DNA of 64,000 bases from Paracoccus sp. S-4012 (GTDB lineage: Bacteria > Pseudomonadota > Alphaproteobacteria > Rhodobacterales > Rhodobacteraceae): contig NZ_WKKA01000002.1 in assembly GCF_009674885.1 (NCBI RefSeq), positions 1 to 64,000 on the forward strand, written 5' to 3'. The position numbers and the translations under genes are program-made. Shown here one piece after another: positions 1-64,000 of this stretch. The stretch's first letter is position 1. Every line of letters starts with the position of its first letter. The notes under the pieces were generated by a model that did no database searches, had not been told where the DNA came from, and saw only the letters and a program-made list of their open reading frames with translations.

Positions 1-200
1 GAACCAGGTCATCGACCCGCCGGGTGGAGACGCCGCCGATCCAGGCCTCCTGGATCACCGCCACGAGCGCCTGCTCCGAGGTCTTCCGGGCCTCGAGGAA
101 GCCGGGGAAGTAGCTGCCCTGCCGAAGGCTTCGGCACACGCAGGTTCAGCGTGCCCAGACGGGTGTCGAGAGCCCGCTCGCGGTAGCCGTTCCGAAGGGG
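1..200 (-). pseudogene. IS256 (mutator) family transposase fragment, frameshifted
   Basis: Read on the minus strand, 200 to 1 gives [18 protein letters not shown], then after a frame change [18 protein letters not shown] and [15 protein letters not shown]. This is the conserved middle of Mutator-type DDE transposases. One extra base near position 128 breaks the frame between the two halves. Homology stops around position 200 and the gene runs off the left edge, so both ends are incomplete here. It is a dead insertion-sequence remnant at the edge of a decayed accessory zone. Confidence 0.85.
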
Positions 201-302
201 AACATGTCAGGAAGGGTGCCATTCCGCCCGACGACCCGCGAAAAAAAATTCTTAGCTCGATGTTTTCCGGTTCGCGGTAGCGGCCCTACCTCCTCACCGA
301 GG

Positions 303-364
303 CCGACAGGCTGACAGGCTGACAGGCTGACAGGCTGACAGGCTGACAGGCTGACAGGCTGACA
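303..364. repeat. Octamer tandem repeat (CTGACAGG, about 7.5 copies)
   Basis: The unit CTGACAGG is repeated head to tail: one variant copy (CCGACAGG) at 303-310, six perfect copies at 311-358 and a partial copy to 364. An 8-bp unit is not a multiple of three, so copy-number change would shift frame or promoter spacing. It lies 8 bases upstream of an AGGAGG ribosome-binding site (372-377) and an ATG at 386. Slipped-strand variation is an inference from the structure alone. Confidence 0.95.
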
Positions 365-385
365 TCAAGACAGGAGGATCCCGAC

Positions 386-560
386 ATGGACGGAAGCTAC
401 AATACCCCCGAGATGAAGGTCAGGCTCTATCAAAAAAGCGCAGGACTTCGTTCCCGACCTTTAGTGGAATTGCGTCGTCGACCGCTTGCTGCGGCTCGGG
501 GAGGTCTCGACGCTCTGCGGGGCCAGCAACTGCGGCAAAACCGCCGCTGACCGGAAGGGG
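386..560 (+). pseudogene. Decayed 5' end of an AAA/RecA-like (RepA-type) ATPase
   Basis: An ATG at 386 with a strong AGGAGG site opens a 54-codon frame (stop at 548) that resembles no intact protein after its first about 16 residues. In a second frame, 480-542 encodes DRLLRLGEVSTLCGASNCGKT, with a Walker A box (GASNCGKT) at 519-542. That spacing and context match AAA_25/RepA-like ATPases of plasmids and phages. I read this as one gene broken by a frameshift just after its start and cut off after the P-loop. The family assignment rests on the P-loop region only. Confidence 0.5.
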
Positions 561-571
561 CGCCCGAAGAA

Positions 572-625
572 CTACCGGATATGGTCGTCGCCGAAATGGG
601 TGTCGGCGGTGAAGTAGTGCGCCAT
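572..625 (-). pseudogene. 5' stub of a calcineurin-like metallophosphoesterase
   Basis: From an ATG at 625 the minus strand reads MAHYFTADTHFGDDHIR and then a stop. This is the start of the small metallophosphoesterases that begin with a beta strand and the metal-binding D-x-H motif (here DTH). Only 17 codons remain. The following frame belongs to unrelated decayed sequence, so the gene has lost everything after its first motif. Confidence 0.55.
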
Positions 626-759
626 GCTGGCCTCTTGCGGGTATTGCCGCAGCATCAACGAACTCATGCCTCGGTGAAAGCGGCCTGCGCATCCCACACG
701 TCCCGGACTGACGCATGCGGTCGCTACAGTGACCTCATCAGCATCGACGAAGGACAAGA

Positions 760-1200
760 ATGACGGTGAACCTGATCGACACACCCGAACTCCACTCCAT
801 GATCGAGGAGGCGCTGACGGGCGCTCCCCCGGAGCTCCGGCCATGGTTGCCGACCCTGCGTCGTTTCCTGTGCCAGTATTTGCCCGAGGCCGGGTTTGCG
901 CGGAAGGCGAGGCCGCGCAAGCGCGACCCCGAATGGGCTCAGGCATGCTTCGCGCGCGGGGAGCGGCTGGATCGGCTGGGCAGGCAGGGGCTGGAGCGCG
1001 CCCGTGATCTCACCGCCTCAGGACCTCGCGGAAGTCGTGGAGATCGCGCAGAACCCCCGCCATCCCGTTCGCGGCGGCGCGGCCGCGCTGCTGAGGTCAC
1101 TGCCACACTGGCGCGGCGAAGACGGGCCCGGAGGCGATCCACGGCCGCATCGGCCGATTCTCCAGCAGCGCCAGGCGCGCTTGGCTGGGCGGGCGCCGTG
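760..1200 (+). pseudogene. Unrecognised degraded reading frame
   Basis: An ATG at 760 follows an AAGGAC site and starts a plausible protein (MTVNLIDTPELHSMIEEALT...), rich in charged residues up to about position 960. Beyond that the frame becomes arginine- and serine-rich and low in complexity, while another frame at about 1010-1110 looks more protein-like (PPQDLAEVVEIAQNPRHP). This suggests a frameshift near 990. I do not recognise the family. Its position directly before a helicase remnant suggests they were parts of the same accessory island. Confidence 0.35.
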
Positions 1201-1209
1201 GCCGGGGCG

Positions 1210-1490
1210 CGAGTGGACCTCAACCCTCATCAGGTCGACGCTGCCCTCTTCGCTGTGCTCTCGCCTCTGAGCCGCGGCGCGCTGCTCACCGACGAGGTGG
1301 CCTCGGCAAGACGATCGAGGCCGGCCTCGTCATCGCGCAGCGCTGGGCCGAGGGGAGGTAACGGATTCTCGTCATCACGCCGTCGAACCTTTGCAAGCAG
1401 TGGCATCAGGAGCTCGAGGAGAAGTTCTTCCTTCTTGCGAGATCATCGAGGCGCGTTCCTACAATGCCGCCCTGCGCCGGTCGCACCCGG
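1210..1490 (+). pseudogene. SNF2/DEAD-like helicase fragment with frameshift and stop
   Basis: The segment reads VDLNPHQVDAALF...GALLTDEV, then after loss of one base near 1300 continues in another frame as GLGKTIEAGLVIAQRWAEG. It meets a TAA at 1359-1361 and resumes as RILVITPSNLCKQWHQELEE. These are the Q-like motif, motif I (Walker A) and motif Ia of an SNF2-type helicase of the kind often found in genomic islands. The region is cut by the IS21 element at 1500. It cannot make a functional protein. Confidence 0.75.
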
Positions 1491-1499
1491 CCGTTCGAG

Positions 1500-1550
1500 T
1501 GTCAATCGGCGGGCAAATCTGACCCCGGATCGGCGTGCAATCTTGACCCC
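1500..1550. repeat. IS21 left terminal repeats
   Basis: Two related copies, 1500-1526 and 1530-1550, share a TCGGCG-GCAA-TGACCCC core. They mirror the right-end copies and define the left tip (5' TGT). Confidence 0.8.
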
Positions 1551-1626
1551 ACTGGTGCCCGGGAGATCGGGGCCCGAGCCGACGGAACTGATGACGTGGT
1601 GGAGGCGGCTCGGGCCCTGATCGGTG

Positions 1627-2685
1627 TCAGGCCCGGTTCTTGAAGCGCCAGGACTCGTTGCCGGTCTCGATGATCTCGCAGTGGTGCGTGAGGCGGTCGA
1701 GGAGCGCGGTTGTCATCTTGGCGTCGCCGAAGACGGTGGGCCATTCTCCGAAGGCAAGATTGGTAGTGACGAGGACCGACGTGCGCTCGTAGAGGCGGCT
1801 GACGAGGTGGAAGAGGAGCTGGCCACCGCTCTGGGCGAAGGGCAGATAGCCGAGTTCGTCGAGGATCACGAAGTCGAGCCGGCCGAGGTAATCCGCCAGT
1901 TTGCCCTGCTTTCCAGCCCGGGCCTCGGCCTCGAGCGCGGAGTGCACATCCTCGTCGAGAGCTTCCCGGCAGGCGGCCTCCACGGCGGTCAATCCGTCGG
2001 AGGCGACACAGCTCAGGATCTGCACCATCTGCCGGTCGCCGTCGTCGGATCCCTTCAGCTTGCGCCGGCAGGGCTCCACCGCCGTCTTCATGTTGTCGTG
2101 GATGCCGCGCGTGCAGGTGCCGCGGAAGAAGGCGAAGGCCCGGTCGTGCGCGTCGAAGACCATCTCCTGGCTCTCGCGCATGTAGGCTCGAACGAACATC
2201 ATCCGGCTGTGGCAGAGCCGGACATGGGCGACCTTCACCGTGACTGTCACGCCGGAGATCAGCACGACCTCATGGCTCCAGTCGAACTGACAGGCCTCGC
2301 CGGGGGCGTAGTAGAGCGGCACATAGGCGTCCGCGGTCATCGCGCCGCGGGTCTTTGACCAGGTCCGCGCAAACCGTCGCACGGCATCATAGCCGCCCTC
2401 GTGGCCGAGCGTCCGCAGCTCCTCGAACACCCGGATCAGCGTCAGCCGCTTCCGCGCCGGCTTCGTCTCCTTGACCGCCAGCATCTTCTCCAGCGGCTCC
2501 TGCCACGGGCCGATCCGCGGGAGCGGCTGACGTTCGCGCTCGTAGCTGAAGTCCGTCTCATCCGAGCGTAGGAGCTTCCGCACCGTGTTCCGCGACACGT
2601 GCAGTTCCCGGACGATCCTCTTCATCGACCAGCCCTGCACGTGAAAGGCCCGGCGCACCAGCGCGATCGCATCCACCCGCTTCAA
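1627..2685 (-). pseudogene. In-frame IstA-IstB fusion remnant (IS21 transposase/helper)
   Basis: A single 352-codon frame. Residues 1-190 are IstA: an N-terminal helix-turn-helix ([20 protein letters not shown]) and the start of the DDE catalytic core ([20 protein letters not shown]). Residues about 220-250 match the very end of IstA ([14 protein letters not shown]). The rest is the C-terminal half of the ATPase helper IstB, starting just before its Walker B ([12 protein letters not shown]) and ending in the usual ESWRFKNRA tail. The IstA catalytic glutamate region and the IstB Walker A are absent. Deletions joined the pieces without breaking the frame, so a chimeric but presumably inactive protein could be made. 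Confidence 0.85.
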
Positions 2686-2735
2686 CTCCCCCTCCGTCCG
2701 CTGCCTCGCAACGGACGGGCTGCCCCAACCTCAGG

Positions 2736-2796
2736 GGGGTCAAAATTGGGCGCCGATTACCCCGCCTGAGGGGTCAAAATTGCACGCCGAAACACA
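2736..2796. repeat. IS21 right terminal repeats
   Basis: Two copies of GGGGTCAAAATTG followed by CGCCGA lie at 2736-2756 and 2770-2790. The outer copy extends to the ACA tip at 2796 and is the inverted counterpart of the left end. Confidence 0.8.
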
Positions 2797-2800
2797 CACT

Positions 2801-3016
2801 AGCGGCATCGAGCGGGTGCGCTCCCGCTTCATCCTGACAATGGCGGCCAACAATCTCGCCCCGCTGCCCCCGGCTACTGGCACCGTGAAGTCGAAAGAGG
2901 TGGGCAGAACTGTTCACCCCTCGTCAGGACCTGTCTGGATACCCAAGCCTTCCAATCGGCAGGCCGGGAAATCGTTTCCACGCCTCCACTAATTCAGCAG
3001 CCTGCTAACTGTCACG
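2801..3016 (+). pseudogene. 3' end of an IS1182/IS5-like transposase
   Basis: Right after the IS21 tip the plus strand reads SGIERVRSRFILTMAANN LAPLP, the C-terminal motif of many DDE transposases of the IS5/IS1182 group (R-V-R-x-R-F-x-L-T-x-A-x-x-N-L). A less conserved tail follows, with a stop at 2990-2992. Everything upstream of this motif is missing, presumably replaced when the IS21 element inserted. The exact end of the remnant is uncertain. Confidence 0.55.
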
Positions 3017-3067
3017 GCTTGCACATAGTTCGACGAGTTACGTGCAACCCATGGCGCGTGACAGGCT

Positions 3068-3229
3068 CAAATCACCGAAGGCGACCGTCAGAGCCTGCGC
3101 GATCAGGGCTTCACCGACGACGAGATCTGGGACATCGCGGCGATCGCGGCGTTCTTCGGCATGTCGAACCGGCTGGTGAACGCGTTCGACATCCCGCCGA
3201 ACGCGGAGTTTCATGCGTTGGGGCGGTAG
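3068..3229 (+). pseudogene. 3' end of an AhpD-like peroxidase-related protein
   Basis: An open frame without a start reads QITEGDRQSLRDQGFTDDEI, then WDIAAIAAFFGMSNRLVNAF and ends AEFHALGR. This is the last helix region of carboxymuconolactone-decarboxylase/AhpD-type peroxidase-related enzymes. The catalytic CxxC part and the start are gone. The break at about 3060 marks where the accessory zone replaced or cut a chromosomal gene. Confidence 0.7.
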
Positions 3230-3367
3230 GCGCTCCGCCTTCTCACGCTGCCCGGCCGGGAGTATCCTGCCGCCGAAGGCCCGGCCGCCGGCATCGGGGA
3301 CGGCGGGGTCGCTGCGACCGGCTTTCGGGACACGACTGACGCTAGCCACCGTCCTTCGGAGGCCATC

Positions 3368-3664
3368 ATGACCGCGTTCAACGTCGTCCGCTTCAAGGTC
3401 AGGCCCGGCATGGAGCAGTCCTTCCTCGACGCCCATCGCGGCGTCGGTGGCGACTGGCCGGGGCTGCGCCATGCCAATATCATCAAGGCCGGAGAGCGGC
3501 GCTACTGCATCATCGCCGAATGGGAGAGCATGGAGGCGCTGTCTGCCGCGCGGCCGCAGATGATCGCGACCCTCGACGGTTTCCGCGCCACCCTCGAGGA
3601 TCTCGGCGACGGGCTGGGGGTCACGGACCCCGTCTCGGGCGCGGTGGTCCTGCCGCTGAAGTAG
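3368..3664 (+). CDS. Antibiotic biosynthesis monooxygenase-like (ABM) protein
   Basis: 98 residues with the pattern of a dimeric alpha/beta-barrel ABM protein: an opening strand (FNVVRFKVRPGMEQSFLDAH), a central strand with YCIIAEWES, and a helix before a C-terminal strand. Proteins of this fold range from cofactor-free oxygenases to stress-related stability factors, so the activity cannot be stated. It stands alone, 138 bases after a broken gene, and converges on the CDF transporter with only 3 bases between stop codons. Confidence 0.7.
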   Translation: MTAFNVVRFKVRPGMEQSFLDAHRGVGGDWPGLRHANIIKAGERRYCIIAEWESMEALSAARPQMIATLDGFRATLEDLGDGLGVTDPVSGAVVLPLK

Positions 3665-3667
3665 CGG

Positions 3668-4588
3668 CTAGGGCGCCAGGCTGCACGCCTCGTCACGCTC
3701 GTTCCAGTCGATGGCGATGGTCGCGTGGCCGATGTCGAAGCGCGACTGCAACTCGCGCCCGACCGCAGCGACCACGGCGCGGGCCTCGGCGTCGTCATCG
3801 GGGCGCACATGCATGGTCGCGAGGACGCGGCCCGAGGTGATCGACCAGACGTGGACGTGGCGGACCGCGGCCAGGCCCGGCACCGCCGCGGTCAGGTGGC
3901 GGGCGATCAGCTGCGGGTCGGCGTCCTCCGGGGCGCCCTCCAGCAGGATATGCAGCGACCGGGCCGCCAGCACCCAGGCGCTGCGCAGGATCAGCAGCGA
4001 GACCAGCACCGACAGGATCGGGTCGGCCGCGGTCCAGCCGGTGAGTTGGATGATGACCGCGGCCGTGATCGCGCCGACCGAGCCGAAGAGGTCGCCCAGC
4101 ACATGCAGCGCGGCGCCCTGGATGTTGACATGCTCACTGTCGCCGCGCGTCAGCAGCCACAGCACAACGAGATTGACCAGCAGCCCCGCCACAGCGACCG
4201 CCAGCATGGGCCCGACCAGCACCTCGTGCGGCTGCTGCAGCCGGCGCCAGGCCTCGACGGCGATCCAGCCGACGATGGCGAAGAGGGCCAGGGCGTTCAC
4301 GAAGCCTGCCACGACCTCGAGCCGCAGGTAGCCGAAGGTGCGGCGGTCGTCGGCCTCGCGGCGGCCGAGGCGGAAGGCGCCCCAGGCGAGCGCAAGCGCC
4401 GCGGCGTCGGTCAGCATGTGGCCCGAATCGGCAAGCAGCGCCAATGAGCCGGAGAGGAGGCCGCCAATCACCTCCACGATCATGAAGGCGAAGATCAGGA
4501 TGAAGGAGATCAGGACCTTGCGTTCGTTGTCGCGGCTGACCGTGGGGGCGTGGTCGTGATCGTGGTGATGGTCGTGCGAATGCGACAT
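3668..4588 (-). CDS. Cation diffusion facilitator metal transporter (ZitB/CzcD type)
   Basis: About 306 residues from the ATG at 4588, chosen because the protein then begins with a His-rich metal-binding stretch (SHSHDHHHDHDH); an in-frame ATG at 4630 would place the operator-like palindrome inside the gene. Six transmembrane segments are expected. The HxxxD zinc-site pairs are visible in TM2 (DSGHMLTD) and TM5 (LHVLGDLFGS), followed by a C-terminal cytoplasmic domain with HVHVW and MHVRPDDDAE. The family exports Zn2+, Cd2+ or Co2+ by proton antiport across the inner membrane. Expression is probably controlled by the palindrome just upstream. Confidence 0.92.
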   Translation of the reverse strand: MSHSHDHHHDHDHAPTVSRDNERKVLISFILIFAFMIVEVIGGLLSGSLALLADSGHMLTDAAALALAWGAFRLGRREADDRRTFGYLRLEVVAGFVNALALFAIVGWIAVEAWRRLQQPHEVLVGPMLAVAVAGLLVNLVVLWLLTRGDSEHVNIQGAALHVLGDLFGSVGAITAAVIIQLTGWTAADPILSVLVSLLILRSAWVLAARSLHILLEGAPEDADPQLIARHLTAAVPGLAAVRHVHVWSITSGRVLATMHVRPDDDAEARAVVAAVGRELQSRFDIGHATIAIDWNERDEACSLAP

Positions 4589-4611
4589 GGCGGCCCTGCT
4601 GCGTTGACTCA

Positions 4612-4633
4612 CATATGAGTAGCTATTCATATG
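4612..4633 (-). promoter_or_regulatory. ArsR/SmtB-type operator palindrome upstream of the CDF gene
   Basis: CATATGA at 4612-4618 and TTCATATG at 4626-4633 form an AT-rich inverted repeat separated by GTAGCTA. The layout ATATGA-N6/7-TCATAT is typical of sites bound by metal-sensing ArsR/SmtB repressors. It sits 24 bases upstream of the preferred CDF start, a sensible place for metal-dependent repression. No arsR-like gene is present in the window, so the regulator would act from elsewhere. Confidence 0.6.
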
Positions 4634-4663
4634 TTGCTGTCAATGCCGCCGACGCCTGGGCTC

Positions 4664-6631
4664 TTAGGCGGCCGCCTCGCGCGGCTGCACCAGCGCTACG
4701 ATGTCCATCATGATCCGGTTCAGCTCGAAATCCTTCGGCGTATAGACCCGCGCGACGCCCTGCGCGCGCAGGCGGGCGGCGTCGTCCTCGGGGATGATGC
4801 CGCCGACGAGCACCGGGACATGGGCGAGGCCGGCCGCGCGCATCCGCTCCATCACCTCCTCGACCAGCGGCAGGTGGCTGCCGGAGAGGATCGAGAGGCC
4901 GACCACATGCGCCTCGTCCTCCATCGCGCGGGCCACGATCTGCTCGGGCGTCAGGCGGATGCCCTCGTAGGTGATGTCCATGCCGCAGTCGCGGGCGCGG
5001 GCGGCGATCTGCTCGGCGCCGTTGGAGTGGCCGTCGAGGCCGGGCTTGCCGACCACGAACTTCAGCCGCCGCCCAAGGCGGGCCGAAGCCGCGTCCACCG
5101 CCTCACGGATCGGTTCCAGCCCCTCGGTGCGGTTCGAGGGCGCGGCGGAGACCCCGGTCGGGCCGCGGTATTCACCGTAAACGCGGCGCATCTGCGCGGC
5201 CCATTCGCCGGTGGTGGCGCCCGCCTTGGCCGCGGCGACCGAGGCGGGCATGATGTTGCGCCCGGCCTCGGCATCCTCGCGCAGCCGGTCGAGCGCCGCA
5301 GCCACGGCCGCCGGGTCGCGGGCCCCACGCCATTCGTTCAGGCGGGCGACCTGATCCGCCTCCACCGCCGGGTCCACGGTCATGATACCGCCGTCGCCCG
5401 CGGTCAGCGGCGAGGGCTCGCCCTGCTGCCAGCGGTTCACGCCGACCACCACCGTCTCGCCCGATTCGACGCGGGCCAGCCGCTCGGCATTGGCCTCGAC
5501 CAGCCGCGACTTCATGTAGTCGATGGCCGCGATCGCGCCGCCCATCGCATCGAGCGTCGCAAGCTCGTCCTTCGCGCCCACTTTCAGCGCCGCCACCTTC
5601 GCCTCCACGGCCGGGTTGCCGTCGAAGAGGTCGTCGAACTCCAGCAGGTCGGTCTCGTACGCAAGGATCTGCTGCATCCTCAGCGACCACTGCTGGTCCC
5701 AGGGCCGCGGAAGGCCGAGGGCCTCGTTCCAGGCCGGAAGCTGCACGGCGCGGGCGCGGGCGTTCTTGCTGAGCGTCACCGCCAGCATCTCCAGCAGGAT
5801 GCGGTAGACGTTGTTCTCGGGCTGCGGCTCGGTCAGGCCGAGGGAGTTCACCTGCACGCCATAGCGGAAGCGGCGGTAGCGCGCGTCCTCGATGCCGTAG
5901 CGCTCGCGGCAGATCTCGTCCCAGAGCTCGGTGAAGGCGCGCATCTTGCAGAGTTCGGTGACGAAGCGGATGCCCGCGTTCACGAAGAAGCTGATGCGGC
6001 CGACCATCGCCGGGAAGGCCTCGGGCGCGACCTTGCCCTTGAGGTCGTCCAGCACCGCGATGGCGGTGGCGAGCGCATAGGCCAGCTCCTGCTCGGGCGT
6101 CGCGCCGGCCTCCTGCAGGTGGTAGGAACACACGTTCATCGGGTTCCACTTGGGCAGGTGCTCGGCGGTCCAGGCAGCAACGTCGGTGATCATCCGTAAG
6201 GAGGGTTTGGGCGGGCAGATATAGGTGCCACGGCTCAGGTATTCCTTGATGATGTCGTTCTGCACCGTGCCCTGAAGCGCGGCGATGTCCGCCCGCTGCT
6301 CCTCGGCCACCGCGACATAGAGCGCCAGCAGCCAGGGCGCGGTCGCGTTGATCGTCATCGAGGTGTTCATCTGCTCGAGCGGGATCTGGTCGAACAGCGC
6401 CCGCATGTCGCCCAGATGGCCGATCGGCACGCCGACCTTGCCGACCTCGCCGCGCGCGAGCACGTGGTCGCTGTCATAGCCGGTCTGGGTCGGCAGGTCG
6501 AAGGCGACCGAGAGGCCGGTCTGACCGCGCGCCAGGTTGGTGCGGTAGAGTTCGTTCGACTTCGCGGCGGTGGAATGGCCCGCATAGGTGCGGAAGAGCC
6601 AGGGCTTGTCTCGTTGGGTCTGCTCGGCCAC
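4664..6631 (-). CDS. ecm: Ethylmalonyl-CoA mutase
   Basis: 655 residues. A methylmalonyl-CoA mutase-type TIM barrel (LSVAFDLPTQTGYDSDHVLA, GTVQNDIIKEYLSRGTYI, NVCSYHLQEAGAT) is followed by a B12-binding domain with the DxHxxG motif DGHSNG at about residues 533-538. Acyl-CoA mutases of this type isomerise branched CoA thioesters with adenosylcobalamin. The single-chain length and the neighbouring ccr identify it as the ethylmalonyl-CoA mutase of the ethylmalonyl-CoA pathway, which makes methylsuccinyl-CoA during acetate and C1 assimilation. A plain methylmalonyl-CoA mutase is the alternative; those are usually longer. Confidence 0.9.
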   Translation of the reverse strand: MAEQTQRDKPWLFRTYAGHSTAAKSNELYRTNLARGQTGLSVAFDLPTQTGYDSDHVLARGEVGKVGVPIGHLGDMRALFDQIPLEQMNTSMTINATAPWLLALYVAVAEEQRADIAALQGTVQNDIIKEYLSRGTYICPPKPSLRMITDVAAWTAEHLPKWNPMNVCSYHLQEAGATPEQELAYALATAIAVLDDLKGKVAPEAFPAMVGRISFFVNAGIRFVTELCKMRAFTELWDEICRERYGIEDARYRRFRYGVQVNSLGLTEPQPENNVYRILLEMLAVTLSKNARARAVQLPAWNEALGLPRPWDQQWSLRMQQILAYETDLLEFDDLFDGNPAVEAKVAALKVGAKDELATLDAMGGAIAAIDYMKSRLVEANAERLARVESGETVVVGVNRWQQGEPSPLTAGDGGIMTVDPAVEADQVARLNEWRGARDPAAVAAALDRLREDAEAGRNIMPASVAAAKAGATTGEWAAQMRRVYGEYRGPTGVSAAPSNRTEGLEPIREAVDAASARLGRRLKFVVGKPGLDGHSNGAEQIAARARDCGMDITYEGIRLTPEQIVARAMEDEAHVVGLSILSGSHLPLVEEVMERMRAAGLAHVPVLVGGIIPEDDAARLRAQGVARVYTPKDFELNRIMMDIVALVQPREAAA

Positions 6632-6712
6632 GGCGACCTCCTCGCAACAATCTTTCGTCGCTGAACGCCCTAGCGCAAGGATGGTTCGCCGTCAATTCGC
6701 CGCAGCGCGGCG

Positions 6713-7498
6713 TCAGAGGCGCGAGAGCAGGCCGCGGGCGGCGAGCGGGTTCAGCGCCTTGAAGCCGCTGATGACGTAGAGGAACACATCGCGCGGTTTC
6801 CTCTGCCACGCGGTCAAGGGTTCCAGCCCCGCACCGGACTTTCCGGCCGCCCAGTCCCGCGCCCGCGCCGCCCAGGCGTCGAGTGCCGCGTCGGAATAAC
6901 CCGCCGCCTCGCCCTCCTGCGTCCCCATGATCCGCGCATAGACGAAACCCGCCGTCGCATCCGCGATCACCGGATACTCGCTGTCTCCCGCCAGCACGAT
7001 CGCTACTCCCGCGGCGCGCGCGATCTCCACCGCCTCGACGCAGGCGAAGCTCTCGTGGCGCAGCTCGACAGCATGGCGCAGCGGAAGGCCCTCGGCCTCT
7101 GGCGGCAGCAGCGCCAGAAACGCCGCGAAATCCTCCGCATCGAACCGCTTCGTCGGCGCCAACTGCCAGTTGATCGGCCCCAGCTTCGGCCCGAGCGCGG
7201 CGATGCCGGACGCGCAGAAGCGGTCCACCGACTCGCCCGCCTCGGCCAGAACCTTGCGGTTCGTCGAATAGCGCGGCCCCTTCAGCGCGAAGACGAAATC
7301 CTCCGGCACGGCGTCGTGCCACCGCTGGAAGGTCTCGCGGCTCTGGCCGCGGTAGAAGGTCGCGTTCACCTCGAGTGTGGTGAACTGGCGGCTGGCCCAT
7401 TCGAGTTCGCGCGCCTTGGGCACATCGGCGGGATAGAAGGTCTCGCGCCATGGCTCGTAGCTCCAGCCGCCAACGCCCACCCGAATCCGCCCGGTCAT
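6713..7498 (-). CDS. DUF72 family protein
   Basis: 261 residues with the DUF72 TIM-barrel signature: an opening VGVGGWSYEPWRETFYP, LEVNATFY, FVFALKGPRYSTN and VELRHESF. The biochemical role of the family is not established. It lies between ecm and ccr, with its start diverging from ccr across a 129-bp intergenic region, so it may share regulation with the ethylmalonyl-CoA genes. That link is inferred from position only. Confidence 0.88.
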   Translation of the reverse strand: MTGRIRVGVGGWSYEPWRETFYPADVPKARELEWASRQFTTLEVNATFYRGQSRETFQRWHDAVPEDFVFALKGPRYSTNRKVLAEAGESVDRFCASGIAALGPKLGPINWQLAPTKRFDAEDFAAFLALLPPEAEGLPLRHAVELRHESFACVEAVEIARAAGVAIVLAGDSEYPVIADATAGFVYARIMGTQEGEAAGYSDAALDAWAARARDWAAGKSGAGLEPLTAWQRKPRDVFLYVISGFKALNPLAARGLLSRL

Positions 7499-7627
7499 AA
7501 CCGTTCCTCCTGCAAGATTGTTTCAAACCAACTGCCGTCATCTATTGCAATGTTGCGCCACCGCCGCTAACCCTCCCTGCCGAGACGCCCGATTCTGCAT
7601 CGCGGCACGAGCCTGAAGGAGAACGGC

Positions 7628-8917
7628 ATGGCCCTCGACGCGCCCACCACGATCGCGCCCTACGACGCGCCGGAGAAGGACCTTTACGCCATCGGCGAGA
7701 TGCCGCCGCTCGGCCATGTCCCGAAGCAGATGCACGCCTGGGCGATCCGGCGCGAGCGTCACGGCGAGCCGGACAAGGCCATGCAGCTCGAGGTCGTGGA
7801 CACGCCCACTATCGACAGCAACGAGGTGCTGGTCCTCGTGATGGCGGCGGGCGTCAACTACAACGGCGTCTGGGCGGGCCTCGGCGTGCCGATCAGCCCC
7901 TTCGACGGCCACAGGCAGCCCTATCACATCGCCGGATCGGACGCCTCGGGGATCGTCTGGGCCGTGGGCGACAAGGTGAAGAACTGGAAGGTGGGCGACC
8001 AGGTCGTCATCCACTGCAACCAGGACGACGGCAACGACGAGGAGTGCAACGGCGGCGACCCAATGTTCTCGCCCACGCAGCGGATCTGGGGCTACGAGAC
8101 GCCCGACGGCAGCTTCGCCCAGTTCACCCGCGTGCAGGCGCAGCAGCTGATGCCACGCCCGCGCCACCTGACCTGGGAGGAGAGCGCCTGCTACACGCTG
8201 ACGCTCGCCACCGCCTACCGGATGCTCTTCGGCCACCACCCGCATGAGCTGAAGCCGGGGCAGAACGTGCTGGTCTGGGGCGCCTCGGGGGGCCTCGGCT
8301 CCTACGCGATCCAGCTGGTGAACGCGGCGGGCGGCAACGCCATCGGTGTGATCTCGGACGAGGACAAGCGCGACTTCGTCATGGCGCTCGGCGCCAAGGG
8401 CGTGATCAACCGCAAGGAGTTCAACTGCTGGGGCGCGCTGCCGACCGTCAACACGCCGGAATACAAGGCCTGGTTCGACGAGGCGCGGCGCTTCGGCAAG
8501 GCGATCTGGGACATCACCGGCAAGGGCAACAACGTCGACATCGTCTTCGAGCATCCGGGCGAGTCGACCTTCCCGGTCAGCACCTTTGTCTGCAAGAAGG
8601 GCGGCATGGTGGTGATCTGCGCCGGGACCAGCGGCTTCAACTGCACCTTCGACGTGCGCTACATGTGGATGCACCAGAAGCGCCTGCAGGGCAGCCATTT
8701 CGCGCATCTGAAGCAGGCCGCCTCCGCCAACCGCCTGATGCTGGAGCGGCGCCTCGATCCCTGCATGTCCGAGGTTTTCCCCTGGGAGGAGATCCCGGCC
8801 GCCCACGTCAAGATGATGAAGAACCAGCACAAGCCGGGCAACATGGCGGTGCTGGTGCAGGCGCCGCGGACCGGCTTGCGGACCTTCGAGGACGCGCTCG
8901 AGGCCGGGCGCGGCTAG
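7628..8917 (+). CDS. ccr: Crotonyl-CoA carboxylase/reductase
   Basis: 429 residues, full length for Ccr. It belongs to the zinc-free MDR superfamily: a catalytic N-domain with NYNGVWAGLG and SDASGIVWAVGDKVKNWKVG, a nucleotide-binding motif VWGASGGLGSYAIQLV, and the Ccr-typical insert and C-terminus (CNQDDGNDEECNGGDPMF, RYMWMHQKRLQGSHFAHL). The enzyme reductively carboxylates crotonyl-CoA to ethylmalonyl-CoA with NADPH and CO2, the committed step before ecm. The start follows a GAAGGAGAAC ribosome-binding site. A GGTGCGTGC hairpin lies just after the stop. Confidence 0.96.
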   Translation: MALDAPTTIAPYDAPEKDLYAIGEMPPLGHVPKQMHAWAIRRERHGEPDKAMQLEVVDTPTIDSNEVLVLVMAAGVNYNGVWAGLGVPISPFDGHRQPYHIAGSDASGIVWAVGDKVKNWKVGDQVVIHCNQDDGNDEECNGGDPMFSPTQRIWGYETPDGSFAQFTRVQAQQLMPRPRHLTWEESACYTLTLATAYRMLFGHHPHELKPGQNVLVWGASGGLGSYAIQLVNAAGGNAIGVISDEDKRDFVMALGAKGVINRKEFNCWGALPTVNTPEYKAWFDEARRFGKAIWDITGKGNNVDIVFEHPGESTFPVSTFVCKKGGMVVICAGTSGFNCTFDVRYMWMHQKRLQGSHFAHLKQAASANRLMLERRLDPCMSEVFPWEEIPAAHVKMMKNQHKPGNMAVLVQAPRTGLRTFEDALEAGRG

Positions 8918-8927
8918 GACGGTGTCG

Positions 8928-8948
8928 GGTGCGTGCTTCGCACGCACC
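8928..8948. repeat. Palindromic hairpin, family A (copy 1)
   Basis: GGTGCGTGC and GCACGCACC flank a TTC loop: a perfect 9-bp stem 10 bases after the ccr stop. Nearly the same hairpin occurs twice after rlmN (28875-28895 and 28917-28937), so it is a dispersed intergenic palindrome that may also help end transcription. There is no T-run. Confidence 0.8.
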
Positions 8949-8960
8949 GCTGCGCTCGCC

Positions 8961-9281
8961 TCAATAGTTCCCCGGCGGATCGCTGGCCGGGAACGATTCG
9001 TCCGATGCCTCGTCCGTGCGGTCCCACCCGCGCCGCGGGGCGTCGCGCATCGCTTCGGGCCCGGCGGGACGGACGAAACAGGCATCGGCTGCTTCGCCAG
9101 CATCGGCGGCGACGTCGGGATGGATCGCCGCAAGGCTGGAGGCCTGCGCCCGCCCGCCCTCGCTCGGGGACTGATCCCGGTGCCGCCGCGGGGCATTCCG
9201 ATTCGTCAGCATCGCGATCAGCGCCGCAACGCCGGCCACCGCCAGCAGGGTGGTTAACGAGATTGATCGACGTCTAGGCAC
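8961..9281 (-). CDS. Small single-span membrane protein, unknown function
   Basis: 106 residues from a GTG at 9281 preceded by AAGGGAG; in-frame ATGs at 9335 and 9332 are possible but lack a good site. A basic N-terminus (PRRRS) leads into one hydrophobic segment ([19 protein letters not shown]), then an Arg/Ala-rich region and a tail ending [16 protein letters not shown]. That acidic Ser/Pro tail is a recurrent C-terminal motif in small alphaproteobacterial proteins. I do not know the function. It diverges from serC. Confidence 0.55.
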
Positions 9282-9375
9282 GGCCTCAGCTCCCTTGATC
9301 TGGACGCCCCGGCGCAGACCACCGCGGCGCATCATCAACGGCTTGCGCGGCCAAGGGTTTCCTTCTTGCTGCAAC

Positions 9376-9426
9376 GCCCCGTTTCCGATAGACGCAACAG
9401 CGGGACACCCCTTCCCAACGAGGGGC
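9376..9426 (+). ncRNA. serC leader RNA motif
   Basis: Two short hairpins lie 20-70 bases upstream of serC: CCCG (9378-9381) with CGGG (9401-9404), and CCCCT (9408-9412) with AGGGG (9421-9425) closing a TCCCAACG loop. The sequence between (TTTCCGATAGACGCAACAG) and the position just upstream of serC match the serC RNA motif described in alphaproteobacteria. It is thought to be a cis-regulatory element, possibly bound by a protein; its ligand is not known. Confidence 0.75.
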
Positions 9427-9446
9427 ATTCAGGCTGGAAGGCTGAC

Positions 9447-10598
9447 ATGAAAGACCACATGACCCCGGCCGCGCGGCCGGCCAATCCGCGCTTTTCTTCG
9501 GGCCCCTGCGCGAAGATCCCCGGCTTCACCCTCGACATGCTGGCAGGTGCGCCCCTCGGGCGCTCGCACCGTGCCGCGCCCGGCAAGGGCAAGCTCAAGC
9601 GCGCCATCGACCTCACGCGCGAGGTGCTGGGCGTGCCCGCCGACTACCGCATCGGCATCGTCCCGGCCTCCGACACGGGCGCGGTCGAGATGGCGATGTG
9701 GGCCATGCTCGGTGCCCGCCCGGTCGAGATGCTCGCCTGGGAGAGCTTCGGCGAGGGCTGGGTCACGGACGCCGTCAAGCAGCTGAAGCTGGCCGACGCG
9801 AAGGTGACACGCGCCGACTATGGCCGCCTGCCCGACCTCGCCGTCGTGGACTGGGACCGCGACGTGGTCTTCACCTGGAACGGCACCACCTCAGGCGTGC
9901 GCGTGCCGAACGGCGATGTGATCCCGGCGGACCGCGCCGGGCTGACCATCTGCGACGCGACCTCGGCAGCCTTCGCGATGGAGCTGCCGTGGTCGAAGCT
10001 CGATGTCACCACCTTCTCCTGGCAGAAGGTGCTGGGCGGCGAGGGCGGGCATGGCGTCCTGATCCTCTCGCCGCGCGCGGTCGAGCGGCTCGAGACCTTC
10101 ACCCCCGACCGGCCGCTTCCAAAAATTTTCCGCATGACCAAGGGCGGCAAGCTGATCGAGGGCATCTTCCAGGGCGAGACGATCAACACCCCCTCGATGC
10201 TCTGCGTAGAGGACTACATCGTCGCCCTCCAATGGGCGCAGTCGATCGGCGGGTTGCCGGCGCTGATCGCGCGGGCCGAGGCGAATGCGAAGGCTGTGCG
10301 CGACTTCTGCGACGCCCGCGACTGGATCGCGAACCTTGCCGAGGACCCGGCCACAGCGTCGACCACCTCGGTCTGCCTGCGCTTCACCGACCCGGCGATC
10401 CGCGACGGCGCTGCCTTTGCCAAGGCGGTCGCAAAGCGGCTGGAGACGGAAGGCGTGGGCCTCGACCTCGGCGCATATCGCGATGCGCCGCCGGGCCTGC
10501 GGATCTGGTGCGGCTCGACGGTGGAGGCCTCGGATGTCGAGGCGCTGCTGCCTTGGATCGAGTGGGGTTACAGGGCGGAACTCGCCGCACAGGCGTGA
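9447..10598 (+). CDS. serC: Phosphoserine aminotransferase
   Basis: 383 residues from the ATG at 9447, chosen because it follows the serC leader and an AGGCTGGAAGG site; an upstream in-frame start would begin inside the leader. The class V aminotransferase features are an opening [13 protein letters not shown], the phosphate-binding [11 protein letters not shown] and the PLP-lysine loop [16 protein letters not shown]. It converts 3-phosphohydroxypyruvate to phosphoserine with glutamate and probably forms an operon with serA, 100 bases downstream. This is the longer alphaproteobacterial SerC type. Confidence 0.96.
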
Positions 10599-10603
10599 CG
10601 TCG

Positions 10604-10652
10604 CGGGGGCGCTGCCCCCGCACCCTCGGGATATTTTCAGACAGAAGAAACA
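10604..10652. repeat. Intergenic palindromic repeat, family B (copy 1)
   Basis: CGGGGGC-GCT-GCCCCCG hairpin followed by CACCCTCGGGATATTTT and ACAGAAGAA. Related segments occur at 32689-32730, 43017-43053 and 43171-43224. In this copy it lies between serC and serA; the stem plus the following TTTT could act as an attenuator within the operon. Confidence 0.7.
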
Positions 10653-10698
10653 AGGCAGGCGAGCGCCGTTTGCGCCCTGCCGGTTCAGGAGAACGCAG

Positions 10699-12288
10699 AT
10701 GGCACCGAAGGTTCTGGTTTCGGACGCGCTGAGCGAGACCGCCGTGCAGATCTTCCGCGACCGCGGGGTGGAGGTCGACTACCTCCCCGCCCTCGGCAAG
10801 GACAAGGAGAAGCTGGCAGAGGTGATCGGCCAGTATGACGGCCTCGCCATCCGCTCGGCCACGAAGGTGACGGAAAAGCTGCTCGAGCGCGCGGCCAATC
10901 TCAAGGTGATCGGCCGCGCCGGCATCGGCGTCGACAATGTCGACATCCCCGCCGCCAGCAAGCGCGGCGTGATCGTGATGAACACGCCCTTCGGCAACAG
11001 CGTGACCACCGCCGAGCACGCCATCGCCATGATGTTCGCCGTCGCACGCCAGCTGCCCGAGGCCTCGGCCTCGACCCATGCCGGCAAGTGGGAGAAGAAC
11101 CGCTTCATGGGGGTCGAGCTCTTCAACAAGACCCTCGGCGTGATCGGGGCGGGCAATATCGGCTCGATCGTCATCAACCGCGCGCTTGGGCTGCACATGA
11201 AGGTGCTGGCCTACGACCCCTTCCTCACCGAGGAGCGCGCGGACGAGATCGGCGCGCGCAAGGTCGAACTCGACGAACTGCTGGAGAAGGCCGACTTCAT
11301 CACGCTGCATGTGCCGCTGACCGACAGGACCCGCGGCATTATCTCGGCCGAAGCGCTGGCGAAGGCCAAGCCGGGCGTGCGGATCGTCAACTGCGCCCGT
11401 GGCGGGCTGGTGGACGAGGCGGCACTGGCCGAGGCGCTGAGGTCGGGCCATGTCGCGGGCGCCGCCTTCGACGTGTTCGAAACCGAACCGGCGACGGAAA
11501 GCCCGCTCTTCGGGCTGCCGAACGTGGTGGTGACCCCGCATCTCGGCGCCTCGACCACCGAGGCACAGGAGAATGTGGCCCTGCAGGTGGCCGAGCAGAT
11601 GGCAGACTATCTGCTGACCGGCGCGGTGCAGAACGCGCTCAACATGCCTTCGGTCACGGCCGAGGAGGCGAAGGTCATGGGGCCGTGGATCAGGCTGGCC
11701 GGACACCTCGGCGCCTTCATCGGTCAGATGACGGACGAGCCGATCCGCGCCATCAACATCCTCTATGACGGCGTCGCGTCCGAGATGAACCTGCAGGCGC
11801 TCAACGCGGCCGTCATTGCCGGCGTGATGAAGCCCGCCAACCCGGATGTGAACATGGTCTCGGCCCCGGTAGTTGCGAAGGAGCGCGGCATCCAGATCGC
11901 CACCACGACGCAGGACAAGTCGGGCGTCTATGACGGCTATATCAAGGTCACGATGGTCTCGGACCGCGAGCGCGCCATCGCCGGGACCGTGTTCAGCGAC
12001 GGCAAGCCGCGCTTCATCCAGATCCGCGGCATCAACATGGATGCCGAGATCGGGCGCCACATGCTCTACACCCGCAACCGCGACGTGCCGGGGGTGATCG
12101 GGACGCTGGGGATGACGCTCGGCGGTCTCGGCGTGAACATGGCAAACTTCTCGCTCGGCCGCGCGGCGGAGGGGGGCGACGCCATCGCGATCACCTATCT
12201 GGACGAGCCGCTGCGCGAGGATGTGCGCCAGGCGCTGCTGTCCACCGGCAAGTTCGAGCAGGTGCGGCCGCTGACCTTCGAGGTCTAA
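10699..12288 (+). CDS. serA: D-3-phosphoglycerate dehydrogenase
   Basis: 529 residues from the ATG at 10699 (CAGGAGAACGCAG upstream). Features in order: substrate domain with RSATKVT; NAD-binding GVIGAGNIGSIV; catalytic residues in NCARGGLVDEAAL (Arg), FDVFETEP (Glu) and VTPHLGAST (His); an intervening ASB domain; and a C-terminal ACT domain (RDVPGVIGTLG...NMANFSLGR). This is the long form that can be feedback-inhibited by serine. It catalyses the first step of serine synthesis and is paired with serC. Confidence 0.97.
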   Translation: MAPKVLVSDALSETAVQIFRDRGVEVDYLPALGKDKEKLAEVIGQYDGLAIRSATKVTEKLLERAANLKVIGRAGIGVDNVDIPAASKRGVIVMNTPFGNSVTTAEHAIAMMFAVARQLPEASASTHAGKWEKNRFMGVELFNKTLGVIGAGNIGSIVINRALGLHMKVLAYDPFLTEERADEIGARKVELDELLEKADFITLHVPLTDRTRGIISAEALAKAKPGVRIVNCARGGLVDEAALAEALRSGHVAGAAFDVFETEPATESPLFGLPNVVVTPHLGASTTEAQENVALQVAEQMADYLLTGAVQNALNMPSVTAEEAKVMGPWIRLAGHLGAFIGQMTDEPIRAINILYDGVASEMNLQALNAAVIAGVMKPANPDVNMVSAPVVAKERGIQIATTTQDKSGVYDGYIKVTMVSDRERAIAGTVFSDGKPRFIQIRGINMDAEIGRHMLYTRNRDVPGVIGTLGMTLGGLGVNMANFSLGRAAEGGDAIAITYLDEPLREDVRQALLSTGKFEQVRPLTFEV

Positions 12289-12344
12289 GCCCCCGGAACC
12301 GCCGCCCCGGCCGCTTGGTTGGCCGGGGTGGAGGGAGGTCTGTC

Positions 12345-13079
12345 ATGCGCGTCTACGCGGTCGGCGACATCCACGGACAGACCCCGCATCTGCGCGTGGC
12401 CCATGCCCTGATCGCCGCCGATCGTCGGCGTTGCGGCGACGCCGGCGCGCGGGTCGTGCATCTGGGCGATCTCGTCGCCAAGGGTCCCGATTCGCGCGGC
12501 ACGATCGAACTGCTGATGGCGGGACAGGCGGCGGGCGCGCCCTGGCTGGTGCTGAAGGGCAATCACGACCGCATGTTCTCGCTGTTTCTCGACGACCCGG
12601 AGGCGCGCGATCCGGGGATGCAGTCGGAGGGCCGCTGGATCGACCCGGAGAATGGCGGCGACGTGGTGCTGGAGAGCTACGCGTTGCGCGATCCGGCGGG
12701 GCGGCCGCTGGCCGAGGTGCATGCCGAGGCGGTTGCCGCCGTGCCGCAGGCGCAGCGCGACTGGCTCGCGGCGCTGCCGGGCTGGCATCTGACGCCGCTT
12801 GCGCTGTTCGTGCATGCGGGCATCCGGCCGGGAGTGGACCTGCAGGCGCAGGACGAGACGGACCTGCTGTGGATCCGAAAGCCATTCCAGACCGACACCC
12901 GCGACCATGGCGTTCTGGTCGTGCATGGCCACACACCGCACCGCCAGGTCCGTCATCACGGCAACCGGCTCAACATCGACACCGATGCCGCCAGCGGCGG
13001 GCCCGTCTCGGCCGTGGTGATCGAGGCCGAGGGGGTGTTTCTGCTGACCGAGGATGGCAGGAAGGAGGTGAGACCCTGA
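12345..13079 (+). CDS. PPP-type serine/threonine phosphatase-like metallophosphoesterase
   Basis: 244 residues from the ATG at 12345, which follows a GGAGGGAGG site. The metal-binding motifs appear in order: VGDIHGQ, HLGDLVAKGPDS, LKGNHDRM, FVHAGIRPG and VVHGHTPH. This set is diagnostic of calcineurin-like PPP-family phosphatases, similar to phage-lambda-type and ApaH-like enzymes. The substrate is unknown. It follows serA by 56 bases and precedes hspQ. Confidence 0.88.
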   Translation: MRVYAVGDIHGQTPHLRVAHALIAADRRRCGDAGARVVHLGDLVAKGPDSRGTIELLMAGQAAGAPWLVLKGNHDRMFSLFLDDPEARDPGMQSEGRWIDPENGGDVVLESYALRDPAGRPLAEVHAEAVAAVPQAQRDWLAALPGWHLTPLALFVHAGIRPGVDLQAQDETDLLWIRKPFQTDTRDHGVLVVHGHTPHRQVRHHGNRLNIDTDAASGGPVSAVVIEAEGVFLLTEDGRKEVRP

Positions 13080-13150
13080 CCGGAGCGCGCACCTCGGGCC
13101 GCGGTGGACTCACGCCCCGCCCACACCTATATCGACGGATCACGAGGCGC

Positions 13151-13480
13151 ATGATGATCCCCAAGACCGCGAAATTCTCACTCGGACAGGTGGTCCGGCA
13201 CCGCAAGCACCCGTTCCGCGGGGTGGTCTTCGATGTCGATCCCGAATTTGCCAATACCGAGGAATGGTACGATTCGATCCCGGCCGAGGCGCGCCCGGCG
13301 CGCGACCAGCCCTATTACCACCTGCTGGCCGAGAACGAGGCGACCTTCTACGTGGCCTATGTCTCCGAGCAGAACCTGCTGGCCGACGATGACGGCGGTC
13401 CGGTCGAGCATCCCGAAGTGGACGAGCTCTTCGGCGAGTTCGAGGACGGCCGCTACCCGGTGCAGGGCTTCATGAACTGA
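13151..13480 (+). CDS. hspQ: Heat shock protein HspQ (hemimethylated DNA-binding YccV-like)
   Basis: 109 residues with the full HspQ pattern: KFSLGQVVRHRKHPFRGVVF, DVDPEFANTEEWYDSIP, DQPYYHLLAENEATFYVAYV and SEQNLLADD. HspQ stimulates and is degraded by the Lon protease in enterobacteria; the same fold was first described as a hemimethylated-DNA-binding domain. The ATG at 13151 is followed at once by a second ATG (13154); either could be used. It is monocistronic or follows the phosphatase. Confidence 0.93.
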   Translation: MMIPKTAKFSLGQVVRHRKHPFRGVVFDVDPEFANTEEWYDSIPAEARPARDQPYYHLLAENEATFYVAYVSEQNLLADDDGGPVEHPEVDELFGEFEDGRYPVQGFMN

Positions 13481-13494
13481 AGCCCCGCCCGCCG

Positions 13495-13992
13495 TCAGGC
13501 GGCGCGCGCCTCCCCCCGGCCGAGGCAGAACATCAGCACGTTGCGGTGCTCCACGCGGCGATAGCGCACCCGCTCGGCCAGGGTGCCGAGGAGGTAGAGG
13601 CCGAAGCCGCCCTCCGGCAGGCCCGCGGGCAGCGCGGCGCGCTCGAAGCATCCTTCCGGCGCCGCCTCGCCTTCGTCGCAGACGAGGCAGCAGAGGCTCT
13701 CGCCGCGGACCACCACCGACAGCCGGATGCGCGCGCCCTGCCGCGGCCAGCCGCCATCGGGGGCCGCATGCTCGACGATGTTGTTCAGGACCTCCGCCAT
13801 CGCCAGCTCCAGGCGGCCGAGGTTCTCGGGGCCGCAGAGGGGGCCGAAGCGCGCCCTGAGCGCGACGAGCGCGGCGCGGATTTCCAGCGGGTCGGGATGC
13901 AGCTGCCGCTGGAAGCCCTGTTCGGGCGCGGCGCAGGCCGCGAAGGCGGGGGGCGGGCTGGTCGCGTCCTTTTTCAGCACCGGCAGCCCCAT
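13495..13992 (-). CDS. RsbW-like anti-sigma factor kinase (HATPase)
   Basis: 165 residues of the GHKL/HATPase_c fold. The N box is ELAMAEVLNNIVEHA, and a G-box-like EGGFGLYLLGTLAERVRY follows near the C-terminus. RsbW/SpoIIAB-type proteins bind a sigma factor or response regulator and phosphorylate an STAS antagonist. The STAS gene is directly upstream with a single base between them, so the two form a partner-switching pair. No PP2C phosphatase or sigma factor is adjacent, so the target must be encoded elsewhere. Confidence 0.85.
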   Translation of the reverse strand: MGLPVLKKDATSPPPAFAACAAPEQGFQRQLHPDPLEIRAALVALRARFGPLCGPENLGRLELAMAEVLNNIVEHAAPDGGWPRQGARIRLSVVVRGESLCCLVCDEGEAAPEGCFERAALPAGLPEGGFGLYLLGTLAERVRYRRVEHRNVLMFCLGRGEARAA

Positions 13993-13993
13993 C

Positions 13994-14326
13994 TCAGGCC
14001 CCTTCGCCGCTGCCCGGTGCCATCCCGCGGATGCGGAACACGCTGTCCATGCGCGTCAGACGGAACACCCGCTCGACATTCGGGCGCAAGCCGTCGAGTT
14101 CCAGGCTGCGCCCGCGCGGCATCGACTTCAGCACCGCGATGGTCGCGCCGAGCCCGGAGCTGTCCATGAAATCGACCCGACTGAGGTCGAGCACGACCGT
14201 TCGCCCGCTGGCGCCCAGCACGCGCCGCATCTCGTCCTTGAAGGCCGTCGCCACCGCCGCGTCGAGGCGCGCCTCGTCCACGCGGACATGCAGCACCTCG
14301 CCCTCGAGCCTCGTCTCCAGCTTCAT
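13994..14326 (-). CDS. STAS-domain anti-sigma factor antagonist (RsbV/SpoIIAA-like)
   Basis: 110 residues spanning one STAS domain. The phosphorylatable serine lies in VDFMDSSGLGATIAVLK, the standard D-S-S-G-L motif, after strand TVVLDLSR. In its unphosphorylated form such a protein sequesters the kinase and frees the sigma factor or other partner. It is first in a two-gene operon with the kinase downstream. Confidence 0.93.
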   Translation of the reverse strand: MKLETRLEGEVLHVRVDEARLDAAVATAFKDEMRRVLGASGRTVVLDLSRVDFMDSSGLGATIAVLKSMPRGRSLELDGLRPNVERVFRLTRMDSVFRIRGMAPGSGEGA

Positions 14327-14407
14327 GCCCGCCTCCGATTGCGGTTCCCTCGCCGACGTCTCTACGCCAGAAAGGTTTCGATCCGGTTAGCCGTCAGGGG
14401 GCGACAG

Positions 14408-15583
14408 ATGAACCATGTCTACATCCTCGGCGCCGCGCGCACGCCGATGGGAGGCTTGCAGGGTAGCCTCGGAGCCGTGCCGGCGCCGCAGCTCGGCGGG
14501 GCGGCGATCAGCGCCGCCCTCGACCGCGCGGGCGTGGCCGCGGCCGAGGTCGATTCGGTCATCATGGGCTGCGTGCTGCCGGCCGGTCAGGGGCAGGCGC
14601 CGGCCCGGCAGGCGGGATTCGCGGCCGGGTTGCCCGAGAGCGTTCCGGCGACCACGCTGAACAAGATGTGCGGCTCCGGCATGCAGGCGGTGATGATGGC
14701 CGCCGATGCGATCGGGGCGGGCTCGACCACGACGGTCGTGGCGGGCGGGATGGAGAGCATGACCCTCGCGCCCTACCTGCTGCCGAAGATGCGCGGCGGC
14801 GCGCGGCTCGGGCATGGCCAGGTGATGGATTCGATGTTCCTCGACGGGCTCGAGGACGCTTATGACCGCGGCCCGGACGGGTCAGGGCGGCTGATGGGCA
14901 CCTTCGCCGAGGACTGCGCGCAGGCGTTCCAGTTCACCCGCGAGGCGCAGGACGCCTATGCGCTCGCCTCGCTGGAGCGCGCCAGTGCCGCCATCGCCTC
15001 GGGCGGTTTTGCGGCCGAGGTGGTGCCGGTGACGGTCGCCGGGCGAAAGGGCGAGGCGGTGGTGGACACCGACGAGCAGCCGGGCAGCGCGCGGCCCGAG
15101 AAGATCCCGACGCTGAAGCCCGCCTTCCGCAAGGACGGGACGGTGACGGCGGCCAACAGCTCCTCGATCTCGGACGGGGCCGCGGCGCTCGTGATCTCGG
15201 GCCGGGCGGAGGTGGCGCGGGCGCGGATCGTCGGCCACGCCACCCACGCGCAGGCGCCGTCCGAGTTCCCGACTGCGCCGGTGCCGGCGGCCGAGAAGCT
15301 GCTGGCGAAGATTGGCTGGAGCAAGGACGACGTGGACCTGTGGGAGGTCAACGAGGCCTTCGCGGTCGTGCCGATGGCCTTCATGCAGAAGATGGGCCTG
15401 CCCCACGACCGGGTGAACGTGAACGGCGGCGCCTGCGCGCTCGGGCATCCGATCGGGGCATCGGGGGCGCGGATCATCGTGACGCTGCTCCATGCGCTCG
15501 AGGCGCGGGGGCTCAGGCGCGGGGTCGCGGCGATCTGCATCGGCGGCGGCGAGGGGACGGCCATCGCGATCGAGCGGGTCTGA
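14408..15583 (+). CDS. Acetyl-CoA C-acetyltransferase (thiolase)
   Basis: 391 residues, full length. The nucleophilic cysteine is in NKMCGSGMQAV (about residue 90), with GGMESMTLAPYLLPKMRGG, VNEAFAVVPM, the histidine loop GGACALGHPIGASGARI and the second cysteine in CIGGGEGTAIAIE. This is the biosynthetic-type thiolase that joins two acetyl-CoA into acetoacetyl-CoA, feeding the ethylmalonyl-CoA pathway or PHB. No phaB or phaC is next to it. The ATG at 14408 directly follows GGGCGACAG. Confidence 0.93.
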   Translation: MNHVYILGAARTPMGGLQGSLGAVPAPQLGGAAISAALDRAGVAAAEVDSVIMGCVLPAGQGQAPARQAGFAAGLPESVPATTLNKMCGSGMQAVMMAADAIGAGSTTTVVAGGMESMTLAPYLLPKMRGGARLGHGQVMDSMFLDGLEDAYDRGPDGSGRLMGTFAEDCAQAFQFTREAQDAYALASLERASAAIASGGFAAEVVPVTVAGRKGEAVVDTDEQPGSARPEKIPTLKPAFRKDGTVTAANSSSISDGAAALVISGRAEVARARIVGHATHAQAPSEFPTAPVPAAEKLLAKIGWSKDDVDLWEVNEAFAVVPMAFMQKMGLPHDRVNVNGGACALGHPIGASGARIIVTLLHALEARGLRRGVAAICIGGGEGTAIAIERV

Positions 15584-16047
15584 TGTCGAAGAGCGTCGGC
15601 CGGGTCGAGGCGGCGCTGCGTGAGGCGCGCCTCGGCGTGCGGATCGTGGAGCTGGGCGACTGCCGCACGGCGGAGGATGCGGCGGCGGCCTGTGACTGCG
15701 GGCTGGACCAGATCGTGAAGTCGATCCTGTTTGCGGATGACGCGGGCGGGTTGGCGCTGTTCCTGACCGCGGGCGGGAACCGGGTCGATCCAGACCGTGC
15801 CTCGGCGCTTGCGGGGCGGGCGCTCGGGCGGGCCGATGCGGGGGCGGTCCGCGCGGCGACGGGGTTTGCCATTGGCGGCGTGCCGCCGCTCGGCCATCTG
15901 ACGCCGGTTCCCGCCTGGTGGGACCCGCGGTTGTCGAAGTTCGACGAGGTCTGGGCTGCGGCCGGCACCCCGCGGCATGTGTTTGCGGCGCCGCCGGGCG
16001 AGCTGCTGCGCGCGACGGGCGCGAAACCCGCGGCATTCACGGCCTGA
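15583..16047 (+). CDS. YbaK/aminoacyl-tRNA deacylase domain protein
   Basis: 154 residues of the YbaK/ProX editing fold: QIVKSILFADDAGGLALFLT, then AATGFAIGGVPPLGHL and a closing region WDPRLSKFDEVWAAAGTPRHVF. Members hydrolyse mischarged tRNAs such as Cys- or Ala-tRNA-Pro. The ATG overlaps the thiolase TGA (TGATG), so it is translationally coupled. A role in tRNA editing is a family inference. Confidence 0.9.
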   Translation: MSKSVGRVEAALREARLGVRIVELGDCRTAEDAAAACDCGLDQIVKSILFADDAGGLALFLTAGGNRVDPDRASALAGRALGRADAGAVRAATGFAIGGVPPLGHLTPVPAWWDPRLSKFDEVWAAAGTPRHVFAAPPGELLRATGAKPAAFTA

Positions 16048-16115
16048 GGCCAAGCTCCCCGCTACCTCCCGCCCGTCCGCCAAAGCGGACGGGTCCGCGC
16101 CCGCCCGCCCCCAGG

Positions 16116-16176
16116 GCGGGCGCGTCTGCGCCCACCTTCGTGCGGGCGCGTCTGCGCCCACCTTCGTGCGGGCGCG
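16116..16176. repeat. 26-bp direct repeat, two perfect copies plus a partial
   Basis: The 26-base unit starting GCGGGCGCGTCTGCGCCCA occupies 16116-16141 and 16142-16167, and its first nine bases recur at 16168-16176. It contains a GGGCGC-GTCT-GCGCCC stem. It sits in the 226-bp gap between the YbaK-like gene and a convergent secreted-protein gene, where I see no coding signal. Confidence 0.85.
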
Positions 16177-16273
16177 GACCCTCTGCCTCGCTTCATCACT
16201 GTCGTGAGCGGGATCGGGTCACGCGCCCCGATCCCTTGCGCGGAAACGCCGCAGGTTGCGCTTGCGACAGCCC

Positions 16274-16660
16274 CTACCGCGTCGTGCTGCCCCCCATCGC
16301 GACCAGCCGGTCGATCAGCGGCCGCGCCCTGGGACCGATCCGGTCGCAGGCGCTCGGGTCATCGAGCAGCGAGAAGGCCGGGCCGTAGAACCGCTGGTCG
16401 TAGGTCGCGGGGTCGATCCCCAGCTGCGCCGCCAGCTTGTCGCCGGTGCCGGTGATGAGCATCCACTCGCCGTCCGAGATCGTATAGCCGGGGCAGTTCG
16501 AGGTGATCACGTTGACCGCCGCCAGCTCCTCGATCAGCGCCTCGGCCGCGGCGTGGTCCAACCCCGAGACATCCGGCAGCGGCACCGTCAAACCCTGTGC
16601 CGAAGCCACCGCCGCCGAAAACCCGGCCGCGGCGAGAACTGCAATCCCGCGCGCTCGCAT
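16274..16660 (-). CDS. Secreted/periplasmic protein of unknown function
   Basis: 128 residues from the ATG at 16660, chosen because it begins a clear signal peptide (RARGIAVLAAAGFSAAVASA, cleavage after ASAQ). The mature part has two cysteines (SNCPGYTI and SACDRIGP) that could form a disulfide, and a motif YTISDGEWMLITGTGDKLA. I do not recognise a named family. It diverges from leuB. Confidence 0.65.
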   Translation of the reverse strand: MRARGIAVLAAAGFSAAVASAQGLTVPLPDVSGLDHAAAEALIEELAAVNVITSNCPGYTISDGEWMLITGTGDKLAAQLGIDPATYDQRFYGPAFSLLDDPSACDRIGPRARPLIDRLVAMGGSTTR

Positions 16661-16796
16661 CTGGAACCCCCGTCTGGAACCCGCCAATCCGGCCCCATCG
16701 CGCCCCGGATCGCAAGCCAAAACGCCGTGACTTGACGGTGAGGGCGGGCCTCGCTAGCCGGAGGCCGCCCCCATCCCCAGAACCGTGAGGCCAGCC

Positions 16797-17918
16797 ATGC
16801 CCGACAGCCATTCCCTCCTGATCCTGCCCGGCGACGGCATCGGCCCCGAGGTGATGGCGGAGGTCCGCAAGGTCATCGGCTGGTTCGAGGACAACCGCGG
16901 CCTCAGCTTCGCGGTCGAGCAGGGGCTGGTCGGCGGCTGCGCCTATGACGCCCATGGAACGCCCCTGACCGACGAGACGATGGCCCGCGCGCAGGCGGTG
17001 GACGCGGTGCTGCTGGGCGCGGTCGGCGGCCCCGCCTATGACGATCTCGACTTCAGCGTGAAGCCCGAGCGCGGGCTGCTGCGGCTGCGCAAGGAGATGG
17101 ACCTCTTCGCCAACCTGCGCCCGGCGCAGTGCTTCGACGCGCTGGCCGATTTCTCCTCGCTCAAGCGCGAGGTGGTCGCCGGGCTCGACATCCTGATCGT
17201 GCGCGAGCTGACCTCCGGCGTCTATTTCGGCGAGCCCCGCGGCATCCATGCCGACGACAACAACCCCGACAACGAGGGCGGCCGCGTCGGCGTCAACACG
17301 CAGCGCTACACCTCGGGCGAGATCCGCCGGGTGGCCCGCGCGGCCTTCGACCTGGCCAAGAAGCGCTCGGGCCGCCTCTGCTCGATGGAGAAGGCCAACG
17401 TCATGGAATCGGGCGTCCTCTGGCGCGAGGAGGTCCAGTGGGTCCATGACAACGAATATCCCGAGGTCGAGTTGACCCACATGTATGCCGACAACGGCGC
17501 CATGCAGCTGGTCCGCAACCCGCGCCAGTTCGACGTGATCGTGACCGACAATCTGTTCGGCGACCTCCTCTCGGACGCCGCCGCGATGCTGACCGGCTCG
17601 CTCGGCATGTTGCCCTCCGCCTCGCTCGGCGCGCCGATGGCAAACGGCCGCCCGAAAGCGCTCTACGAGCCGGTCCACGGCTCGGCCCCCGACATCGCCG
17701 GGCAGGGCAAGGCGAACCCGATCGCCTGCATCCTCAGCTTCGCCATGTGCCTGCGCTACTCCTTCGACAAGGGCGCCGAGGCCGACATGCTGGAGGCCGC
17801 GGTCGAGAAGGTGCTGGCCGAGGGCGTGCGCACCGCCGACCTGCTGGGGCCGAAGGGCGGCACCCCGGTTTCCACCGCCGAGATGGGCGACCGCATCATC
17901 GCGGCGCTGTCGGCCTGA
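16797..17918 (+). CDS. leuB: 3-isopropylmalate dehydrogenase
   Basis: 373 residues. The start is the ATG at 16797; an in-frame GTG lies four codons upstream. Family motifs: [75 protein letters not shown] and [11 protein letters not shown]. It oxidatively decarboxylates 3-isopropylmalate in leucine synthesis with NAD+. leuC and leuD are not next to it. A glutathione transferase gene follows 12 bases later. Confidence 0.97.
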
Positions 17919-17930
17919 CCCGAGGACATC

Positions 17931-18539
17931 ATGAAACTCTACATTAAGCCGGGCGCCTGCTCGCTGGCCTCGCATATCGTGCTGCACGAACTCGGCCTGC
18001 CGCATGAGACCGAGGTCGTGGACACCGCGGCCAAGCGCACCGCCAGCGGCGAGGACTACCTCGCCATCAACCCCAAGGGCGTGGTTCCCGCCCTGCGGCT
18101 CGACGGCGGCGAGGTGCTGACCGAAGGTCCGGCGATCCTGCAATTCCTGGCCGACAGCGCCGGGAACGAGTCGCTGGCGCCGAAATGCGGCACGCTCGCG
18201 CGGGCGCGGGTGCAGGAGGTGCTGAACTTCACCGGCACCGGGCTGCACGCGGCCTTCAAGCCGATGTTCTCGCCTGCCAGCGACGAGGCGACGAAAGCCG
18301 CCGCGCGGCAGAGCATCGGCCGCAACATGGCCTGGCTCGAGCAACTGCTGTCCGACGGTCGGCCGTATCTGACCGGCGCGACCTACACCGTGGCCGACGC
18401 CTATGCCTTCGTGGTCGCCAACTGGTCGCCCCGTGTGGGCGTGGACCTCGGCCAGTGGCCGAACATGCAGGCCTTCGTCGCGCGCGTCGCCGAACGCCCG
18501 GCGACGGTCAAGGCGCTGAAGGCCGAAGGCCTGATCTGA
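17931..18539 (+). CDS. Glutathione S-transferase (beta-class-like)
   Basis: 202 residues. A thioredoxin-fold N-domain begins MKLYIKPGACSLASHIVLHE, where the Cys-Ser pair at the start of helix 1 is typical of bacterial beta-class GSTs, and contains NPKGVVPAL and TEGPAILQFLA. The all-helical C-domain contains YLTGATYTVADAYAF. It probably conjugates glutathione to electrophiles. It lies 12 bases after leuB and may be cotranscribed. A 10-bp stem-loop after the stop could be its terminator. Confidence 0.92.
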   Translation: MKLYIKPGACSLASHIVLHELGLPHETEVVDTAAKRTASGEDYLAINPKGVVPALRLDGGEVLTEGPAILQFLADSAGNESLAPKCGTLARARVQEVLNFTGTGLHAAFKPMFSPASDEATKAAARQSIGRNMAWLEQLLSDGRPYLTGATYTVADAYAFVVANWSPRVGVDLGQWPNMQAFVARVAERPATVKALKAEGLI

Positions 18540-18546
18540 CACGGTT

Positions 18547-18571
18547 TGCGGCGGGCCCCGCGCCCGCCGCA
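18547..18571 (+). terminator. GC-rich stem-loop after the GST gene
   Basis: TGCGGCGGGC (18547-18556) pairs perfectly with GCCCGCCGCA (18562-18571) around a CCCGC loop, 8 bases after the GST stop. It is followed by TTCCCCTTG rather than a clean U-tract, so its strength as an intrinsic terminator is uncertain. Confidence 0.55.
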
Positions 18572-18618
18572 TTCCCCTTGCAATCCCTTTTCCCCCGCGC
18601 TACCTGCCCCCGCACGGT

Positions 18619-18695
18619 CGGAGCGTAGCGCAGCCTGGTAGCGCACCTGCTTCGGGAGCAGGGGGTCGGAGGTTCGAATCCTCTCGCTCCGACCA
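18619..18695 (+). tRNA. tRNA-Pro (anticodon CGG)
   Basis: 77 nt including an encoded CCA. The acceptor stem is CGGAGCG with CGCTCCG, the D-arm region is TAGCGCAGCCTGGTAGCGCA, the anticodon stem is CCTGC/GCAGG with loop TTCGGGA (CGG at positions 34-36), and the T-arm is GGAGG-TTCGAAT-CCTCT. It reads CCG proline codons, which are very frequent in such GC-rich genes. No integrase or attachment duplication is seen next to it. Confidence 0.96.
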
Positions 18696-18761
18696 GTATC
18701 TCCCGTTCTCATCGTCGTCCTTCATGGTAGCCTGGCACGGGGCCAGCCCCGGGAGGCGGAC

Positions 18762-19604
18762 GTGTCAGATCAGACGAGCAGGTTCGAGCGGTTCAAGGCG
18801 CTGCACGCCAGAGCGGGGGCGTTTGTCATTCCCAACCCCTGGGACGCGGGGTCCGCCCGGCTGCTGGCAAGCCTCGGCTTCGAGGCGCTCGCGACCACGA
18901 GCGCGGGCTATGCGTTCTCGAAAGGCAAGCTCGATTCACCCGCCGATCTGGAGCGCGACGAGATCCTGGCCAACGCCGCCGAGATCGCCGGCGCGACCAG
19001 CCTGCCCGTCTCGGCCGATCTCGGAAACGGCTTCGGCGCGGCGCCGGAAACCTGCGCGGAGACCATCCGTCTGGCCTGCGGCATCGGCCTTGTCGGCGGC
19101 TCGATCGAAGATGCGACCGGGGATGCGGACGCCCCGATCCATGATCTGCCCCGCGCGGTGGAGCGGGTTCACGCGGCAGTGGAAGCTGCCCGAGGCCTGC
19201 CCTTCCTCCTGACAGCGCGGGCCGAGAACTTCCTCTGGGACCGACCCGACTTGGACGACACGATCAGGCGCTTGCAGGCCTTCTCCGCGGCGGGCGCAGA
19301 TGTACTCTATGCGCCGGGATTGCCCGACATCGACGCGATCCGAACGGTCTGCGCCGCCGTGGACAAGCCCGTCAATGTGGTCATGGGGCTGAAGGGTCCG
19401 AGTTATTCCGTCGCCGAACTGGCGGACGCCGGCGTTCGGCGGATCAGCGTCGGCGGCTCCTTCGCGCGGGCTGCGCTCGGCGCGCTGATGCGGGCGGCCG
19501 AAGAGGTGAAGGCCAAGGGCAGCTTCACCTTTGCCGCCGATGCACTCCCCGGAAGCGTGATTGCAAGCGTCATGTCGCAAGAAAAGCGCGGCGCGACGGA
19601 ATGA
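18762..19604 (+). CDS. Isocitrate lyase/PEP mutase family protein
   Basis: 280 residues starting at a GTG preceded by GGGAGGCG. The fold signature includes [20 protein letters not shown], the strand [12 protein letters not shown], metal-site region [20 protein letters not shown] and [12 protein letters not shown]. Family members include carboxyphosphonoenolpyruvate mutase, oxaloacetate hydrolase and 2-methylisocitrate lyase. The usual lyase KKCGH-type cysteine motif is not visible, so a C-C lyase is less likely than a mutase or hydrolase. The substrate is unassigned. Confidence 0.85.
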
Positions 19605-19696
19605 GCGCCTGCCATGCGGCGCCCAACCGCGTTGCGGCGCCCCCCTCCCCGGCCTAGCCTTGGCCAGACGCCCATCCGGACGCGGAGGAGAACCCG

Positions 19697-19921
19697 ATGG
19701 ACACCTGGCTTCCCACCCTCATCACCGACACCCCGCAGGCGGGCTACGAGCTTGCCGTCAAGCTCTCGCGCATGTCGGTGAAGCTCACCCAACAGGACGC
19801 CGCGGTGCGCGACCGGCTGCGTGCGGAGTATGCCGTGGACAGCGACGCCCTGATCGCGGTGAGCCAGGTCGTCGCTACCCATTTCGCCACCGTCGCCGCC
19901 GCCAACGGCTACTGGACGTGA
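19697..19921 (+). CDS. Hexameric tyrosine-coordinated heme protein (HTHP)
   Basis: 74 residues, the normal size for HTHP. The sequence WLPTLITDTPQAGYELAVKL and the C-terminal VVATHFATVAAANGYW are characteristic of this family, first characterised from Silicibacter pomeroyi. Tyr45 (in LRAEYAVD) is at the position of the axial heme ligand. The hexamer binds six hemes and shows peroxidase and weak catalase activity in vitro; the physiological role is not known. The stop overlaps the GTG of the next gene (GTGA), indicating translational coupling. Confidence 0.8.
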   Translation: MDTWLPTLITDTPQAGYELAVKLSRMSVKLTQQDAAVRDRLRAEYAVDSDALIAVSQVVATHFATVAAANGYWT

Positions 19922-20211
19922 GCGGCGCGACGGTCGAGTTCGGCCCCGGCGGCGACGTGCAGATCGACGCCGAGGCGCTTGCCGGGCGTCTGGGGCTGAG
20001 CCAGGCCGCGTTGCGCGAGGGGATGCGCGACGGCACCATCACCAGCCGCGTCGAGCGCGGCCAGGGCACTGATGCGGGCCGCACGCGGCTGACGGTCTTC
20101 ACCGCGGCCAAGCGGCTGCGGCTGGTCGTGGATGCGGGCGGCCACGTGTTGCAGAGCGAAGTCGCGGATTTCGGCGACAGGCCGCTGCCTCCCTCGATGC
20201 GTCGGGCGTAA
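19918..20211 (+). CDS. DUF6522 family protein
   Basis: 97 residues from a GTG overlapping the HTHP stop codon. The sequence VEFGPGGDVQIDAEALAGRL, GLSQAALREGMRDGTITSRV and LVVDAGGHVLQSEVADFGDR matches the small DUF6522 proteins of Rhodobacterales as I remember them. The function is unknown. Because it is coupled to a heme protein, it may act as a partner, for instance in redox or heme handling (inference). A 7-bp stem hairpin (20219-20237) follows its stop. Confidence 0.65.
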   Translation: MSGATVEFGPGGDVQIDAEALAGRLGLSQAALREGMRDGTITSRVERGQGTDAGRTRLTVFTAAKRLRLVVDAGGHVLQSEVADFGDRPLPPSMRRA

Positions 20212-20314
20212 GGGGTGTTGTTGCGTCGGGCGCAACAGTGAAAGCCTGATTTTCGCCGTTCCCGTGAATATTCCAGGGCCCTATCTCAGGGTCAAGCAAA
20301 TACGGGGAACCACC

Positions 20315-21232
20315 ATGCTCAACCAGATCAAGGGCCTGCACCACGTCACCTCGATGGCGTCGGACGCCCAGGAAAACAACGACTTCTTCACCAAGACCCT
20401 CGGCCTGCGCCGGGTCAAGAAGACCGTCAACTTCGACGCGCCGGACGTCTATCACCTCTATTACGGCGACGAGACCGGCTCGGCCGGCACCGTGATGACC
20501 TACTTCCCCTTCCCGCATATCGTGAAGGGACGGCGCGGCACCGGAGAGGTCGGCGAGACCGCCTTCGCCGTGCCGCAGGGCTCGCTCGGCTACTGGGGCG
20601 AGCGCCTCGGCCGGGTCGAGGAGGAGACTCGCTTCGGCGAGACGCGGCTGCGTTTCGAGGGGCCGGACGGCGACGGCTTCGCGCTGGTCGAGGCGCCGGG
20701 CGACAGCCGCGCGCCCTTCGCCGGCGGCCCGGTCCCGGCCGATCATGGCGTCCACGGCTTCCGCGGCGTGACCATGCGCCTGCATGACGCCGCCGCCACG
20801 GCGGAGCTGCTGAAGTTCATGGGCTACGAGGAAACCGCGCGCGAAGGCGCTTTCACCCGGCTGGTGATGCCCGGCGGCAACGGCGCCGATGTGATCGACC
20901 TCGAGGTGCTGCCCGGTGCCGATCGGGCGCGCGAAGGCGCGGGTTCGGTGCACCACGTCGCCTTCGCGGTGGAGAACCGCGAAGCGCAGGCCGAGGTGCG
21001 TCGGGCGCTGACTGAGGCGGGCGCGCATGTGACGCCGCAGATCGACCGCGACTATTTCTGGGCGATCTATTTCCGCACCCCCGGCGGCGTCCTCTTCGAG
21101 ATCGCCACCAACGAGCCCGGCTTCGACCGAGACGAGGACCGCGCCCATCTGGGCGAGGCGCTGAAGCTGCCCGCCCAGCACGCCCACCTGCGCGACCGGC
21201 TGGAGCAGACCCTGCAGCCGATCACCGACTGA
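20315..21232 (+). CDS. Ring-cleaving dioxygenase, VOC superfamily (MhqO-like)
   Basis: 305 residues with two glyoxalase/VOC repeats. The first begins IKGLHHVTSMASDAQENNDF with YHLYYGDETGSAGTVMTYFP; the second has GFRGVTMRLHD, GSVHHVAFAVENREAQ and FWAIYFRTPGGVLFEIAT. His in GLHH, His in VHHVAF and Glu in LFEIAT form the metal triad. Relatives include hydroquinone-specific dioxygenases such as Bacillus MhqO. The next gene, an esterase of MhqD type, starts 10 bases later, supporting a quinone/hydroquinone detoxification role. Confidence 0.88.
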   Translation: MLNQIKGLHHVTSMASDAQENNDFFTKTLGLRRVKKTVNFDAPDVYHLYYGDETGSAGTVMTYFPFPHIVKGRRGTGEVGETAFAVPQGSLGYWGERLGRVEEETRFGETRLRFEGPDGDGFALVEAPGDSRAPFAGGPVPADHGVHGFRGVTMRLHDAAATAELLKFMGYEETAREGAFTRLVMPGGNGADVIDLEVLPGADRAREGAGSVHHVAFAVENREAQAEVRRALTEAGAHVTPQIDRDYFWAIYFRTPGGVLFEIATNEPGFDRDEDRAHLGEALKLPAQHAHLRDRLEQTLQPITD

Positions 21233-21242
21233 GGAGGTGGGA

Positions 21243-21848
21243 ATGTCTCTGGACCGCTATCATCACGTCGCGAGGCCGCCCGCCGAGGGCGCCCCGCTGG
21301 TCTTTTCCTTCCACGGCACCGGCGGCGACGAGCACCAGTTCACGCGGCTGATCGACCAGATCCTGCCCGGCGCCGGCATCGTCGCCCCGCGCGGCGATGT
21401 CTCCGAGCACGGCGCCAACCGCTTCTTCCGCCGCAAGGCCGAGGGCGTCTACGACATGGACGACCTCGCCACGCGCGCGGCGGCGATGGCCGGCTTCATC
21501 CGCGCCCACCGCGAGGCGAATCCCGGGGTCCCGGCCTATGCCCTCGGCTACTCCAACGGCGCGAACATCCTCGCCGCGGTATTGTTCGACGCGCCGGACC
21601 TGATCGACCGGGCCGTCCTGATGCATCCGCTGATCCCGTGGGAGCCGCAGCCGAAACCCGGCCTCGCTACCGTCGAGATGCTGGTGACGGCCGGCCGCCG
21701 CGACCCGATCTGCCCGCTTCCGCAGACGGACGCCCTCGTGCGCTACCTGAAGGACCAGGGCGGCCCGGTCGAGCTGCACCTGCACGACGGCGGCCACGAG
21801 ATCGCGCGGTCGGAACTCGACGCCATCGCCGGTTTCCTGCGCCGCTGA
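21243..21848 (+). CDS. Alpha/beta hydrolase, phospholipase/carboxylesterase family (MhqD-like)
   Basis: 201 residues from the ATG at 21243, preceded by GAGGAGG that overlaps the end of the dioxygenase gene. Features: oxyanion region FSFHGTGGDEHQF, nucleophile elbow LGYSNGANI with the catalytic Ser, an Asp in GRRDPICP and the catalytic His in HDGGHEI. In Bacillus, MhqD is co-regulated with the MhqO dioxygenase in response to quinones; the same pairing here suggests the same role (inference). Confidence 0.88.
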   Translation: MSLDRYHHVARPPAEGAPLVFSFHGTGGDEHQFTRLIDQILPGAGIVAPRGDVSEHGANRFFRRKAEGVYDMDDLATRAAAMAGFIRAHREANPGVPAYALGYSNGANILAAVLFDAPDLIDRAVLMHPLIPWEPQPKPGLATVEMLVTAGRRDPICPLPQTDALVRYLKDQGGPVELHLHDGGHEIARSELDAIAGFLRR

Positions 21849-21923
21849 CCCTGTTCGCAGGCCCCGCGATCCCGCATGATCCCCGCGCCCGCCCCTCCCG
21901 GCGGGCGCGGGCGTGAGGGCGAC

Positions 21924-22832
21924 ATGGACCGGCTCGACAGCGACCGGATGTTCGTGGCGGTCATGGAGGCCGGCAGCTTCACCGGCGGAGCCGAGCGCCT
22001 CGGGACCAGCTCCGGCCAGGCCTCGAAGCTCGTTTCGCGCCTCGAGGCACATTTGGGCGTGCGGCTGCTGAACCGCACCACCCGCGCGCTCTCGCCGACC
22101 GAGGCCGGGCAGGCCTATTACGACCGCGTCCGCGTGTTGCTGGACGAACTCGATAGCCTCGACCTCGCGATCCGCAACGACTCGGGCGCGCCTCGCGGCC
22201 GCCTGCGGCTCACCGCACCGCTGACCTTCGGCGGGCTGGAACTCGCCCCTGCGCTCAACGATTTCGCTGCGCGCTTCCAGGAGATCGAGCTGGACGTCAG
22301 CTTCTCCGACCGCATCGTGAACCTGGTGGACGAGGGCTTCGACCTCGCCGTGCGGATCGGCCGGCCGGAGGATTCGAGCCTCGTCAGCCGCCGCCTCTGC
22401 GGTTCGCGCCTCGTGGTGGTCGCCGCGCCCGCCTATCTGGCGGAACGGGGCGCGCCGCGGACGCCCGGCGACCTCGCCGCGCATGACTGCATCATCGACA
22501 CCAACTTCCGCGATCCCGGCCGCTGGCCCTTCGGCCGCGGCGCCGAGGCGCGCGCTGTCCCGGTCACGGGCCGCATCCGCTATTCCAACGCCGAGGCCTG
22601 CCTTCAGGCCGCCAAGGCCGGCCTCGGCATCGCCTGCGTGCCGAGCTTCGTCGCGGGTGCGGCGCTCCGCTCCGCCCGCGTCGAAAGGGTGCTGCAGGCG
22701 CATGAGGTCGAGCCATTCGGCGTCCATGCCCTCTACCCCCACAGCCGCCACCTCGCCGGGAAGGTCCGCGCGCTGGTCGATTTTCTAGCGGAACGGTATC
22801 GCGGGACGCCGTCGTGGGAGGCGGGCTGGTGA
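21924..22832 (+). CDS. LysR-family transcriptional regulator
   Basis: 302 residues from the ATG at 21924. The N-terminal winged helix-turn-helix reads DRMFVAVMEAGSFTGGAERL, SSGQASKLVSRLEAHLGVRL, and the C-terminal part is a two-lobe substrate-binding domain (DLAVRIGRPEDSSLVSRRL). It sits between the esterase and the doxX gene and probably regulates the cluster, perhaps sensing electrophiles. In Bacillus the equivalent regulator is the MarR-type MhqR, so this would be a different sensor on a similar gene set. Confidence 0.9.
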   Translation: MDRLDSDRMFVAVMEAGSFTGGAERLGTSSGQASKLVSRLEAHLGVRLLNRTTRALSPTEAGQAYYDRVRVLLDELDSLDLAIRNDSGAPRGRLRLTAPLTFGGLELAPALNDFAARFQEIELDVSFSDRIVNLVDEGFDLAVRIGRPEDSSLVSRRLCGSRLVVVAAPAYLAERGAPRTPGDLAAHDCIIDTNFRDPGRWPFGRGAEARAVPVTGRIRYSNAEACLQAAKAGLGIACVPSFVAGAALRSARVERVLQAHEVEPFGVHALYPHSRHLAGKVRALVDFLAERYRGTPSWEAGW

Positions 22833-22855
22833 TTGCTTCCACATCGGTCGCAATC
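22831..22855. promoter_or_regulatory. Inverted repeat between lysR and doxX, possible operator
   Basis: GATTGC (22831-22836) and GCAATC (22850-22855) form a 6-13-6 inverted repeat starting at the lysR stop codon and 96 bases before doxX. It is longer than the standard T-N11-A LysR box, so the assignment is tentative. Confidence 0.3.
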
Positions 22856-22950
22856 ATCTTCCATTCGGCCGGATTATTGTCCAGGCGTTCCGGTGCCATA
22901 TCCCCTCCATCAGCGGCGCGCCCCTCGCGTCGCGCTTGAGGAGAACCGCC

Positions 22951-23391
22951 ATGACCACCATCCCCAACACCCCCGCCCGCGCCTCGCTGCTCGACGGTGT
23001 GGCCGACACCGACCTCGCCGCTACGATCCTGCGGGTCTCGCTCGGCATCCTTTTCGTCGCCCATGCCTGGCTGAAGATCGCGATCTTCACCCCGGCCGGG
23101 ACCGCCATGTTCTTTGAAAGCCTCGGCTTCCCCGGCTTCCTCGCCTATCCGGTGATCGCCGTCGAACTGCTGGGCGGCATCGCCCTGATCCTCGGCATGG
23201 CCACCCGCTGGGTCTCGCTCGCCCTGATCCCGGTGCTGATCGGCTCGATCGTCGCGCCCCACGGCGCCGCCGGGTTCTTCTTCTCGAACGAGGGCGGCGG
23301 CTGGGAATACCCGGCGTTCTGGGCCGTGACCCTCGTGGTCCAGGCGCTCCTCGGTGACGGCGCCTTCGCCCTTCGCCGCAACCGCGCCTGA
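22951..23391 (+). CDS. DoxX family membrane protein (MhqP-like)
   Basis: 146 residues with four predicted transmembrane segments: ATILRVSLGILFVAHAWLKI, FLAYPVIAVELLGGIALILG, WVSLALIPVLIGSIVAP and YPAFWAVTLVVQALLG. DoxX proteins accompany quinone-related redox enzymes, and Bacillus MhqP belongs to this family. The ATG at 22951 follows GAGGAGAACC. It is followed 51 bases later by another VOC gene. The role in quinone stress is inferred from the gene set. Confidence 0.88.
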   Translation: MTTIPNTPARASLLDGVADTDLAATILRVSLGILFVAHAWLKIAIFTPAGTAMFFESLGFPGFLAYPVIAVELLGGIALILGMATRWVSLALIPVLIGSIVAPHGAAGFFFSNEGGGWEYPAFWAVTLVVQALLGDGAFALRRNRA

Positions 23392-23442
23392 CCCATATCG
23401 GACGGGACCAGCCCCCGTCCGCCCCTTTCAAGGAGTGTCCCC

Positions 23443-24291
23443 ATGACCAGCACGAACGGATATTTCGACATGATGGCCGCGCCGATGCGGATCGGCACCG
23501 TGCGGCTGAAGGTACGCGACCTCCCTCGCCTGTCGGACTTCTACCAGTCCACCCTCGGCCTCGCCCCGGTCGACCGGGAGGCGCGCGCCGTCACCCTCGG
23601 CACCGGCTCGACCCCGCTCCTGCGCCTCGAGGGCGATCCCGGCCTCGCCCCCGTCGATCCGCGGCAGGCGGGCCTCTACCATACCGCCTTCCTGATGCCC
23701 TCCCGCGCCGATCTCGGCCGCTGGCTCGGCCATGTGGCCAAGACAGGCGTGCAACTGCAGGGCGCCTCGGACCACCTCGTCAGCGAGGCCCTCTACCTCG
23801 CCGATCCCGAGGGCAACGGTATCGAGGTCTATACCGATCGCCCGGTGCAGGCCTGGCATGGCGGCGACGGCGAGATCCGCATGGCCACCGACCCGCTGGA
23901 CCTTCAGGACCTGCTGGCTGCCGGGGGCGAGACCGAATGGTCCGCCTACCCCGAGGACGGCAGCATTGGCCATGTCCACCTGCAGGTGGGCGATACGCGG
24001 GCGGCGGACGGCTTTTACCGCGACATCCTCGGCTTCGACATCGCCACGCGCTATCCGGGCGCGAGCTTCTACGGCAGCGGCGGCTATCACCACCAGCTTG
24101 CCGGGAACGTCTGGCACAGCCGCAATGCCGGGCCGCGGCCGAAAGGGATGGCGGGTCTCGCCGGGGTCGAACTGATCCTGCGCGACAAGGCCGACCGCGA
24201 CGCGATCCTCGCGCGGGCGGAGGCGGCGGGGATCGCGCCGGACGCAACGGCCCTGCGCGACCCCTGGGGCACGGCCATCGCCCTCGCCTGA
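23443..24291 (+). CDS. VOC family protein (CatE/MhqE-like glyoxalase domain pair)
   Basis: 282 residues with two VOC modules. The first has IGTVRLKVRDLPRLSDFYQS, GLYHTAFLMP and DPEGNGIEVYTDRP; the second has IGHVHLQVGDTRAADGFYRD, YHHQLAGNVWHSR and DPWGTAIAL. The metal ligands His (YHTAF), His (GHVHL) and Glu (GIEVY) are present. This closely follows the catechol-2,3-dioxygenase-like MhqE/CatE layout. It completes the cluster of dioxygenase, esterase, LysR and DoxX. Confidence 0.87.
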   Translation: MTSTNGYFDMMAAPMRIGTVRLKVRDLPRLSDFYQSTLGLAPVDREARAVTLGTGSTPLLRLEGDPGLAPVDPRQAGLYHTAFLMPSRADLGRWLGHVAKTGVQLQGASDHLVSEALYLADPEGNGIEVYTDRPVQAWHGGDGEIRMATDPLDLQDLLAAGGETEWSAYPEDGSIGHVHLQVGDTRAADGFYRDILGFDIATRYPGASFYGSGGYHHQLAGNVWHSRNAGPRPKGMAGLAGVELILRDKADRDAILARAEAAGIAPDATALRDPWGTAIALA

Positions 24292-24355
24292 GGGCGTCTG
24301 GCATCCGCCCGCGGCGCGCGCTAGGCAGCGCCCATACCGAGCCGCGGGAGGCCCC

Positions 24356-25234
24356 ATGCCCATCGTCACCGTCCTCGCCGCCCCCGCCCGCGCCGACCTC
24401 GACGCCGCGCGCCTCGACCGGCTGCGGGCGGCTCTGGGCGGGGCGGAGGCGCGGTGGCTCGCCGCCGGCATCGCGGCGGAGTTCGCGGTGGCGGGGGCGC
24501 CCGCGGATTTCGAGGCCACCCGCATGGGCCAGCAGGCCGAGGGCTTCGACCTCGCCCTCCTGCCTGACGCGGGCCGCCGCAAGCGCCTGCTGCTCGCGGA
24601 CATGGACTCCACCATGATCGAGCAGGAATGCATCGACGAGCTGGCCGATCTGGCGGGCGTCGGCCCGCGCGTGGCGGAGATCACGGCGCGGGCGATGAAC
24701 GGCGAGCTGGATTTCGAGGGCGCGCTGATCGAGCGCGTCGGCCTCCTTGCCGGGCTGCCCGGCAGCGTCGTCGCGGATGTTCTTGCGGGCCGCATCACCC
24801 TGGCGTCCGGCGGGCGCGAACTGGTCGCGACCATGCGCGCGGGCGGCGCCTGGACCGCCCTCGTCTCCGGCGGCTTTTCCAGCTTCACCGGGCCGGTGGC
24901 GGAGATGCTGGGTTTCGACGAGCACCGCGCCAACACCCTCACCGAGACCGACGGCAAGCTGCACGGCACCGTGGGGATGCCGATCCTCGGCCGCGAGGCG
25001 AAGCTGGTGGCGCTGCACGAGATCGCGGCGCGCCATGGCCTGACGCCCGCCGATGCGATCGCGGTGGGGGACGGGGCCAATGACCTGCCGATGCTGATGG
25101 CCGCCGGTCTCGGCGTGGCGCTGCACGCCAAGCCCTCGGTCGCGGCGCAGGCGCAGGTGCGGCTGCATCACGCGGACCTGACGGGGCTGCTCTACCTGCA
25201 AGGCTATCACGCCGACGAGATCGTGCGGGTCTGA
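24356..25234 (+). CDS. serB: Phosphoserine phosphatase
   Basis: 292 residues of the HAD superfamily: motif I LLADMDSTMIEQECIDELAD, motif II LVSGGFSSF, a lysine in GREAKLVAL, and motif IV VGDGANDLPMLMAAGLG. The N-terminal about 75 residues form the SerB-type regulatory extension. It dephosphorylates phosphoserine to serine, completing the pathway begun by serA and serC. It overlaps none of its neighbours; tauE-like follows 1 base after the stop. Confidence 0.96.
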   Translation: MPIVTVLAAPARADLDAARLDRLRAALGGAEARWLAAGIAAEFAVAGAPADFEATRMGQQAEGFDLALLPDAGRRKRLLLADMDSTMIEQECIDELADLAGVGPRVAEITARAMNGELDFEGALIERVGLLAGLPGSVVADVLAGRITLASGGRELVATMRAGGAWTALVSGGFSSFTGPVAEMLGFDEHRANTLTETDGKLHGTVGMPILGREAKLVALHEIAARHGLTPADAIAVGDGANDLPMLMAAGLGVALHAKPSVAAQAQVRLHHADLTGLLYLQGYHADEIVRV

Positions 25235-25235
25235 C

Positions 25236-25991
25236 ATGGACCTCGGCGCCGAGATCGTGCTGGCGCTGATCGGCGCCGCCATGGCCGCGGGCTTCGTGGA
25301 CGCGATCGCGGGAGGCGGCGGGCTCATAACCATCCCGGCGCTGATGCTGGCCGGGGTGCCGCCTGCGGGCGCGCTCGCCACCAACAAGGTGCAGGCGGTG
25401 TTCGGCGCCGCGACCGCCGCCATCGCCTATGCCCGCGCCGGGCATGTGGACCTGCGGCGGCAGGCGGGGGCGGCGGTGCTGGCCTTCGCGGCGGGGCTCA
25501 TCGGCTCGCTCGCCATCTCGGCCCTGCCGACCGGCTGGCTGCGCCCGGTGCTGCCAGTCCTGCTGATCGCCATCGCCGCCTATTTTGCGTTGAAACGCGG
25601 CCTCACCGACGCCGACCGCCGCCGCCGCCTCTCGCCCGCGGGTTTCACCGCGCTCGTGGTGCCGGTCGTCGGCCTCTACGACGGGTTGCTGGGCGCGGGG
25701 GCGGGGTCGTTCTACATGCTCGGCTTCGTCACGCTGGCGGGCTACGGCGTCTTGAAGGCGACGGCGCATACGAAGCTGCTGAACTTCGCCTCGAACCTCG
25801 GCAGCCTCGCGGGCTTCGCGCTGGCCGGGCAGCCGCTGTGGCTGATCGGGCTGGCGATGGCCGCAGGGCAGGTGCTGGGCGCGAGCCTCGGTGCGCGGCT
25901 GGCGATGCGGGGCGGCGCGCGGGTCATCAAGCCGCTGCTGGTCGTGACCTGCACGCTGATGGCCATGCGGCTGCTCTGGGACGCGTTCTAG
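25236..25991 (+). CDS. TauE/SafE (TSUP) family sulfite/anion exporter
   Basis: 251 residues with about eight transmembrane segments and the duplicated TSUP motif: FVDAIAGGGGLITIPALM in the first half and GLYDGLLGAGAGSFYMLGF in the second, each followed by a TNKVQ/HTKLLN-like stretch. Members move sulfite, sulfoacetate or other organosulfur anions. It starts immediately after serB. Its TAG overlaps the stop of the convergent asparaginase gene by two bases. Confidence 0.92.
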   Translation: MDLGAEIVLALIGAAMAAGFVDAIAGGGGLITIPALMLAGVPPAGALATNKVQAVFGAATAAIAYARAGHVDLRRQAGAAVLAFAAGLIGSLAISALPTGWLRPVLPVLLIAIAAYFALKRGLTDADRRRRLSPAGFTALVVPVVGLYDGLLGAGAGSFYMLGFVTLAGYGVLKATAHTKLLNFASNLGSLAGFALAGQPLWLIGLAMAAGQVLGASLGARLAMRGGARVIKPLLVVTCTLMAMRLLWDAF

Positions 25992-26974
25992 CGCGGGAAG
26001 CCCGGTGCGAGGCGCAAGCCGCCGGTCTCGAGCCCGCGCCAGTTGCGATGCGCGCCGGTGAGGTAGGTCCCGACCACCGGATGCTCGCGCGGCAGCGCGC
26101 CCAGATGGACCAGCAGCGCCACGATCGCCGCCTCGGAGGCGCGAGCAGCGCCGTCCTCGACCTTCACCGCGATCCCCAGGCCCCGCTCGGGCCAGATCGC
26201 CACGAACACCGCCTCGGCCCCGGTCTTGACCGCCACGCGCCCGCCGGTCGCGCGCATGATCGCGGTGCAGGACCGCCCCTCGCCCGCGACCAGTTCCGGG
26301 TGCTTCAGCATCGCCGCGACGAGGCGCGCCATCGCCTCGCCGCGCTTGCCGCCGTCGGGGCGGGCGAAGCGCGCCATGCCCTGCGCAAGCGCGCCGATGG
26401 TCCCGGCGAAGTTCGGGGCCGAACAGCCGTCCACGCCCCAACCGGCGGCGGTCTCCTCCGTCACCTCCTCGAAGGCCAGACGGACCGCGCGCTGCACCGG
26501 ATGGTCAAGCTCCACATAATCCGGCCCGCCGCCCAGCCTCTGGTTCAGCGTGAGAAATCCCGCGTGTTTGCCCGAGCAGTTGTTGTGCAGTTGGCAGGGC
26601 GCCTCGCCCGCACAGGTCATCCGCTTCGCCTCCGCCTTGTCGCCCGGCATGTGACTGCCGCAGCGCAGCGCCTTCTCGCCCAGGCCGATGCCCGCGAGCC
26701 ACCGGCCCACGCGCTCCGTATGAATCACCGCGCCGCTGTGGCTCGCGCAGGCGAGCGCCAGTTCCTCGGTCCCGAGACGCGCCGCATCCGCCGCGCCGCT
26801 CTCGATCAGCGGCAGCGCCTGGATCATCTTGCAGGACGAGCGCGGGAAGATCACCGCGCCCGGATCGCCCCAGGCAGCGACGATGCCGCGCGCATCGGCC
26901 ACCACGGCATGGCCGCGATGCACCCCTTCGCGCAGGTTTCCGCGCCAGAGTTCGATCATCTCCGCTGCGGCCAT
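25988..26974 (-). CDS. L-asparaginase, Rhizobium etli type
   Basis: 328 residues from the ATG at 26974, which follows GTCAGGAGGG; an upstream in-frame start at 27034 adds an unlikely leader. Signature residues of this separate asparaginase class (PF06089) are visible: the SxxK pair in PRSSCKMIQALP, CASHSGAVIH, QLHNNCSGKHAGFL and WGVDGCSAPNFA. It hydrolyses asparagine to aspartate and ammonia. It has no homology to E. coli AnsA/AnsB. Its 5' end is divergent from the IalB-family gene. Confidence 0.93.
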   Translation of the reverse strand: MAAAEMIELWRGNLREGVHRGHAVVADARGIVAAWGDPGAVIFPRSSCKMIQALPLIESGAADAARLGTEELALACASHSGAVIHTERVGRWLAGIGLGEKALRCGSHMPGDKAEAKRMTCAGEAPCQLHNNCSGKHAGFLTLNQRLGGGPDYVELDHPVQRAVRLAFEEVTEETAAGWGVDGCSAPNFAGTIGALAQGMARFARPDGGKRGEAMARLVAAMLKHPELVAGEGRSCTAIMRATGGRVAVKTGAEAVFVAIWPERGLGIAVKVEDGAARASEAAIVALLVHLGALPREHPVVGTYLTGAHRNWRGLETGGLRLAPGFPR

Positions 26975-27103
26975 GTTTTCCCTCCTGACAATCGCGCGAT
27001 TTTCCGCCGGCGGCATTCCCGTCGCCCCGGCCATTCGCTATCGTGACCCGCAAGTGGCCGCAAAGGCCACAGCGCATGACGTCGGACAGGAGCCTGAGCA
27101 GCC

Positions 27104-27628
27104 ATGACCACCCCTTTCCTCCGCGGCGTCGCTGCCGCCGCCCTCGCCATTGCCGCCCTCGGCGACGCTGCATCGGCGCAGCAAAGCTCGAACGTGATCG
27201 GCAACCAGGGCGACTGGACCGCCTTCCGGGCCGACAGCCCCAAGGAATGCTGGGCCGTGTCGCCGCCGACGAAGACCGTGAACACCCGCGACGGCAAGCC
27301 GGCCGAGGTGCAGCGCGGCGACATCCGCCTCTACATCGCCTACCGCCCCGGCCAGAACGGCGAGGTCAGCTTCACCGGCGGCTATCCCTTCGCCGAGGGC
27401 TCGAATGTCGGCCTCCAGGTCGGCAGCCAGACCTTCCAGCTCTTCACCGAGGGCGAGAGCGCCTGGACCGGCTCGCCCGACGATGACGCGAAGGTGATCG
27501 CGGCGCTGCGCGGCGGCTCGACCGCGGTGCTGACCGGGCGCTCCTCGCGCGGGACGGCGACGACCGACACCTTCTCGCTCGCGGGCGCGACCGCGATGAC
27601 CAACGCCGCGCGCGACGCCTGCAAGTAA
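27104..27628 (+). CDS. Invasion-associated locus B (IalB) family protein
   Basis: 174 residues with a signal peptide ([21 protein letters not shown]) and a beta-rich mature domain: [40 protein letters not shown] and [20 protein letters not shown]. IalB homologues are common periplasmic proteins in alphaproteobacteria; only in Bartonella is one tied to cell invasion, so the name should not be read as virulence. It lies between asparaginase and rlmN. Confidence 0.87.
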
Positions 27629-27692
27629 GGGCGGGACTGGCGGAACGCGGCGCGGGCACCCATATAGACCGCTCCCCTGCCCCGGATTCGCC

Positions 27693-28874
27693 ATGACCGC
27701 CACCGCGCCGATCACCCAGGACGTCCTGACCCTGCCCCGCAGCCTCCCGGCTTCGGGGCGGCTCAACATCGTGGGCCTGACCCGCGCGCAACTGCGCGAC
27801 GCGCTGATCGAGGCGGGAACGCCCGAACGGCAGGCGAAGATGCGCGTCGGCCAGGTATGGGCCTGGGTCTATCACTGGGGGGTCCGCGACTTCGCCGCGA
27901 TGACCAACCTTGCCAAGGACTACCGCGCCATGCTGGCGGAGCGGTTCGAGATCGCGCTACCCGAGGTCGTGACGCGGCAGGTGAGCGAGGACGGAACGCG
28001 AAAATACCTGCTGCGGATCGCGGGCGGGCATGAGGTCGAGACGGTCTACATCCCCGAGGAAGGGCGCGGGACGCTCTGCGTCTCCTCGCAAGTCGGCTGC
28101 ACGCTGACCTGCACTTTCTGCCACACCGGCACGCAGAAGCTGGTCCGCAACCTGACCGCGGGCGAGATCGTGGGCCAGCTGATGGTGGCCCGCGACGACC
28201 TGGGCGAATGGCCCGAGCCGGGCGCGCCGAAGGACGAGACGCGGCTGGTCAGCAACCTCGTGCTCATGGGCATGGGCGAGCCGCTCTACAATTTCGAGGC
28301 GGTCCGCGACGCGATGCAGGTGGTGATGGACGGCGAGGGGCTGACCCTCTCGCGCCGCCGCATCACGCTCTCGACCTCGGGGGTGGTGCCGGAGATCGCG
28401 CGCACGGCCGAGGAGATCGGCTGCCAGCTGGCGGTGTCGTTCCACGCGACGACGGATGCGGTGCGCGACAAGCTGGTCCCGATCAACCGAAAGTGGAACC
28501 TCGAGGCGCTGCTGGGCGCGCTGCGCGACTATCCACGGCTCTCGAACTCCGAGCGGATTACCTTCGAATATGTGATGCTCGACGGCGTGAACGACAGCGA
28601 CGAGGACGCCCGGCGGCTGGTCAAGCTGATCCGCGGCATCCCGGCCAAGATCAACCTGATCCCCTTCAACGAATGGCCGGGCGCGCCCTACAAGCGGTCG
28701 AGCTGGGAGCGGATCGAGGCCTTCGCCGACATCGTCTACAAGGCCGGCTACGCCTCCCCGATCCGCACCCCGCGCGGCGAGGACATCATGGCGGCCTGCG
28801 GCCAGCTCAAGAGCGCGACGGAGCGCGGGCGGAAGTCCCGCGCCGAGATCGCGGCCGAGGCGGCGACGGCGTAG
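27693..28874 (+). CDS. rlmN: 23S rRNA (adenine2503-C2)-methyltransferase
   Basis: 393 residues. Radical-SAM cluster motif CTLTCTFC (CxxxCxxC), SAM-binding [28 protein letters not shown] and the catalytic C-terminal cysteine in MAACGQLKS. RlmN methylates A2503 of 23S rRNA and A37 of some tRNAs. The closely related antibiotic-resistance methyltransferase Cfr is excluded by the context and the typical RlmN N-terminal domain. Two family-A hairpins follow the stop. Confidence 0.97.
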
Positions 28875-28937
28875 GGTGCGTGGTTCCCACGCACCATGTC
28901 GCGTGAGCCACGGACAGGTGCGTGCAGAGCACGCACC
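28875..28937. repeat. Two palindromic hairpins, family A (copies 2 and 3)
   Basis: GGTGCGTGG-TTC-CCACGCACC at 28875-28895 begins at the base after the rlmN stop; GGTGCGTGC-AGA-GCACGCACC lies at 28917-28937. Both share the stem of the hairpin after ccr (8928-8948). They lie between the converging rlmN and GST genes and could end transcription from both sides. Confidence 0.8.
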
Positions 28938-28948
28938 CTACGCCTCGA

Positions 28949-29560
28949 TCACGCTCCAACCTTCCACGCCTCATCCCTCGCCATCGCGGCCCTGAGCCCC
29001 GGCCGCTCCTTGCACCGCGCCACCCAGTCCCGGATCGCGGCGTCGTCGGGCGTCACGTCCGGGAACCACACGAACGGACTCGCCATCAGCAGGTCCGCCG
29101 CCGAGTAATCCTTCCCCAGCAGCCACGGCCCTTCCGCAAGTGCCGCGCGCAGCGAGGCCGTCACCTCGTCCATCCCGCGCAGCCCGGCAGTGATCGCCGG
29201 ATGGCTGATCCCGGCCCAATCGAGGATCATCACCGGCTCGACCACGCCCTGATAATAGAACAGCCAGCTCAGGAACCGCCCGCGCTGCGGATCGCCCGGC
29301 GGCCGGCCGAGGCCCGCCTCCGGGAAGCGGTCCGTCAGGTAGGTGATGATCGCGCCGCGCTCGCGGACATGATCCTCGCCGTCCACCAGGTAGGGCACCT
29401 TTTTCTCGGGATGCGGGTTCCGCGGGTCCGGCGCGCCGGAGCCGTCCTGCCGCGGAATGGTCACGACCTCGATCTTGAGCCGGTCGGCGATCCCCATCTC
29501 CTCGACGAGGGCGAGGATCGTGGTCGAGCGGGATTGCGGCGCGTGGTAGAGGGTCAGCAT
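28949..29560 (-). CDS. Glutathione S-transferase family protein
   Basis: 203 residues: N-terminal thioredoxin-like domain (MLTLYHAPQSRSTTILALVE, EKKVPYLVDGEDHVRERGAI) and helical C-domain (GPWLLGKDYSAADLLMASPF). The Ser in SRSTT is the probable glutathione-activating residue. It stands alone between rlmN and smpB. This is the second of three GST-fold genes in the window and is not closely similar to the other two. Confidence 0.9.
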   Translation of the reverse strand: MLTLYHAPQSRSTTILALVEEMGIADRLKIEVVTIPRQDGSGAPDPRNPHPEKKVPYLVDGEDHVRERGAIITYLTDRFPEAGLGRPPGDPQRGRFLSWLFYYQGVVEPVMILDWAGISHPAITAGLRGMDEVTASLRAALAEGPWLLGKDYSAADLLMASPFVWFPDVTPDDAAIRDWVARCKERPGLRAAMARDEAWKVGA

Positions 29561-29673
29561 GGCTGCCTCATTGGCTGGTCCCGGAGGCGCTCAGGCGCTC
29601 CACGGCGGAAGCGTGCAACAAGCCACGTCCTGCGGCTAGCCAGCCGTCGGATTAGCGCGCAAGATGCCGCCGA

Positions 29674-30147
29674 TCAGCCGTTCTGCTTCATCAGCCGCTG
29701 CTTCTGCCGGTTCCAGTCGCGCTTGGCCTCGGTCTCGCGCTTGTCGGCGAGCTTCTTGCCCTTGGCGATGCCGATCCTGACCTTCACCCGGCCGCGCTCG
29801 TTGAAATACATGGCCAGCGGGATCAGCGTCATGCCCTCGCGCCCGACCGCCTGGTGCAGCCGCGCCAGTTCACGGCGCGAGACCAGCAGCTTGCGCCGCC
29901 GCCGCTCCTCGTGGCCGAAGACGCCGGCCTGCATGTAGGTGGCGATGTAGCTGTTAATGAGCCACAGCTCGCCCCCCTCGACCGAGGCGTAGCTTTCGGT
30001 GATCGCGCTCTGCCCGGTGCGGAGGCTCTTCACCTCCGAGCCGGCCAGCACGATCCCGCATTCGATCGTGTCCTCGATCGCATAGTCGTAGCGGGCGCGC
30101 CGGTTCTCGGCGATCAGCTTGCTGTTGGGGTCGGATTTTTCGGCCAT
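29674..30147 (-). CDS. smpB: SsrA-binding protein SmpB
   Basis: 157 residues, full length, from the ATG at 30147. SmpB motifs: [47 protein letters not shown] and a basic C-terminal tail ([20 protein letters not shown]). It binds tmRNA and delivers it to stalled ribosomes for trans-translation. The tmRNA gene itself is not in this window. Confidence 0.97.
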
Positions 30148-30191
30148 GACGGCAAGCGATACGGGCGCGGGCCGGGGCTGTAAAGCCGCCC

Positions 30192-30956
30192 TCACCCGGC
30201 CTCGGCCTCCATCATCAGCCGCCCGTCCCCCGCCGCAATCCAGAGGCGGCTGCCCCGCCGCACAAGGGTCGCCGCCTCGCCGCAGATCAGCGCCGAGCGA
30301 CCGCGGAAGGCGAAGCGGCGGAGCGGCTGCGGCGCGGCGAGCATCAGCCGTTGCGCCAGCAGGGGGCCGTGGACGACGAGGCCGCCGTAGCCCTCGACCG
30401 CCCGAGCATAAGGGGCGTCGTAGTGGATGCGATGACCGTTGAGCGTGAGGGCCGAGTAGCGGAAGAGTAGCACCTCGTCGAAAGTCAGCGACGCCGTCTC
30501 CGCCCCTGTCGGATCGGGCGCAGGCGCAGGCTGCGGGGCGGTGCCGCCTTCGGCGCGATACACCAGATCCTGCCACTCGGTGACGCAGAGCCGCCCGTCC
30601 TGCGAAATCTCGTGGCGCAGCGTCACGAAACCCAGCGGCCCGCTGCGCCCCTCCTTCCGCTCGACTGATTCCCGCACGGACCGCTTCACCGCCTCCCGCC
30701 CGGCATGAAGCGGCGCGGCGAACTCCAGCCGTCCGCCCGCCCACATTCGCCGCGGCAGGCCGAGGTCCGGGATCAGCCCGTCGCCCACCGCCGCATGCCC
30801 GTCGCGGCCGAGTGCGGCAGCGGGGCGGGCGTCCCAGAAATACACCTGATGCGCGAAGGGCGGCAGCGGCTCGCCCTCGCGCCAGTCGAGGTCCAGCACG
30901 GCGGCCAGCGCCGTCATGCGCGCCGGGTCCATCATGTCGGTGCGGGTGAACTCCAT
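30192..30956 (-). CDS. MaoC/FAS1-type dehydratase (mesaconyl-C4-CoA hydratase-like)
   Basis: 254 residues from the ATG at 30956. Two hot-dog halves: an N-terminal FAS1-like part ([36 protein letters not shown]) and a C-terminal MaoC part with the hydratase motif [20 protein letters not shown] and [14 protein letters not shown]. This is the layout of HTD2-like and mesaconyl-C4-CoA hydratase enzymes acting on CoA thioesters. The natural substrate is not clear. It diverges from a TPP-enzyme gene 62 bases away. Confidence 0.83.
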
Positions 30957-31018
30957 GGCCGCGAGGTTGCAGGCGCACGGCGGCGGGGGCAAGCTCGCCG
31001 GGCAAACGGGAGGCGGTC

Positions 31019-32686
31019 ATGCGGCACGGCGGGCAGATTCTGGTGGATGCGCTGAAGGCGAACGGCGTCGAGCGCGTGTTCTCGGTGCCGGGCGAGAGCT
31101 TCCTCGCCGCCCTCGACGGGCTCCTCGACTCGGGCATCCAGAACGTCGTCTGCCGGCAGGAGGGCGGGGCCGCGATGATGGCCGAGGCGGCGGGCAAGCT
31201 GACCGGTCGGCCCGGCATCTGCCTCGTGACCCGCGGGCCGGGGGCGACGAACGCCTCGGCCGGGGTGCATGTGGCGAGGCAGGACAGCACGCCGATGATC
31301 CTCTTCGTCGGCCAGATCGCGCGCGGCGACCGCGACCGCGGGGCGTTCCAGGAGGTGGACTACCGCCAGATGTTCGGCGGCCTCGCCAAATGGGCGGCCG
31401 AGATCGACGACACCGCCCGCATCCCCGAATATGTCAGCCGCGCCTTCCACCTCGCCATGTCCGGCCGCCCCGGCCCGGTGGTGCTGGCGCTGCCCGAGGA
31501 CATGCTGTCCGAGACCTGCGACGTGCCCGACCTGCCGCCGCCGGCGCCCCGCATCCGGGGCGTCGCGCCGGCGGCGGTCGAGGCCGTGACCGAGGCGATC
31601 GCCTCCGCGCAGCGGCCGCTGATCGTGCCCGGCGGCAGCCTCTGGGCGCAGGAGGACGGCGAGGCGCTGCGCCGCTTCGCCGAAGGCTGGGAACTGCCGG
31701 TGACGGCCCCCTTCCGCCGCCAGAGCCACATGGACAACGAATCACCCTCCTACGCGGGCGATCTCGGCGTCGGCATGAGCCCGAAGCTCGGCGAGGCCCT
31801 GCGCGCGGCCGATCTGGTCGTCTCCCTCGGCTCGCGGCTCGGCGACACGCTGACGCATGGCTACACGCTGATCGACCCGGCGAAACCCCGCCCGCGCATC
31901 GTCCATGTCCATCCCGATCCGGACGAGCTCGGCCATGTCTGGGTGCCGCAGCCCGGCATCGTCGCCGATCCGCGCGACATGGTCGCCGCGCTCGCCGAGG
32001 CCCCGCCGCCCGCCACGCGCCCCTGGGCGGCGCAGACCCGCGCTCTCAGGGCCGATTACGAGGCCTGGCGCATGCCGACGGAGACCCCCGGCATGGTGAA
32101 GCTGGAGCGCGCCGTGTGCTGGCTGCGCGACCATCTGGCCCCTGACGCGATCATCACCAACGGCGCCGGCAACTTCGCCGCCTTCGTCCACCGGTACCAC
32201 AGTTTCCGCCGCTGCGGCACGCAGCTCGCGCCCACCTCCGGCTCGATGGGCTACGGGTTGCCGGCGGCGGTCTCGGCCAAGATCGCGCGACCATCGCAGA
32301 CGGTCGTCTGCTTCGCGGGCGACGGCGACCTGCAGATGACGCTGAACGAGCTCTCGACCGCGCAGCAATACGGTGTCGCGGTGATCGTGATCGTGGCGAA
32401 CAACGGCCGTTACGGCACGATCCGCATGCATCAGGAGAAGCACTATCCGGGCCGCGTCTCTGGCACCGACCTCGCCAACCCGGATTTCGCCGCGCTCGCC
32501 CGCGCCTATGGCGGCTTCGGCGCGGTGGTCGAGAACGGCGACGACTTCCCCGAGGCTTTCCGTCAGGCCGAGGCGGCGGGGACGCTCGCCATCATCGAGC
32601 TGAAGCTGGACCCCGAGGCGCTGACCACGAACCTGACCCTAACCGAAACCCGCGCCGCCGGCCTGAAGGCCTCCGCTTCGCCTTGA
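31019..32686 (+). CDS. Thiamine pyrophosphate enzyme, acetolactate synthase large-subunit-like
   Basis: 555 residues with the three domains of the IlvB family: N-terminal PYR domain ([20 protein letters not shown], catalytic Glu in [12 protein letters not shown]), central domain ([14 protein letters not shown]) and C-terminal PP domain with the TPP motif [12 protein letters not shown] followed by [13 protein letters not shown]. Stand-alone homologues without a small subunit occur in catabolic contexts. No ilvN is adjacent. Acetolactate synthase or another 2-oxoacid lyase are possible. The start follows GGGAGGCGGTC. Confidence 0.85.
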
Positions 32687-32688
32687 TC

Positions 32689-32730
32689 CAAATATCCTCC
32701 GGGGGTCCGGGGGTGGAAAACCCCCGGCTT
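32689..32730. repeat. Intergenic palindromic repeat, family B (copy 2)
   Basis: Reading the minus strand, a CCGGGGG-TTTTCCA-CCCCCGG stem is followed by ACCCCCGGAGGATATTTGG, the same arrangement as 10604-10652. It fills the gap between the TPP-enzyme gene and hisF. Confidence 0.65.
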
Positions 32731-32748
32731 GCGCGCTAATCCGCAAAC

Positions 32749-33510
32749 ATGCTCAAGACCCGCATCATCCCCTGCCTCGACGTGGCCGACGGCCGCGTCG
32801 TCAAGGGCGTCAACTTCGTCGATCTCGTGGACGCGGGCGACCCGGTCGAGGCCGCGCGCGCCTATGACGCCGCGGGCGCCGACGAGATCTGCTTTCTCGA
32901 CATCCACGCCACGCATGAGAACCGCGGCACGATGTATGACCTCGTGACCCGCACGGCCGAGCATTGCTTCGTGCCACTGACGGTGGGCGGGGGCGTCCGG
33001 ACGCCCGAGGACGTGCGGGCGCTGCTGCTCGCCGGGGCCGACAAGGTCAGCTTCAACTCGGCCGCAGTGGCGAACCCGGACGTGGTCGCCGAGGCCGCGG
33101 ACCGCTTCGGCAGCCAGTGCATCGTGGTCGCGGTGGACGCCAAGACCGTGGCGCCGGGCAAGTGGGAAATCTTCACCCATGGCGGCCGCCGCGCGACCGG
33201 GGTGGACGCGCTGACCTTCGCGCGGACGGTGGCGGCGCGGGGGGCGGGGGAGATCCTGCTTACCTCGATGGACCGCGACGGCACGCGCGAGGGGTTCAAC
33301 ATCCCGCTGACCCGCGCCATCGCGGATGCGGTGGACATCCCGGTGATCGCCTCGGGCGGGGTCGGGAACCTCGATCATCTGGTCGAGGGCGTGATCGAGG
33401 GCCACGCCTCGGCCGTCCTCGCCGCCTCGATCTTCCACTTCGGCCTCTACACCATTGCCGAGGCCAAGGCGCATATGGCCGCCGCCGGCATCCCGGTGCG
33501 GCGGACGTGA
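32749..33510 (+). CDS. hisF: Imidazole glycerol phosphate synthase subunit HisF
   Basis: 253 residues. TIM barrel with both half-barrel phosphate sites: [68 protein letters not shown] and [13 protein letters not shown]. The catalytic Asp residues are in CLDVAD and VAVDAK. It forms IGP and AICAR together with HisH, which is not in the window. hisE overlaps its stop. Confidence 0.97.
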
Positions 33511-33821
33511 GTGGGCATACGCTCGACCGGCTGGCGGCGACCATCGCCTCGCGGAGGGGCGCCGACCCGGCGTCGTCCTGGACCGCGCAGCTGCTGGCGA
33601 AAGGGCCGGAGAAATGCGCCGAGAAGTTCGGCGAGGAGGCGATCGAAGCCGTCATCGAAGCGGTGAAGGGCGACCGCGCCCGGCTGACAGCCGAGGCAGC
33701 GGACGTCCTCTATCACCTGCTCGTGATGCTGGCGGCGCGGGATGTCGCCTTCCCGGCGGTGCTGGACGAACTCGACCGCCGCGAGGGGCGGTCCGGGCTT
33801 GACGAGAAGGCCGGGCGCTGA
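33507..33821 (+). CDS. hisE: Phosphoribosyl-ATP pyrophosphatase
   Basis: 104 residues from a GTG that overlaps the hisF stop (GTGA). The all-alpha NTP-pyrophosphatase motif is complete: [20 protein letters not shown] and [15 protein letters not shown], giving the E-E-x-x-E and E/D metal sites. It hydrolyses PR-ATP to PR-AMP, step 2 of histidine synthesis. Other his genes are not nearby. Confidence 0.94.
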
Positions 33822-33844
33822 GCGGCGCTTTCGCGGCCGCGACA

Positions 33845-33862
33845 ACGGGTCTATATACCCGT
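33845..33862. promoter_or_regulatory. 18-bp palindrome upstream of accB
   Basis: ACGGGT-CTATAT-ACCCGT, with 16 of 18 positions symmetric, 45 bases before the accB start. Its AT-rich centre in very GC-rich DNA suggests an operator or a -10 region. No regulator for it can be named. Confidence 0.45.
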
Positions 33863-33906
33863 GAAGCGCCGCGCGGCAGAACGCGGCTTTCCATGACGAG
33901 GACGGC

Positions 33907-34413
33907 ATGACCGACGACCCGCAGACCGATTCCACCGGCCGGCACGGAGGCGATGTCGCCTTCATCTCGGCGCTTGCCGAACTTCTCAATCGCAACGAGC
34001 TGGCCGAGCTGGAGGTCAAGCGCGAATATGGCGAGAACGACCGCCTGACGGTCAAGGTCGTGAAGCAGGCCCGTCCCGTCGCCGTCCCACAGATGATCCA
34101 CGCGCCGCAGCCCGCCGCCGCGCCGCAGGCCGCCGCCCCTCAGGCGCCCGAGCCGCGCAGCGACGATCCGGCGAGCCTCCCCGGCGCCATCACCTCGCCC
34201 ATGGTCGGCACCGCCTATCTCTCGGCCGAGCCGGGCGCGGCGGCCTTCGTCACCCTCGGCCAGCAGGTCGCCGAGGGCGACACGCTGCTGATCGTCGAGG
34301 CGATGAAGACCATGAACCACATCCCCGCCCCGCGCGCCGGAATCGTGCGGCGCATCCTCGTCGATGACGGCAGCCCGGTGGAGTTCGGAACGCCCCTGAT
34401 GGTCCTCGAGTGA
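33907..34413 (+). CDS. accB: Acetyl-CoA carboxylase biotin carboxyl carrier protein
   Basis: 168 residues: N-terminal dimerisation/helix region ([20 protein letters not shown]), a Pro/Ala-rich linker and a C-terminal biotinyl domain with [14 protein letters not shown] and the biotin site VEAMKTMN (biotinylated Lys). It carries the carboxyl group from AccC to the carboxyltransferase, the first step of fatty acid synthesis. It lies 10 bases before accC, the usual bacterial pair. Confidence 0.96.
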
Positions 34414-34423
34414 GGCAGGGTCC

Positions 34424-35776
34424 ATGTTCGACAAGATCCTGATCGCCAACCGCGGCGAGATCGCGCTGCGCGTGGTGCGCGCCTGCCGCGAGATGGGCAT
34501 CCGCTCGGTCGCCGTGCATTCGACCGCCGACAACGATGCCATGCATGTCCGCATGGCCGACGAGTCGGTCTGCATCGGCCCGCCCCCGTCCTCGGCCAGC
34601 TACCTCTCGATCCCGGCCATCGTCGCCGCCTGCGAGATCACCGGCGCGCAGGCGATCCATCCCGGCTACGGGTTCCTGTCCGAGAACGCGAGTTTCGTGC
34701 AGGTGCTGGAGGATCACGGCATCACCTTCATCGGCCCCACGGCCGAGCATATCCGCATCATGGGCGACAAGATCACCGCCAAGGAGACGGCGAAGGCCCT
34801 CGGCATCCCGGTGGTCCCCGGCTCGGAGGGCGGCGTGCCCGACTTCGAGACCGCGCGGCGGGTGGCCGAGGAGATCGGCTATCCGGTCATCATCAAGGCC
34901 ACGGCGGGCGGCGGCGGGCGGGGCATGAAGGTCGCGGCCGATGCAGGCGCGCTCGAGGTCGCCTTCCGCACCGCGCGGGCCGAGGCCAAGGCGGCCTTCG
35001 GCAATGACGAGGTCTATATCGAGAAATACCTGCAGCGCCCGCGGCATATCGAGATCCAGGTCTTCGGCGACGGCCGCGGCAATGCCGTCCATCTGGGCGA
35101 GCGCGACTGCTCCCTGCAGCGCCGCCACCAGAAGGTGCTGGAGGAAGCGCCCGGCCCGGCCATCACGGATGAGCAGCGCGACGAGATCGGCCGCATCTGC
35201 GCCGATGCCGTCGCGCGCATCAACTACATCGGCGCCGGCACCATCGAGTTCCTGTTCGAGGACGGCGAGTTCTACTTCATCGAGATGAACACCCGCCTGC
35301 AGGTCGAGCATCCGGTGACCGAGGCCGTCTACGGCGTCGACCTGGTGCGCGAGCAGATCCGGGTCGCGGCGGGCGGGCCGATGGAGTTCCGGCAGGAGGC
35401 CCTGATCCCCCGCGGCCACGCCATCGAGGTCCGCATCAACGCCGAGAAGCTGCCGAACTTTGCCCCCTCGCCGGGGCGGATCAGCCAGTATCACGCGCCG
35501 GGCGGCCTCGGCGTCCGCATGGACAGCGCGCTCTACGACGGCTACCGCATCCCGCCCTATTACGACAGCCTGATCGGCAAGCTGATCGTCCACGGGCGCG
35601 ACCGGCCCGAGGCTCTGGCGCGGCTGAAGCGCGCGCTGGGCGAGCTGATCGTGGACGGCGTCGATACCACCGTGCCCTTGTTCCAGGCGCTGCTGGCCGA
35701 GCCCGACATCCAGCGGGGCGACTATTCGATCCACTGGCTCGAGCGGTGGCTCGCCGCCAACCTGGCCGAAGGCTGA
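34424..35776 (+). CDS. accC: Acetyl-CoA carboxylase biotin carboxylase subunit
   Basis: 450 residues, typical length. ATP-grasp features: [78 protein letters not shown] and [12 protein letters not shown]. It carboxylates the biotin of AccB using ATP and bicarbonate. It is cotranscribed with accB and probably followed by aat, 16 bases downstream. Confidence 0.97.
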
Positions 35777-35792
35777 CCGAGGGCCGCGCGCG

Positions 35793-36425
35793 GTGGAGGG
35801 CCTAACGCCGCAGTTGATGCTGCGCGCCTATGCCGCCGGCATCTTCCCCATGGCCGATGCCGCCGACGACCCGGGCCTGCACTGGATCGACCCGCCCTTC
35901 CGCGGCGTCCTGCCGGTCGGCGGCATCCACGCCTCGCGCTCGCTGCGCCGCAGCCTGCGCCGCGGCGGCTGGTCGGCAACCCTGAACGCGCGCTTCGAGG
36001 CGGTGGTGGACGCCTGCGCCGACCGGCCCGAGACCTGGATCAACGCACCGCTGCGCGGCCTCTACCGCGAGCTTCACGCGATGGGCTTCGCCCATTCGCT
36101 GGAGGTCTGGCGCGAGGGCGAGCTTGCCGGGGGCACCTTCGGCATCGCGCTCGGCGGCGCGTGGTTCGGCGAGAGCATGTTCTCGGCCCGGACCGACGGC
36201 TCGAAGCTGGCGCTGCTGTGGCTGTCGCATCAGCTGGGCCGCTGCGGCTTCCGCCTCTTCGACACGCAGTTTTCGACGCCGCATCTCGAAAGCCTCGGCG
36301 GGCGCGAGATCTCGCGCCGGGCCTACCGCGCGGCGCTGTCCTCGGCATTGTCGGTGCCGGCCTCGCTCTCCGGCCCGCTGCCGGAGGCCGCCGCGTTGCT
36401 GCAGGAAACGACCCAGATGTCGTAG
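35793..36425 (+). CDS. aat: Leucyl/phenylalanyl-tRNA-protein transferase
   Basis: 210 residues from a GTG at 35793. Family motifs: LMLRAYAAGIFPMADAADDP, WIDPPFRGVLP, ETWINAPLRGLYRELHAMGF, SLEVWREGELAGGTFGIALG, FGESMFSARTDGSKLALLWL and FDTQFSTPHLESLGG. It attaches Leu or Phe to proteins with N-terminal Arg or Lys, making N-degrons for ClpS/ClpAP. Its last 103 bases overlap the 3' end of the convergent DUF2155 gene. Confidence 0.95.
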   Translation: MEGLTPQLMLRAYAAGIFPMADAADDPGLHWIDPPFRGVLPVGGIHASRSLRRSLRRGGWSATLNARFEAVVDACADRPETWINAPLRGLYRELHAMGFAHSLEVWREGELAGGTFGIALGGAWFGESMFSARTDGSKLALLWLSHQLGRCGFRLFDTQFSTPHLESLGGREISRRAYRAALSSALSVPASLSGPLPEAAALLQETTQMS

Positions 36426-36814
36426 CGGGCGTCATCGAGGGCCGAGATCGCGGGCGATGAGGCGATCATCCAGCCGCTGAACACGGTATGCCGGGCGACG
36501 GTGTCGGTGATGGTCAGCGCGGCGAAGGCGTCGGACCCGGGGTCGTCCACCGGATAACGGCACTCACCCAAACGGACCTCGAGCCGGCCGAAGCGCACCG
36601 CCTCGCCGGTTTCGAGGGTCAGGTCGGTGGTGGTGCCCTTGATCTTGTCGAGGCCGCGCAGCACCGCCACCGTCCCGCGGGCCGCGGCAGCGGCGGCGGC
36701 CTCGGCCGAGCCGCCGCCGTGACGGTCAGGCCGCGGCTGCGGCTGCGCGAGGGCGGGCGTGGCGAGTAGCAGCAGGCAGACCGCTGCGAGGCTATTCCGG
36801 CTGCCAGGCGTCAT
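36323..36814 (-). CDS. DUF2155 domain-containing secreted protein
   Basis: 163 residues: a signal peptide ([16 protein letters not shown]), a low-complexity Ala stretch, then the DUF2155 domain ([48 protein letters not shown]). Two cysteines (ECRYP and VVSCS) probably pair. The family is found in alphaproteobacteria and its function is unknown. The start overlaps the NDUFA12 gene by 23 bases. A 24-residue Ser/Glu/Ala tail after the domain lies antisense to aat. Confidence 0.88.
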
Positions 36815-37163
36815 AGTCGCGCCGGCGCAGCGGCACCGCGTTCACCAGCGAGCCGTCGGGATGGTAGGCGCCGGGCGTTCCGGTGAGGTTCGGCTGCGCC
36901 GGAAGCTCCCACCGCTGGCGCGGCAGCGGCGCCTCGGTCGGCGGCAGCTCGAAGGTGTGGTGCAGCCAGCCGTGCCATTCCGGCGGCACGGTCGAGGCCT
37001 CGGCCTCGGCGGCATAGATCACCCAGCGGCGGCCGTTTGCGGACTGGTAATAGGCGTTGCCCAGCGAGTCCTCGCCCACCCTGTTGCCGTGGCGCCAGGT
37101 GTGGAAACGGGTGTTCAGCGTCTGGCGGTCCCACCAGCCGAAAACTCTGCTCCAGAAGCTCAC
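36792..37163 (-). CDS. NDUFA12-family NADH:ubiquinone oxidoreductase subunit
   Basis: 123 residues matching the NDUFA12 (B17.2/Nqo-accessory) family: [56 protein letters not shown] and a C-terminal [13 protein letters not shown]. It is an accessory subunit of respiratory complex I shared by alphaproteobacteria and mitochondria. It is cotranscribed with DUF2155, a pairing common in this group. Confidence 0.95.
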
Positions 37164-37309
37164 GCGCGTCCTCCGGCTGCAAGCACTCGCGCCGGGTATG
37201 GCGCAAGCCCCGGCCGAGGTCCAGCCCGCTCTGGCGCGGCGGGACGCGCCGCGTTATCTCGTCGTAAGGACGCGCGCTTCGGGACGACCGGCAGGCAGGA
37301 CCGCGATAC

Positions 37310-37660
37310 ATGGCCGATTACGAATACACCGTCATCCCCTCGCCCCTGCGGGCCGACAAGACGAAGGGCTCGCGCACCCCTGCCGACCGTTTCGCGGCGG
37401 CGCTGGCCGGTGTGCTGAACGACCTCGCCGCGGAGGGGTGGGAGTATGTGCGGGCCGAGACCCTCCCCTCGGAGGAGCGCAGCGGCCTCACGGGGCGCGC
37501 GACGGTCTGGCACAACGTGCTGGTCTTCCGGCGGGCGGCCAGCGGTATCGGGGCGAGGCACCAGGAAGCGCCGCAGCCCGCCCCGCTGGCCCCGCCGTCC
37601 GAGCCGGTTCAGCCCGCAGCAGGCGCCGCCGCCTCGCCGGCGGCGCCGGGCGAACGCTGA
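37310..37660 (+). CDS. DUF4177 domain-containing protein
   Basis: 116 residues. The first about 75 form the DUF4177 domain (YEYTVIPSPLRADKTKG, LNDLAAEGWEYVRAETLP, HNVLVFRR). The rest is a Pro/Ala-rich disordered tail. The function of the family is unknown. It diverges from the NDUFA12 gene and converges on the MATE gene with 4 bases between stops. Confidence 0.85.
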   Translation: MADYEYTVIPSPLRADKTKGSRTPADRFAAALAGVLNDLAAEGWEYVRAETLPSEERSGLTGRATVWHNVLVFRRAASGIGARHQEAPQPAPLAPPSEPVQPAAGAAASPAAPGER

Positions 37661-37664
37661 GACC

Positions 37665-38999
37665 CTACGCGAACGCGCCGGCCGCGCGCTCCACCCGCGG
37701 ATAGTAGAGCGCCATCGTCACCCCGCGGGCGACGAACATGACCATCAGCGCCGCCCAAAGCCCGTGGTTGCCCCAGGTCTGCGGCAGCACGGCGAGCGCC
37801 GGCACATAGACCATCACCGAGGCCGTCATCGACAGCCGCATCTCGCGCGTGAGCGTGGCGCCGGTGAAGATGCCGTCGAAGACCCAGCTCGCGACCCCGA
37901 GGACCGGCGCGAGGGCCGCCCAGACCAGATACTCGCGCGCCGCCTGCCGCACGGTGGGCGAGACCGCCAGAAGGTCGATCAGCGCAGCCCCCGCGGTGAT
38001 GTAGAACACGCCCAGCAGCACCGCGCCGCCAACCGCCCAGAGCGATGTCATCAGCGCCGCCTGCCGCACCCGCGCGGGGCGCCGCGCGCCGATGGATTGC
38101 CCGACCAGCGTCTCGGCCGAGAAGCAGAAGCCGTCGAGCGCGTAGGCGGTCAGCATCAGGAACTGCATCAGCACCTGGTTGGCCGCCAGCACCACGTCGC
38201 CCTGCCCCGCGCCGAGGAAGGTGAAGCTGCTGAAGGTCAGTTGCAGCAGCAGCGACCGCACCATCAGGTCGGCGTTGACCCTGAGCAGCCGCGTCATCGC
38301 CGGACGCTCGAACAGGCCGGTGGTCCGCAGCGCCGCGGCAAGCGGGCGCCGCGCCAGCCACAGCCCGACCGCGAAGCCGCTGTATTCCGCCACCAGCGTC
38401 GCCGCCGCCACCCCCGGCACGCCCCAGCCGATGCCGAGGACGAACCACAGGTCGAGCACGATGTTGACCGCCGTCAGCACCAGTTGCAGCGCCAGCACCG
38501 CGCCGGTCCGCTCGACCCCGATCAGCCAGCCGTTGATCGCGAAAAGGCCGATCATCGCCGGCGCGCCCCAGATGCGGATCTCGAGATACTCGCGCGCCAG
38601 CCCCTCGACGGCCGGGCTGCCCGGCGCGATGCCGAGGGCGAGTCCGAAGAGCGGCCGGTGCAGCAGGATCAGCGCGAGCCCGATGCCGATGCCGATGGCC
38701 AGCGCGCGGGCGAGGTGGCGCCCCGATTCGACCTCGCGCCCGGCGCCGTGGGACTGCGCCACGAGGCCGGTGGTGCCCATCCGCAGGAAGTTGAAGATGA
38801 AGTAGAGCATCCCGAGGATCGTGGCCCCGAGCCCCACGCCGCCGATCGGCTGCGGCGTGCCGAGCTGGCCCACGACGCCGGTATCGACCGCGCCCAGCAG
38901 CGGAATCGCCGCGTTCGACAGCACGATCGGAACCGAGATGGCGAGGATGCGGCGATGCGTCAGCGGCCGCAACGGCGGCGCGGCGGAGGCCTCAGCCAC
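37665..38999 (-). CDS. MATE family efflux transporter (DinF-like)
   Basis: 444 residues starting at GTG 38999, with 12 predicted transmembrane helices in two halves (RILAISVPIVLSNAAIPLLG at the start; LRVNADLMVRSLLLQLTF in the second half). Conserved MATE features include the Asp in TM1-adjacent GAVDTGVVGQLG and a second-half AANQVLMQFL. It exports cationic drugs or metabolites using Na+ or H+. It overlaps the upstream thioesterase gene by 8 bases, so the three minus-strand genes form an operon. Confidence 0.92.
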   Translation of the reverse strand: MAEASAAPPLRPLTHRRILAISVPIVLSNAAIPLLGAVDTGVVGQLGTPQPIGGVGLGATILGMLYFIFNFLRMGTTGLVAQSHGAGREVESGRHLARALAIGIGIGLALILLHRPLFGLALGIAPGSPAVEGLAREYLEIRIWGAPAMIGLFAINGWLIGVERTGAVLALQLVLTAVNIVLDLWFVLGIGWGVPGVAAATLVAEYSGFAVGLWLARRPLAAALRTTGLFERPAMTRLLRVNADLMVRSLLLQLTFSSFTFLGAGQGDVVLAANQVLMQFLMLTAYALDGFCFSAETLVGQSIGARRPARVRQAALMTSLWAVGGAVLLGVFYITAGAALIDLLAVSPTVRQAAREYLVWAALAPVLGVASWVFDGIFTGATLTREMRLSMTASVMVYVPALAVLPQTWGNHGLWAALMVMFVARGVTMALYYPRVERAAGAFA

Positions 39000-39495
39000 G
39001 GCTCGGCATCAGGAAATGCCCGGTCGCCTGGGCGATCAACCGGGCGCGGTTGTCCTGCCAGGCCTCGACATGGACCGAGGCATAGCGCCGCCCCGAGCGC
39101 ACCACCCGCGCCCGCGCATAGGTGTCCCGCGGCAGGCCGGAGCGCAGGTAGTCCACCGTGATGTCGATGGTCTTCGGCAGCCGCGGCAGCGCCGCGGGAA
39201 GCGCCGCATCGGCCGCGACGGCGCCCGATTCCATCTCTTCCCAGAGCGAGGCGAAGGTCAGCTCGACGATGGCCGCGGTCTCGAGAAAGCTGGCCGTCGC
39301 GCCCCCATGCAGCGCCGGCAGCAGCGGATTGCCGATCAGCTTCTGCTGGAACGGCAGCACCGCGGTCAACTCGTCGCCGCGGCGATCGAACTGGATGCCG
39401 AGGAAGCGCAGATAGGGGATCGAGCCGGTGATCGCGGCCAGCATCCCGTCGCGGCGCGACTTGATCCGTTCCAGCGGCTCGTTGCGGTCGGACAT
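38992..39495 (-). CDS. PaaI-family hot-dog thioesterase (copy 2)
   Basis: 167 residues from the ATG at 39495. The hot-dog fold shows the thioesterase motif NPLLPALHGGATASFLETAA, then DITVDYLRSGLPRDTYARAR and HVEAWQDNRARLIAQATGHF. It probably hydrolyses an acyl- or aryl-CoA. It is the second of two adjacent PaaI-type genes, with 4 bases between them. Together with the acyl-CoA genes on the other side of the MerR regulator they suggest CoA-thioester turnover. Confidence 0.88.
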   Translation of the reverse strand: MSDRNEPLERIKSRRDGMLAAITGSIPYLRFLGIQFDRRGDELTAVLPFQQKLIGNPLLPALHGGATASFLETAAIVELTFASLWEEMESGAVAADAALPAALPRLPKTIDITVDYLRSGLPRDTYARARVVRSGRRYASVHVEAWQDNRARLIAQATGHFLMPSRG

Positions 39496-39499
39496 GGGG

Positions 39500-39922
39500 T
39501 CAGCCTGTGTTGGTGAAGGCGCCGGCGGCAGAGGCCACCGGTCGGTCGGGATCCTCGTCCCAGGCGGTCGCGCGGACGAAGACCACGCTGCGGGTCGCGT
39601 GATAACAGACGGCCTTCGCCCGCAACCCCTGCCCCGGCGTCGCACCGCGCATGTAGTCGATCCTGAGGTCGAGCGTCGCGGTGGTCGGCGGCTGGCTCGG
39701 ATGGCTCAGCACCGCCGCGCCGCAGGCGGTGTCGAGCAGCGACGAAACCGCGCCGCCATGGATCACGCCGCTGTGCGGATCGCCCACCAGCGCCTCCGAC
39801 CAGGGCATCACGATCTCGGCCTCGCCCTCGCCCGCCCGCTCGAGACGGAGGTCGAGGGCATGGGCGAAGGGGATCGCCTCGATGAACTGGCGCGCGATGC
39901 GGTTTCTGGTCTCGTCGTCCAC
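39500..39922 (-). CDS. PaaI-family hot-dog thioesterase (copy 1)
   Basis: 140 residues from a GTG at 39922 preceded by AAGGGAACGG; no ATG start fits. Motifs: GDPHSGVIHGGAVSSLLDTA, TLDLRIDYMRGATPGQGLRA and VFVRATAWDED. This is a standard PaaI/YdiI-type acyl-CoA thioesterase. First gene of the minus-strand operon with the second thioesterase and the MATE pump; its promoter region (39923-40058) is shared with the divergent merR gene. Confidence 0.87.
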   Translation of the reverse strand: MDDETRNRIARQFIEAIPFAHALDLRLERAGEGEAEIVMPWSEALVGDPHSGVIHGGAVSSLLDTACGAAVLSHPSQPPTTATLDLRIDYMRGATPGQGLRAKAVCYHATRSVVFVRATAWDEDPDRPVASAAGAFTNTG

Positions 39923-40058
39923 GCTGCCGTTCCCTTGCGGTCCTCGCGCGCGACAGTGGCGCGGGGCCCGGCCCGGCGCAAGCAGGCGCGACCTGCGGTT
40001 GTGATCGACGCCACGGCACCTTACGTTGCCGGTGCAGAGGCAAGAGGGCGGATCGAAG

Positions 40059-40460
40059 ATGCCGGAGACCGGAGGCGAGCTCAGCTTCAAGGAGATGTGC
40101 AGCCGGTTCGACGTCACGCCCCGGACCCTGCGCTATTACGAATACATCGAGCTTCTGAGCCCCCGCAAGGACGGCCGCGCGCGCTTCTACGGCGGGCGCG
40201 AGGTGGCGCGGATGACGCTGATCCTGCGCGGCCGCCGCTTCGGATTCAGCCTCGAGCAGATCCGCCAGTGGCTGGAAATGTACGAGAGCCACGGCACCCG
40301 CGAGCAGTTCGCGACCTTCATCGAGCAGGCCGAGAAGCAGCTGCAGGCCATCGAGGGCCAGATCGCCGAACTCGCGGCGGCGCGCGACGACCTCGCGGCG
40401 CTGCGCGACGAGGCGGCGCGGCTGCGCGAGCAAATGCCGGAACGTCCCGCAAGGCACTGA
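40059..40460 (+). CDS. MerR-family transcriptional regulator
   Basis: 133 residues. Winged helix N-terminus (SFKEMCSRFDVTPRTLRYYE, LLSPRKDGRARFYGGREVAR) and a C-terminal coiled coil (EQAEKQLQAIEGQIAELAAA) that dimerises the protein. No metal-binding cysteine loop is present. MerR proteins of this type next to acyl-CoA dehydrogenase genes control fatty-acid or branched-chain amino acid degradation in proteobacteria. It probably controls both the downstream block and the divergent thioesterase operon. Confidence 0.9.
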   Translation: MPETGGELSFKEMCSRFDVTPRTLRYYEYIELLSPRKDGRARFYGGREVARMTLILRGRRFGFSLEQIRQWLEMYESHGTREQFATFIEQAEKQLQAIEGQIAELAAARDDLAALRDEAARLREQMPERPARH

Positions 40461-40573
40461 CGCAGCGTCCCGATGACGCAGGCGCGGCGCTGGCCTAGGC
40501 TTGGAGTGAAGTGACCGGAAACGGCGCCCGCCACGCCGCCCCGCCGTCCGATAGCACCGCAGGAGCCTGAGTG

Positions 40574-42346
40574 ATGCCGAGCTACACCGCCCCCGTCCGT
40601 GACCTGCAGTTCGTCCTCCACGATGTGCTGGGAATTGCCGAGAGCGGGCTGCCCGGCCATGAGGAACTGGACCGCGACTTCACCGCGGCGATCCTCGAGG
40701 CCGCGGGCCAGCTCGCCTCCGGGATGCTGGCGCCGCTGAACCGGGTCGGCGACCGCGAGGGCTGCCGGCTGGAGAACGGCGTTGTCCGCACGCCCGAGGG
40801 CTTCAAGGCGGCCTTCGATCAGGTGCGCGAGGCCGGCTGGACCGCGCTCGACTGCGATCCCGAATACGGCGGCCAGGGGATGCCCTACGTCCTCGGCCTC
40901 GCCACCGGCGAGATCTTCGTCAGCGCGAACATGGCCTTCAACATGTATCAGGGCCTGACCCACGGCGCCTATTCGGCCATCCACGCGCATGGCACCGAGG
41001 CGCAGAAGCAGGCATGGCTGCCGAAGCTCGTGAGCTGCGAGTGGACCGGCACCATGAACCTGACCGAGCCGCATTGCGGCACCGACCTCGGGATGTTGAG
41101 GACGAAGGCCGAGCCGCAGCCAGACGGCAGCTACCTCATCACCGGGCAGAAGATCTTCATCTCGGCCGGCGACCATGACCTGGCCGAGAACGTGGTCCAC
41201 CTGGTGCTGGCGAAGGCGCCGGGTGGCGGCGAGGGAACGCGCGGGATCAGCCTTTTCATCGTGCCGAAGGTCCTGGTGAACGGGGACGGCTCGCTTGGCG
41301 CGCGCAACGCGGTCAGCGTCGGCAAGCTCGAGGAGAAGATGGGCATCCACGGCAACGCCACCTGCGTCATGAACTACGACGGCGCGCGCGGCTGGCTGCT
41401 GGGCGACCTGCACAAGGGCATGCGCGCCATGTTCACCATGATGAACGAAGCCCGCGTCGGCGTCGCGCTGCAGGGCTATGCGGTGGCCGAGGCCGCCTAC
41501 CAGAATGCGGTGAGCTACGCCAAGGACCGGCTGCAGGGACGCGCCGTGACCGGGGCGGAGAACCCCGACGGCCCGGCCGATCCCATCATCGTCCACCCCG
41601 ATGTGCGGCGCATGCTGATGGACCAGAAGGCCTTCGTCGAGGGCGCCCGCGCCTTCGCCGCCTGGGGCGCGCAGCTGATCGACCGCGCCCGGCACGGCGA
41701 TACGGAGGCCGAGGGCCTCGTCTCGCTGCTGACGCCGGTGGCCAAGGGTTTCCTGACCGACAAGGGCTTCGAGGCGACGGTGCAGGCCCAGCAGGTCTTC
41801 GGCGGCCACGGCTATATCGAGGAATGGGGCATGTCGCAGTTCGTCCGAGACGCCCGCATCGCCATGATCTACGAGGGCGCGAACGGCATCCAGGCCCTCG
41901 ACCTCGTCGGCCGCAAGCTGGCGGCCGAGGGCGGCAAGCCTGCGATGGCGTTCTTCGAGATGGTGAAGGGCTTCATCCGGGAGCACGAGGGCGACGCCGC
42001 GCTGAAGGAGAGCGTGCTCGACCCGCTCAGGGCCGGGTCGAAGGACCTGCAGGCAGCGATGATGTTCTTCATGGAACGCGGCATGAAGAGCCCGAACGAC
42101 GCGCTGGCCGGGGCCACGGATTTCCTGCACCTTTTCGGCCATGTCGCGCTCGGCTTCATGTGGGCGCGCATGGCGGTAGCGGCGCAGGCGGGGCTGAACC
42201 GCGGCGAGGACCGCGCGTTCCATGAGGCCAAACTCGCCACCGCGCGCTACTACATGGCGCGGCAACTGCCCGCGACGGCGATCCACCTGGCGCGCATCCG
42301 CTCGGGCGGGGAGGTGGTGATGGCGCTGCCGGCCGAGGCGTTCTGA
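40574..42346 (+). CDS. Acyl-CoA dehydrogenase (DmdC-like, long form)
   Basis: 590 residues. FAD-dependent ACAD core: [48 protein letters not shown] and the catalytic-Glu region [19 protein letters not shown], plus the extra C-terminal domain of the about 600-residue subgroup. That subgroup includes 3-methylmercaptopropionyl-CoA dehydrogenase (DmdC) and long-chain enzymes. Context with a thiolase and FadB-type fusion favours a fatty acyl substrate. The ATG at 40574 directly follows an in-frame GTG at 40571. Confidence 0.92.
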
Positions 42347-42355
42347 GGGGGGACC

Positions 42356-42985
42356 ATGACCGCGCAACTCTGGTGCTTCGGCGAGAGCGGCAACGCCTAC
42401 AAGGCGGCGCTGACGCTGGAACTGTCCGGCTACGACTGGGAGCCGGTGAAGGTCGATTTCTTCGGCGGCGAGACCCGGACGCCGGACTACCGCGTGCTGA
42501 ACGCGATGGGCGAGGCGCCGGTCTTCCGCGAGGGCGCCCTGACGCTGACGCAGTCGGCGGTGATCCAGCTGCATGTGGCGGATCGGACCGGCCGCTTCGG
42601 CGGCAGCGACCGCAACGAGGTGCTGCGCTGGCTCTTCTGGGACAACCACAAGCTCTCGGGCGTGGCCGGGATGACGCGGTTTCTGGCCAACTTCCTGTCG
42701 GAGGAGAAGCGTCCGGCGGAGGTGATCGAGTTCAACAAGGGCCGCCTGAAGGCCACTTACAAGGTGCTCGACCAGCATCTTCAGACCCGCGACTGGGTCG
42801 CGGATGCCGCGCCCACGATCGCGGATTTCGCCTGCTGCGGCTATCTCTACTACCCCGAGCCTTTCGGCTTCGACCGCGCCGAGTGGCCCGCGATCAATGC
42901 TTGGCTCGACCGCCTCGCCGCGCTGCCGGGCTGGAAACATCCCTATGACCTGATGCCGGGCCGTCCGTCGGACCGGGGGCTGTGA
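42356..42985 (+). CDS. Glutathione S-transferase family protein
   Basis: 209 residues: N-domain LWCFGESGNAYKAALTLELS, GEAPVFREGALTLTQSAVIQ; C-domain VLDQHLQTRDWVADAAPTIA, with a final DRLAALPGWKHPYDLMPG. It lies 9 bases after the acyl-CoA dehydrogenase within the fatty-acid block. A GST in this position is common in Rhodobacterales beta-oxidation clusters, but its reaction there is unknown. A 10-bp stem-loop after it (43056-43082) may end the transcript. Confidence 0.9.
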   Translation: MTAQLWCFGESGNAYKAALTLELSGYDWEPVKVDFFGGETRTPDYRVLNAMGEAPVFREGALTLTQSAVIQLHVADRTGRFGGSDRNEVLRWLFWDNHKLSGVAGMTRFLANFLSEEKRPAEVIEFNKGRLKATYKVLDQHLQTRDWVADAAPTIADFACCGYLYYPEPFGFDRAEWPAINAWLDRLAALPGWKHPYDLMPGRPSDRGL

Positions 42986-43016
42986 TGCCAGTCGCGGCGA
43001 GGGTCGCACCGTCAAG

Positions 43017-43224
43017 ACGCCTCCGGCGGGGGTATTTGACGACAGAAGAAGATCAGCCGCGGCGGCGTCGTTCCGCCGCGGCCTTCTCCTGTCGCGGTCA
43101 TCGGCTCCCCAGCCTGTACCGCGGCGTCGGTTGTCGCATGCGCGGGTTATTTTCCCATGAACCGGCCCCATCTTTCTTCTGTCCGGAAATACCCCGCGGG
43201 GGTGCGGGGGCGCTAAGCCCCCGC
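43017..43224. repeat. Intergenic region with two family-B repeats and a terminator-like hairpin
   Basis: The 271-bp gap between the GST and thiolase genes contains a family-B segment at 43017-43053 (CCGGCGGGGGTATTTGACG, CAGAAGAAG), a perfect 10-bp stem GCCGCGGCGG/CCGCCGCGGC at 43056-43082, and an inverted family-B segment at 43171-43224 (TTTCTTCTGTCCGGAAATACC then GGGGGCGCTAAGCCCCC). The two repeats face each other. No coding potential is seen. Confidence 0.65.
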
Positions 43225-43256
43225 CGCTGCGCCCGCCACGTGAACGAGGTTCGCCG

Positions 43257-44468
43257 ATGACCGACGCCTATATCTTCGACGCCGCCCGCACCCCGCGTGG
43301 CAAGGGCCGCCGCGACGGCAGCCTGCACGAGGTCACCTCGCTCGCCCTCTCGGCCCGGCTGCTGAACGCGATGGCCGAGCGCAACGGGCTCGAGGGCCAT
43401 GCGGTCGAGGACCTGATCTGGGGCAACGTCACTCAGGTTATGGAGCAGGGCGGCTGTCTCGCGCGCTCGGCCGTCCTGATGTCGGACCTCGACGAGCGCA
43501 TCCCGGGGGTCTCGATCAACCGCTTCTGCGCCTCGGGCATGGAGGCGGTGAACCTGGCCGCAAACCAGGTGAAGGCGGGCGCGGGCGAGGCCTATCTCGC
43601 CGGCGGGGTGGAGATGATGGGCCGCGTGGCAATGGGCAGCGACGGGGCCGCGATCGCGGTGGATCCCGCCCTGGCCATGAAGGCCTATTTCGTGCCGCAG
43701 GGGATCAGCGCCGACCTGATCGCCACCGAATACGGCTTCACCCGCGAGGAGGCCGACGCGCTCGCCGTGGAATCGCAGCGCCGCGCGAAGCTCGCCTGGG
43801 ACGAGGGGCGGTTCGACCGCTCGATCGTGCCGGTGCTGGACCAGAACGGGCTGACGATCCTCGAACGCGACGAGCACATGCGGCCCGACACGACTGTGGA
43901 GAGCCTTGCGGGCCTCAAGCCCGCCTTCAAGGAGATGGGCGAGGTGATGCCCGGCTTCGACAAGGTGGCGCTGCTGAAATACCCCCATCTGGAGCGGGTC
44001 GAGCATATCCACCACGCCGGGAACTCGTCCGGGATCGTGGACGGGGCCGCGGCGGTGCTGGTCGGAACGAAGGAATGGGGCGAGGCGCGGGGCCTGACGC
44101 CACGGGCGCGGATCGTGGCGACGGCGAAGATCGGGACCGACCCGACGATGATGTTGACCGGCCCGGTGCCGGTCACGGACCGCGTGCTCGAAGCCGCGGG
44201 CATGGGCATCCGCGACATCGACCTGTTCGAGGTGAACGAGGCTTTCGCCTCGGTCGTGCTGCGCTTCATGCAGGCGTTCCAGGTCGACCCGTCGGTGGTG
44301 AACGTGAACGGCGGCGCGATTGCCATGGGGCATCCGCTGGGCGCCACGGGGGCGATCCTGATCGGCACGCTGCTCGACGAGTTGGAGCGGCAGGACAAGG
44401 AGACCGGGCTCGCGACGCTCTGCGTGGCGAGCGGGATGGGCGCCGCCACGATCATCGAGAGGGTGTGA
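43257..44468 (+). CDS. Acetyl-CoA C-acyltransferase (FadA-type thiolase)
   Basis: 403 residues. Nucleophile in INRFCASGMEAVNLAANQV, then GGVEMMGRVAMGSDG, VNEAFASVVLRFMQAF, GGAIAMGHPLGATGAIL and second cysteine LCVASGMGAATIIERV. It differs from the thiolase at 14.4 kb and fits the degradative type that cleaves 3-ketoacyl-CoA. Its stop overlaps the start of the FadB-type gene (GTGATG), so the two encode the subunits of one beta-oxidation complex. Confidence 0.94.
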   Translation: MTDAYIFDAARTPRGKGRRDGSLHEVTSLALSARLLNAMAERNGLEGHAVEDLIWGNVTQVMEQGGCLARSAVLMSDLDERIPGVSINRFCASGMEAVNLAANQVKAGAGEAYLAGGVEMMGRVAMGSDGAAIAVDPALAMKAYFVPQGISADLIATEYGFTREEADALAVESQRRAKLAWDEGRFDRSIVPVLDQNGLTILERDEHMRPDTTVESLAGLKPAFKEMGEVMPGFDKVALLKYPHLERVEHIHHAGNSSGIVDGAAAVLVGTKEWGEARGLTPRARIVATAKIGTDPTMMLTGPVPVTDRVLEAAGMGIRDIDLFEVNEAFASVVLRFMQAFQVDPSVVNVNGGAIAMGHPLGATGAILIGTLLDELERQDKETGLATLCVASGMGAATIIERV

Positions 44469-46648
44469 TGACCGACTTCGCCATGCAGACCGACGCCGAG
44501 GGCGTCGCCACCATCACCTGGGACGCCGCCGGGCGCTCGATGAACGTGCTGACGCTCGAGGCGGCGGCGGAGCTGAACCGGCTGGTCGATCAGGCGCTCG
44601 GCGACGAGGCGGTGAAGGGCATCGTCATCACCTCGGGCAAGCCCGATTTCGCCGCCGGCATGGACCTCAACGTTCTTGCCGGGTTGAAGCAGGGCGGTGC
44701 GCGGGCGGTGTTTGATGGCGTCATGAGCCTGCATCACCTGCTGCGGAAGATCGAGCGGGCGGGCATGGACCCGAAGACGCTGAAGGGCGGCAAGCCGATT
44801 GCCGCGGCGCTGCCGGGCACGGCGCTCGGGATCGGGCTGGAACTGCCGCTGGCCTGCCATCGCATCTTCGCGGCCGACAACCCGAAGGCAAAGATCGGGC
44901 TTCCGGAGATCCAGGTCGGCATCTTCCCCGGCGCGGGCGGCACCACCCGCCTCAGCCGCAAGCTGGGCGCGATGATGGCGGCGCCCCTGCTGCTGGAGGG
45001 CAAGCTCAACGACCCGCAGAAGGCCAGGGCCGCGGGCGTCGTGGACGAGGTGGCCGAGGACCCGGTGGCGGCGGCGAAGGCCTGGGTGCTGCAGGCCAAG
45101 GACGCCGATCTGGTGAAGCCGTGGGACGCCAAAGGCTGGAAGATGCCTGGCGGCGCGCCCTATCACCCGGCGGGGTTCATGACCTTCGTCGGCGCCTCGG
45201 CGATGGTCAGCGGGCGGACGATGGGGGTCTATCCGGCCGCCAAGGCGCTGCTGAGCGCCGTCTATGAGGGTGCGCTCGTGGACTTCGACACGGCGCTGAA
45301 GATCGAGGCGCGGTGGTTCACCTGGGTGCTGATGAACCCGTCCTCGGGCGCAATGATCCGCTCGCTGTTCATCAACAAGGAGGCGCTCGAGAAGGGCGCG
45401 AACCGGCCTGACGTGCCGGACCAGAAGGTGCGCAAGCTCGGCATTCTCGGCGCGGGGATGATGGGCGCGGGGATCGCCTATGTCTCGGCCAACGCCGGGA
45501 TCGAGGTGGTGCTGATCGACAGCGCGCAGGAGGCGGCGGAGCGCGGGAAGGCGTATTCAACCGGGCTGCTCGACAAGGGCATCAGCCGCAAGAAGGTGAC
45601 GGAGGCCAAGAAGGCGGAGGTGCTGGGCCGCATCACCGCGACGACGGATTACGCCGCGCTCGAAGGCTGCGACCTGATCGTCGAGGCGGTGTTCGAGGAC
45701 CCCGGCGTCAAGGCCGAGGTCACGAAGAAGGCCGAGGCCGTGATCCCGCAGGACGCGATCTTCGCCACCAACACCTCGACCCTGCCGATCAGCGACCTCG
45801 CCCGCGCCTCCACCCGGCCGGAGCAGTTCATCGGCATCCACTTCTTCTCGCCCGTGGACAAGATGCTGCTGGTGGAGATCATCAAGGGCCGGGAGACCGG
45901 CGAGCGCGCCGTCGCCAAGGCGCTCGATTTCGTGCGCCAGATCCGCAAGACCCCGATCGTCGTCAACGACGCCCGCTTCTTCTACGCCAACCGCTGCATC
46001 ATCCCCTATCTCAACGAGGGCATCCGCATGGTCGGCGAGGGCGTCAGCCCGGCGCTGATCGAGAATGCGGCGCGGATGATGGGCATGCCGCTCGGGCCAT
46101 TGCAGCTGGTGGACGAGACCTCGGTGGACCTCGCGGTGAAGATCGCCAAGGCGACGAAGGCGGCGATGGGGGACGCCTATGCGGGCAACGACGTGGACCC
46201 GGTCATCTTCCGCCTCGCAGACGAGGGGCGGCTGGGGCGCAAGTCGAAGGCGGGCTTCTATGCCTATGACGAGGCGGGCAAGCGGCAGGGCCTTTGGGAG
46301 GGCCTCGGCGCGAACTGGCCCCGCGCCGAGGAGCAACCGGATCTGACCGAGGTGCAGCAGCGGCTGATGTTCGCGCAGACGCTGGAAGCCGTGCGCGCGC
46401 TCGAGGAAGGGGTGCTGACCGACATCCGCGAGGGTGACGTGGGCGCCATCCTCGGCTGGGGCTTCGCGCCTTGGACCGGCGGGCCGTTCAGCTGGCTCGA
46501 CATGATGGGCGCCGCCCGCGCGGTGGGGATCGCCGAGGCTCTCGCGGCGCGGCATGGCGAGCGTTTCGCGCCGCCCAAGCTGCTGCGCGACATGGCCGAG
46601 CGGGGCGGCAGCTTCTACGGCGAGGCCGCCTCGCGCGCCGCTGCGTAA
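44468..46648 (+). CDS. FadB-type enoyl-CoA hydratase/3-hydroxyacyl-CoA dehydrogenase
   Basis: 726 residues. N-terminal crotonase domain (GMDLNVLAG, GTALGIGLELPLACHRIFA, oxyanion/Glu region LPEIQVGIFPGAGGTTRL); NAD-binding domain from about residue 325 (KLGILGAGMMGAGIAYVSA, TNTSTLPISDLA, IHFFSPVDKMLLVEII); and C-terminal 3HCDH domains (FFYANRCIIPYLNEGIRM, GAILGWGFAPWTGGPFSWLD). It hydrates enoyl-CoA and oxidises the product to 3-ketoacyl-CoA for the thiolase upstream. Confidence 0.95.
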   Translation: MTDFAMQTDAEGVATITWDAAGRSMNVLTLEAAAELNRLVDQALGDEAVKGIVITSGKPDFAAGMDLNVLAGLKQGGARAVFDGVMSLHHLLRKIERAGMDPKTLKGGKPIAAALPGTALGIGLELPLACHRIFAADNPKAKIGLPEIQVGIFPGAGGTTRLSRKLGAMMAAPLLLEGKLNDPQKARAAGVVDEVAEDPVAAAKAWVLQAKDADLVKPWDAKGWKMPGGAPYHPAGFMTFVGASAMVSGRTMGVYPAAKALLSAVYEGALVDFDTALKIEARWFTWVLMNPSSGAMIRSLFINKEALEKGANRPDVPDQKVRKLGILGAGMMGAGIAYVSANAGIEVVLIDSAQEAAERGKAYSTGLLDKGISRKKVTEAKKAEVLGRITATTDYAALEGCDLIVEAVFEDPGVKAEVTKKAEAVIPQDAIFATNTSTLPISDLARASTRPEQFIGIHFFSPVDKMLLVEIIKGRETGERAVAKALDFVRQIRKTPIVVNDARFFYANRCIIPYLNEGIRMVGEGVSPALIENAARMMGMPLGPLQLVDETSVDLAVKIAKATKAAMGDAYAGNDVDPVIFRLADEGRLGRKSKAGFYAYDEAGKRQGLWEGLGANWPRAEEQPDLTEVQQRLMFAQTLEAVRALEEGVLTDIREGDVGAILGWGFAPWTGGPFSWLDMMGAARAVGIAEALAARHGERFAPPKLLRDMAERGGSFYGEAASRAAA

Positions 46649-46765
46649 GACTCGCGCGATGTCGCGGTGGCGGGCCGGAACCCTTCGCCGCGACAATCTG
46701 TTGACCCGGCGCGTGCGGAGGCGTTCTCTCGCGCGTGACCGGGACATGCGATGAGAGGACCGCCC

Positions 46766-47962
46766 ATGACCGCCGAGACCCAGGCCGAAGCCCAGGCAAA
46801 GCTGGCCGAAATCGAAAAGGTCACATCGGTGGTCCTGCCCGAACCGGCGCAAACGGAGGTGGTGCCGCTGGAACGCGCTCCCGCGCCGATCGCGGCCGAA
46901 ATCCGGCAGCGCATGGACGAGATCGACCTCAAGGACACCGGCTCCATCGTCCGCTTCGGCAGCCGCGCGCAGACCGAGCTGCAGGAGATCAGCCAGGCGA
47001 TGCTGGCCGACGTCAAGAACAAGGACGTGGGACCGGCGGGCGAGAGCCTGCGCGAGATCGTCTCGACCATTCGCGGCTTCTCGGTCTCGGAACTCGACGT
47101 GCGCCGCGAGCGCAGCTGGTGGGAGCGGCTGCTGGGCCGCAGTGCGCCCTTCGCCAAGTTCGTCGCCAATTACGAGCAGGTGCAGGGCCAGATCGACAAG
47201 GTCACGGACGAGCTTCTGGGGCACGAGCACAGGTTGCTCAAGGACATCAAGTCGCTCGACCTCCTCTATGACCGGACTCTGAACTTCTACGACGAACTGG
47301 CGCTCTACATTGCCGCGGGCGAGGCCAAGCTGAAGGAGCTGGACGGCGAGACCATCCCGGCCAAGCAGCGCGAGGCGGATGCCGCCGCGCCTGACGGGGC
47401 GATCATGGAGGCGCAGGAGCTGCGCGACCTGCGCGCGATGCGCGACGACCTCGAGCGGCGGGTGCATGACCTGAAGTTGACGCGGCAGGTGACGATGCAG
47501 TCGCTGCCCTCGATCCGGCTGGTGCAGGAGAACGACAAGTCGCTGGTCACGAAGATCAACAGCACCTTGGTCAACACCGTGCCGCTGTGGGAGACGCAGC
47601 TGGCGCAGGCGGTGACGATCCAGCGGTCGGCCGAGGCCGCGGCCTCGGTCCGGCAGGCGAGCGACCTGACCAACGACCTGCTGACCGCCAACGCCAAGAA
47701 CCTGCGCCAGGCGAATGCCACGATCCGCACCGAGATGGAGCGGGGGTTGTTCGACATCGAGGCGGTGCGGACGGCGAATGCCGAGCTGATCGCCACCATC
47801 GAGGATTCGCTCAGGATTGCCGACGAGGGCAAGGCCCGCCGCGCGGCGGCCGAGGCGGAACTGGTGCAGATGGAGGCCGAGCTGCGCCAGACGCTCGCCG
47901 CCTCGCAGTCGCGGTCGCAGGGTCCGAGCGCGCCCGTGGCGAGCAGGCGCGCGACGGCATGA
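46766..47962 (+). CDS. Toxic anion resistance protein, TelA family
   Basis: 398 residues from the ATG at 46766 (AGAGGACCGCCC upstream); an in-frame ATG lies 15 bases earlier. TelA-family pattern (PF05816): FGSRAQTELQEISQAMLADV, VSELDVRRERSWWERLLG, FAKFVANYEQVQGQIDKVTD, then long coiled coils (ELRDLRAMRDDLERRVHDLK, SLPSIRLVQENDKSLVTKIN). The family was named for tellurite resistance, but its function is uncertain. It heads a tight operon; the next start overlaps its stop (ATGA). Confidence 0.9.
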   Translation: MTAETQAEAQAKLAEIEKVTSVVLPEPAQTEVVPLERAPAPIAAEIRQRMDEIDLKDTGSIVRFGSRAQTELQEISQAMLADVKNKDVGPAGESLREIVSTIRGFSVSELDVRRERSWWERLLGRSAPFAKFVANYEQVQGQIDKVTDELLGHEHRLLKDIKSLDLLYDRTLNFYDELALYIAAGEAKLKELDGETIPAKQREADAAAPDGAIMEAQELRDLRAMRDDLERRVHDLKLTRQVTMQSLPSIRLVQENDKSLVTKINSTLVNTVPLWETQLAQAVTIQRSAEAAASVRQASDLTNDLLTANAKNLRQANATIRTEMERGLFDIEAVRTANAELIATIEDSLRIADEGKARRAAAEAELVQMEAELRQTLAASQSRSQGPSAPVASRRATA

Positions 47963-48969
47963 TCCGGCGCGCCAGCAGCACCGGGGCGGCGCTGCTGGCG
48001 CTCGCCCTCGTGGCCTGCGCGCCGGAGCCGCCTGCGCCCGATTCCGCCCCGGCGCCGGTCGCCCCGCGGCCGAAGCCGGCCGTTCGCGAGCCGCAGCCGA
48101 ACACCGCCGAACTGCGCCGCGCGCGGGTCGAGGCGGCACGAGCCGCTGCCGCTGCCGGTCGCAGCGAGGACAGCCAGACCATCGCCGGCTATTTCCGCGG
48201 CGTCGAGGAGCAGCTCCTCGCCCGCGGTCGGCTCAGGACCGACAGCGGCACGTCCGAGGGGCTGCCCACCGCCGCCGCCCTCGCCGCGACCTTCGCCGAG
48301 GTCGCGCTGCGCAGCGAATATACCCGCGTGGCCACCGGCCTCACGCGCAGCGATGGCGATGTCCCCCTGCGGCGCTGGGAGGTGCCGGTCCGCATCCGGC
48401 TGGAGTTCGGCGCTGCCGTGCCGCCCGACCAGCGGGTCCGTGACCGCGACGTGGTGGCGAACTATGCCGCCCGCCTCGCCCGCGTGACCGGGCACGACAT
48501 TGCACTGGCCACCGAGGGCGGCAACTTCCTCCTCCATGTCGTGACCGAGGATGAGCGCCGCGCCCTCAGCCCCCGCCTCGCCGCCGAGGCGCCGGGCGTG
48601 CCGGCCGCCGACATCGCCGCGCTGACCCGCATGTCACCGCAGACCGCCTGCACCGTCTTCGCCTATGGCCGTGCCCCCGAGGCGGGCTACACCACCGCCG
48701 TCGCGGTGATCCGGGCCGAACTGCCGGATCTCTCGCGCACCGCCTGCCTGCACGAGGAGATCGCGCAGGGCCTCGGCCTGCCCAACGACAGCGGCACCTC
48801 ACGCCCCTCGATCTTCAACGACGACGACGAGTTTGCCTATCTCACCCGCCATGACGAGCTTCTGCTGCAAATCCTCTACGATCCCGCCTTGCGCCCCGGC
48901 ATGACAGCGGCCGAGGTGCGCCCCATCGTCGAGCAGATCGCGCAGCGGCTGGTCGGCGCGGGCACCTGA
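47959..48969 (+). CDS. DUF2927 domain lipoprotein
   Basis: 336 residues. A lipobox (LLALALVAC, Cys at about residue 20) marks it as a lipoprotein, followed by a Pro-rich linker and a DUF2927 domain: RWEVPVRIRLEFGAAVPPDQ, FLLHVVTEDERRAL, CLHEEIAQGLGLPNDSG and FAYLTRHDELLLQILYDPAL. The H-E-E-x-x-Q-x-L-G segment resembles a degenerate metallopeptidase helix, without the second zinc His. Start overlaps the TelA stop. It would sit in the periplasm, anchored to a membrane. Confidence 0.85.
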   Translation: MIRRASSTGAALLALALVACAPEPPAPDSAPAPVAPRPKPAVREPQPNTAELRRARVEAARAAAAAGRSEDSQTIAGYFRGVEEQLLARGRLRTDSGTSEGLPTAAALAATFAEVALRSEYTRVATGLTRSDGDVPLRRWEVPVRIRLEFGAAVPPDQRVRDRDVVANYAARLARVTGHDIALATEGGNFLLHVVTEDERRALSPRLAAEAPGVPAADIAALTRMSPQTACTVFAYGRAPEAGYTTAVAVIRAELPDLSRTACLHEEIAQGLGLPNDSGTSRPSIFNDDDEFAYLTRHDELLLQILYDPALRPGMTAAEVRPIVEQIAQRLVGAGT

Positions 48970-48993
48970 AACCCTCACTCGGGAGCAGCCCAC

Positions 48994-50175
48994 ATGGCCC
49001 TCTTCGACTTCCTCGGCAGCGAGTTCATCGAGGTCATCGCCTGGACCGACGACACCCGCGACACGATGGTCTGGCGCTTCGAGACGCATGGCAACGCGAT
49101 CAAATACGGCGCCAAGCTGACCGTGCGCGAAGGACAGGCGGCGGTCTTCGTCCATGAGGGGCAGCTGGCCGACGTGTTCGGCCCCGGCCTCTGGATGCTC
49201 GAGACCAACAACATGCCGGTCCTGACCCGGCTCCAGCACTGGCACCACGGCTTCCAGTCGCCCTTCAAGTCCGAGATCTATTTCGTCAACACCACCCGCT
49301 TCAACAACAACAAATGGGGCACCAAGAACCCGATCATCGTCCGCGATCCCGAGTTCGGCGCGGTGCGCGTCCGCGCCTTCGGCACCTATTCCATGCGCGC
49401 CAGCGACCCGGCGCGCTTCATGGCCGAGATCGTCGGCACCGACGGCGAGTTCACCGCCGACGAAATCAGCTACCAGATCCGCAACGTGATCGTGCAGGAG
49501 TTCAGCCGCGCCATCGCGTCGTCGGGCATCCCGGTCCTCGACATGGCGGCCAATACCGGCGACCTGGCGAAGCTCGTCAGCACCGCCATCGCGCCCACGG
49601 TGGCGCAATACGGCCTCACGCTGCCCGAGTTCTACATCGAGAACATCTCGCTGCCCGACGAGGTCGAGCGGATGCTCGACAAGCGCACCTCGATGGGGAT
49701 CGTGGGCGATCTGGGCCGCTTCAGCCAGTATGCGATGAGCGAGGCGATGCTGCGCGGGGCCGAAGCGCCGGGCGGCGGTATCGGCGCGGGCATCGGCGCC
49801 GGCATGGGTGCCGCGCTCGGCGCCGGCATGGCGCAGCGGGTCGGCGCCGGCATGGCGCAGCGGGTCGGCGGCGCGATGGGACCGTGGGGGCAGATCCCAG
49901 CAACGGCGGCCGGGGCAGGGGCCTATCCGGCGGTGCCGCCGCCGCTGCCAAGCGAACGCGTCTGGCATATCGCGGTGAACGGAGAGGCGGACGGGCCCTA
50001 CGGGCGCGCGAACCTGGGGCGAATGGTCCGCGACGGCAGCTTCACCCGCGACACGCTGGTCTGGACGCCGGGAACCGAGGGCTGGCAGAAGGCAGGCGAG
50101 GTGGACGAGCTGGCGCAGCTCTTCACCGTCATGCCGCCGCCGCCTCCGGTCCCGCCGGGCCTGCCGTCGTCGTGA
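48994..50175 (+). CDS. SPFH-domain protein with C-terminal GYF_2 domain
   Basis: 393 residues. Residues 1-250 form an SPFH domain of the YdjI/'virion core protein' type (MVWRFETHGNAIKYGAKLTV, GGQ-like LADVFGPGLWMLETNN, PFKSEIYFVNTTRFNNNKWG, VRVRAFGTYSMRASDPARFM). A Gly-rich linker contains a perfect 24-bp duplication (49822-49869) encoding the repeated GMAQRVGA. Residues about 325-375 are a GYF_2 domain (WHIAVNGEADGPYGRANLGR, TLVWTPGTEGWQKAGEV). SPFH proteins form membrane-associated rings or scaffolds. Confidence 0.9.
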   Translation: MALFDFLGSEFIEVIAWTDDTRDTMVWRFETHGNAIKYGAKLTVREGQAAVFVHEGQLADVFGPGLWMLETNNMPVLTRLQHWHHGFQSPFKSEIYFVNTTRFNNNKWGTKNPIIVRDPEFGAVRVRAFGTYSMRASDPARFMAEIVGTDGEFTADEISYQIRNVIVQEFSRAIASSGIPVLDMAANTGDLAKLVSTAIAPTVAQYGLTLPEFYIENISLPDEVERMLDKRTSMGIVGDLGRFSQYAMSEAMLRGAEAPGGGIGAGIGAGMGAALGAGMAQRVGAGMAQRVGGAMGPWGQIPATAAGAGAYPAVPPPLPSERVWHIAVNGEADGPYGRANLGRMVRDGSFTRDTLVWTPGTEGWQKAGEVDELAQLFTVMPPPPPVPPGLPSS

Positions 50176-50204
50176 CGGCGCCGCCCCGCGTCCGGTAGCC
50201 TCCC

Positions 50205-51482
50205 ATGCCCTCGGCCCCCGTCGAACACCGCTACCCCTGCGAGAACTGCGGCGCCGCGCTGCGCTTCACGCCGGGGCAGAACCTGCTGACCTGCGACTAC
50301 TGCGGGCACCGCCAGACCATCGGTCCGGGCGCGGCCCGCGCGCCGGGTCGCCAGCCCGAGGGCGGCATCGCGGGCGAGGACGTGCTGCTCGAGCAGCCCG
50401 GCACCGGCCGGGCGCTGCAATGGGATGCGGGCCACAAGGCGCCGGAGCTGCGCGAGATCCCGCTGGCCGAGGGGCTGCGGCTGGACGCCGGCTCCGACCT
50501 CGCGATGACGGTCCGCACCGTCTCCTGCCCCAATTGCGGCGCCCGGATCGAGGTCGAGGGCGACCGCCATGCCGGTCAGTGCCCCTTCTGCGCCACGCCG
50601 GTCGTCACCGACACCGGGGCCTCGCGTCTCATTAAGCCGCAGGGCGTGCTGCCCTTCGTGCTGTCCGAGGAGGAGGCGCGCCGGGCGCTCGAGGCCTGGC
50701 TCAAGGGCCTCTGGTTCGCGCCGGGGGGCCTCCGGCAATACGCCCGCAGGAACCGGCGCATGAGCGGCATCTACTCGCCCTTCTGGACCTTCGACGGCGA
50801 CACCCGCACCGACTATCGGGGTCAGCGCGGCGACAACTACACCGAGACCGTCTATGTCACCCGCGAGGTCGACGGCCGCATGCAGCGGGTGCCGCAGACG
50901 GTGGTCAAGACCCGCTGGCGGCCAGCCTCGGGGCGGGTGGCGCGGGCCTTCAACGACGTGCTGGTCCTCGCCTCCACCTCGCTGCCGCGGCGCTTCACCG
51001 ACGGGCTGACGCCGTGGGACCTGTCGCACCTGACCCCTTACCGGCCCGAATACCTCGCCGGCTTCGCCGCCGAGGGCTACACCGTGCCGCTGGAGACCGG
51101 CCACGAGGTCGCCCGCGCGCAGATGGCCGAGGTGATCGCGATGGACATCCGCCGCGACATCGGCGGCGACCATCAGCGCATCGACGCGATGGACACCGAG
51201 CACTCCTCCGAAACCTTCAAGCACATCCTGCTGCCGCTCTGGTCCGCCGCCTACCGCTATGGCGGCAAGAGCTACCGCTTCGTGGTGAACGGCCAGACCG
51301 GCCGGGTGCAGGGCGAGCGGCCGTGGTCGGCCTGGAAGATTGCGGTGGCGGTGATCCTCGCGCTGATCCTGCTGGCCGCGATGCTGCTGCTGTCGGAGGG
51401 CGGGAACATCCGGCTCGGCGGGCTGTTGCCGGGCGCAGCGGTGGTGGCGGCCGCTGCGACGACGCCGCCCCCACCCATCTGA
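50205..51482 (+). CDS. Zinc-ribbon membrane protein (YdjG-like)
   Basis: 425 residues. Two N-terminal zinc ribbons: CENCGAALRF...CDYCGHR and CPNCGARIEV...CPFCATPV. A beta-rich middle region follows (SGIYSPFWTFDGDTRTDYRG, YVTREVDGRMQRVPQTVVKT, PLWSAAYRYGGKSYRFVVNG), and a single transmembrane segment near the C-terminus (IAVAVILALILLAAMLLLSE). Bacillus ydjG encodes a similar zinc-ribbon membrane partner of the SPFH protein YdjI; the adjacency here supports the same relationship. Confidence 0.85.
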   Translation: MPSAPVEHRYPCENCGAALRFTPGQNLLTCDYCGHRQTIGPGAARAPGRQPEGGIAGEDVLLEQPGTGRALQWDAGHKAPELREIPLAEGLRLDAGSDLAMTVRTVSCPNCGARIEVEGDRHAGQCPFCATPVVTDTGASRLIKPQGVLPFVLSEEEARRALEAWLKGLWFAPGGLRQYARRNRRMSGIYSPFWTFDGDTRTDYRGQRGDNYTETVYVTREVDGRMQRVPQTVVKTRWRPASGRVARAFNDVLVLASTSLPRRFTDGLTPWDLSHLTPYRPEYLAGFAAEGYTVPLETGHEVARAQMAEVIAMDIRRDIGGDHQRIDAMDTEHSSETFKHILLPLWSAAYRYGGKSYRFVVNGQTGRVQGERPWSAWKIAVAVILALILLAAMLLLSEGGNIRLGGLLPGAAVVAAAATTPPPPI

Positions 51483-51489
51483 GGGCAGC

Positions 51490-51981
51490 ATGGACTGGGA
51501 TCTCGCCAGCCGCATCGTCATCTCGCTGGGCCTGCCCTTCTCGATCTTCGTCTTCCTCTACGAGCGTCGGAAGGAGCGCGAGGCCGACGCGGTGGAGGTC
51601 AACGAGGCGCTTTCCGCCGCCTACACCGACTTCCTCAAGCTGGTGATCCAGAACCCCGACCTGAGCCTGAGCTCCGACCGCTCGACGCCCGGCCTGAACG
51701 AGGAACAGCGCGAGCGGATGAATGCCATTTTCGAGATCCTGACCTCGATCTTTCAGCGGGCCTATCTGCTGGGCTTCGGCCGCAACCTGACCGGCAAGCG
51801 CGGCAAGCGGTGGCGCGCCTGGGAGGCCTATATGCGCCAGTGGTGCCGACGCGACGACTACCGCGCCCGGCTAGCCGCGCTGCTGCCGATCGAGGATCCC
51901 GACTTCGCCCGCTTCATCCGCCGGATCGCGGCGGAGGAGGAGGCGCGGGCCGAGCAGCCGCCCGGGCCTACGGGGACATGA
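51490..51981 (+). CDS. Small membrane-anchored protein, unknown function
   Basis: 163 residues: an N-terminal transmembrane helix ([17 protein letters not shown]) and a charged helical cytoplasmic part ([71 protein letters not shown]). I do not recognise a family. It starts 7 bases after the zinc-ribbon gene and is the last gene of the TelA operon before dtd, so it probably belongs to the same membrane system. Confidence 0.75.
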
Positions 51982-51994
51982 GGGAGGACATCTG

Positions 51995-52435
51995 ATGCGG
52001 GTGCTGTTGCAGCGGGTAAGCGAGGCGCGCGTCACGGTGGAGGGCCGCGTGACCGGCAAGATCGGGCCGGGGCTGCTGGCGCTCGTCTGCGCCATGCCGG
52101 GCGACAGGCCGGAGGACGCGGCGAAGATGGCCGCACGCGTGGCGAAGCTGCGGATCTTCCGCGACGAGGCGGGCCGGATGAACCTGCCGGTGACCGAGGC
52201 CGGGAACGCCATCCTCGCCGTCAGCCAGTTCACGCTCGCCGCGGACCTCAGGACCGGCAACCGCCCCGGCTTCTCCCGCGCCGCCCCGCCGGAGGAGGCC
52301 GAGGCGCGTTACGAGGACTTCTGCGCGGCGCTGCGCGACCTCGGCATCACCGTGGCGACCGGCGAGTTCGCGGCCGAGATGCAGGTCGCGCTGGTCAACG
52401 ACGGCCCCGTCACGATCTGGATGGACTCGTCGTAG
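51995..52435 (+). CDS. dtd: D-aminoacyl-tRNA deacylase
   Basis: 146 residues, full length. Motifs: [19 protein letters not shown], the active-site [20 protein letters not shown] and the closing [18 protein letters not shown]. Dtd removes D-amino acids (and glycine from tRNA-Ala) mischarged on tRNA. The start is 13 bases after the previous stop, so it may be the distal gene of the same transcript. Confidence 0.96.
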
Positions 52436-52450
52436 GATAGTGAGAAACAG

Positions 52451-52660
52451 ATGGACAGGATAAGGGGAAGGACCTTGAGCGACGGAAGCGTCAGCTACAC
52501 TGCCCAAATCGTCCGACGAACGACTGGATACTCAGCCGCCAAGACACTCTCCGCCCATGGTGCTGCCCCAGCCTGGATGCAGACTGAAGAACGTGTAAGA
52601 GCCACAAGCTGGTTTCACCAAGTGCGAAGCGTGGCCGACGTCCCACCCTTGATAAAGTGA
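52451..52660 (+). pseudogene. 5' fragment of a tyrosine-type integrase
   Basis: A 69-codon frame opens IRGRTLSDGSVSYTAQIVRR, the arm-type DNA-binding N-terminus of phage/island integrases, followed by KTLSAHGAAPAWMQTEE (usually the SAM-like domain start). After about 50 codons the match ends and the frame runs on through unrelated sequence. The core-binding and catalytic domains are missing, so only a stub remains. It is 15 bases from dtd. Confidence 0.65.
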
Positions 52661-52797
52661 GCATGGCCCCGCTCGGTCGGCTCAAGCGGATTGCCGGCGA
52701 TGTCGCTACCAGGCAGCGACTCGAACGAGGTCGCGTAGCTGACATAGAGCCCGTTGGCCATCAAATAGGACAGTCCAGCGCGCCGGGTCTCCGCCAA
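52660..52797 (-). pseudogene. Fragment of a TonB-dependent siderophore receptor
   Basis: On the minus strand the segment reads RRAGLSYLMANGLYVSYATS followed by FESLPGSDIAGNPLEPTE. This is the beta-barrel strand motif (GL-YVSYATSF-P-G-D--G-PFEPT) of FhuA/FoxA-like ferric-siderophore receptors. About 45 codons survive, without plug or remaining barrel. Next to the integrase stub it marks a deletion scar between dtd and the desaturase gene. Confidence 0.6.
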
Positions 52798-52826
52798 ACC
52801 CCAACGTCAACCACTCTCGCGCAGCC

Positions 52827-53867
52827 CTAGGCGACGCCATAGCGCCGCCGTGCTTCGCGGAACGATGTCAGGCGTTTCAGCTTCTCGTCCCAGAGATGCA
52901 GGTTCACCGAGCGCAGGCTCTCCCACGGGGTCAGCCGCTGGGCGGCCGCGAGTTCGGCGTGGTCCTGCAGGATCTCCGGCAGCCGGTAGAAGGGGATGCG
53001 GCTGTAGAGATGGTGGACATGGTGGATGCCGATATTGGCGGAAACCCAGCGCAACGGCGCGGGCAGAACGTAATGCGAGGACCCGGCCAGCGCGGCCTCG
53101 TGCAGTTGCCAGCCGTCGTTGCCGGTCCAGTAGGTCTCCTCGAACTGATGCTGGACGTAGAACAGCCAGACCCCGATCGTGGCGGCTACCACGACCGTGG
53201 GGATGTAGATCAGCAGAACGGGCGCCGCTCCCCCCAGCCAGATCACGACCCCCAGCCCGAGGGCGACTGCGGCATTCGTGCCCATCGCCGAGATCCAGTA
53301 GCGCCGGCCGGCCGTCATCAGGCCGAGCGGCAGGCGGTTCTGCAGCAGGAACAGGTAGCTCGGCCCCAGCCCGAAGAGGACGAGCGGGTGGCGGTAGAGG
53401 CGGTACATCAGCCTGCCGAAGCGGCTCCGGGCCCGGTATTCCGCGACCGTCAGCGTCAGCACGTCGCCGATGCCGCGCTGGTCGAGGTTGCCGTGCTGCG
53501 CGTGGTGGATGGAATGGGTCCGGCGCCAGACGTCATAGGGCGTCAGCGTCAGCACCCCCAGGCACCGGCCGACCCAGTCCTGAACCTTGCGGCTGTGGAA
53601 GAACGAGGCATGGCCGCAGTCATGCTGGATGCAGAACAACCGCACCAGGAACAGGCCGTTCAGGATCGACAGCCCGAGCGTCAGCCAGGGGCTGATCGCC
53701 ATCGACGCCCAGGCCAGAGCCCAGAGCAGCGTGAAGGGCACCAGCGTGACGAGGAGTTCAAGGATGCTGCGGCGGGTGGAGGGCTCGCGATACTTCGCGA
53801 GGACCCGGACCCAGTCCTGGGCCGAGCGCCCCTGCCCCGTGGGCAAGTCGTCGGAAGATGTCATCAT
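52827..53867 (-). CDS. Fatty acid desaturase (membrane, three-histidine-box type)
   Basis: 346 residues from the ATG at 53867 (GGAGGG upstream); a second ATG follows at once and another in-frame start exists at 53933. Three histidine boxes that hold the di-iron site are present: HDCGHASFFH, HSIHHAQHG and HHVHHLYSR, with hydrophobic segments between them (LLVTLVPFTLLWALAWASMA, VLLIYIPTVVVAATIGVWLF). It introduces a double bond into a membrane lipid acyl chain. It is the omega-3/delta-12-like type. The substrate position is unknown. Confidence 0.92.
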   Translation of the reverse strand: MMTSSDDLPTGQGRSAQDWVRVLAKYREPSTRRSILELLVTLVPFTLLWALAWASMAISPWLTLGLSILNGLFLVRLFCIQHDCGHASFFHSRKVQDWVGRCLGVLTLTPYDVWRRTHSIHHAQHGNLDQRGIGDVLTLTVAEYRARSRFGRLMYRLYRHPLVLFGLGPSYLFLLQNRLPLGLMTAGRRYWISAMGTNAAVALGLGVVIWLGGAAPVLLIYIPTVVVAATIGVWLFYVQHQFEETYWTGNDGWQLHEAALAGSSHYVLPAPLRWVSANIGIHHVHHLYSRIPFYRLPEILQDHAELAAAQRLTPWESLRSVNLHLWDEKLKRLTSFREARRRYGVA

Positions 53868-54391
53868 CAACGCCCTCCGGCTCGAGCCACGTATGACCAT
53901 CGGCCCGCACGGCGTTTTCAAGTGCTGCATCATCTAGGGCGAGGCGCTGGTCCCGGCAAGGAAGGAGTGCGAGGCAGGCGGATACTCGTGCGGCCGAGGC
54001 GGCGCGCGGCGGGGCCGGAAGGATGGCCGATTCGGCAGGTTTTTCATGCCGGTGCCGGCTGGCGCATCCTCGTACTGAAGCGGCCGTTTGTTCTTTATCG
54101 CGATTCGCTTCACATTTTCCTGATGCAGGTGCGGGCGTGCTTCGGATTTCGACCGCCTGGAGGTCACGGATTGATAGACCTGAGCACCGGGCAGCCAATA
54201 TGATCCTGCGAAAGTGGTTGACACGAGAAGATGCGGAGGATAGAAGCCAGCAGTCGATATTTGCTTGCCGAGCTTTGATTGTTGCGCGACTGGCACCGCG
54301 CCGTGAACAGACCTCTCCTTCAAACATCGCTATGACCTCCGCCTCGTCTTGCGCGGGGCGGTCCAATTCGTTTGCCAAGAGAGGACTTCTC
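53868..54391. other. Intergenic region between desaturase and cspA
   Basis: 524 bases with no recognisable protein. It carries the promoter of the minus-strand desaturase and, towards cspA, a TTGACA at 54218-54223 with TAGAAG at 54241-54246 (17-base spacing), a reasonable sigma70-type promoter. That would give cspA a 5' leader of about 140 nt, as is usual for cold-shock genes, whose long leaders control translation. Confidence 0.5.
54218..54246 (+). promoter_or_regulatory. Candidate cspA promoter
   Basis: TTGACA, a 17-base spacer and TAGAAG. The -35 is perfect and the -10 is weak. It lies 146 bases before the cspA start. Confidence 0.4.
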
Positions 54392-54601
54392 ATGACCACC
54401 GGCACAGTCAAATGGTTCAACGCCACCAAAGGATTCGGTTTCATCCAGCCTGACAATGGCGGCCCGGATGCATTCGTGCATATTTCGGCCGTCGAGCGCT
54501 CGGGGATGCGCGAAATCGTCGAAGGCCAGAAGATCGGCTATGACATGGAGCGCGACAGCAAGTCGGGCAAGATGTCGGCCTGCAATCTTCAGGCGGCCTG
54601 A
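54392..54601 (+). CDS. Cold shock protein CspA family
   Basis: 69 residues, one complete cold-shock domain. RNP1 is KGFGFIQPD and RNP2 is AFVHISAVE; opening MTTGTVKWFNATKGFGFIQP. It binds single-stranded RNA and DNA as an RNA chaperone. The start follows AGAGGACTT. A strong intrinsic terminator lies 55 bases downstream, so it is transcribed alone. Confidence 0.96.
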   Translation: MTTGTVKWFNATKGFGFIQPDNGGPDAFVHISAVERSGMREIVEGQKIGYDMERDSKSGKMSACNLQAA

Positions 54602-54656
54602 CGGGTTGCTGTTCGTCAACCAGCTCGACGCCTCGCCGAGAGCGAGATGACAACGA

Positions 54657-54684
54657 GGTCAGGCACTCCGCCTGACCTTTTTTC
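54657..54684 (+). terminator. Rho-independent terminator after cspA
   Basis: GGTCAGGC (54657-54664) and GCCTGACC (54670-54677) form a perfect 8-bp stem with an ACTCC loop, followed by TTTTTTC. This is the clearest intrinsic terminator in the window. Confidence 0.93.
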
Positions 54685-54723
54685 TTGCCATCCGGCAAGC
54701 GCCACATCCGGAGTTGGACCGCG

Positions 54724-54948
54724 ATGACACAGACGCACAGCAAGTCCCGCCAGGTCGCCGAGAACGCTTTCGCCAGGGCGCAATCACAGTTCCGGGCGCG
54801 AGAGACGGTGGTCGAAGAACTCGACGCTGCGCTCCAGGCCACCCGGGACAAGACCGCGCGGCTCAAGGAGGCGCGACTGGCAAGGGAGTTGGAAGCCGCT
54901 GCAGCGGCACCCGGCGCGCCTCGCGCGAAGCCAACCAGGAAGGCCTGA
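54724..54948 (+). CDS. Small coiled-coil protein, unknown function
   Basis: 74 residues from the ATG at 54724. The sequence is almost entirely a charged helix (VAENAFARAQSQFRARETVV, ELDAALQATRDKTARLKEAR) with an Ala/Pro/Lys tail. I do not recognise a family. Its stop overlaps the next start (TGATG), and it follows cspA after the terminator, so it belongs with the DUF6481 gene in a small operon near a cold-shock gene. Confidence 0.65.
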   Translation: MTQTHSKSRQVAENAFARAQSQFRARETVVEELDAALQATRDKTARLKEARLARELEAAAAAPGAPRAKPTRKA

Positions 54949-55376
54949 TGACGGGCCGCCACTTCAGACAGGATGCAGATTTGAGAAACAGCAAAGACAA
55001 CGATTTGGCCGATCGCCGCAGTACTGCCTCCGGCGCCAGGGCTGCCCTCCTAGAGGCGTTTCGGGCCACGAGGGAAGCCGCGGAGCGGACGGGGGGGCCG
55101 CGTCACGAAGAGCGTCTGGCGATCGCCGCGGCACGGGCCGAGCGGCATGCAGAGCGCGACAGGATAAAGCTCGAGGCGCGGCAGCTGGCGCAGGAGCAGA
55201 AGCGGCTCGACGCCGAGGCGGCGCAGCTTCAGACGGCGGCGAATGTCGCAGCCCGCGCGAAGGCCGAAGCGCGCGCCAGGTCCGACAACATGGTCGCCCG
55301 AGTGGTCAAGGATGAGGCCGCGCGGAAGGCCGAACGCGATCGGCGTTATGCCTCTCGCAAGGCGAGACAGCGGTAG
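54948..55376 (+). CDS. DUF6481 family protein
   Basis: 142 residues. Pattern of DUF6481 as I know it from alphaproteobacteria: an N-terminal segment ending ADRRSTASGARAALLEAFRA, a long Ala/Arg/Glu helix with EERLAIAAARAERHAERDR, and a C-terminal RVVKDEAARKAERDRRYASR KARQR. Homologues often lie near cspA genes, as here. The protein is extremely basic and helical; an RNA-binding or ribosome-associated role is possible but unproven. Confidence 0.7.
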   Translation: MTGRHFRQDADLRNSKDNDLADRRSTASGARAALLEAFRATREAAERTGGPRHEERLAIAAARAERHAERDRIKLEARQLAQEQKRLDAEAAQLQTAANVAARAKAEARARSDNMVARVVKDEAARKAERDRRYASRKARQR

Positions 55377-55766
55377 GCCTGCGGCCAAGAATGCGCGGGG
55401 CTCAAACGGGCCCCGCAGCCAGCAGATGACGCGGGCTGCGGGCCGAGCCCTGCAAAGGGAAAGACCGGCCGAAAACGTCCTCGGCATCGGACAACTTGAA
55501 TTATGGCATTGAAATACCTACATTAGCAGTCACCAGCCCCTATCGCTGACCGGATCAGCACCCGCTGAACTGCGATACCAGTGACGCAATATCGGATCCG
55601 CAATGACGGCTAACGCCATGAGCGGGTGGCGATTCAGGACCATATCGAGCCGTCGCGCACGCAGCTTGGCGGCGACGGCTCCACTCTGTTTCCGCATAGC
55701 GTCGAGGGGCACTGAAAGGCGCCGCCGGTTTCCGGCACGCCAGAATGTTATGGAAGGATTTTCTCC
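55377..55766. other. Intergenic region without recognisable genes
   Basis: 390 bases. A lower-GC patch at 55495-55530 (TTGAATTATGGCATTGAAAT and ACCTACATT) looks promoter-like and could drive the next small gene, but no clear -10 can be assigned. No protein-like frame is seen. Confidence 0.4.
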
Positions 55767-55979
55767 ATGAGTTCCACACGAGCGCTTTTCACCACCAGCA
55801 GGCCGGAGACCCGCGCGGACATCACGGACCGCGCCGCGCGCGAGATCATCGAGGCCGAGACGGCCGCGCGCCGTCAGCTGATTGCACGTCTCAGGTCAGC
55901 CCGTCTGAGGAAAGAGGCAGCCGAACGGACCGTCAAGCGTGCGGCGCCCCTCCCCAAGCGCAACAAAGCGGCGGGTTGA
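55767..55979 (+). CDS. Small basic helical protein, unknown function
   Basis: 70 residues from the ATG at 55767 (GAAGGATTTTCTCC upstream). The sequence FTTSRPETRADITDRAAREI is followed by IEAETAARRQLIARLRSARL and a Lys/Arg-rich tail. It is similar in style to the two small charged proteins upstream, and the region may encode a set of cold- or stress-related basic proteins. No family is recognised. Confidence 0.6.
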   Translation: MSSTRALFTTSRPETRADITDRAAREIIEAETAARRQLIARLRSARLRKEAAERTVKRAAPLPKRNKAAG

Positions 55980-56412
55980 GGTCAGCTCCGCCGCGGCGGA
56001 ACCCCTTGCGACCCTGAGCGCGACAGCGCGACGAAGCTGGCAGGCACAGGCCGACGCACGGCCCGAGGGCCGGGGGAGCCTTCCCCAGCGGCGCTGTAGG
56101 CGACACCAGCTGCCAGCAAGCAGCCCGACCACCCCGACCGAAACCGAATACCGTATCCTTCGGGCCTCGCTTGCCGGCTTCAGCCGAGCGGGCGCGGGAG
56201 GTCGGGCGACGTCAGCGAACCCCGGACTCGGTGATCTGCCAGCCCCGTTCTCGCGCCTGCTTCCGTATACTCTTCGGGCTTGAAACAATTTACTTGACTC
56301 ACCCCCGCGCGGAATTATCGTCCTGCGAGCGTAACGGAATCCAGTTCCCCGAAGCCCGCCGCGAGTGCGGGCGCGGAATGCACCCTCACCGCCTCTCCAA
56401 CAAGGAACAGCC
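55980..56412. other. Intergenic region upstream of the ABC importer
   Basis: 433 bases. Most of it holds nothing recognisable. Near its right end TTGACT at 56294-56299 and TATCGT at 56317-56322, 17 bases apart, form a candidate promoter for the importer operon, about 90 bases before the start codon, inside a local AT-rich stretch. Confidence 0.4.
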
Positions 56413-57963
56413 ATGACCTCCGAGCTTTCGCGCCGCCACCTGTTGCAGATCATGGGCATCGGCTTTGGCGCGGCGACGCTGAACCTCGGCGCCGCCGCCC
56501 CCGCGCGCGCCCAGGACAAGGACAGCGTCGTCATCGCCTGGCCCTCGGACGTGCCGTCCTGGGACCCCAGCCAGCGGACCCAGCCCGACGCGCAGCCGAT
56601 CTACAAGCTGATCTTCGAGCAGCCGGTCATGCAGGATCCGGACCTGAACTTCATCCCCGGCCTGTTCACCGAATGGAGCCTCGCCGAGGACGGCCTGTCG
56701 CTCACGTTCAAGCTGCGCGAGGGCGTCACCTTCCACGACGGCAGCCCGCTCACGGCCGAGGACATCCGCTTTAACTGGTACGAGCGGGTGCAGGAGAGCC
56801 TCGGCGGCGGCAACAAGCTCGACATCGCCAACACCTGGAAGAACGTGACCGACGTCACGCTGGACGGCGATCATGCCGGCACCTTCCACTTCTCGCAGCC
56901 GATGCCGACCGCGGTGCAATGGCTGAGCTTCATGGCGAACTTCGTGGTGCCGAAGGCCTATATCGAGCAGGTCGGGATCGAGGGCTTCCGCGAGAAGCCG
57001 GTCGGCACCGGGCCCTACAAGCTGACCGAATACCAGGTGAACAGCCGCATGGTGTTCGAGCGCAACGAGGATTACTGGGGCGAGAAGCCGGCGATCCGCA
57101 ACGTCGTCATCAACGTCATCAAGGACCCCTCGGCCCGCGCCGCCGCGGTGCAGTCGGGGCAGGCCGACCTCACGATCAACATTCCGGTGCGCGAGACGCA
57201 GCGGCTGGACCAGACGCCGGGCCTCGCGGCCGAGCTGAACCCGGTGCAGCGCGTGATCCTCGTGCAGGTGCGCCACGACACCGCCACGGCCGACCAGAAC
57301 CTGCGCCTGGCGCTGCACCACGCCATCGACAAGGAGGCGCTGTCGAAGGCCTTCTATGGCGGCGCCGCGGTGCCGCTGACGCTGCCGGTCACGCCCGGCT
57401 CGCCCGGCGACGTGGAGGGGCTGACCTTCGCCTATGACCCGGAGATGTCCAGGCAGCTGCTCGCGGCCTCGGGCTATGGCCCGGACAAGCCGGCGCGGGT
57501 CCGCATGGCGACCACCAACGGCCATTTCCCGTCGGACTTCGACATCGCCCGCGCGCTGGTCGGCATGTGGAAGGAAGTCGGCATCGAGACCGAGCTCGAG
57601 ACCATCGAATACGCCAAGTATTTCGAGCTGAACCGCGGCAACCAGCTGCCTGACCTGACCCTCTACTCCTGGGAGAACGCGACCGCCGACCCGGAGATCT
57701 TCATCGGCTACATGCTCAACCCCGACATGCCCTTCGCCGCCTGGCGCGGCGAGGAGCCGGGCAACCGCATCCGCGAGCTGTTCCAGACCGCGAACTATGA
57801 GGAGCGGATCAAGGGCTACCAGGACCTGAACAAGACGGTGCTGGAGATGGGCGCCTCGATCCCGCTGCTGCAGAGCGTGCAGACGCTGGTCCGCAAGGAA
57901 GACCTCAACTACACGAAATACAAGAACGGCTGGATCCTCGCCCAGACCATGAGCTGGAGCTGA
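56413..57963 (+). CDS. ABC transporter substrate-binding protein, peptide/opine type
   Basis: 516 residues from the ATG at 56413 (AAGGAACAGCC upstream). A Tat-type signal (SRRHLLQIMGIGFGAATLNL, cleavage near ARAQ) leads a family-5 solute-binding domain: VVIAWPSDVPSWDPSQRTQP, LTFKLREGVTFHDGSPLTAE, GTGPYKLTEYQVNSRMVFER and NLRLALHHAIDKEALSKAFY. It binds oligopeptides, opines or similar ligands in the periplasm and passes them to the permease encoded next. A GC-rich stem-loop separates it from the permease. Confidence 0.93.
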   Translation: MTSELSRRHLLQIMGIGFGAATLNLGAAAPARAQDKDSVVIAWPSDVPSWDPSQRTQPDAQPIYKLIFEQPVMQDPDLNFIPGLFTEWSLAEDGLSLTFKLREGVTFHDGSPLTAEDIRFNWYERVQESLGGGNKLDIANTWKNVTDVTLDGDHAGTFHFSQPMPTAVQWLSFMANFVVPKAYIEQVGIEGFREKPVGTGPYKLTEYQVNSRMVFERNEDYWGEKPAIRNVVINVIKDPSARAAAVQSGQADLTINIPVRETQRLDQTPGLAAELNPVQRVILVQVRHDTATADQNLRLALHHAIDKEALSKAFYGGAAVPLTLPVTPGSPGDVEGLTFAYDPEMSRQLLAASGYGPDKPARVRMATTNGHFPSDFDIARALVGMWKEVGIETELETIEYAKYFELNRGNQLPDLTLYSWENATADPEIFIGYMLNPDMPFAAWRGEEPGNRIRELFQTANYEERIKGYQDLNKTVLEMGASIPLLQSVQTLVRKEDLNYTKYKNGWILAQTMSWS

Positions 57964-57989
57964 GGCACCGGGGCTCGCCCCTGCCCTTC

Positions 57990-58028
57990 GGACCGCGCGG
58001 CAGGCGTCCGCGCGGTCCCGACCTTTTC
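57990..58028 (+). terminator. Intercistronic stem-loop after the binding-protein gene
   Basis: GGACCGCGCGG (57990-58000) pairs perfectly with CCGCGCGGTCC (58008-58018) around a 7-base loop, followed by CGACCTTTTC. Such hairpins after binding-protein genes commonly stabilise the upstream mRNA or partly terminate, giving more binding protein than permease. Confidence 0.7.
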
Positions 58029-58061
58029 GCAGCCTTCCGATCCTCGACGCGCGGGGCCTGA

Positions 58062-59078
58062 ATGTTCGCCACGATCATGAAGATGCTGCTGCGGCGGCTG
58101 TTGGTCGCCATCCCGACGCTGCTGGTGGTGGCGGCGCTGCTGTTCGTCGTGCTCCGGTTGCTGCCCGTGGACCCGGCGGCCATGTCGCTGCCGCCGAACG
58201 CGACCAATGACGAGGTCGCCGCCATGCGCGAGGCGATGGGCCTGAACCGTCCCCTGCCGGTGCAGTTCCTGATCTGGCTGGGCCAGCTCCTCTCGGGCGA
58301 TTTCGGGATGTCCATCGCCTTCCGTCGCCCGGTCTGGGACCTCGTCTCGGAGGCACTGCCGGCCACCATCGAACTCGCCTTCCTGTCGATGATCGTCGCC
58401 ACCGTCGTCGGCGTCGCCGGGGGCCTGCTGGCCTTCTACTTCCGCGACCGCACGGCCGAGGCGGCGATCGACTTCTCCTCCATCGTCGTGCTGTCGCTGC
58501 CCGAGTTCCTCTGGGCACTGATGCTGATGCTGATCTTCGGCGTCTGGCTGCAATGGCTGCCCTTCATGCTGCGCCTCGACCCGCAGTTCGAGCGCCCGGT
58601 CATCACCGGCTTTCTGCTCCTCGACACGCTGCTGGCCGGGCGCCCGGACGCCTTCATGAGCGCGCTGAGGCACATGATCCTGCCGGTGATGGCGCTCGGC
58701 ATCTCGGCCTCGCCCGCGATCATGCGGGTGCTGCGCTCCAGCCTGCTCGACACCTACCAGGAGGACTACATCCACCAGGCCCGGCTGCGGGGCCTCGACG
58801 AACGGCGGGTGCTGCTGCGTCACGGGCTGAAGAACGCCTTCCTGCCGACGCTGAGCCTGATGGGCGTGCAGTTCGGCTTCCTCTTTGGCGGCACGCTGCT
58901 GGTCGAGGTGATCTTCTCCTATCCGGGCCTCGGCAACCTCATGATCGACGCGATCCGCAACGTGGACCTGCCGGTGATCCAGATCGTCGGCCTCGCCTAT
59001 TGCATCATGGTCCTCGTGATCTCGACCGTGGTGGACATGCTCTACCTCGTCCTCAATCCCAAGCTGCGGGTGCGCTGA
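58062..59078 (+). CDS. ABC transporter permease (DppB/OppB family)
   Basis: 338 residues with six transmembrane segments (LVAIPTLLVVAALLFVVLRL at the start). Permease features include NRPLPVQFLIWLGQLLSGDF and the EAA loop around VLRSSLLDTYQEDYIHQARL RGLDERRVLLRHGLKNAFLP. It pairs with the DppC-type permease encoded 3 bases downstream to form the translocation channel. Confidence 0.94.
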   Translation: MFATIMKMLLRRLLVAIPTLLVVAALLFVVLRLLPVDPAAMSLPPNATNDEVAAMREAMGLNRPLPVQFLIWLGQLLSGDFGMSIAFRRPVWDLVSEALPATIELAFLSMIVATVVGVAGGLLAFYFRDRTAEAAIDFSSIVVLSLPEFLWALMLMLIFGVWLQWLPFMLRLDPQFERPVITGFLLLDTLLAGRPDAFMSALRHMILPVMALGISASPAIMRVLRSSLLDTYQEDYIHQARLRGLDERRVLLRHGLKNAFLPTLSLMGVQFGFLFGGTLLVEVIFSYPGLGNLMIDAIRNVDLPVIQIVGLAYCIMVLVISTVVDMLYLVLNPKLRVR

Positions 59079-59081
59079 GCC

Positions 59082-59939
59082 ATGCCGTCCCTCCCCCTCT
59101 GGCTAAGCAACACCCGCAGCCTGATCGGCTTCACGCTGCTGATCTTCATCGTCGGCGCGGCGCTGCTGGCCCCGGTCCTCGCGCCGCATGACCCGAACGA
59201 GCAGGATCTGATCAACATGCTGCTGCCGCCGTTCTGGGTGGAGGGGTCCGACGCGGCCTTCCCGCTCGGAACCGACTCGCTCGGCCGGGACATCCTCTCG
59301 CGGCTTCTCTACGGGGCGCGGGTGGCGATGACGGTGGCGATCTTCGCGACGCTGGGCGCGACGCTGCTGGGTGCGTTCCTGGCGCATCTCGCGGGCTATT
59401 TCGGCGGCTGGGTGGACTGGCTGATCGGGCGCATCATCGACGTCTGGCTGTCGTTCCCGCCGGTGGTGCTGTCGCTGATCCTGATGGTCGGGCTCGGCGC
59501 GGGCCTGTGGAACGTGATCCTCGCCATCGTCCTCGTCGACTGGACCCGCTTCTGCCGGGTGCTGCGCTCGGAGGTGATGGTCGTGCGCCGCCGCGACTAT
59601 GTCTCGGCCGCGCGGCTGCTGGGCTTCAGCCATGTCCGCACCATCACGCGCGAGATCCTGCCCGCGACGCTGCCCCTCCTCATCACGCTGATGGCGCTCG
59701 AGATGGGCATCGCCGTGGTGGTCGAGGCGATCCTCTCCTTCGCCGGCATGAGCGTCGGCAACGAAGTTCCCGCCTGGGGCCAAATGATCGCCGATGCGCG
59801 GCAGGACGTCTACAACGCGCCCTCGACGCTGATTCTGCCCTCCTTCGCGGTCTTCGTCACGGTCTTCGCCTTCAACATCCTCGGCGACGGGCTGCGGCGC
59901 AGCCTCGACACCCGCCTCACCCAGACGGAGCGTGCCTGA
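59082..59939 (+). CDS. ABC transporter permease (DppC/OppC family)
   Basis: 285 residues. N-terminal helix SLIGFTLLIFIVGAALLAPV, the conserved PLGTDSLGRDILSRLLYGAR, and the EAA loop VVRRRDYVSAARLLGFSHVR TITREILPATLPLL. Five to six transmembrane helices. It is the second half of the channel. The ATPase gene begins 1 base after its stop. Confidence 0.95.
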   Translation: MPSLPLWLSNTRSLIGFTLLIFIVGAALLAPVLAPHDPNEQDLINMLLPPFWVEGSDAAFPLGTDSLGRDILSRLLYGARVAMTVAIFATLGATLLGAFLAHLAGYFGGWVDWLIGRIIDVWLSFPPVVLSLILMVGLGAGLWNVILAIVLVDWTRFCRVLRSEVMVVRRRDYVSAARLLGFSHVRTITREILPATLPLLITLMALEMGIAVVVEAILSFAGMSVGNEVPAWGQMIADARQDVYNAPSTLILPSFAVFVTVFAFNILGDGLRRSLDTRLTQTERA

Positions 59940-59940
59940 G

Positions 59941-61797
59941 ATGAGCCTCCTTTCCGTGAACGGCGTTTCGGTGGCCTTCGCCAACGCCCTCGGCACCTTC
60001 ACGGTGCTCGACAAGCTGACCTTCGAGCTTCAGCCCGGCAAGGTGCTGGGCCTCGTCGGCGAATCCGGCGCGGGCAAGTCGATGATCGGCCGAACCATCG
60101 CGCAGCTGCTGCCGAACCGCTTCCATGTCACCGAGGGGGACCTGCGCTTCGACGGCCGCGACATGCTCAAGACCGGCGCGGCCGAGCAGCGCGCCCTGCT
60201 GGGCCGCGACATCGCCTTCATCCCGCAGGAGCCGCTGGCGGCGCTGGACCCGGTGCTGACCATCGGCCAGCAGATCCGCGAGCATCTCGACCACATCGGC
60301 CGCGGCGCCGGCCGCCGCCCGGAGAGAGACTGGCGCAAGGTCGCGATCGAGGCGCTCGACGCGGTGCACCTGCACGACCCGGCGGGGGTGCTTGACAAGT
60401 ATCCCCACCAGCTCTCGGGAGGCATGTGCCAGCGCATCCTGATCGCGATGGCCTTCCTCAGCCAGCCGAAGCTGCTGATCGCGGACGAGCCGACGACCGC
60501 ACTCGACGTGTCGGTGCAGGCGCGCATCGTCGGCCTGATCGGCGACATGCAGCGCCGCCATGGCACCGCGGTGATCTTCATCACTCACGACCTGCGCCTC
60601 GCGCGCGAGATCTGCGACGACGTGCTGGTCCTCTACGCCGGCAAGCAGGTCGAGTTCGGGCCGGCGTCGGAGGTTTTCGAGCGTCCCGGCCACCCCTACA
60701 CGCGCGCCCTGCAGCTGGCGATCCCGCCCGCGGCGGGCGAGCATCGCGGCCTCTTCACGCTGCCTGACCGGATGCCGGGGCTGATGTCGCTGAAGCAGAT
60801 GGGCGGCTGCCGCTTCGCGCCGCGCTGCCCGCTGGCCGAGGCGCGTTGCCATGAGGTCCCGCCGCCCGACGTCACGGTGGGGCCGGGCCACCGCGCCCTC
60901 TGCCACAAACCCGAGGCCACGCCCGGCATCGCGCCCCCGCCCGCGCTCGAGCATCGCCACCGCGACCCCGATGCCCAGCTTCTGTTCCGCGCCCGCGACG
61001 TCTCGCGCCACTACATCACGAGAGCGCGGCTGTTCCGCAAGCCCGACACCTTCCCCGCTGTCCGCTCCGCCAGCCTCGACCTGGCCGAGGGCGAGTTCCT
61101 CGGCATCGTGGGCGAGAGCGGCAGCGGCAAGAGCACCCTCGCCCGCCTGCTGGTCGGCCTCGAGGGGACCAGCGGCGGCACGATGGAGCTGCTGGGCCGC
61201 GACGTGAGCGGCATGGACCGCGGAACGGCGGCTTTCCGGCGCGAGAACGTGCAGATGGTGTTCCAGGACCCGCAATCGGCGCTCAACCCGCGCCGCCGCG
61301 TGGGCGAGATCGTGACGCAGGCGATGGAGGTCATGAACGGCAGCCGCGCCGACCGCGCGACCCGCGCCGCGGAACTGCTGCAGGAGATCGGCCTCTCGCC
61401 CGAGATGGCGCAGCGCTATCCCTCGCAGATGTCGGGCGGCCAGAAGCAGCGGGTGAATATCGCCCGCGCGCTCTGCACCGTGCCGCGGCTGCTGATCGCG
61501 GACGAGATCGTCTCCGGCCTCGACGTCTCGGTGCAGGCGCAGCTGCTGGAACTGCTGCTGCATCTGCGGCGCGAGCGGGCCATGTCGATCATCCTGATCT
61601 CGCACGACCTGTCGGTGGTCCGCTACCTCTGCGACCGGGTGCTGGTCATGTATCGCGGCGAGGTGGTGGAGCAGGGCGAGGTGGACGCGGTGTTCGCCAA
61701 TCCGCAGGCCGACTATACCCGCAAGCTTCTCGCGGCGATGCCGGGCGAAGGGGCTCCCGCGGCGGAGAAGTTCGCGGCCGAGGAAGCGTTCGCGTGA
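59941..61797 (+). CDS. Fused dipeptide-type ABC ATPase (DppD-DppF)
   Basis: 618 residues carrying two complete ATPase cassettes. First: Walker A GESGAGKS, signature LSGGMCQR, Walker B LLIADEPT, then the oligopeptide-type C-terminus with CRFAPRCPLAEARCHE. Second (from about residue 340): GESGSGKST, MSGGQKQR, LLIADEIV. Both halves are normally separate genes (dppD, dppF). The preferred start is the ATG at 59941; a GTG three codons upstream is in frame. Completes the importer. Confidence 0.95.
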   Translation: MSLLSVNGVSVAFANALGTFTVLDKLTFELQPGKVLGLVGESGAGKSMIGRTIAQLLPNRFHVTEGDLRFDGRDMLKTGAAEQRALLGRDIAFIPQEPLAALDPVLTIGQQIREHLDHIGRGAGRRPERDWRKVAIEALDAVHLHDPAGVLDKYPHQLSGGMCQRILIAMAFLSQPKLLIADEPTTALDVSVQARIVGLIGDMQRRHGTAVIFITHDLRLAREICDDVLVLYAGKQVEFGPASEVFERPGHPYTRALQLAIPPAAGEHRGLFTLPDRMPGLMSLKQMGGCRFAPRCPLAEARCHEVPPPDVTVGPGHRALCHKPEATPGIAPPPALEHRHRDPDAQLLFRARDVSRHYITRARLFRKPDTFPAVRSASLDLAEGEFLGIVGESGSGKSTLARLLVGLEGTSGGTMELLGRDVSGMDRGTAAFRRENVQMVFQDPQSALNPRRRVGEIVTQAMEVMNGSRADRATRAAELLQEIGLSPEMAQRYPSQMSGGQKQRVNIARALCTVPRLLIADEIVSGLDVSVQAQLLELLLHLRRERAMSIILISHDLSVVRYLCDRVLVMYRGEVVEQGEVDAVFANPQADYTRKLLAAMPGEGAPAAEKFAAEEAFA

Positions 61798-62762
61798 CCG
61801 AGCGGCTGGCCGGGGCGGCCACGGTCAACCGGGTCGAATACGACCGCATCGGCGGGCCGGAGGTGCTGGCATGGCGCGCGGCGCCGATCCCGTCGCCCCA
61901 TCCCGGCGAGGTCCGCATCGCCATGCGCGCGGCTTCGGTGAACCCGATCGACGGCAAGACCCGCGCAGGCCTGCTGCCGCCGCTGCCGCTCGGCTTTCCG
62001 GCGGGCACCGGGCGGGACGGCATGGGCCGCGTCGTGGCTCTGGGCGAGGGCGTAGGCGGCGAGTGGCTCGGCCGCCGGGTCGCCTTCCTCGCCCCGCGCG
62101 GTGGCGCGGGGACCTGGGCCGAGGCGGTGAACATGCCGGTTGCCGTGTTAGCGGAAGTGCCCGAAACGGTGGGCGATCTGGCCGCCGCCGCCCTGCCGCT
62201 CGCCGGGCTGTCGGCGGCGGCGGTGCTGGCCAGCGGTGCCATCGCCCTTGGGCAGTCGGCTGAAGGCAGGCGCGTGCTGGTCCACGCCGCGGCGGGCGGC
62301 GTCGGGCGCATTGCGGTGCAGCTTGCCCGGCTCGCGGGGGCGGAAGTCCATGCCACCGCCTCCGCCGCCAATCGCGAGGTCCTGCAGGACCTGGGCGCCG
62401 CCCGAGTCTGGGCGCGGGACGCGGAGGATTTCGCCGCGCTGCGCGAGGTCGATCTGGTGATCGACCTTCTGGGCGGCGAGGTCCATGCCCGCAGCTACCA
62501 GACCCTGCGCCCCGGCGGCATCCTCGCCTGCCTGCGCGCCGCGCCCTTCACCGACCGCTCGGCCGAGTTCGGCGTCCGCGTTTCCGTCGCCGAGGTCGCG
62601 CCAGACCCCGCGGTGCTGGCGCAGCTGCTGGACCTCGTCGCCGCGGGCAAGCTCGACCCCGGTCCCGCCCATGTGCTGCCCGCCCGCGACTTCGCCGAAG
62701 CGCAGCGCCGGTCCGACACCGGCCGCCTGAGCGGCAAGCTGGTCCTCGATTTTCAGGCCTGA
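61794..62762 (+). CDS. NADPH:quinone reductase-like zinc-free MDR oxidoreductase
   Basis: 322 residues from a GTG that overlaps the ATPase stop (GTGA). Medium-chain reductase pattern: EVRIAMRAASVNPIDGKTRA, GTGRDGMGRVVALGEG, nucleotide-binding VHAAAGGVGRIAVQLARLAG and DLVIDLLGGEVHARSYQTLR. No zinc ligands are present, as in quinone oxidoreductases. Coupling to the importer suggests it modifies the imported compound (inference). Confidence 0.9.
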   Translation: MTERLAGAATVNRVEYDRIGGPEVLAWRAAPIPSPHPGEVRIAMRAASVNPIDGKTRAGLLPPLPLGFPAGTGRDGMGRVVALGEGVGGEWLGRRVAFLAPRGGAGTWAEAVNMPVAVLAEVPETVGDLAAAALPLAGLSAAAVLASGAIALGQSAEGRRVLVHAAAGGVGRIAVQLARLAGAEVHATASAANREVLQDLGAARVWARDAEDFAALREVDLVIDLLGGEVHARSYQTLRPGGILACLRAAPFTDRSAEFGVRVSVAEVAPDPAVLAQLLDLVAAGKLDPGPAHVLPARDFAEAQRRSDTGRLSGKLVLDFQA

Positions 62763-63451
62763 GGCGTCCAGGTCTCCGTCAGCATGGCGTAATGGCGATT
62801 GCCGCCCTCGAACTTCGGCAGGGTGTCGAAATCCGCGCGCAACTCGTGCCGGATCGGGCTCTGCAACGCCGCGGTCAGCGCCTCGGGGCTGTCGAAGAGA
62901 ACGCGGTTCCTCTGCATGTGCCGGACCGAGGGGATCGGCAGTCGGTTCACCCAGTCCACCGGAGTCAGGATCTCGATCGCGCGGATGCCGGGCATGCGCC
63001 GCATCAGCGGCGGGTGGCCGTCGATGTAATAGCCCAGCCAGGTGTTCACGTCCTCGGCCGGGCCGGGATAATGGACGACGAAGGAGCAAGGGGACGCCCC
63101 CGGCGGATGGGCCGGGTCGTCCACCGGATAATCGCGCCTGAGGAACGCCTGCGCTTCCGCCCTCGCCGGGTCGAGGCCGTCCAGTTGGCCGAGCGCCTGC
63201 AACGCGCCGCCCCTACCCGCCGCCGCCTCGAGGCTGGCGATGCTGTCGAAATGGTGTTGCAGCCCGAGCGGCGGGCTGCGGCCGTCGTCGGTATAGATGT
63301 CCTCGGCCGAGGCCGGGGTGAAGATCTGCGCCTCGGTCAGACCGGGCGTCTCAGCCAGAACCTCGCGGACCTTGGCCAGCGTGGCATCGGAAAGCCCACC
63401 CTCGGGCGTGGCCTCGGTCCAGTACCAGAACAGCGTCAGCAGGACGCTCAT
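62753..63451 (-). CDS. EthD-like/dimeric alpha-beta barrel protein, unknown function
   Basis: 232 residues from the ATG at 63451, which overlaps the racemase stop (ATGA). It opens SVLLTLFWYWTEATPEGGLS with YTDDGRSPPLGLQHHFDSIA, and its second half has CSFVVHYPGPAEDVNTWLGY YIDGHPPLMRRMPGIRAIEI. The second half resembles EthD/ABM-type ferredoxin folds (H-x-P-L-M-x-x-x-P-G-I). The function is unknown. Its 3' end overlaps the convergent quinone-reductase gene by 10 bases. Confidence 0.65.
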   Translation of the reverse strand: MSVLLTLFWYWTEATPEGGLSDATLAKVREVLAETPGLTEAQIFTPASAEDIYTDDGRSPPLGLQHHFDSIASLEAAAGRGGALQALGQLDGLDPARAEAQAFLRRDYPVDDPAHPPGASPCSFVVHYPGPAEDVNTWLGYYIDGHPPLMRRMPGIRAIEILTPVDWVNRLPIPSVRHMQRNRVLFDSPEALTAALQSPIRHELRADFDTLPKFEGGNRHYAMLTETWTPQA

Positions 63452-64000
63452 GACACCGCCCCCGCCGAAGGGGCTGCACCACGGCCCTCGCGCACGAGCC
63501 GGCGGAAATCCTCCACCGCCACTTCCGGGGCCAGCCCGCAATGCGGCCCCCGCGCCACTTCGAGGCCGTTCAGGCGATGCAGCCGCACCTGCATCTCGGC
63601 CTGCATCAGCCCGACGGCGGCACAGTTCACGACCGGCGCGTGGCCGACCGTCAGCCCCTTCTCGGACCCGAGCAACAGCCCCGGCAGCACGCCCGCGGGC
63701 ACGATCACATCGGCGCCCGCTTCGACCATCTTCGTGGCGGTCTCCACAAACGCCTCGATCATCGCCGCCTTCGCCGCGGCATCGCCTGCGAAGCAGGCCG
63801 AGAAATGCCCCGGCTCGCAGTTCATGCCCGCCACATGCGTCACGCGTGCGCCGAGGCCGGCGCGGTCCGCCTGCTCCAGATGCAGCCCCTTGAAGCAGTC
63901 GTCGAGGCTGATGAGGCCGATGCTGCGCCCCATCTGCGCCGCGAAATGCAGCGTCGCCTCGCCGACTCCGGTGACGGGGATGCGGACAGCGGACTTCAGC
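63448..64000 (-). CDS. Aspartate/glutamate racemase family protein (partial, runs off right edge)
   Basis: Partial: the frame is open to the window edge, reading LKSAVRIPVTGVGEATLHFA AQ before MGRSIGLISLDD. Family features: the first-domain end with GVGEA, VEAGADVIVPAGVLPGLLLG and NCAAVGLMQAEMQVRLHR, where the Cys in VNCAAV is a candidate catalytic residue. Related enzymes are hydantoin racemases and Asp/Glu racemases. It is cotranscribed with the EthD-like gene. With the opine/peptide-type importer facing it, a role in using an unusual nitrogen compound is possible. Confidence 0.8.
   Translation of the reverse strand, partial: LKSAVRIPVTGVGEATLHFAAQMGRSIGLISLDDCFKGLHLEQADRAGLGARVTHVAGMNCEPGHFSACFAGDAAAKAAMIEAFVETATKMVEAGADVIVPAGVLPGLLLGSEKGLTVGHAPVVNCAAVGLMQAEMQVRLHRLNGLEVARGPHCGLAPEVAVEDFRRLVREGRGAAPSAGAVS

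Follow-up and report, generated by a model that had tools for sequence, protein, structure and literature searches.

Gene content and boundaries of the locus

Within the 64,000-nucleotide stretch of Paracoccus sp. S-4012 DNA that we analyzed (hereafter the window), five co-directional open reading frames lie on the forward strand with gaps of −4, 24, 29, and 7 bases, which confirms the close-packed, same-strand arrangement described in an earlier note on this DNA. The first is telA (46766..47962), a core gene encoding a TelA/YaaN-family protein of 398 amino acids (PF05816, 5.2e-106), and it is followed by the gene for a DUF2927 lipoprotein of 336 amino acids with a predicted matrixin-like fold (47959..48969; PF11150, 1.5e-62). 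The third gene (48994..50175) encodes an SPFH protein (Band_7_1, PF13421, 2.7e-101) with a C-terminal GYF_2 domain (1.5e-18) and a polyproline tail. The fourth (50205..51482) encodes a two-zinc-ribbon protein of the YdjG type with a central beta domain and a C-terminal membrane span, as assigned from its Cys pattern, its AF2 model, and distant homologs, and the last (51490..51981) a noncore, N-terminally anchored protein of 163 amino acids.

The run of genes extends into dtd, encoding D-aminoacyl-tRNA deacylase (51995..52435, forward strand; PF02580, 3.4e-53; TIGR00256, 4.2e-51), which starts 13 bases after the small-protein gene. This gene is frequently the last of the cluster in relatives, and its known function is unrelated to the cluster. 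Upstream of telA in the window lies fadJ, and xpaC, with which the cluster usually begins, is missing there. A sigma-70 scan of the fadJ–telA gap in the window found no promoter-like site. Across 16 Paracoccus loci, the element TTGnnn-N15/18-TATnnT is present upstream of telA in 11 (the window is counted, as a miss), with a chance level from mononucleotide shuffles of 0.17 on average and 2 at most. Before XpaC in other genera, the same element is not enriched (1/51 vs. 1.33 in shuffles).

The earlier note had treated the fifth gene as part of the system, a view that its distribution does not bear out: the protein is encoded in 5 of 61 genomes, and among the loci read, its gene adjoins the cluster in no genome but that of the window and one other (G028). 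It has one hydrophobic span starting at residue 5 in a hydropathy scan, nothing over the Pfam cut-off, and looks like a recent local, lineage-specific insertion. With an uncommon local insertion in fifth place and dtd only 13 bases further on, the five genes are not a natural unit. Two other readings of the locus were considered and rejected, namely anti-phage defense (the five proteins have no PADLOC match at E 0.01) and a phage source (PHROGs matched only TelA, as a tellurite-resistance moron at 1.7e-47, along with a weak match to the zinc-ribbon protein).

Conservation and linkage of the cluster

The genes for TelA, DUF2927, SPFH-GYF, and the zinc-ribbon protein make up a cluster that is conserved in the family. 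Following the gene-order comparison suggested in the earlier note, we find that these first four genes stay together in relatives, so that the gene-order outcome which would have refuted the note's proposal is not seen, and because the arrangement recurs across the family, their clustering is not due to chance. All four of the XpaC, TelA, SPFH, and zinc-ribbon genes are present in 130 of 149 family genomes and absent from 13, and the other 6 genomes are mixed, with the XpaC of G150 (E 3.6e-4, under the cut-off) and the SPFH of G162 (GYF part only) set to absent and a short SPFH fragment in G158 left as present. In four of the mixed genomes (G082, G155, G179, and G081) the SPFH match lies at a contig edge, and in the other two, G128 and G138, genome completeness is 76% and 83%. 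The 13 genomes with none of the four genes may reflect few evolutionary events.

XpaC, a core partner of TelA and like it a widespread stress protein, was overlooked in the earlier note. Across the 149 family genomes the two match exactly in presence and absence, with 133 genomes having both and 16 having neither. XpaC lies directly upstream of TelA in 51/56 and 48/56 non-Paracoccus loci from two overlapping sets (8 identical zinc-ribbon C-termini), counts that are neither random nor independent, as we picked the loci from ranked matches, some for their oddness. The first set (L036–L095, 60 fetched) leaves out four loci, i.e. L070 (TelA alone) and L077–L079 (small-protein loci), and the second (80 loci) leaves out five with no SPFH or zinc-ribbon label (L115, L163, L164, L168, and L172), the first four of which begin at or near a contig end. 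XpaC is also present in 40 of 41 Paracoccus-genus genomes, including that of the window, where it sits on another contig (G000:C11); in the fetched Paracoccus loci, where its linkage was looked at, it is not linked to the cluster. TelA has no hydrophobic span in a simple hydropathy scan and is probably cytosolic, and a search by sequence gave it no convincing solved relative (best E 0.047, a receptor fusion). XpaC is probably membrane-associated, although its hydrophobic stretches fall under the span threshold used for the other proteins (best 1.41 vs. 1.6).

The third and fourth genes, i.e. a Band_7_1 SPFH gene and then a two-zinc-ribbon protein with a C-terminal span, make up a YdjGI-type pair, and the likeness to ydj genes drawn in the earlier note holds, as both genes are homologs of the ydjI/ydjG type. 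The SPFH protein of the window has no membrane span in a hydropathy scan. A PPxP-like tail is found in 74/74 SPFH relatives, and our own GYF signature pattern matches 51 of these; the Pfam searches covered the SPFH proteins from the window and from Vibrio, Tsukamurella, Comamonas, and Enterococcus. The zinc-ribbon protein has two CxxC...CxxC pairs, with all eight Cys invariant in the alignment, and one membrane span starting at residue 379 (hydropathy scan). Of its 34 Pfam matches, 25 were listed, and none of these is over the cut-off. Its AF2 model has no significant match in VIA (best Z 3.7), and the second match, the YpeB C-terminal domain (Z 3.6, 66 residues), is too weak to count; it agrees with the YpeB-like domain of YdjG (PMC11237479). 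The Foldseek matches listed for this model (pore-forming toxins, secretins, and others) have probabilities <0.3 and were taken as noise.

Linkage of these genes is not obligatory. Among the rearranged genomes inspected, the cluster is split between TelA and DUF2927 in G078 and G064, the zinc-ribbon gene is inverted in G188 and both inverted and moved in G187, and three Paracoccus loci (L098, L100, and L106) carry the SPFH-zinc-ribbon pair with no TelA or DUF2927 in the flank. L172 (Rhodovulum), which has full flanks, also counts against linkage, as its zinc-ribbon gene stands without SPFH, TelA, XpaC, or DUF2927 labels. An alternative is that XpaC-TelA, with or without DUF2927, and the SPFH-zinc-ribbon pair are two independent housekeeping modules, neighbors by inheritance and each functional alone. 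This is consistent with breaks at the DUF2927/SPFH junction in G143, G145, G170, and G122, and with class members L202–L205, where TelA lies close to an XpaC-like gene and SPFH and zinc-ribbon genes are lacking (a further class locus, L206, has TelA without an XpaC-like gene; L200 of G048, whose TelA gene was not recovered by the gene caller, and L207, with no TelA label, were not interpreted). It also agrees with 4/4 distant plasmid loci (Vibrio, Tsukamurella, Comamonas, and Enterococcus), where an SPFH gene precedes the zinc-ribbon homolog and neither TelA nor XpaC is annotated within 7 kb, so that the two modules are not obligate neighbors across bacteria. By contrast, the joint loss of all four genes in 13/149 genomes, and the contiguous XpaC-TelA-SPFH-zinc-ribbon order, without DUF2927, in two other families (L197 and L198), argue against independence, and we regard two separate modules as possible but rather unlikely.

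The DUF2927 lipoprotein

We found no paper on the DUF2927 family in the literature searched, and a search by sequence gave no convincing solved relative (best E 0.13). The AF2 model of the window protein (mean pLDDT 87.5) is matched in VIA by MMP-7 (2y6d; Z 12.1, rmsd 2.5, 147 aligned), and all 50 of the 50 rows listed are matrixins, while Foldseek returned no match at E 0.001 or better. Residues 111–310 are thus predicted to adopt a matrixin (metzincin) fold, which offers a structural assignment for the family. An hhalign comparison with 8 M10 sequences, i.e. those with a readable motif among 25 fetched M10 loci, is not significant on its own (Prob 0.04%) and places the motif in the expected register.

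This motif, a degenerate zinc site at residues 266–277 (EEIAQGLGLPND; 48754..48789, forward strand) identified from the translation and alignments, reads EExxQxxGxxN in place of the metzincin HExxHxxGxxH, with Glu, Gln, and Asn at the His positions. The protein could still be a working peptidase whose metal site is unusual, with a substrate in the envelope whose cleavage would pass a signal to the rest of the cluster. The predicted fold, the retained Glu at the catalytic position, and the retained motif Gly point that way, as does the constancy of the motif: 118 of 120 distinct proteins, among them that of the window, keep EExxQxxGxxND, and it is intact in 17/17 further homologs and paralogs. 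Yet Glu occupies the first His position in all 137 of these motifs, and Gln the second in every one except that of G061 (locus L089), which has His there, and no metzincin is known to use a Glu/Gln/Asn site. We therefore consider proteolysis improbable.

A lipobox-like LVAC at residues 17–20 marks the protein as a putative lipoprotein. The residue that follows the lipobox Cys sorts lipoproteins between the inner and outer membrane; in the window protein this residue is Ala, and in relatives it varies, with Asp in 15 of the 78 rows that have a lipobox-like motif (127 rows aligned), so by this rule DUF2927 may reside in the outer membrane. The complex that the earlier note saw reaching across both faces of the inner membrane is thus no more than a possibility. 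DUF2927 can also be retained or lost independently of the other cluster genes. It persists in 6 of the 13 genomes without XpaC, TelA, SPFH, and zinc-ribbon genes, and may therefore have a role of its own.

A candidate membrane-protection operon and its known relatives

We lean, with modest confidence, toward a membrane-protection operon in which XpaC-TelA and the SPFH-zinc-ribbon pair act as one machine. To the gene order, co-occurrence, homologies, and predicted fold reported above, this scheme adds contacts, a topology, a stress role, and a DUF2927 activity that we infer. The operon would be constitutive or stress-induced and would protect the membrane. The zinc-ribbon protein would serve as the anchor through its single C-terminal span, with ribbons and beta domain in the cytosol, and would recruit the soluble SPFH-GYF protein, which in turn would oligomerize into a sub-membrane scaffold, possibly with GYF domains binding the polyproline tails of neighbors. 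TelA with XpaC would be the effector that binds or stabilizes damaged inner membrane, and DUF2927 would be a semi-independent, exported accessory, most likely a nonproteolytic envelope-side adaptor or a binder of harder cations. A stronger version is conceivable, namely a trans-envelope repair machine that the Rhodobacterales would run without PspA. In it, both modules would work as a single complex, and the lipoprotein, a pseudo-matrixin whose metal site would be all-oxygen, would sense the periplasmic or the outer-membrane side. We think this version unlikely.

No interaction or phenotype data were found for a Rhodobacterales member. In Bacillus subtilis, membrane recruitment of YdjI and PspA depends on YdjG and YdjH (PMC8581546), and both xpaC-yaaN and pspA-ydjGHI are listed as sigma-W dependent (PMC3498285). 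In Lactococcus lactis, a transcriptome table for membrane-protein overproduction gives ratios of 10.3 for llmg_1115 (XpaC-like) and 3.44 for telA1 (PMC3139573). Metaproteomics of early plastic biofilms picked up a Paracoccus TelA (PMC11962581).

The name of the TelA family suggests another role, in resistance to toxic anions (tellurite) or metals, with TelA and the zinc-ribbon protein handling metals and TerC as a helper; a TerC gene does precede XpaC in 10 loci of L036–L095. However, TelA is found in 133/149 family genomes, as a single match in 130 of these, unlike acquired resistance, and disruption of the TelA/YaaN-like lmo1967 in Listeria is reported to have raised sensitivity to nisin 4-fold and sensitivity to tellurite 2-fold (PMC12791056). 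A dedicated resistance function thus appears highly improbable, and we retain membrane protection by a joint XpaC-TelA and SPFH-zinc-ribbon machine as the preferred reading. The co-occurrence of XpaC with TelA and their linkage to a scaffold of the PspA-recruiting type provide a concrete hypothesis of their binding partners, testable in alphaproteobacteria that are easy to work with, and suggest how a family mostly without PspA protects its inner membrane.

Specifically, PspA (PF04012) is over the cut-off in 21 of 100 family genomes and not in the other 79, and a PF04012 search of the window genome gave no match. The earlier note had placed TelA in the position of PspA. A strict replacement is weakened by the presence of TelA in 19 of the 21 PspA-bearing genomes, where the two coexist; TelA instead belongs to a separate XpaC-TelA module.

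When compared with known systems, the cluster resembles Psp systems in that a coiled-coil protein is found with membrane partners of the SPFH and zinc-ribbon kinds on the membrane's inner face, and differs in that the window genome has no PspA match and TelA is not known to be related to PspA. Relative to matrixins (M10 metzincins), DUF2927 is alike in predicted fold and in the Glu and Gly of the motif, and differs at the His positions; the sequence-profile comparison with 8 M10 sequences did not reach significance. The pspA-ydjGHI operon of B. subtilis and the Enterococcus locus (L252) likewise combine a cytosolic SPFH protein with a two-zinc-ribbon membrane protein; for ydjGHI the likeness is one of gene content and of the description in PMC11237479, and the Enterococcus sequences were compared instead (zinc-ribbon 27% identity, E 3e-37; SPFH 21%, E 8e-10). 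In L252 the SPFH and zinc-ribbon genes are followed by TPM (YdjH-type), whereas the window cluster lacks PspA and TPM/YdjH, with no TPM domain listed among the six cluster proteins scanned with Pfam. Its SPFH protein ends in GYF_2 and polyproline rather than in a zinc ribbon, and its pair is joined to TelA and DUF2927. With the XpaC-TelA module (B. subtilis xpaC-yaaN, Listeria lmo1966-1967, and Lactococcus llmg_1115-1116) the cluster shares the TelA family and, in most non-Paracoccus relatives read, an XpaC gene directly upstream, which is unlinked in Paracoccus. Unlike the window cluster, these Bacillota operons, as listed in the sources cited, include no SPFH, zinc-ribbon, or DUF2927 gene. 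The term undescribed system, used in the earlier note, is hence too strong, as each half is already known from Bacillota as a stress-regulated unit; what is new is the union of the XpaC-TelA and SPFH-zinc-ribbon modules, together with DUF2927.

Gene order and distribution of the cluster

The five open reading frames described in the earlier note, and their spacing, match what we find in the window. All lie on the forward strand: telA (46766-47962), a DUF2927 lipoprotein gene (47959-48969), an SPFH-GYF gene (48994-50175), a zinc-ribbon gene (50205-51482), and a small fifth gene (51490-51981). A codon-usage gene caller recovers the same five genes, with dtd (D-aminoacyl-tRNA deacylase; 51995-52435) next downstream. 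Among zinc-ribbon loci of named organisms the closest matches to the window come from Paracoccus, which marks its genome as Paracoccus-like. Across genera (loci L036-L175), dtd is a common downstream neighbour, often preceded by a PfkB kinase or nitroreductase gene.

Among 149 genomes of the bacterial family (about one per genus), TelA and the zinc-ribbon protein are each present in 133, SPFH in 137 (some matches being fragments) and DUF2927 in 140, a count that includes longer paralogues with weak matches. TelA, DUF2927, SPFH and zinc ribbon recur in this order in family loci, so that the cluster withstands the gene-order comparison proposed in the earlier note; the order was followed in two overlapping, non-randomly selected sets of loci. 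In the first (56 analysable loci out of 60 fetched from family genomes), DUF2927 directly follows TelA in 54, SPFH lies within three genes downstream of DUF2927 in 55 (directly in 46), and the zinc-ribbon gene lies within three genes downstream of SPFH in 53 (directly in 28). In the second set of 80 loci, the zinc-ribbon gene comes at most three genes after SPFH in 19/19 analysable Paracoccus loci (of 20) and 56/56 analysable loci from other genera (of 60); one locus left out of these counts (L172) has complete flanks and no SPFH there. Genes inserted in the cluster differ between loci. For example, among L036-L095, a cytochrome b561 gene sits between SPFH and zinc ribbon in 13 loci. In 10 loci of L036-L095 a TerC-family gene is found just 5' of XpaC. 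Of 16 Paracoccus regions upstream of telA, those of L101-L113 among them, 11 carry a promoter-like element (TTGnnn-N15/18-TATnnT), which is absent from the window.

The small anchored fifth protein, previously counted as a member of the system, is here taken as accessory: it occurs in 5 of 61 genomes, and of the loci read only those of the window and one other genome (G028) have its gene next to the cluster. In L079 its gene is found in the vicinity of those for polyphosphate kinase and Ppx. An unannotated homologue is also found on a Sinorhizobium chiapasense plasmid (L254:4211-4561), with 53% identity over 72% of the fifth protein.

XpaC and the two modules

A partner overlooked earlier is XpaC (PF10112), whose gene immediately precedes TelA in most relatives from other genera than Paracoccus. 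XpaC adjoins TelA in 51/56 first-set loci and 48/56 second-set non-Paracoccus loci, and in 0/19 Paracoccus loci, where FadJ or other genes occupy that place (FadJ in 8 of the 15 Paracoccus loci having TelA). It is retained in 40 of 41 Paracoccus-genus genomes, and in the window's genome it lies on another contig. The distributions of XpaC (over cut-off) and TelA are identical in the family, with both in 133 genomes and neither in 16. Because the pair keeps its shared presence once unlinked, these counts, which ignore genome kinship, are good evidence that XpaC and TelA function jointly.

XpaC, TelA, SPFH, and zinc ribbon are all present in 130 of the 149 genomes, all absent in 13 and mixed in 6, in counts hand-edited to score XpaC of G150 and SPFH of G162 as absent; in four of the six mixed genomes the SPFH match is at a contig edge. 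XpaC-TelA-DUF2927 and SPFH-zinc ribbon occupy two separate places in G143, G170, and G122, and likewise, from match coordinates, in G145. Elsewhere the cluster is broken between TelA and DUF2927 (G078, G064), or the zinc-ribbon gene is inverted (G188) or inverted and moved upstream (G187). Three Paracoccus loci (L098, L100, L106) have no TelA or DUF2927 in the flank upstream of the SPFH-zinc-ribbon pair. Among 115 genomes of the wider class, TelA is over cut-off in 10 and SPFH (PF13421) in 15, strongly (E < 1e-70) in 5, and the zinc-ribbon profile has five matches, one weak. At four class loci (L202-L205), TelA has an XpaC-like neighbour, matched at E 6e-6 to 1e-15, next to it or one gene away, and no SPFH or zinc-ribbon gene is present at the locus.

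Fold and motif of DUF2927

An AlphaFold2 model of DUF2927, built on 54 aligned sequences, reaches a mean pLDDT of 87.5. Its top PDB matches in Foldseek are matrix metalloproteinases and snapalysin (best E 0.0099, none at <=0.001). VIA-align, run on the Foldseek matches, gives Z 12.1 and rmsd 2.5 over 147 residues against MMP-7, and all 50 matches listed are matrixins. In place of the metzincin HExxHxxGxxH, DUF2927 carries EExxQxxGxxND in 125/127 rows (118/120 distinct proteins) and in 17/17 further homologues and paralogues, keeping the catalytic-position Glu and the Gly. Second, longer paralogues (444-464 aa; L208-L213) lie elsewhere in family genomes, with the motif in 6/6 read. By its predicted fold DUF2927 is matrixin-like, but the altered zinc motif sets it apart from canonical zinc peptidases. 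A motif this strictly conserved speaks for a putative working site and against decay, and this site would perhaps serve a hard cation. One exception to the motif is a Paracoccus protein with Ala replacing Asn; the other is a divergent protein (G061, locus L089) with EExxHxxGxxNH, His replacing the motif Gln. This His falls on the second ligand position, as the proposed motif register would have it, and the site is possibly intermediate between those of matrixins and DUF2927.

DUF2927 is dispensable to the remaining cluster genes. It is missing from L197 and L198, from two other families of the class, where XpaC-TelA-SPFH-zinc ribbon is contiguous, and G075 and G206 have no strong match. A strong DUF2927 is retained in 6 of the 13 genomes lacking all four other genes, and in the five of these whose loci were read (L219-L223) it adjoins RluB, TerC or dtd, the usual cluster neighbours. 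One such locus (L219, G149) is a decayed cluster, with TerC, a 122-aa XpaC-like remnant, DUF2927, and dtd left, and TelA, SPFH, and zinc ribbon gone.

In the mechanism we propose by analogy with the known systems compared below, the zinc-ribbon protein would be the anchor and SPFH-GYF the scaffold, XpaC-TelA would act on the membrane, and DUF2927 would work on the envelope side, every contact between cluster proteins being one that we infer.

Comparison with known systems

Distant homologues of the zinc-ribbon protein were found in 12 plasmid records, and loci were read in Vibrio (one of three records), Tsukamurella, Comamonas, and Enterococcus. An SPFH gene lies immediately 5' of the homologue in 4/4, and the Enterococcus homologue is itself followed by a gene with a TPM domain (the YdjH family). 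The SPFH proteins of Vibrio and Tsukamurella end in GYF_2, that of Comamonas ends in HTH_17, and the C-terminus of the Enterococcus protein matches a double zinc ribbon below the cut-off. Seven of eight cysteines of the zinc-ribbon protein are invariant across six aligned proteins. The SPFH position, the TPM gene, and the conserved cysteines therefore place the window's pair in the YdjI-YdjG type, as judged by gene content, and for this pair the likeness to the Bacillus ydj operon drawn in the earlier note is borne out. GYF domains bind proline-rich peptides, and a polyproline tail is kept at the SPFH C-terminus in 74/74 relatives in named organisms, which suggests that SPFH may self-associate, its GYF domain on the tail. 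Near the SPFH-GYF/zinc-ribbon pair of a Vibrio coralliilyticus plasmid (L249:605-2849) are TIR-domain and TRAFs-binding-domain genes.

In B. subtilis, the SPFH protein YdjI is described as likely soluble, and its recruitment, like that of PspA, depends on the membrane proteins YdjG and YdjH (PMC8581546). Operons listed as sigma-W dependent include xpaC-yaaN, yceC-H, and pspA-ydjGHI (PMC3498285). Disruption of Listeria lmo1967 is reported to increase nisin and tellurite sensitivity (PMC12791056), xpaC is given as upregulated in an E. faecium liaR mutant (PMC10269926), and a transcriptome table published with work on membrane-protein overproduction in L. lactis has raised ratios for XpaC-like and telA1 genes (PMC3139573). 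A Paracoccus TelA, which we do not equate with that of the window, is listed by metaproteomics as expressed in early plastic biofilms (PMC11962581). The main text of a survey of Psp neighbourhoods features neither TelA nor DUF2927 (PMC11237479).

Within the open-licence literature, we found no paper on DUF2927 by name or on TelA with two or more of SPFH, zinc ribbon, and PspA, and none on TelA and SPFH together among the matches listed for Rhodobacter, Paracoccus or Ruegeria. A Ter-system survey by Anantharaman and colleagues may cover XpaC-TelA. The cluster had been put forward as an undescribed system; both of its modules, XpaC-TelA and SPFH-zinc ribbon, are already known, and what appears new within that literature is their union, the exact co-occurrence of XpaC and TelA, and the matrixin assignment of DUF2927.
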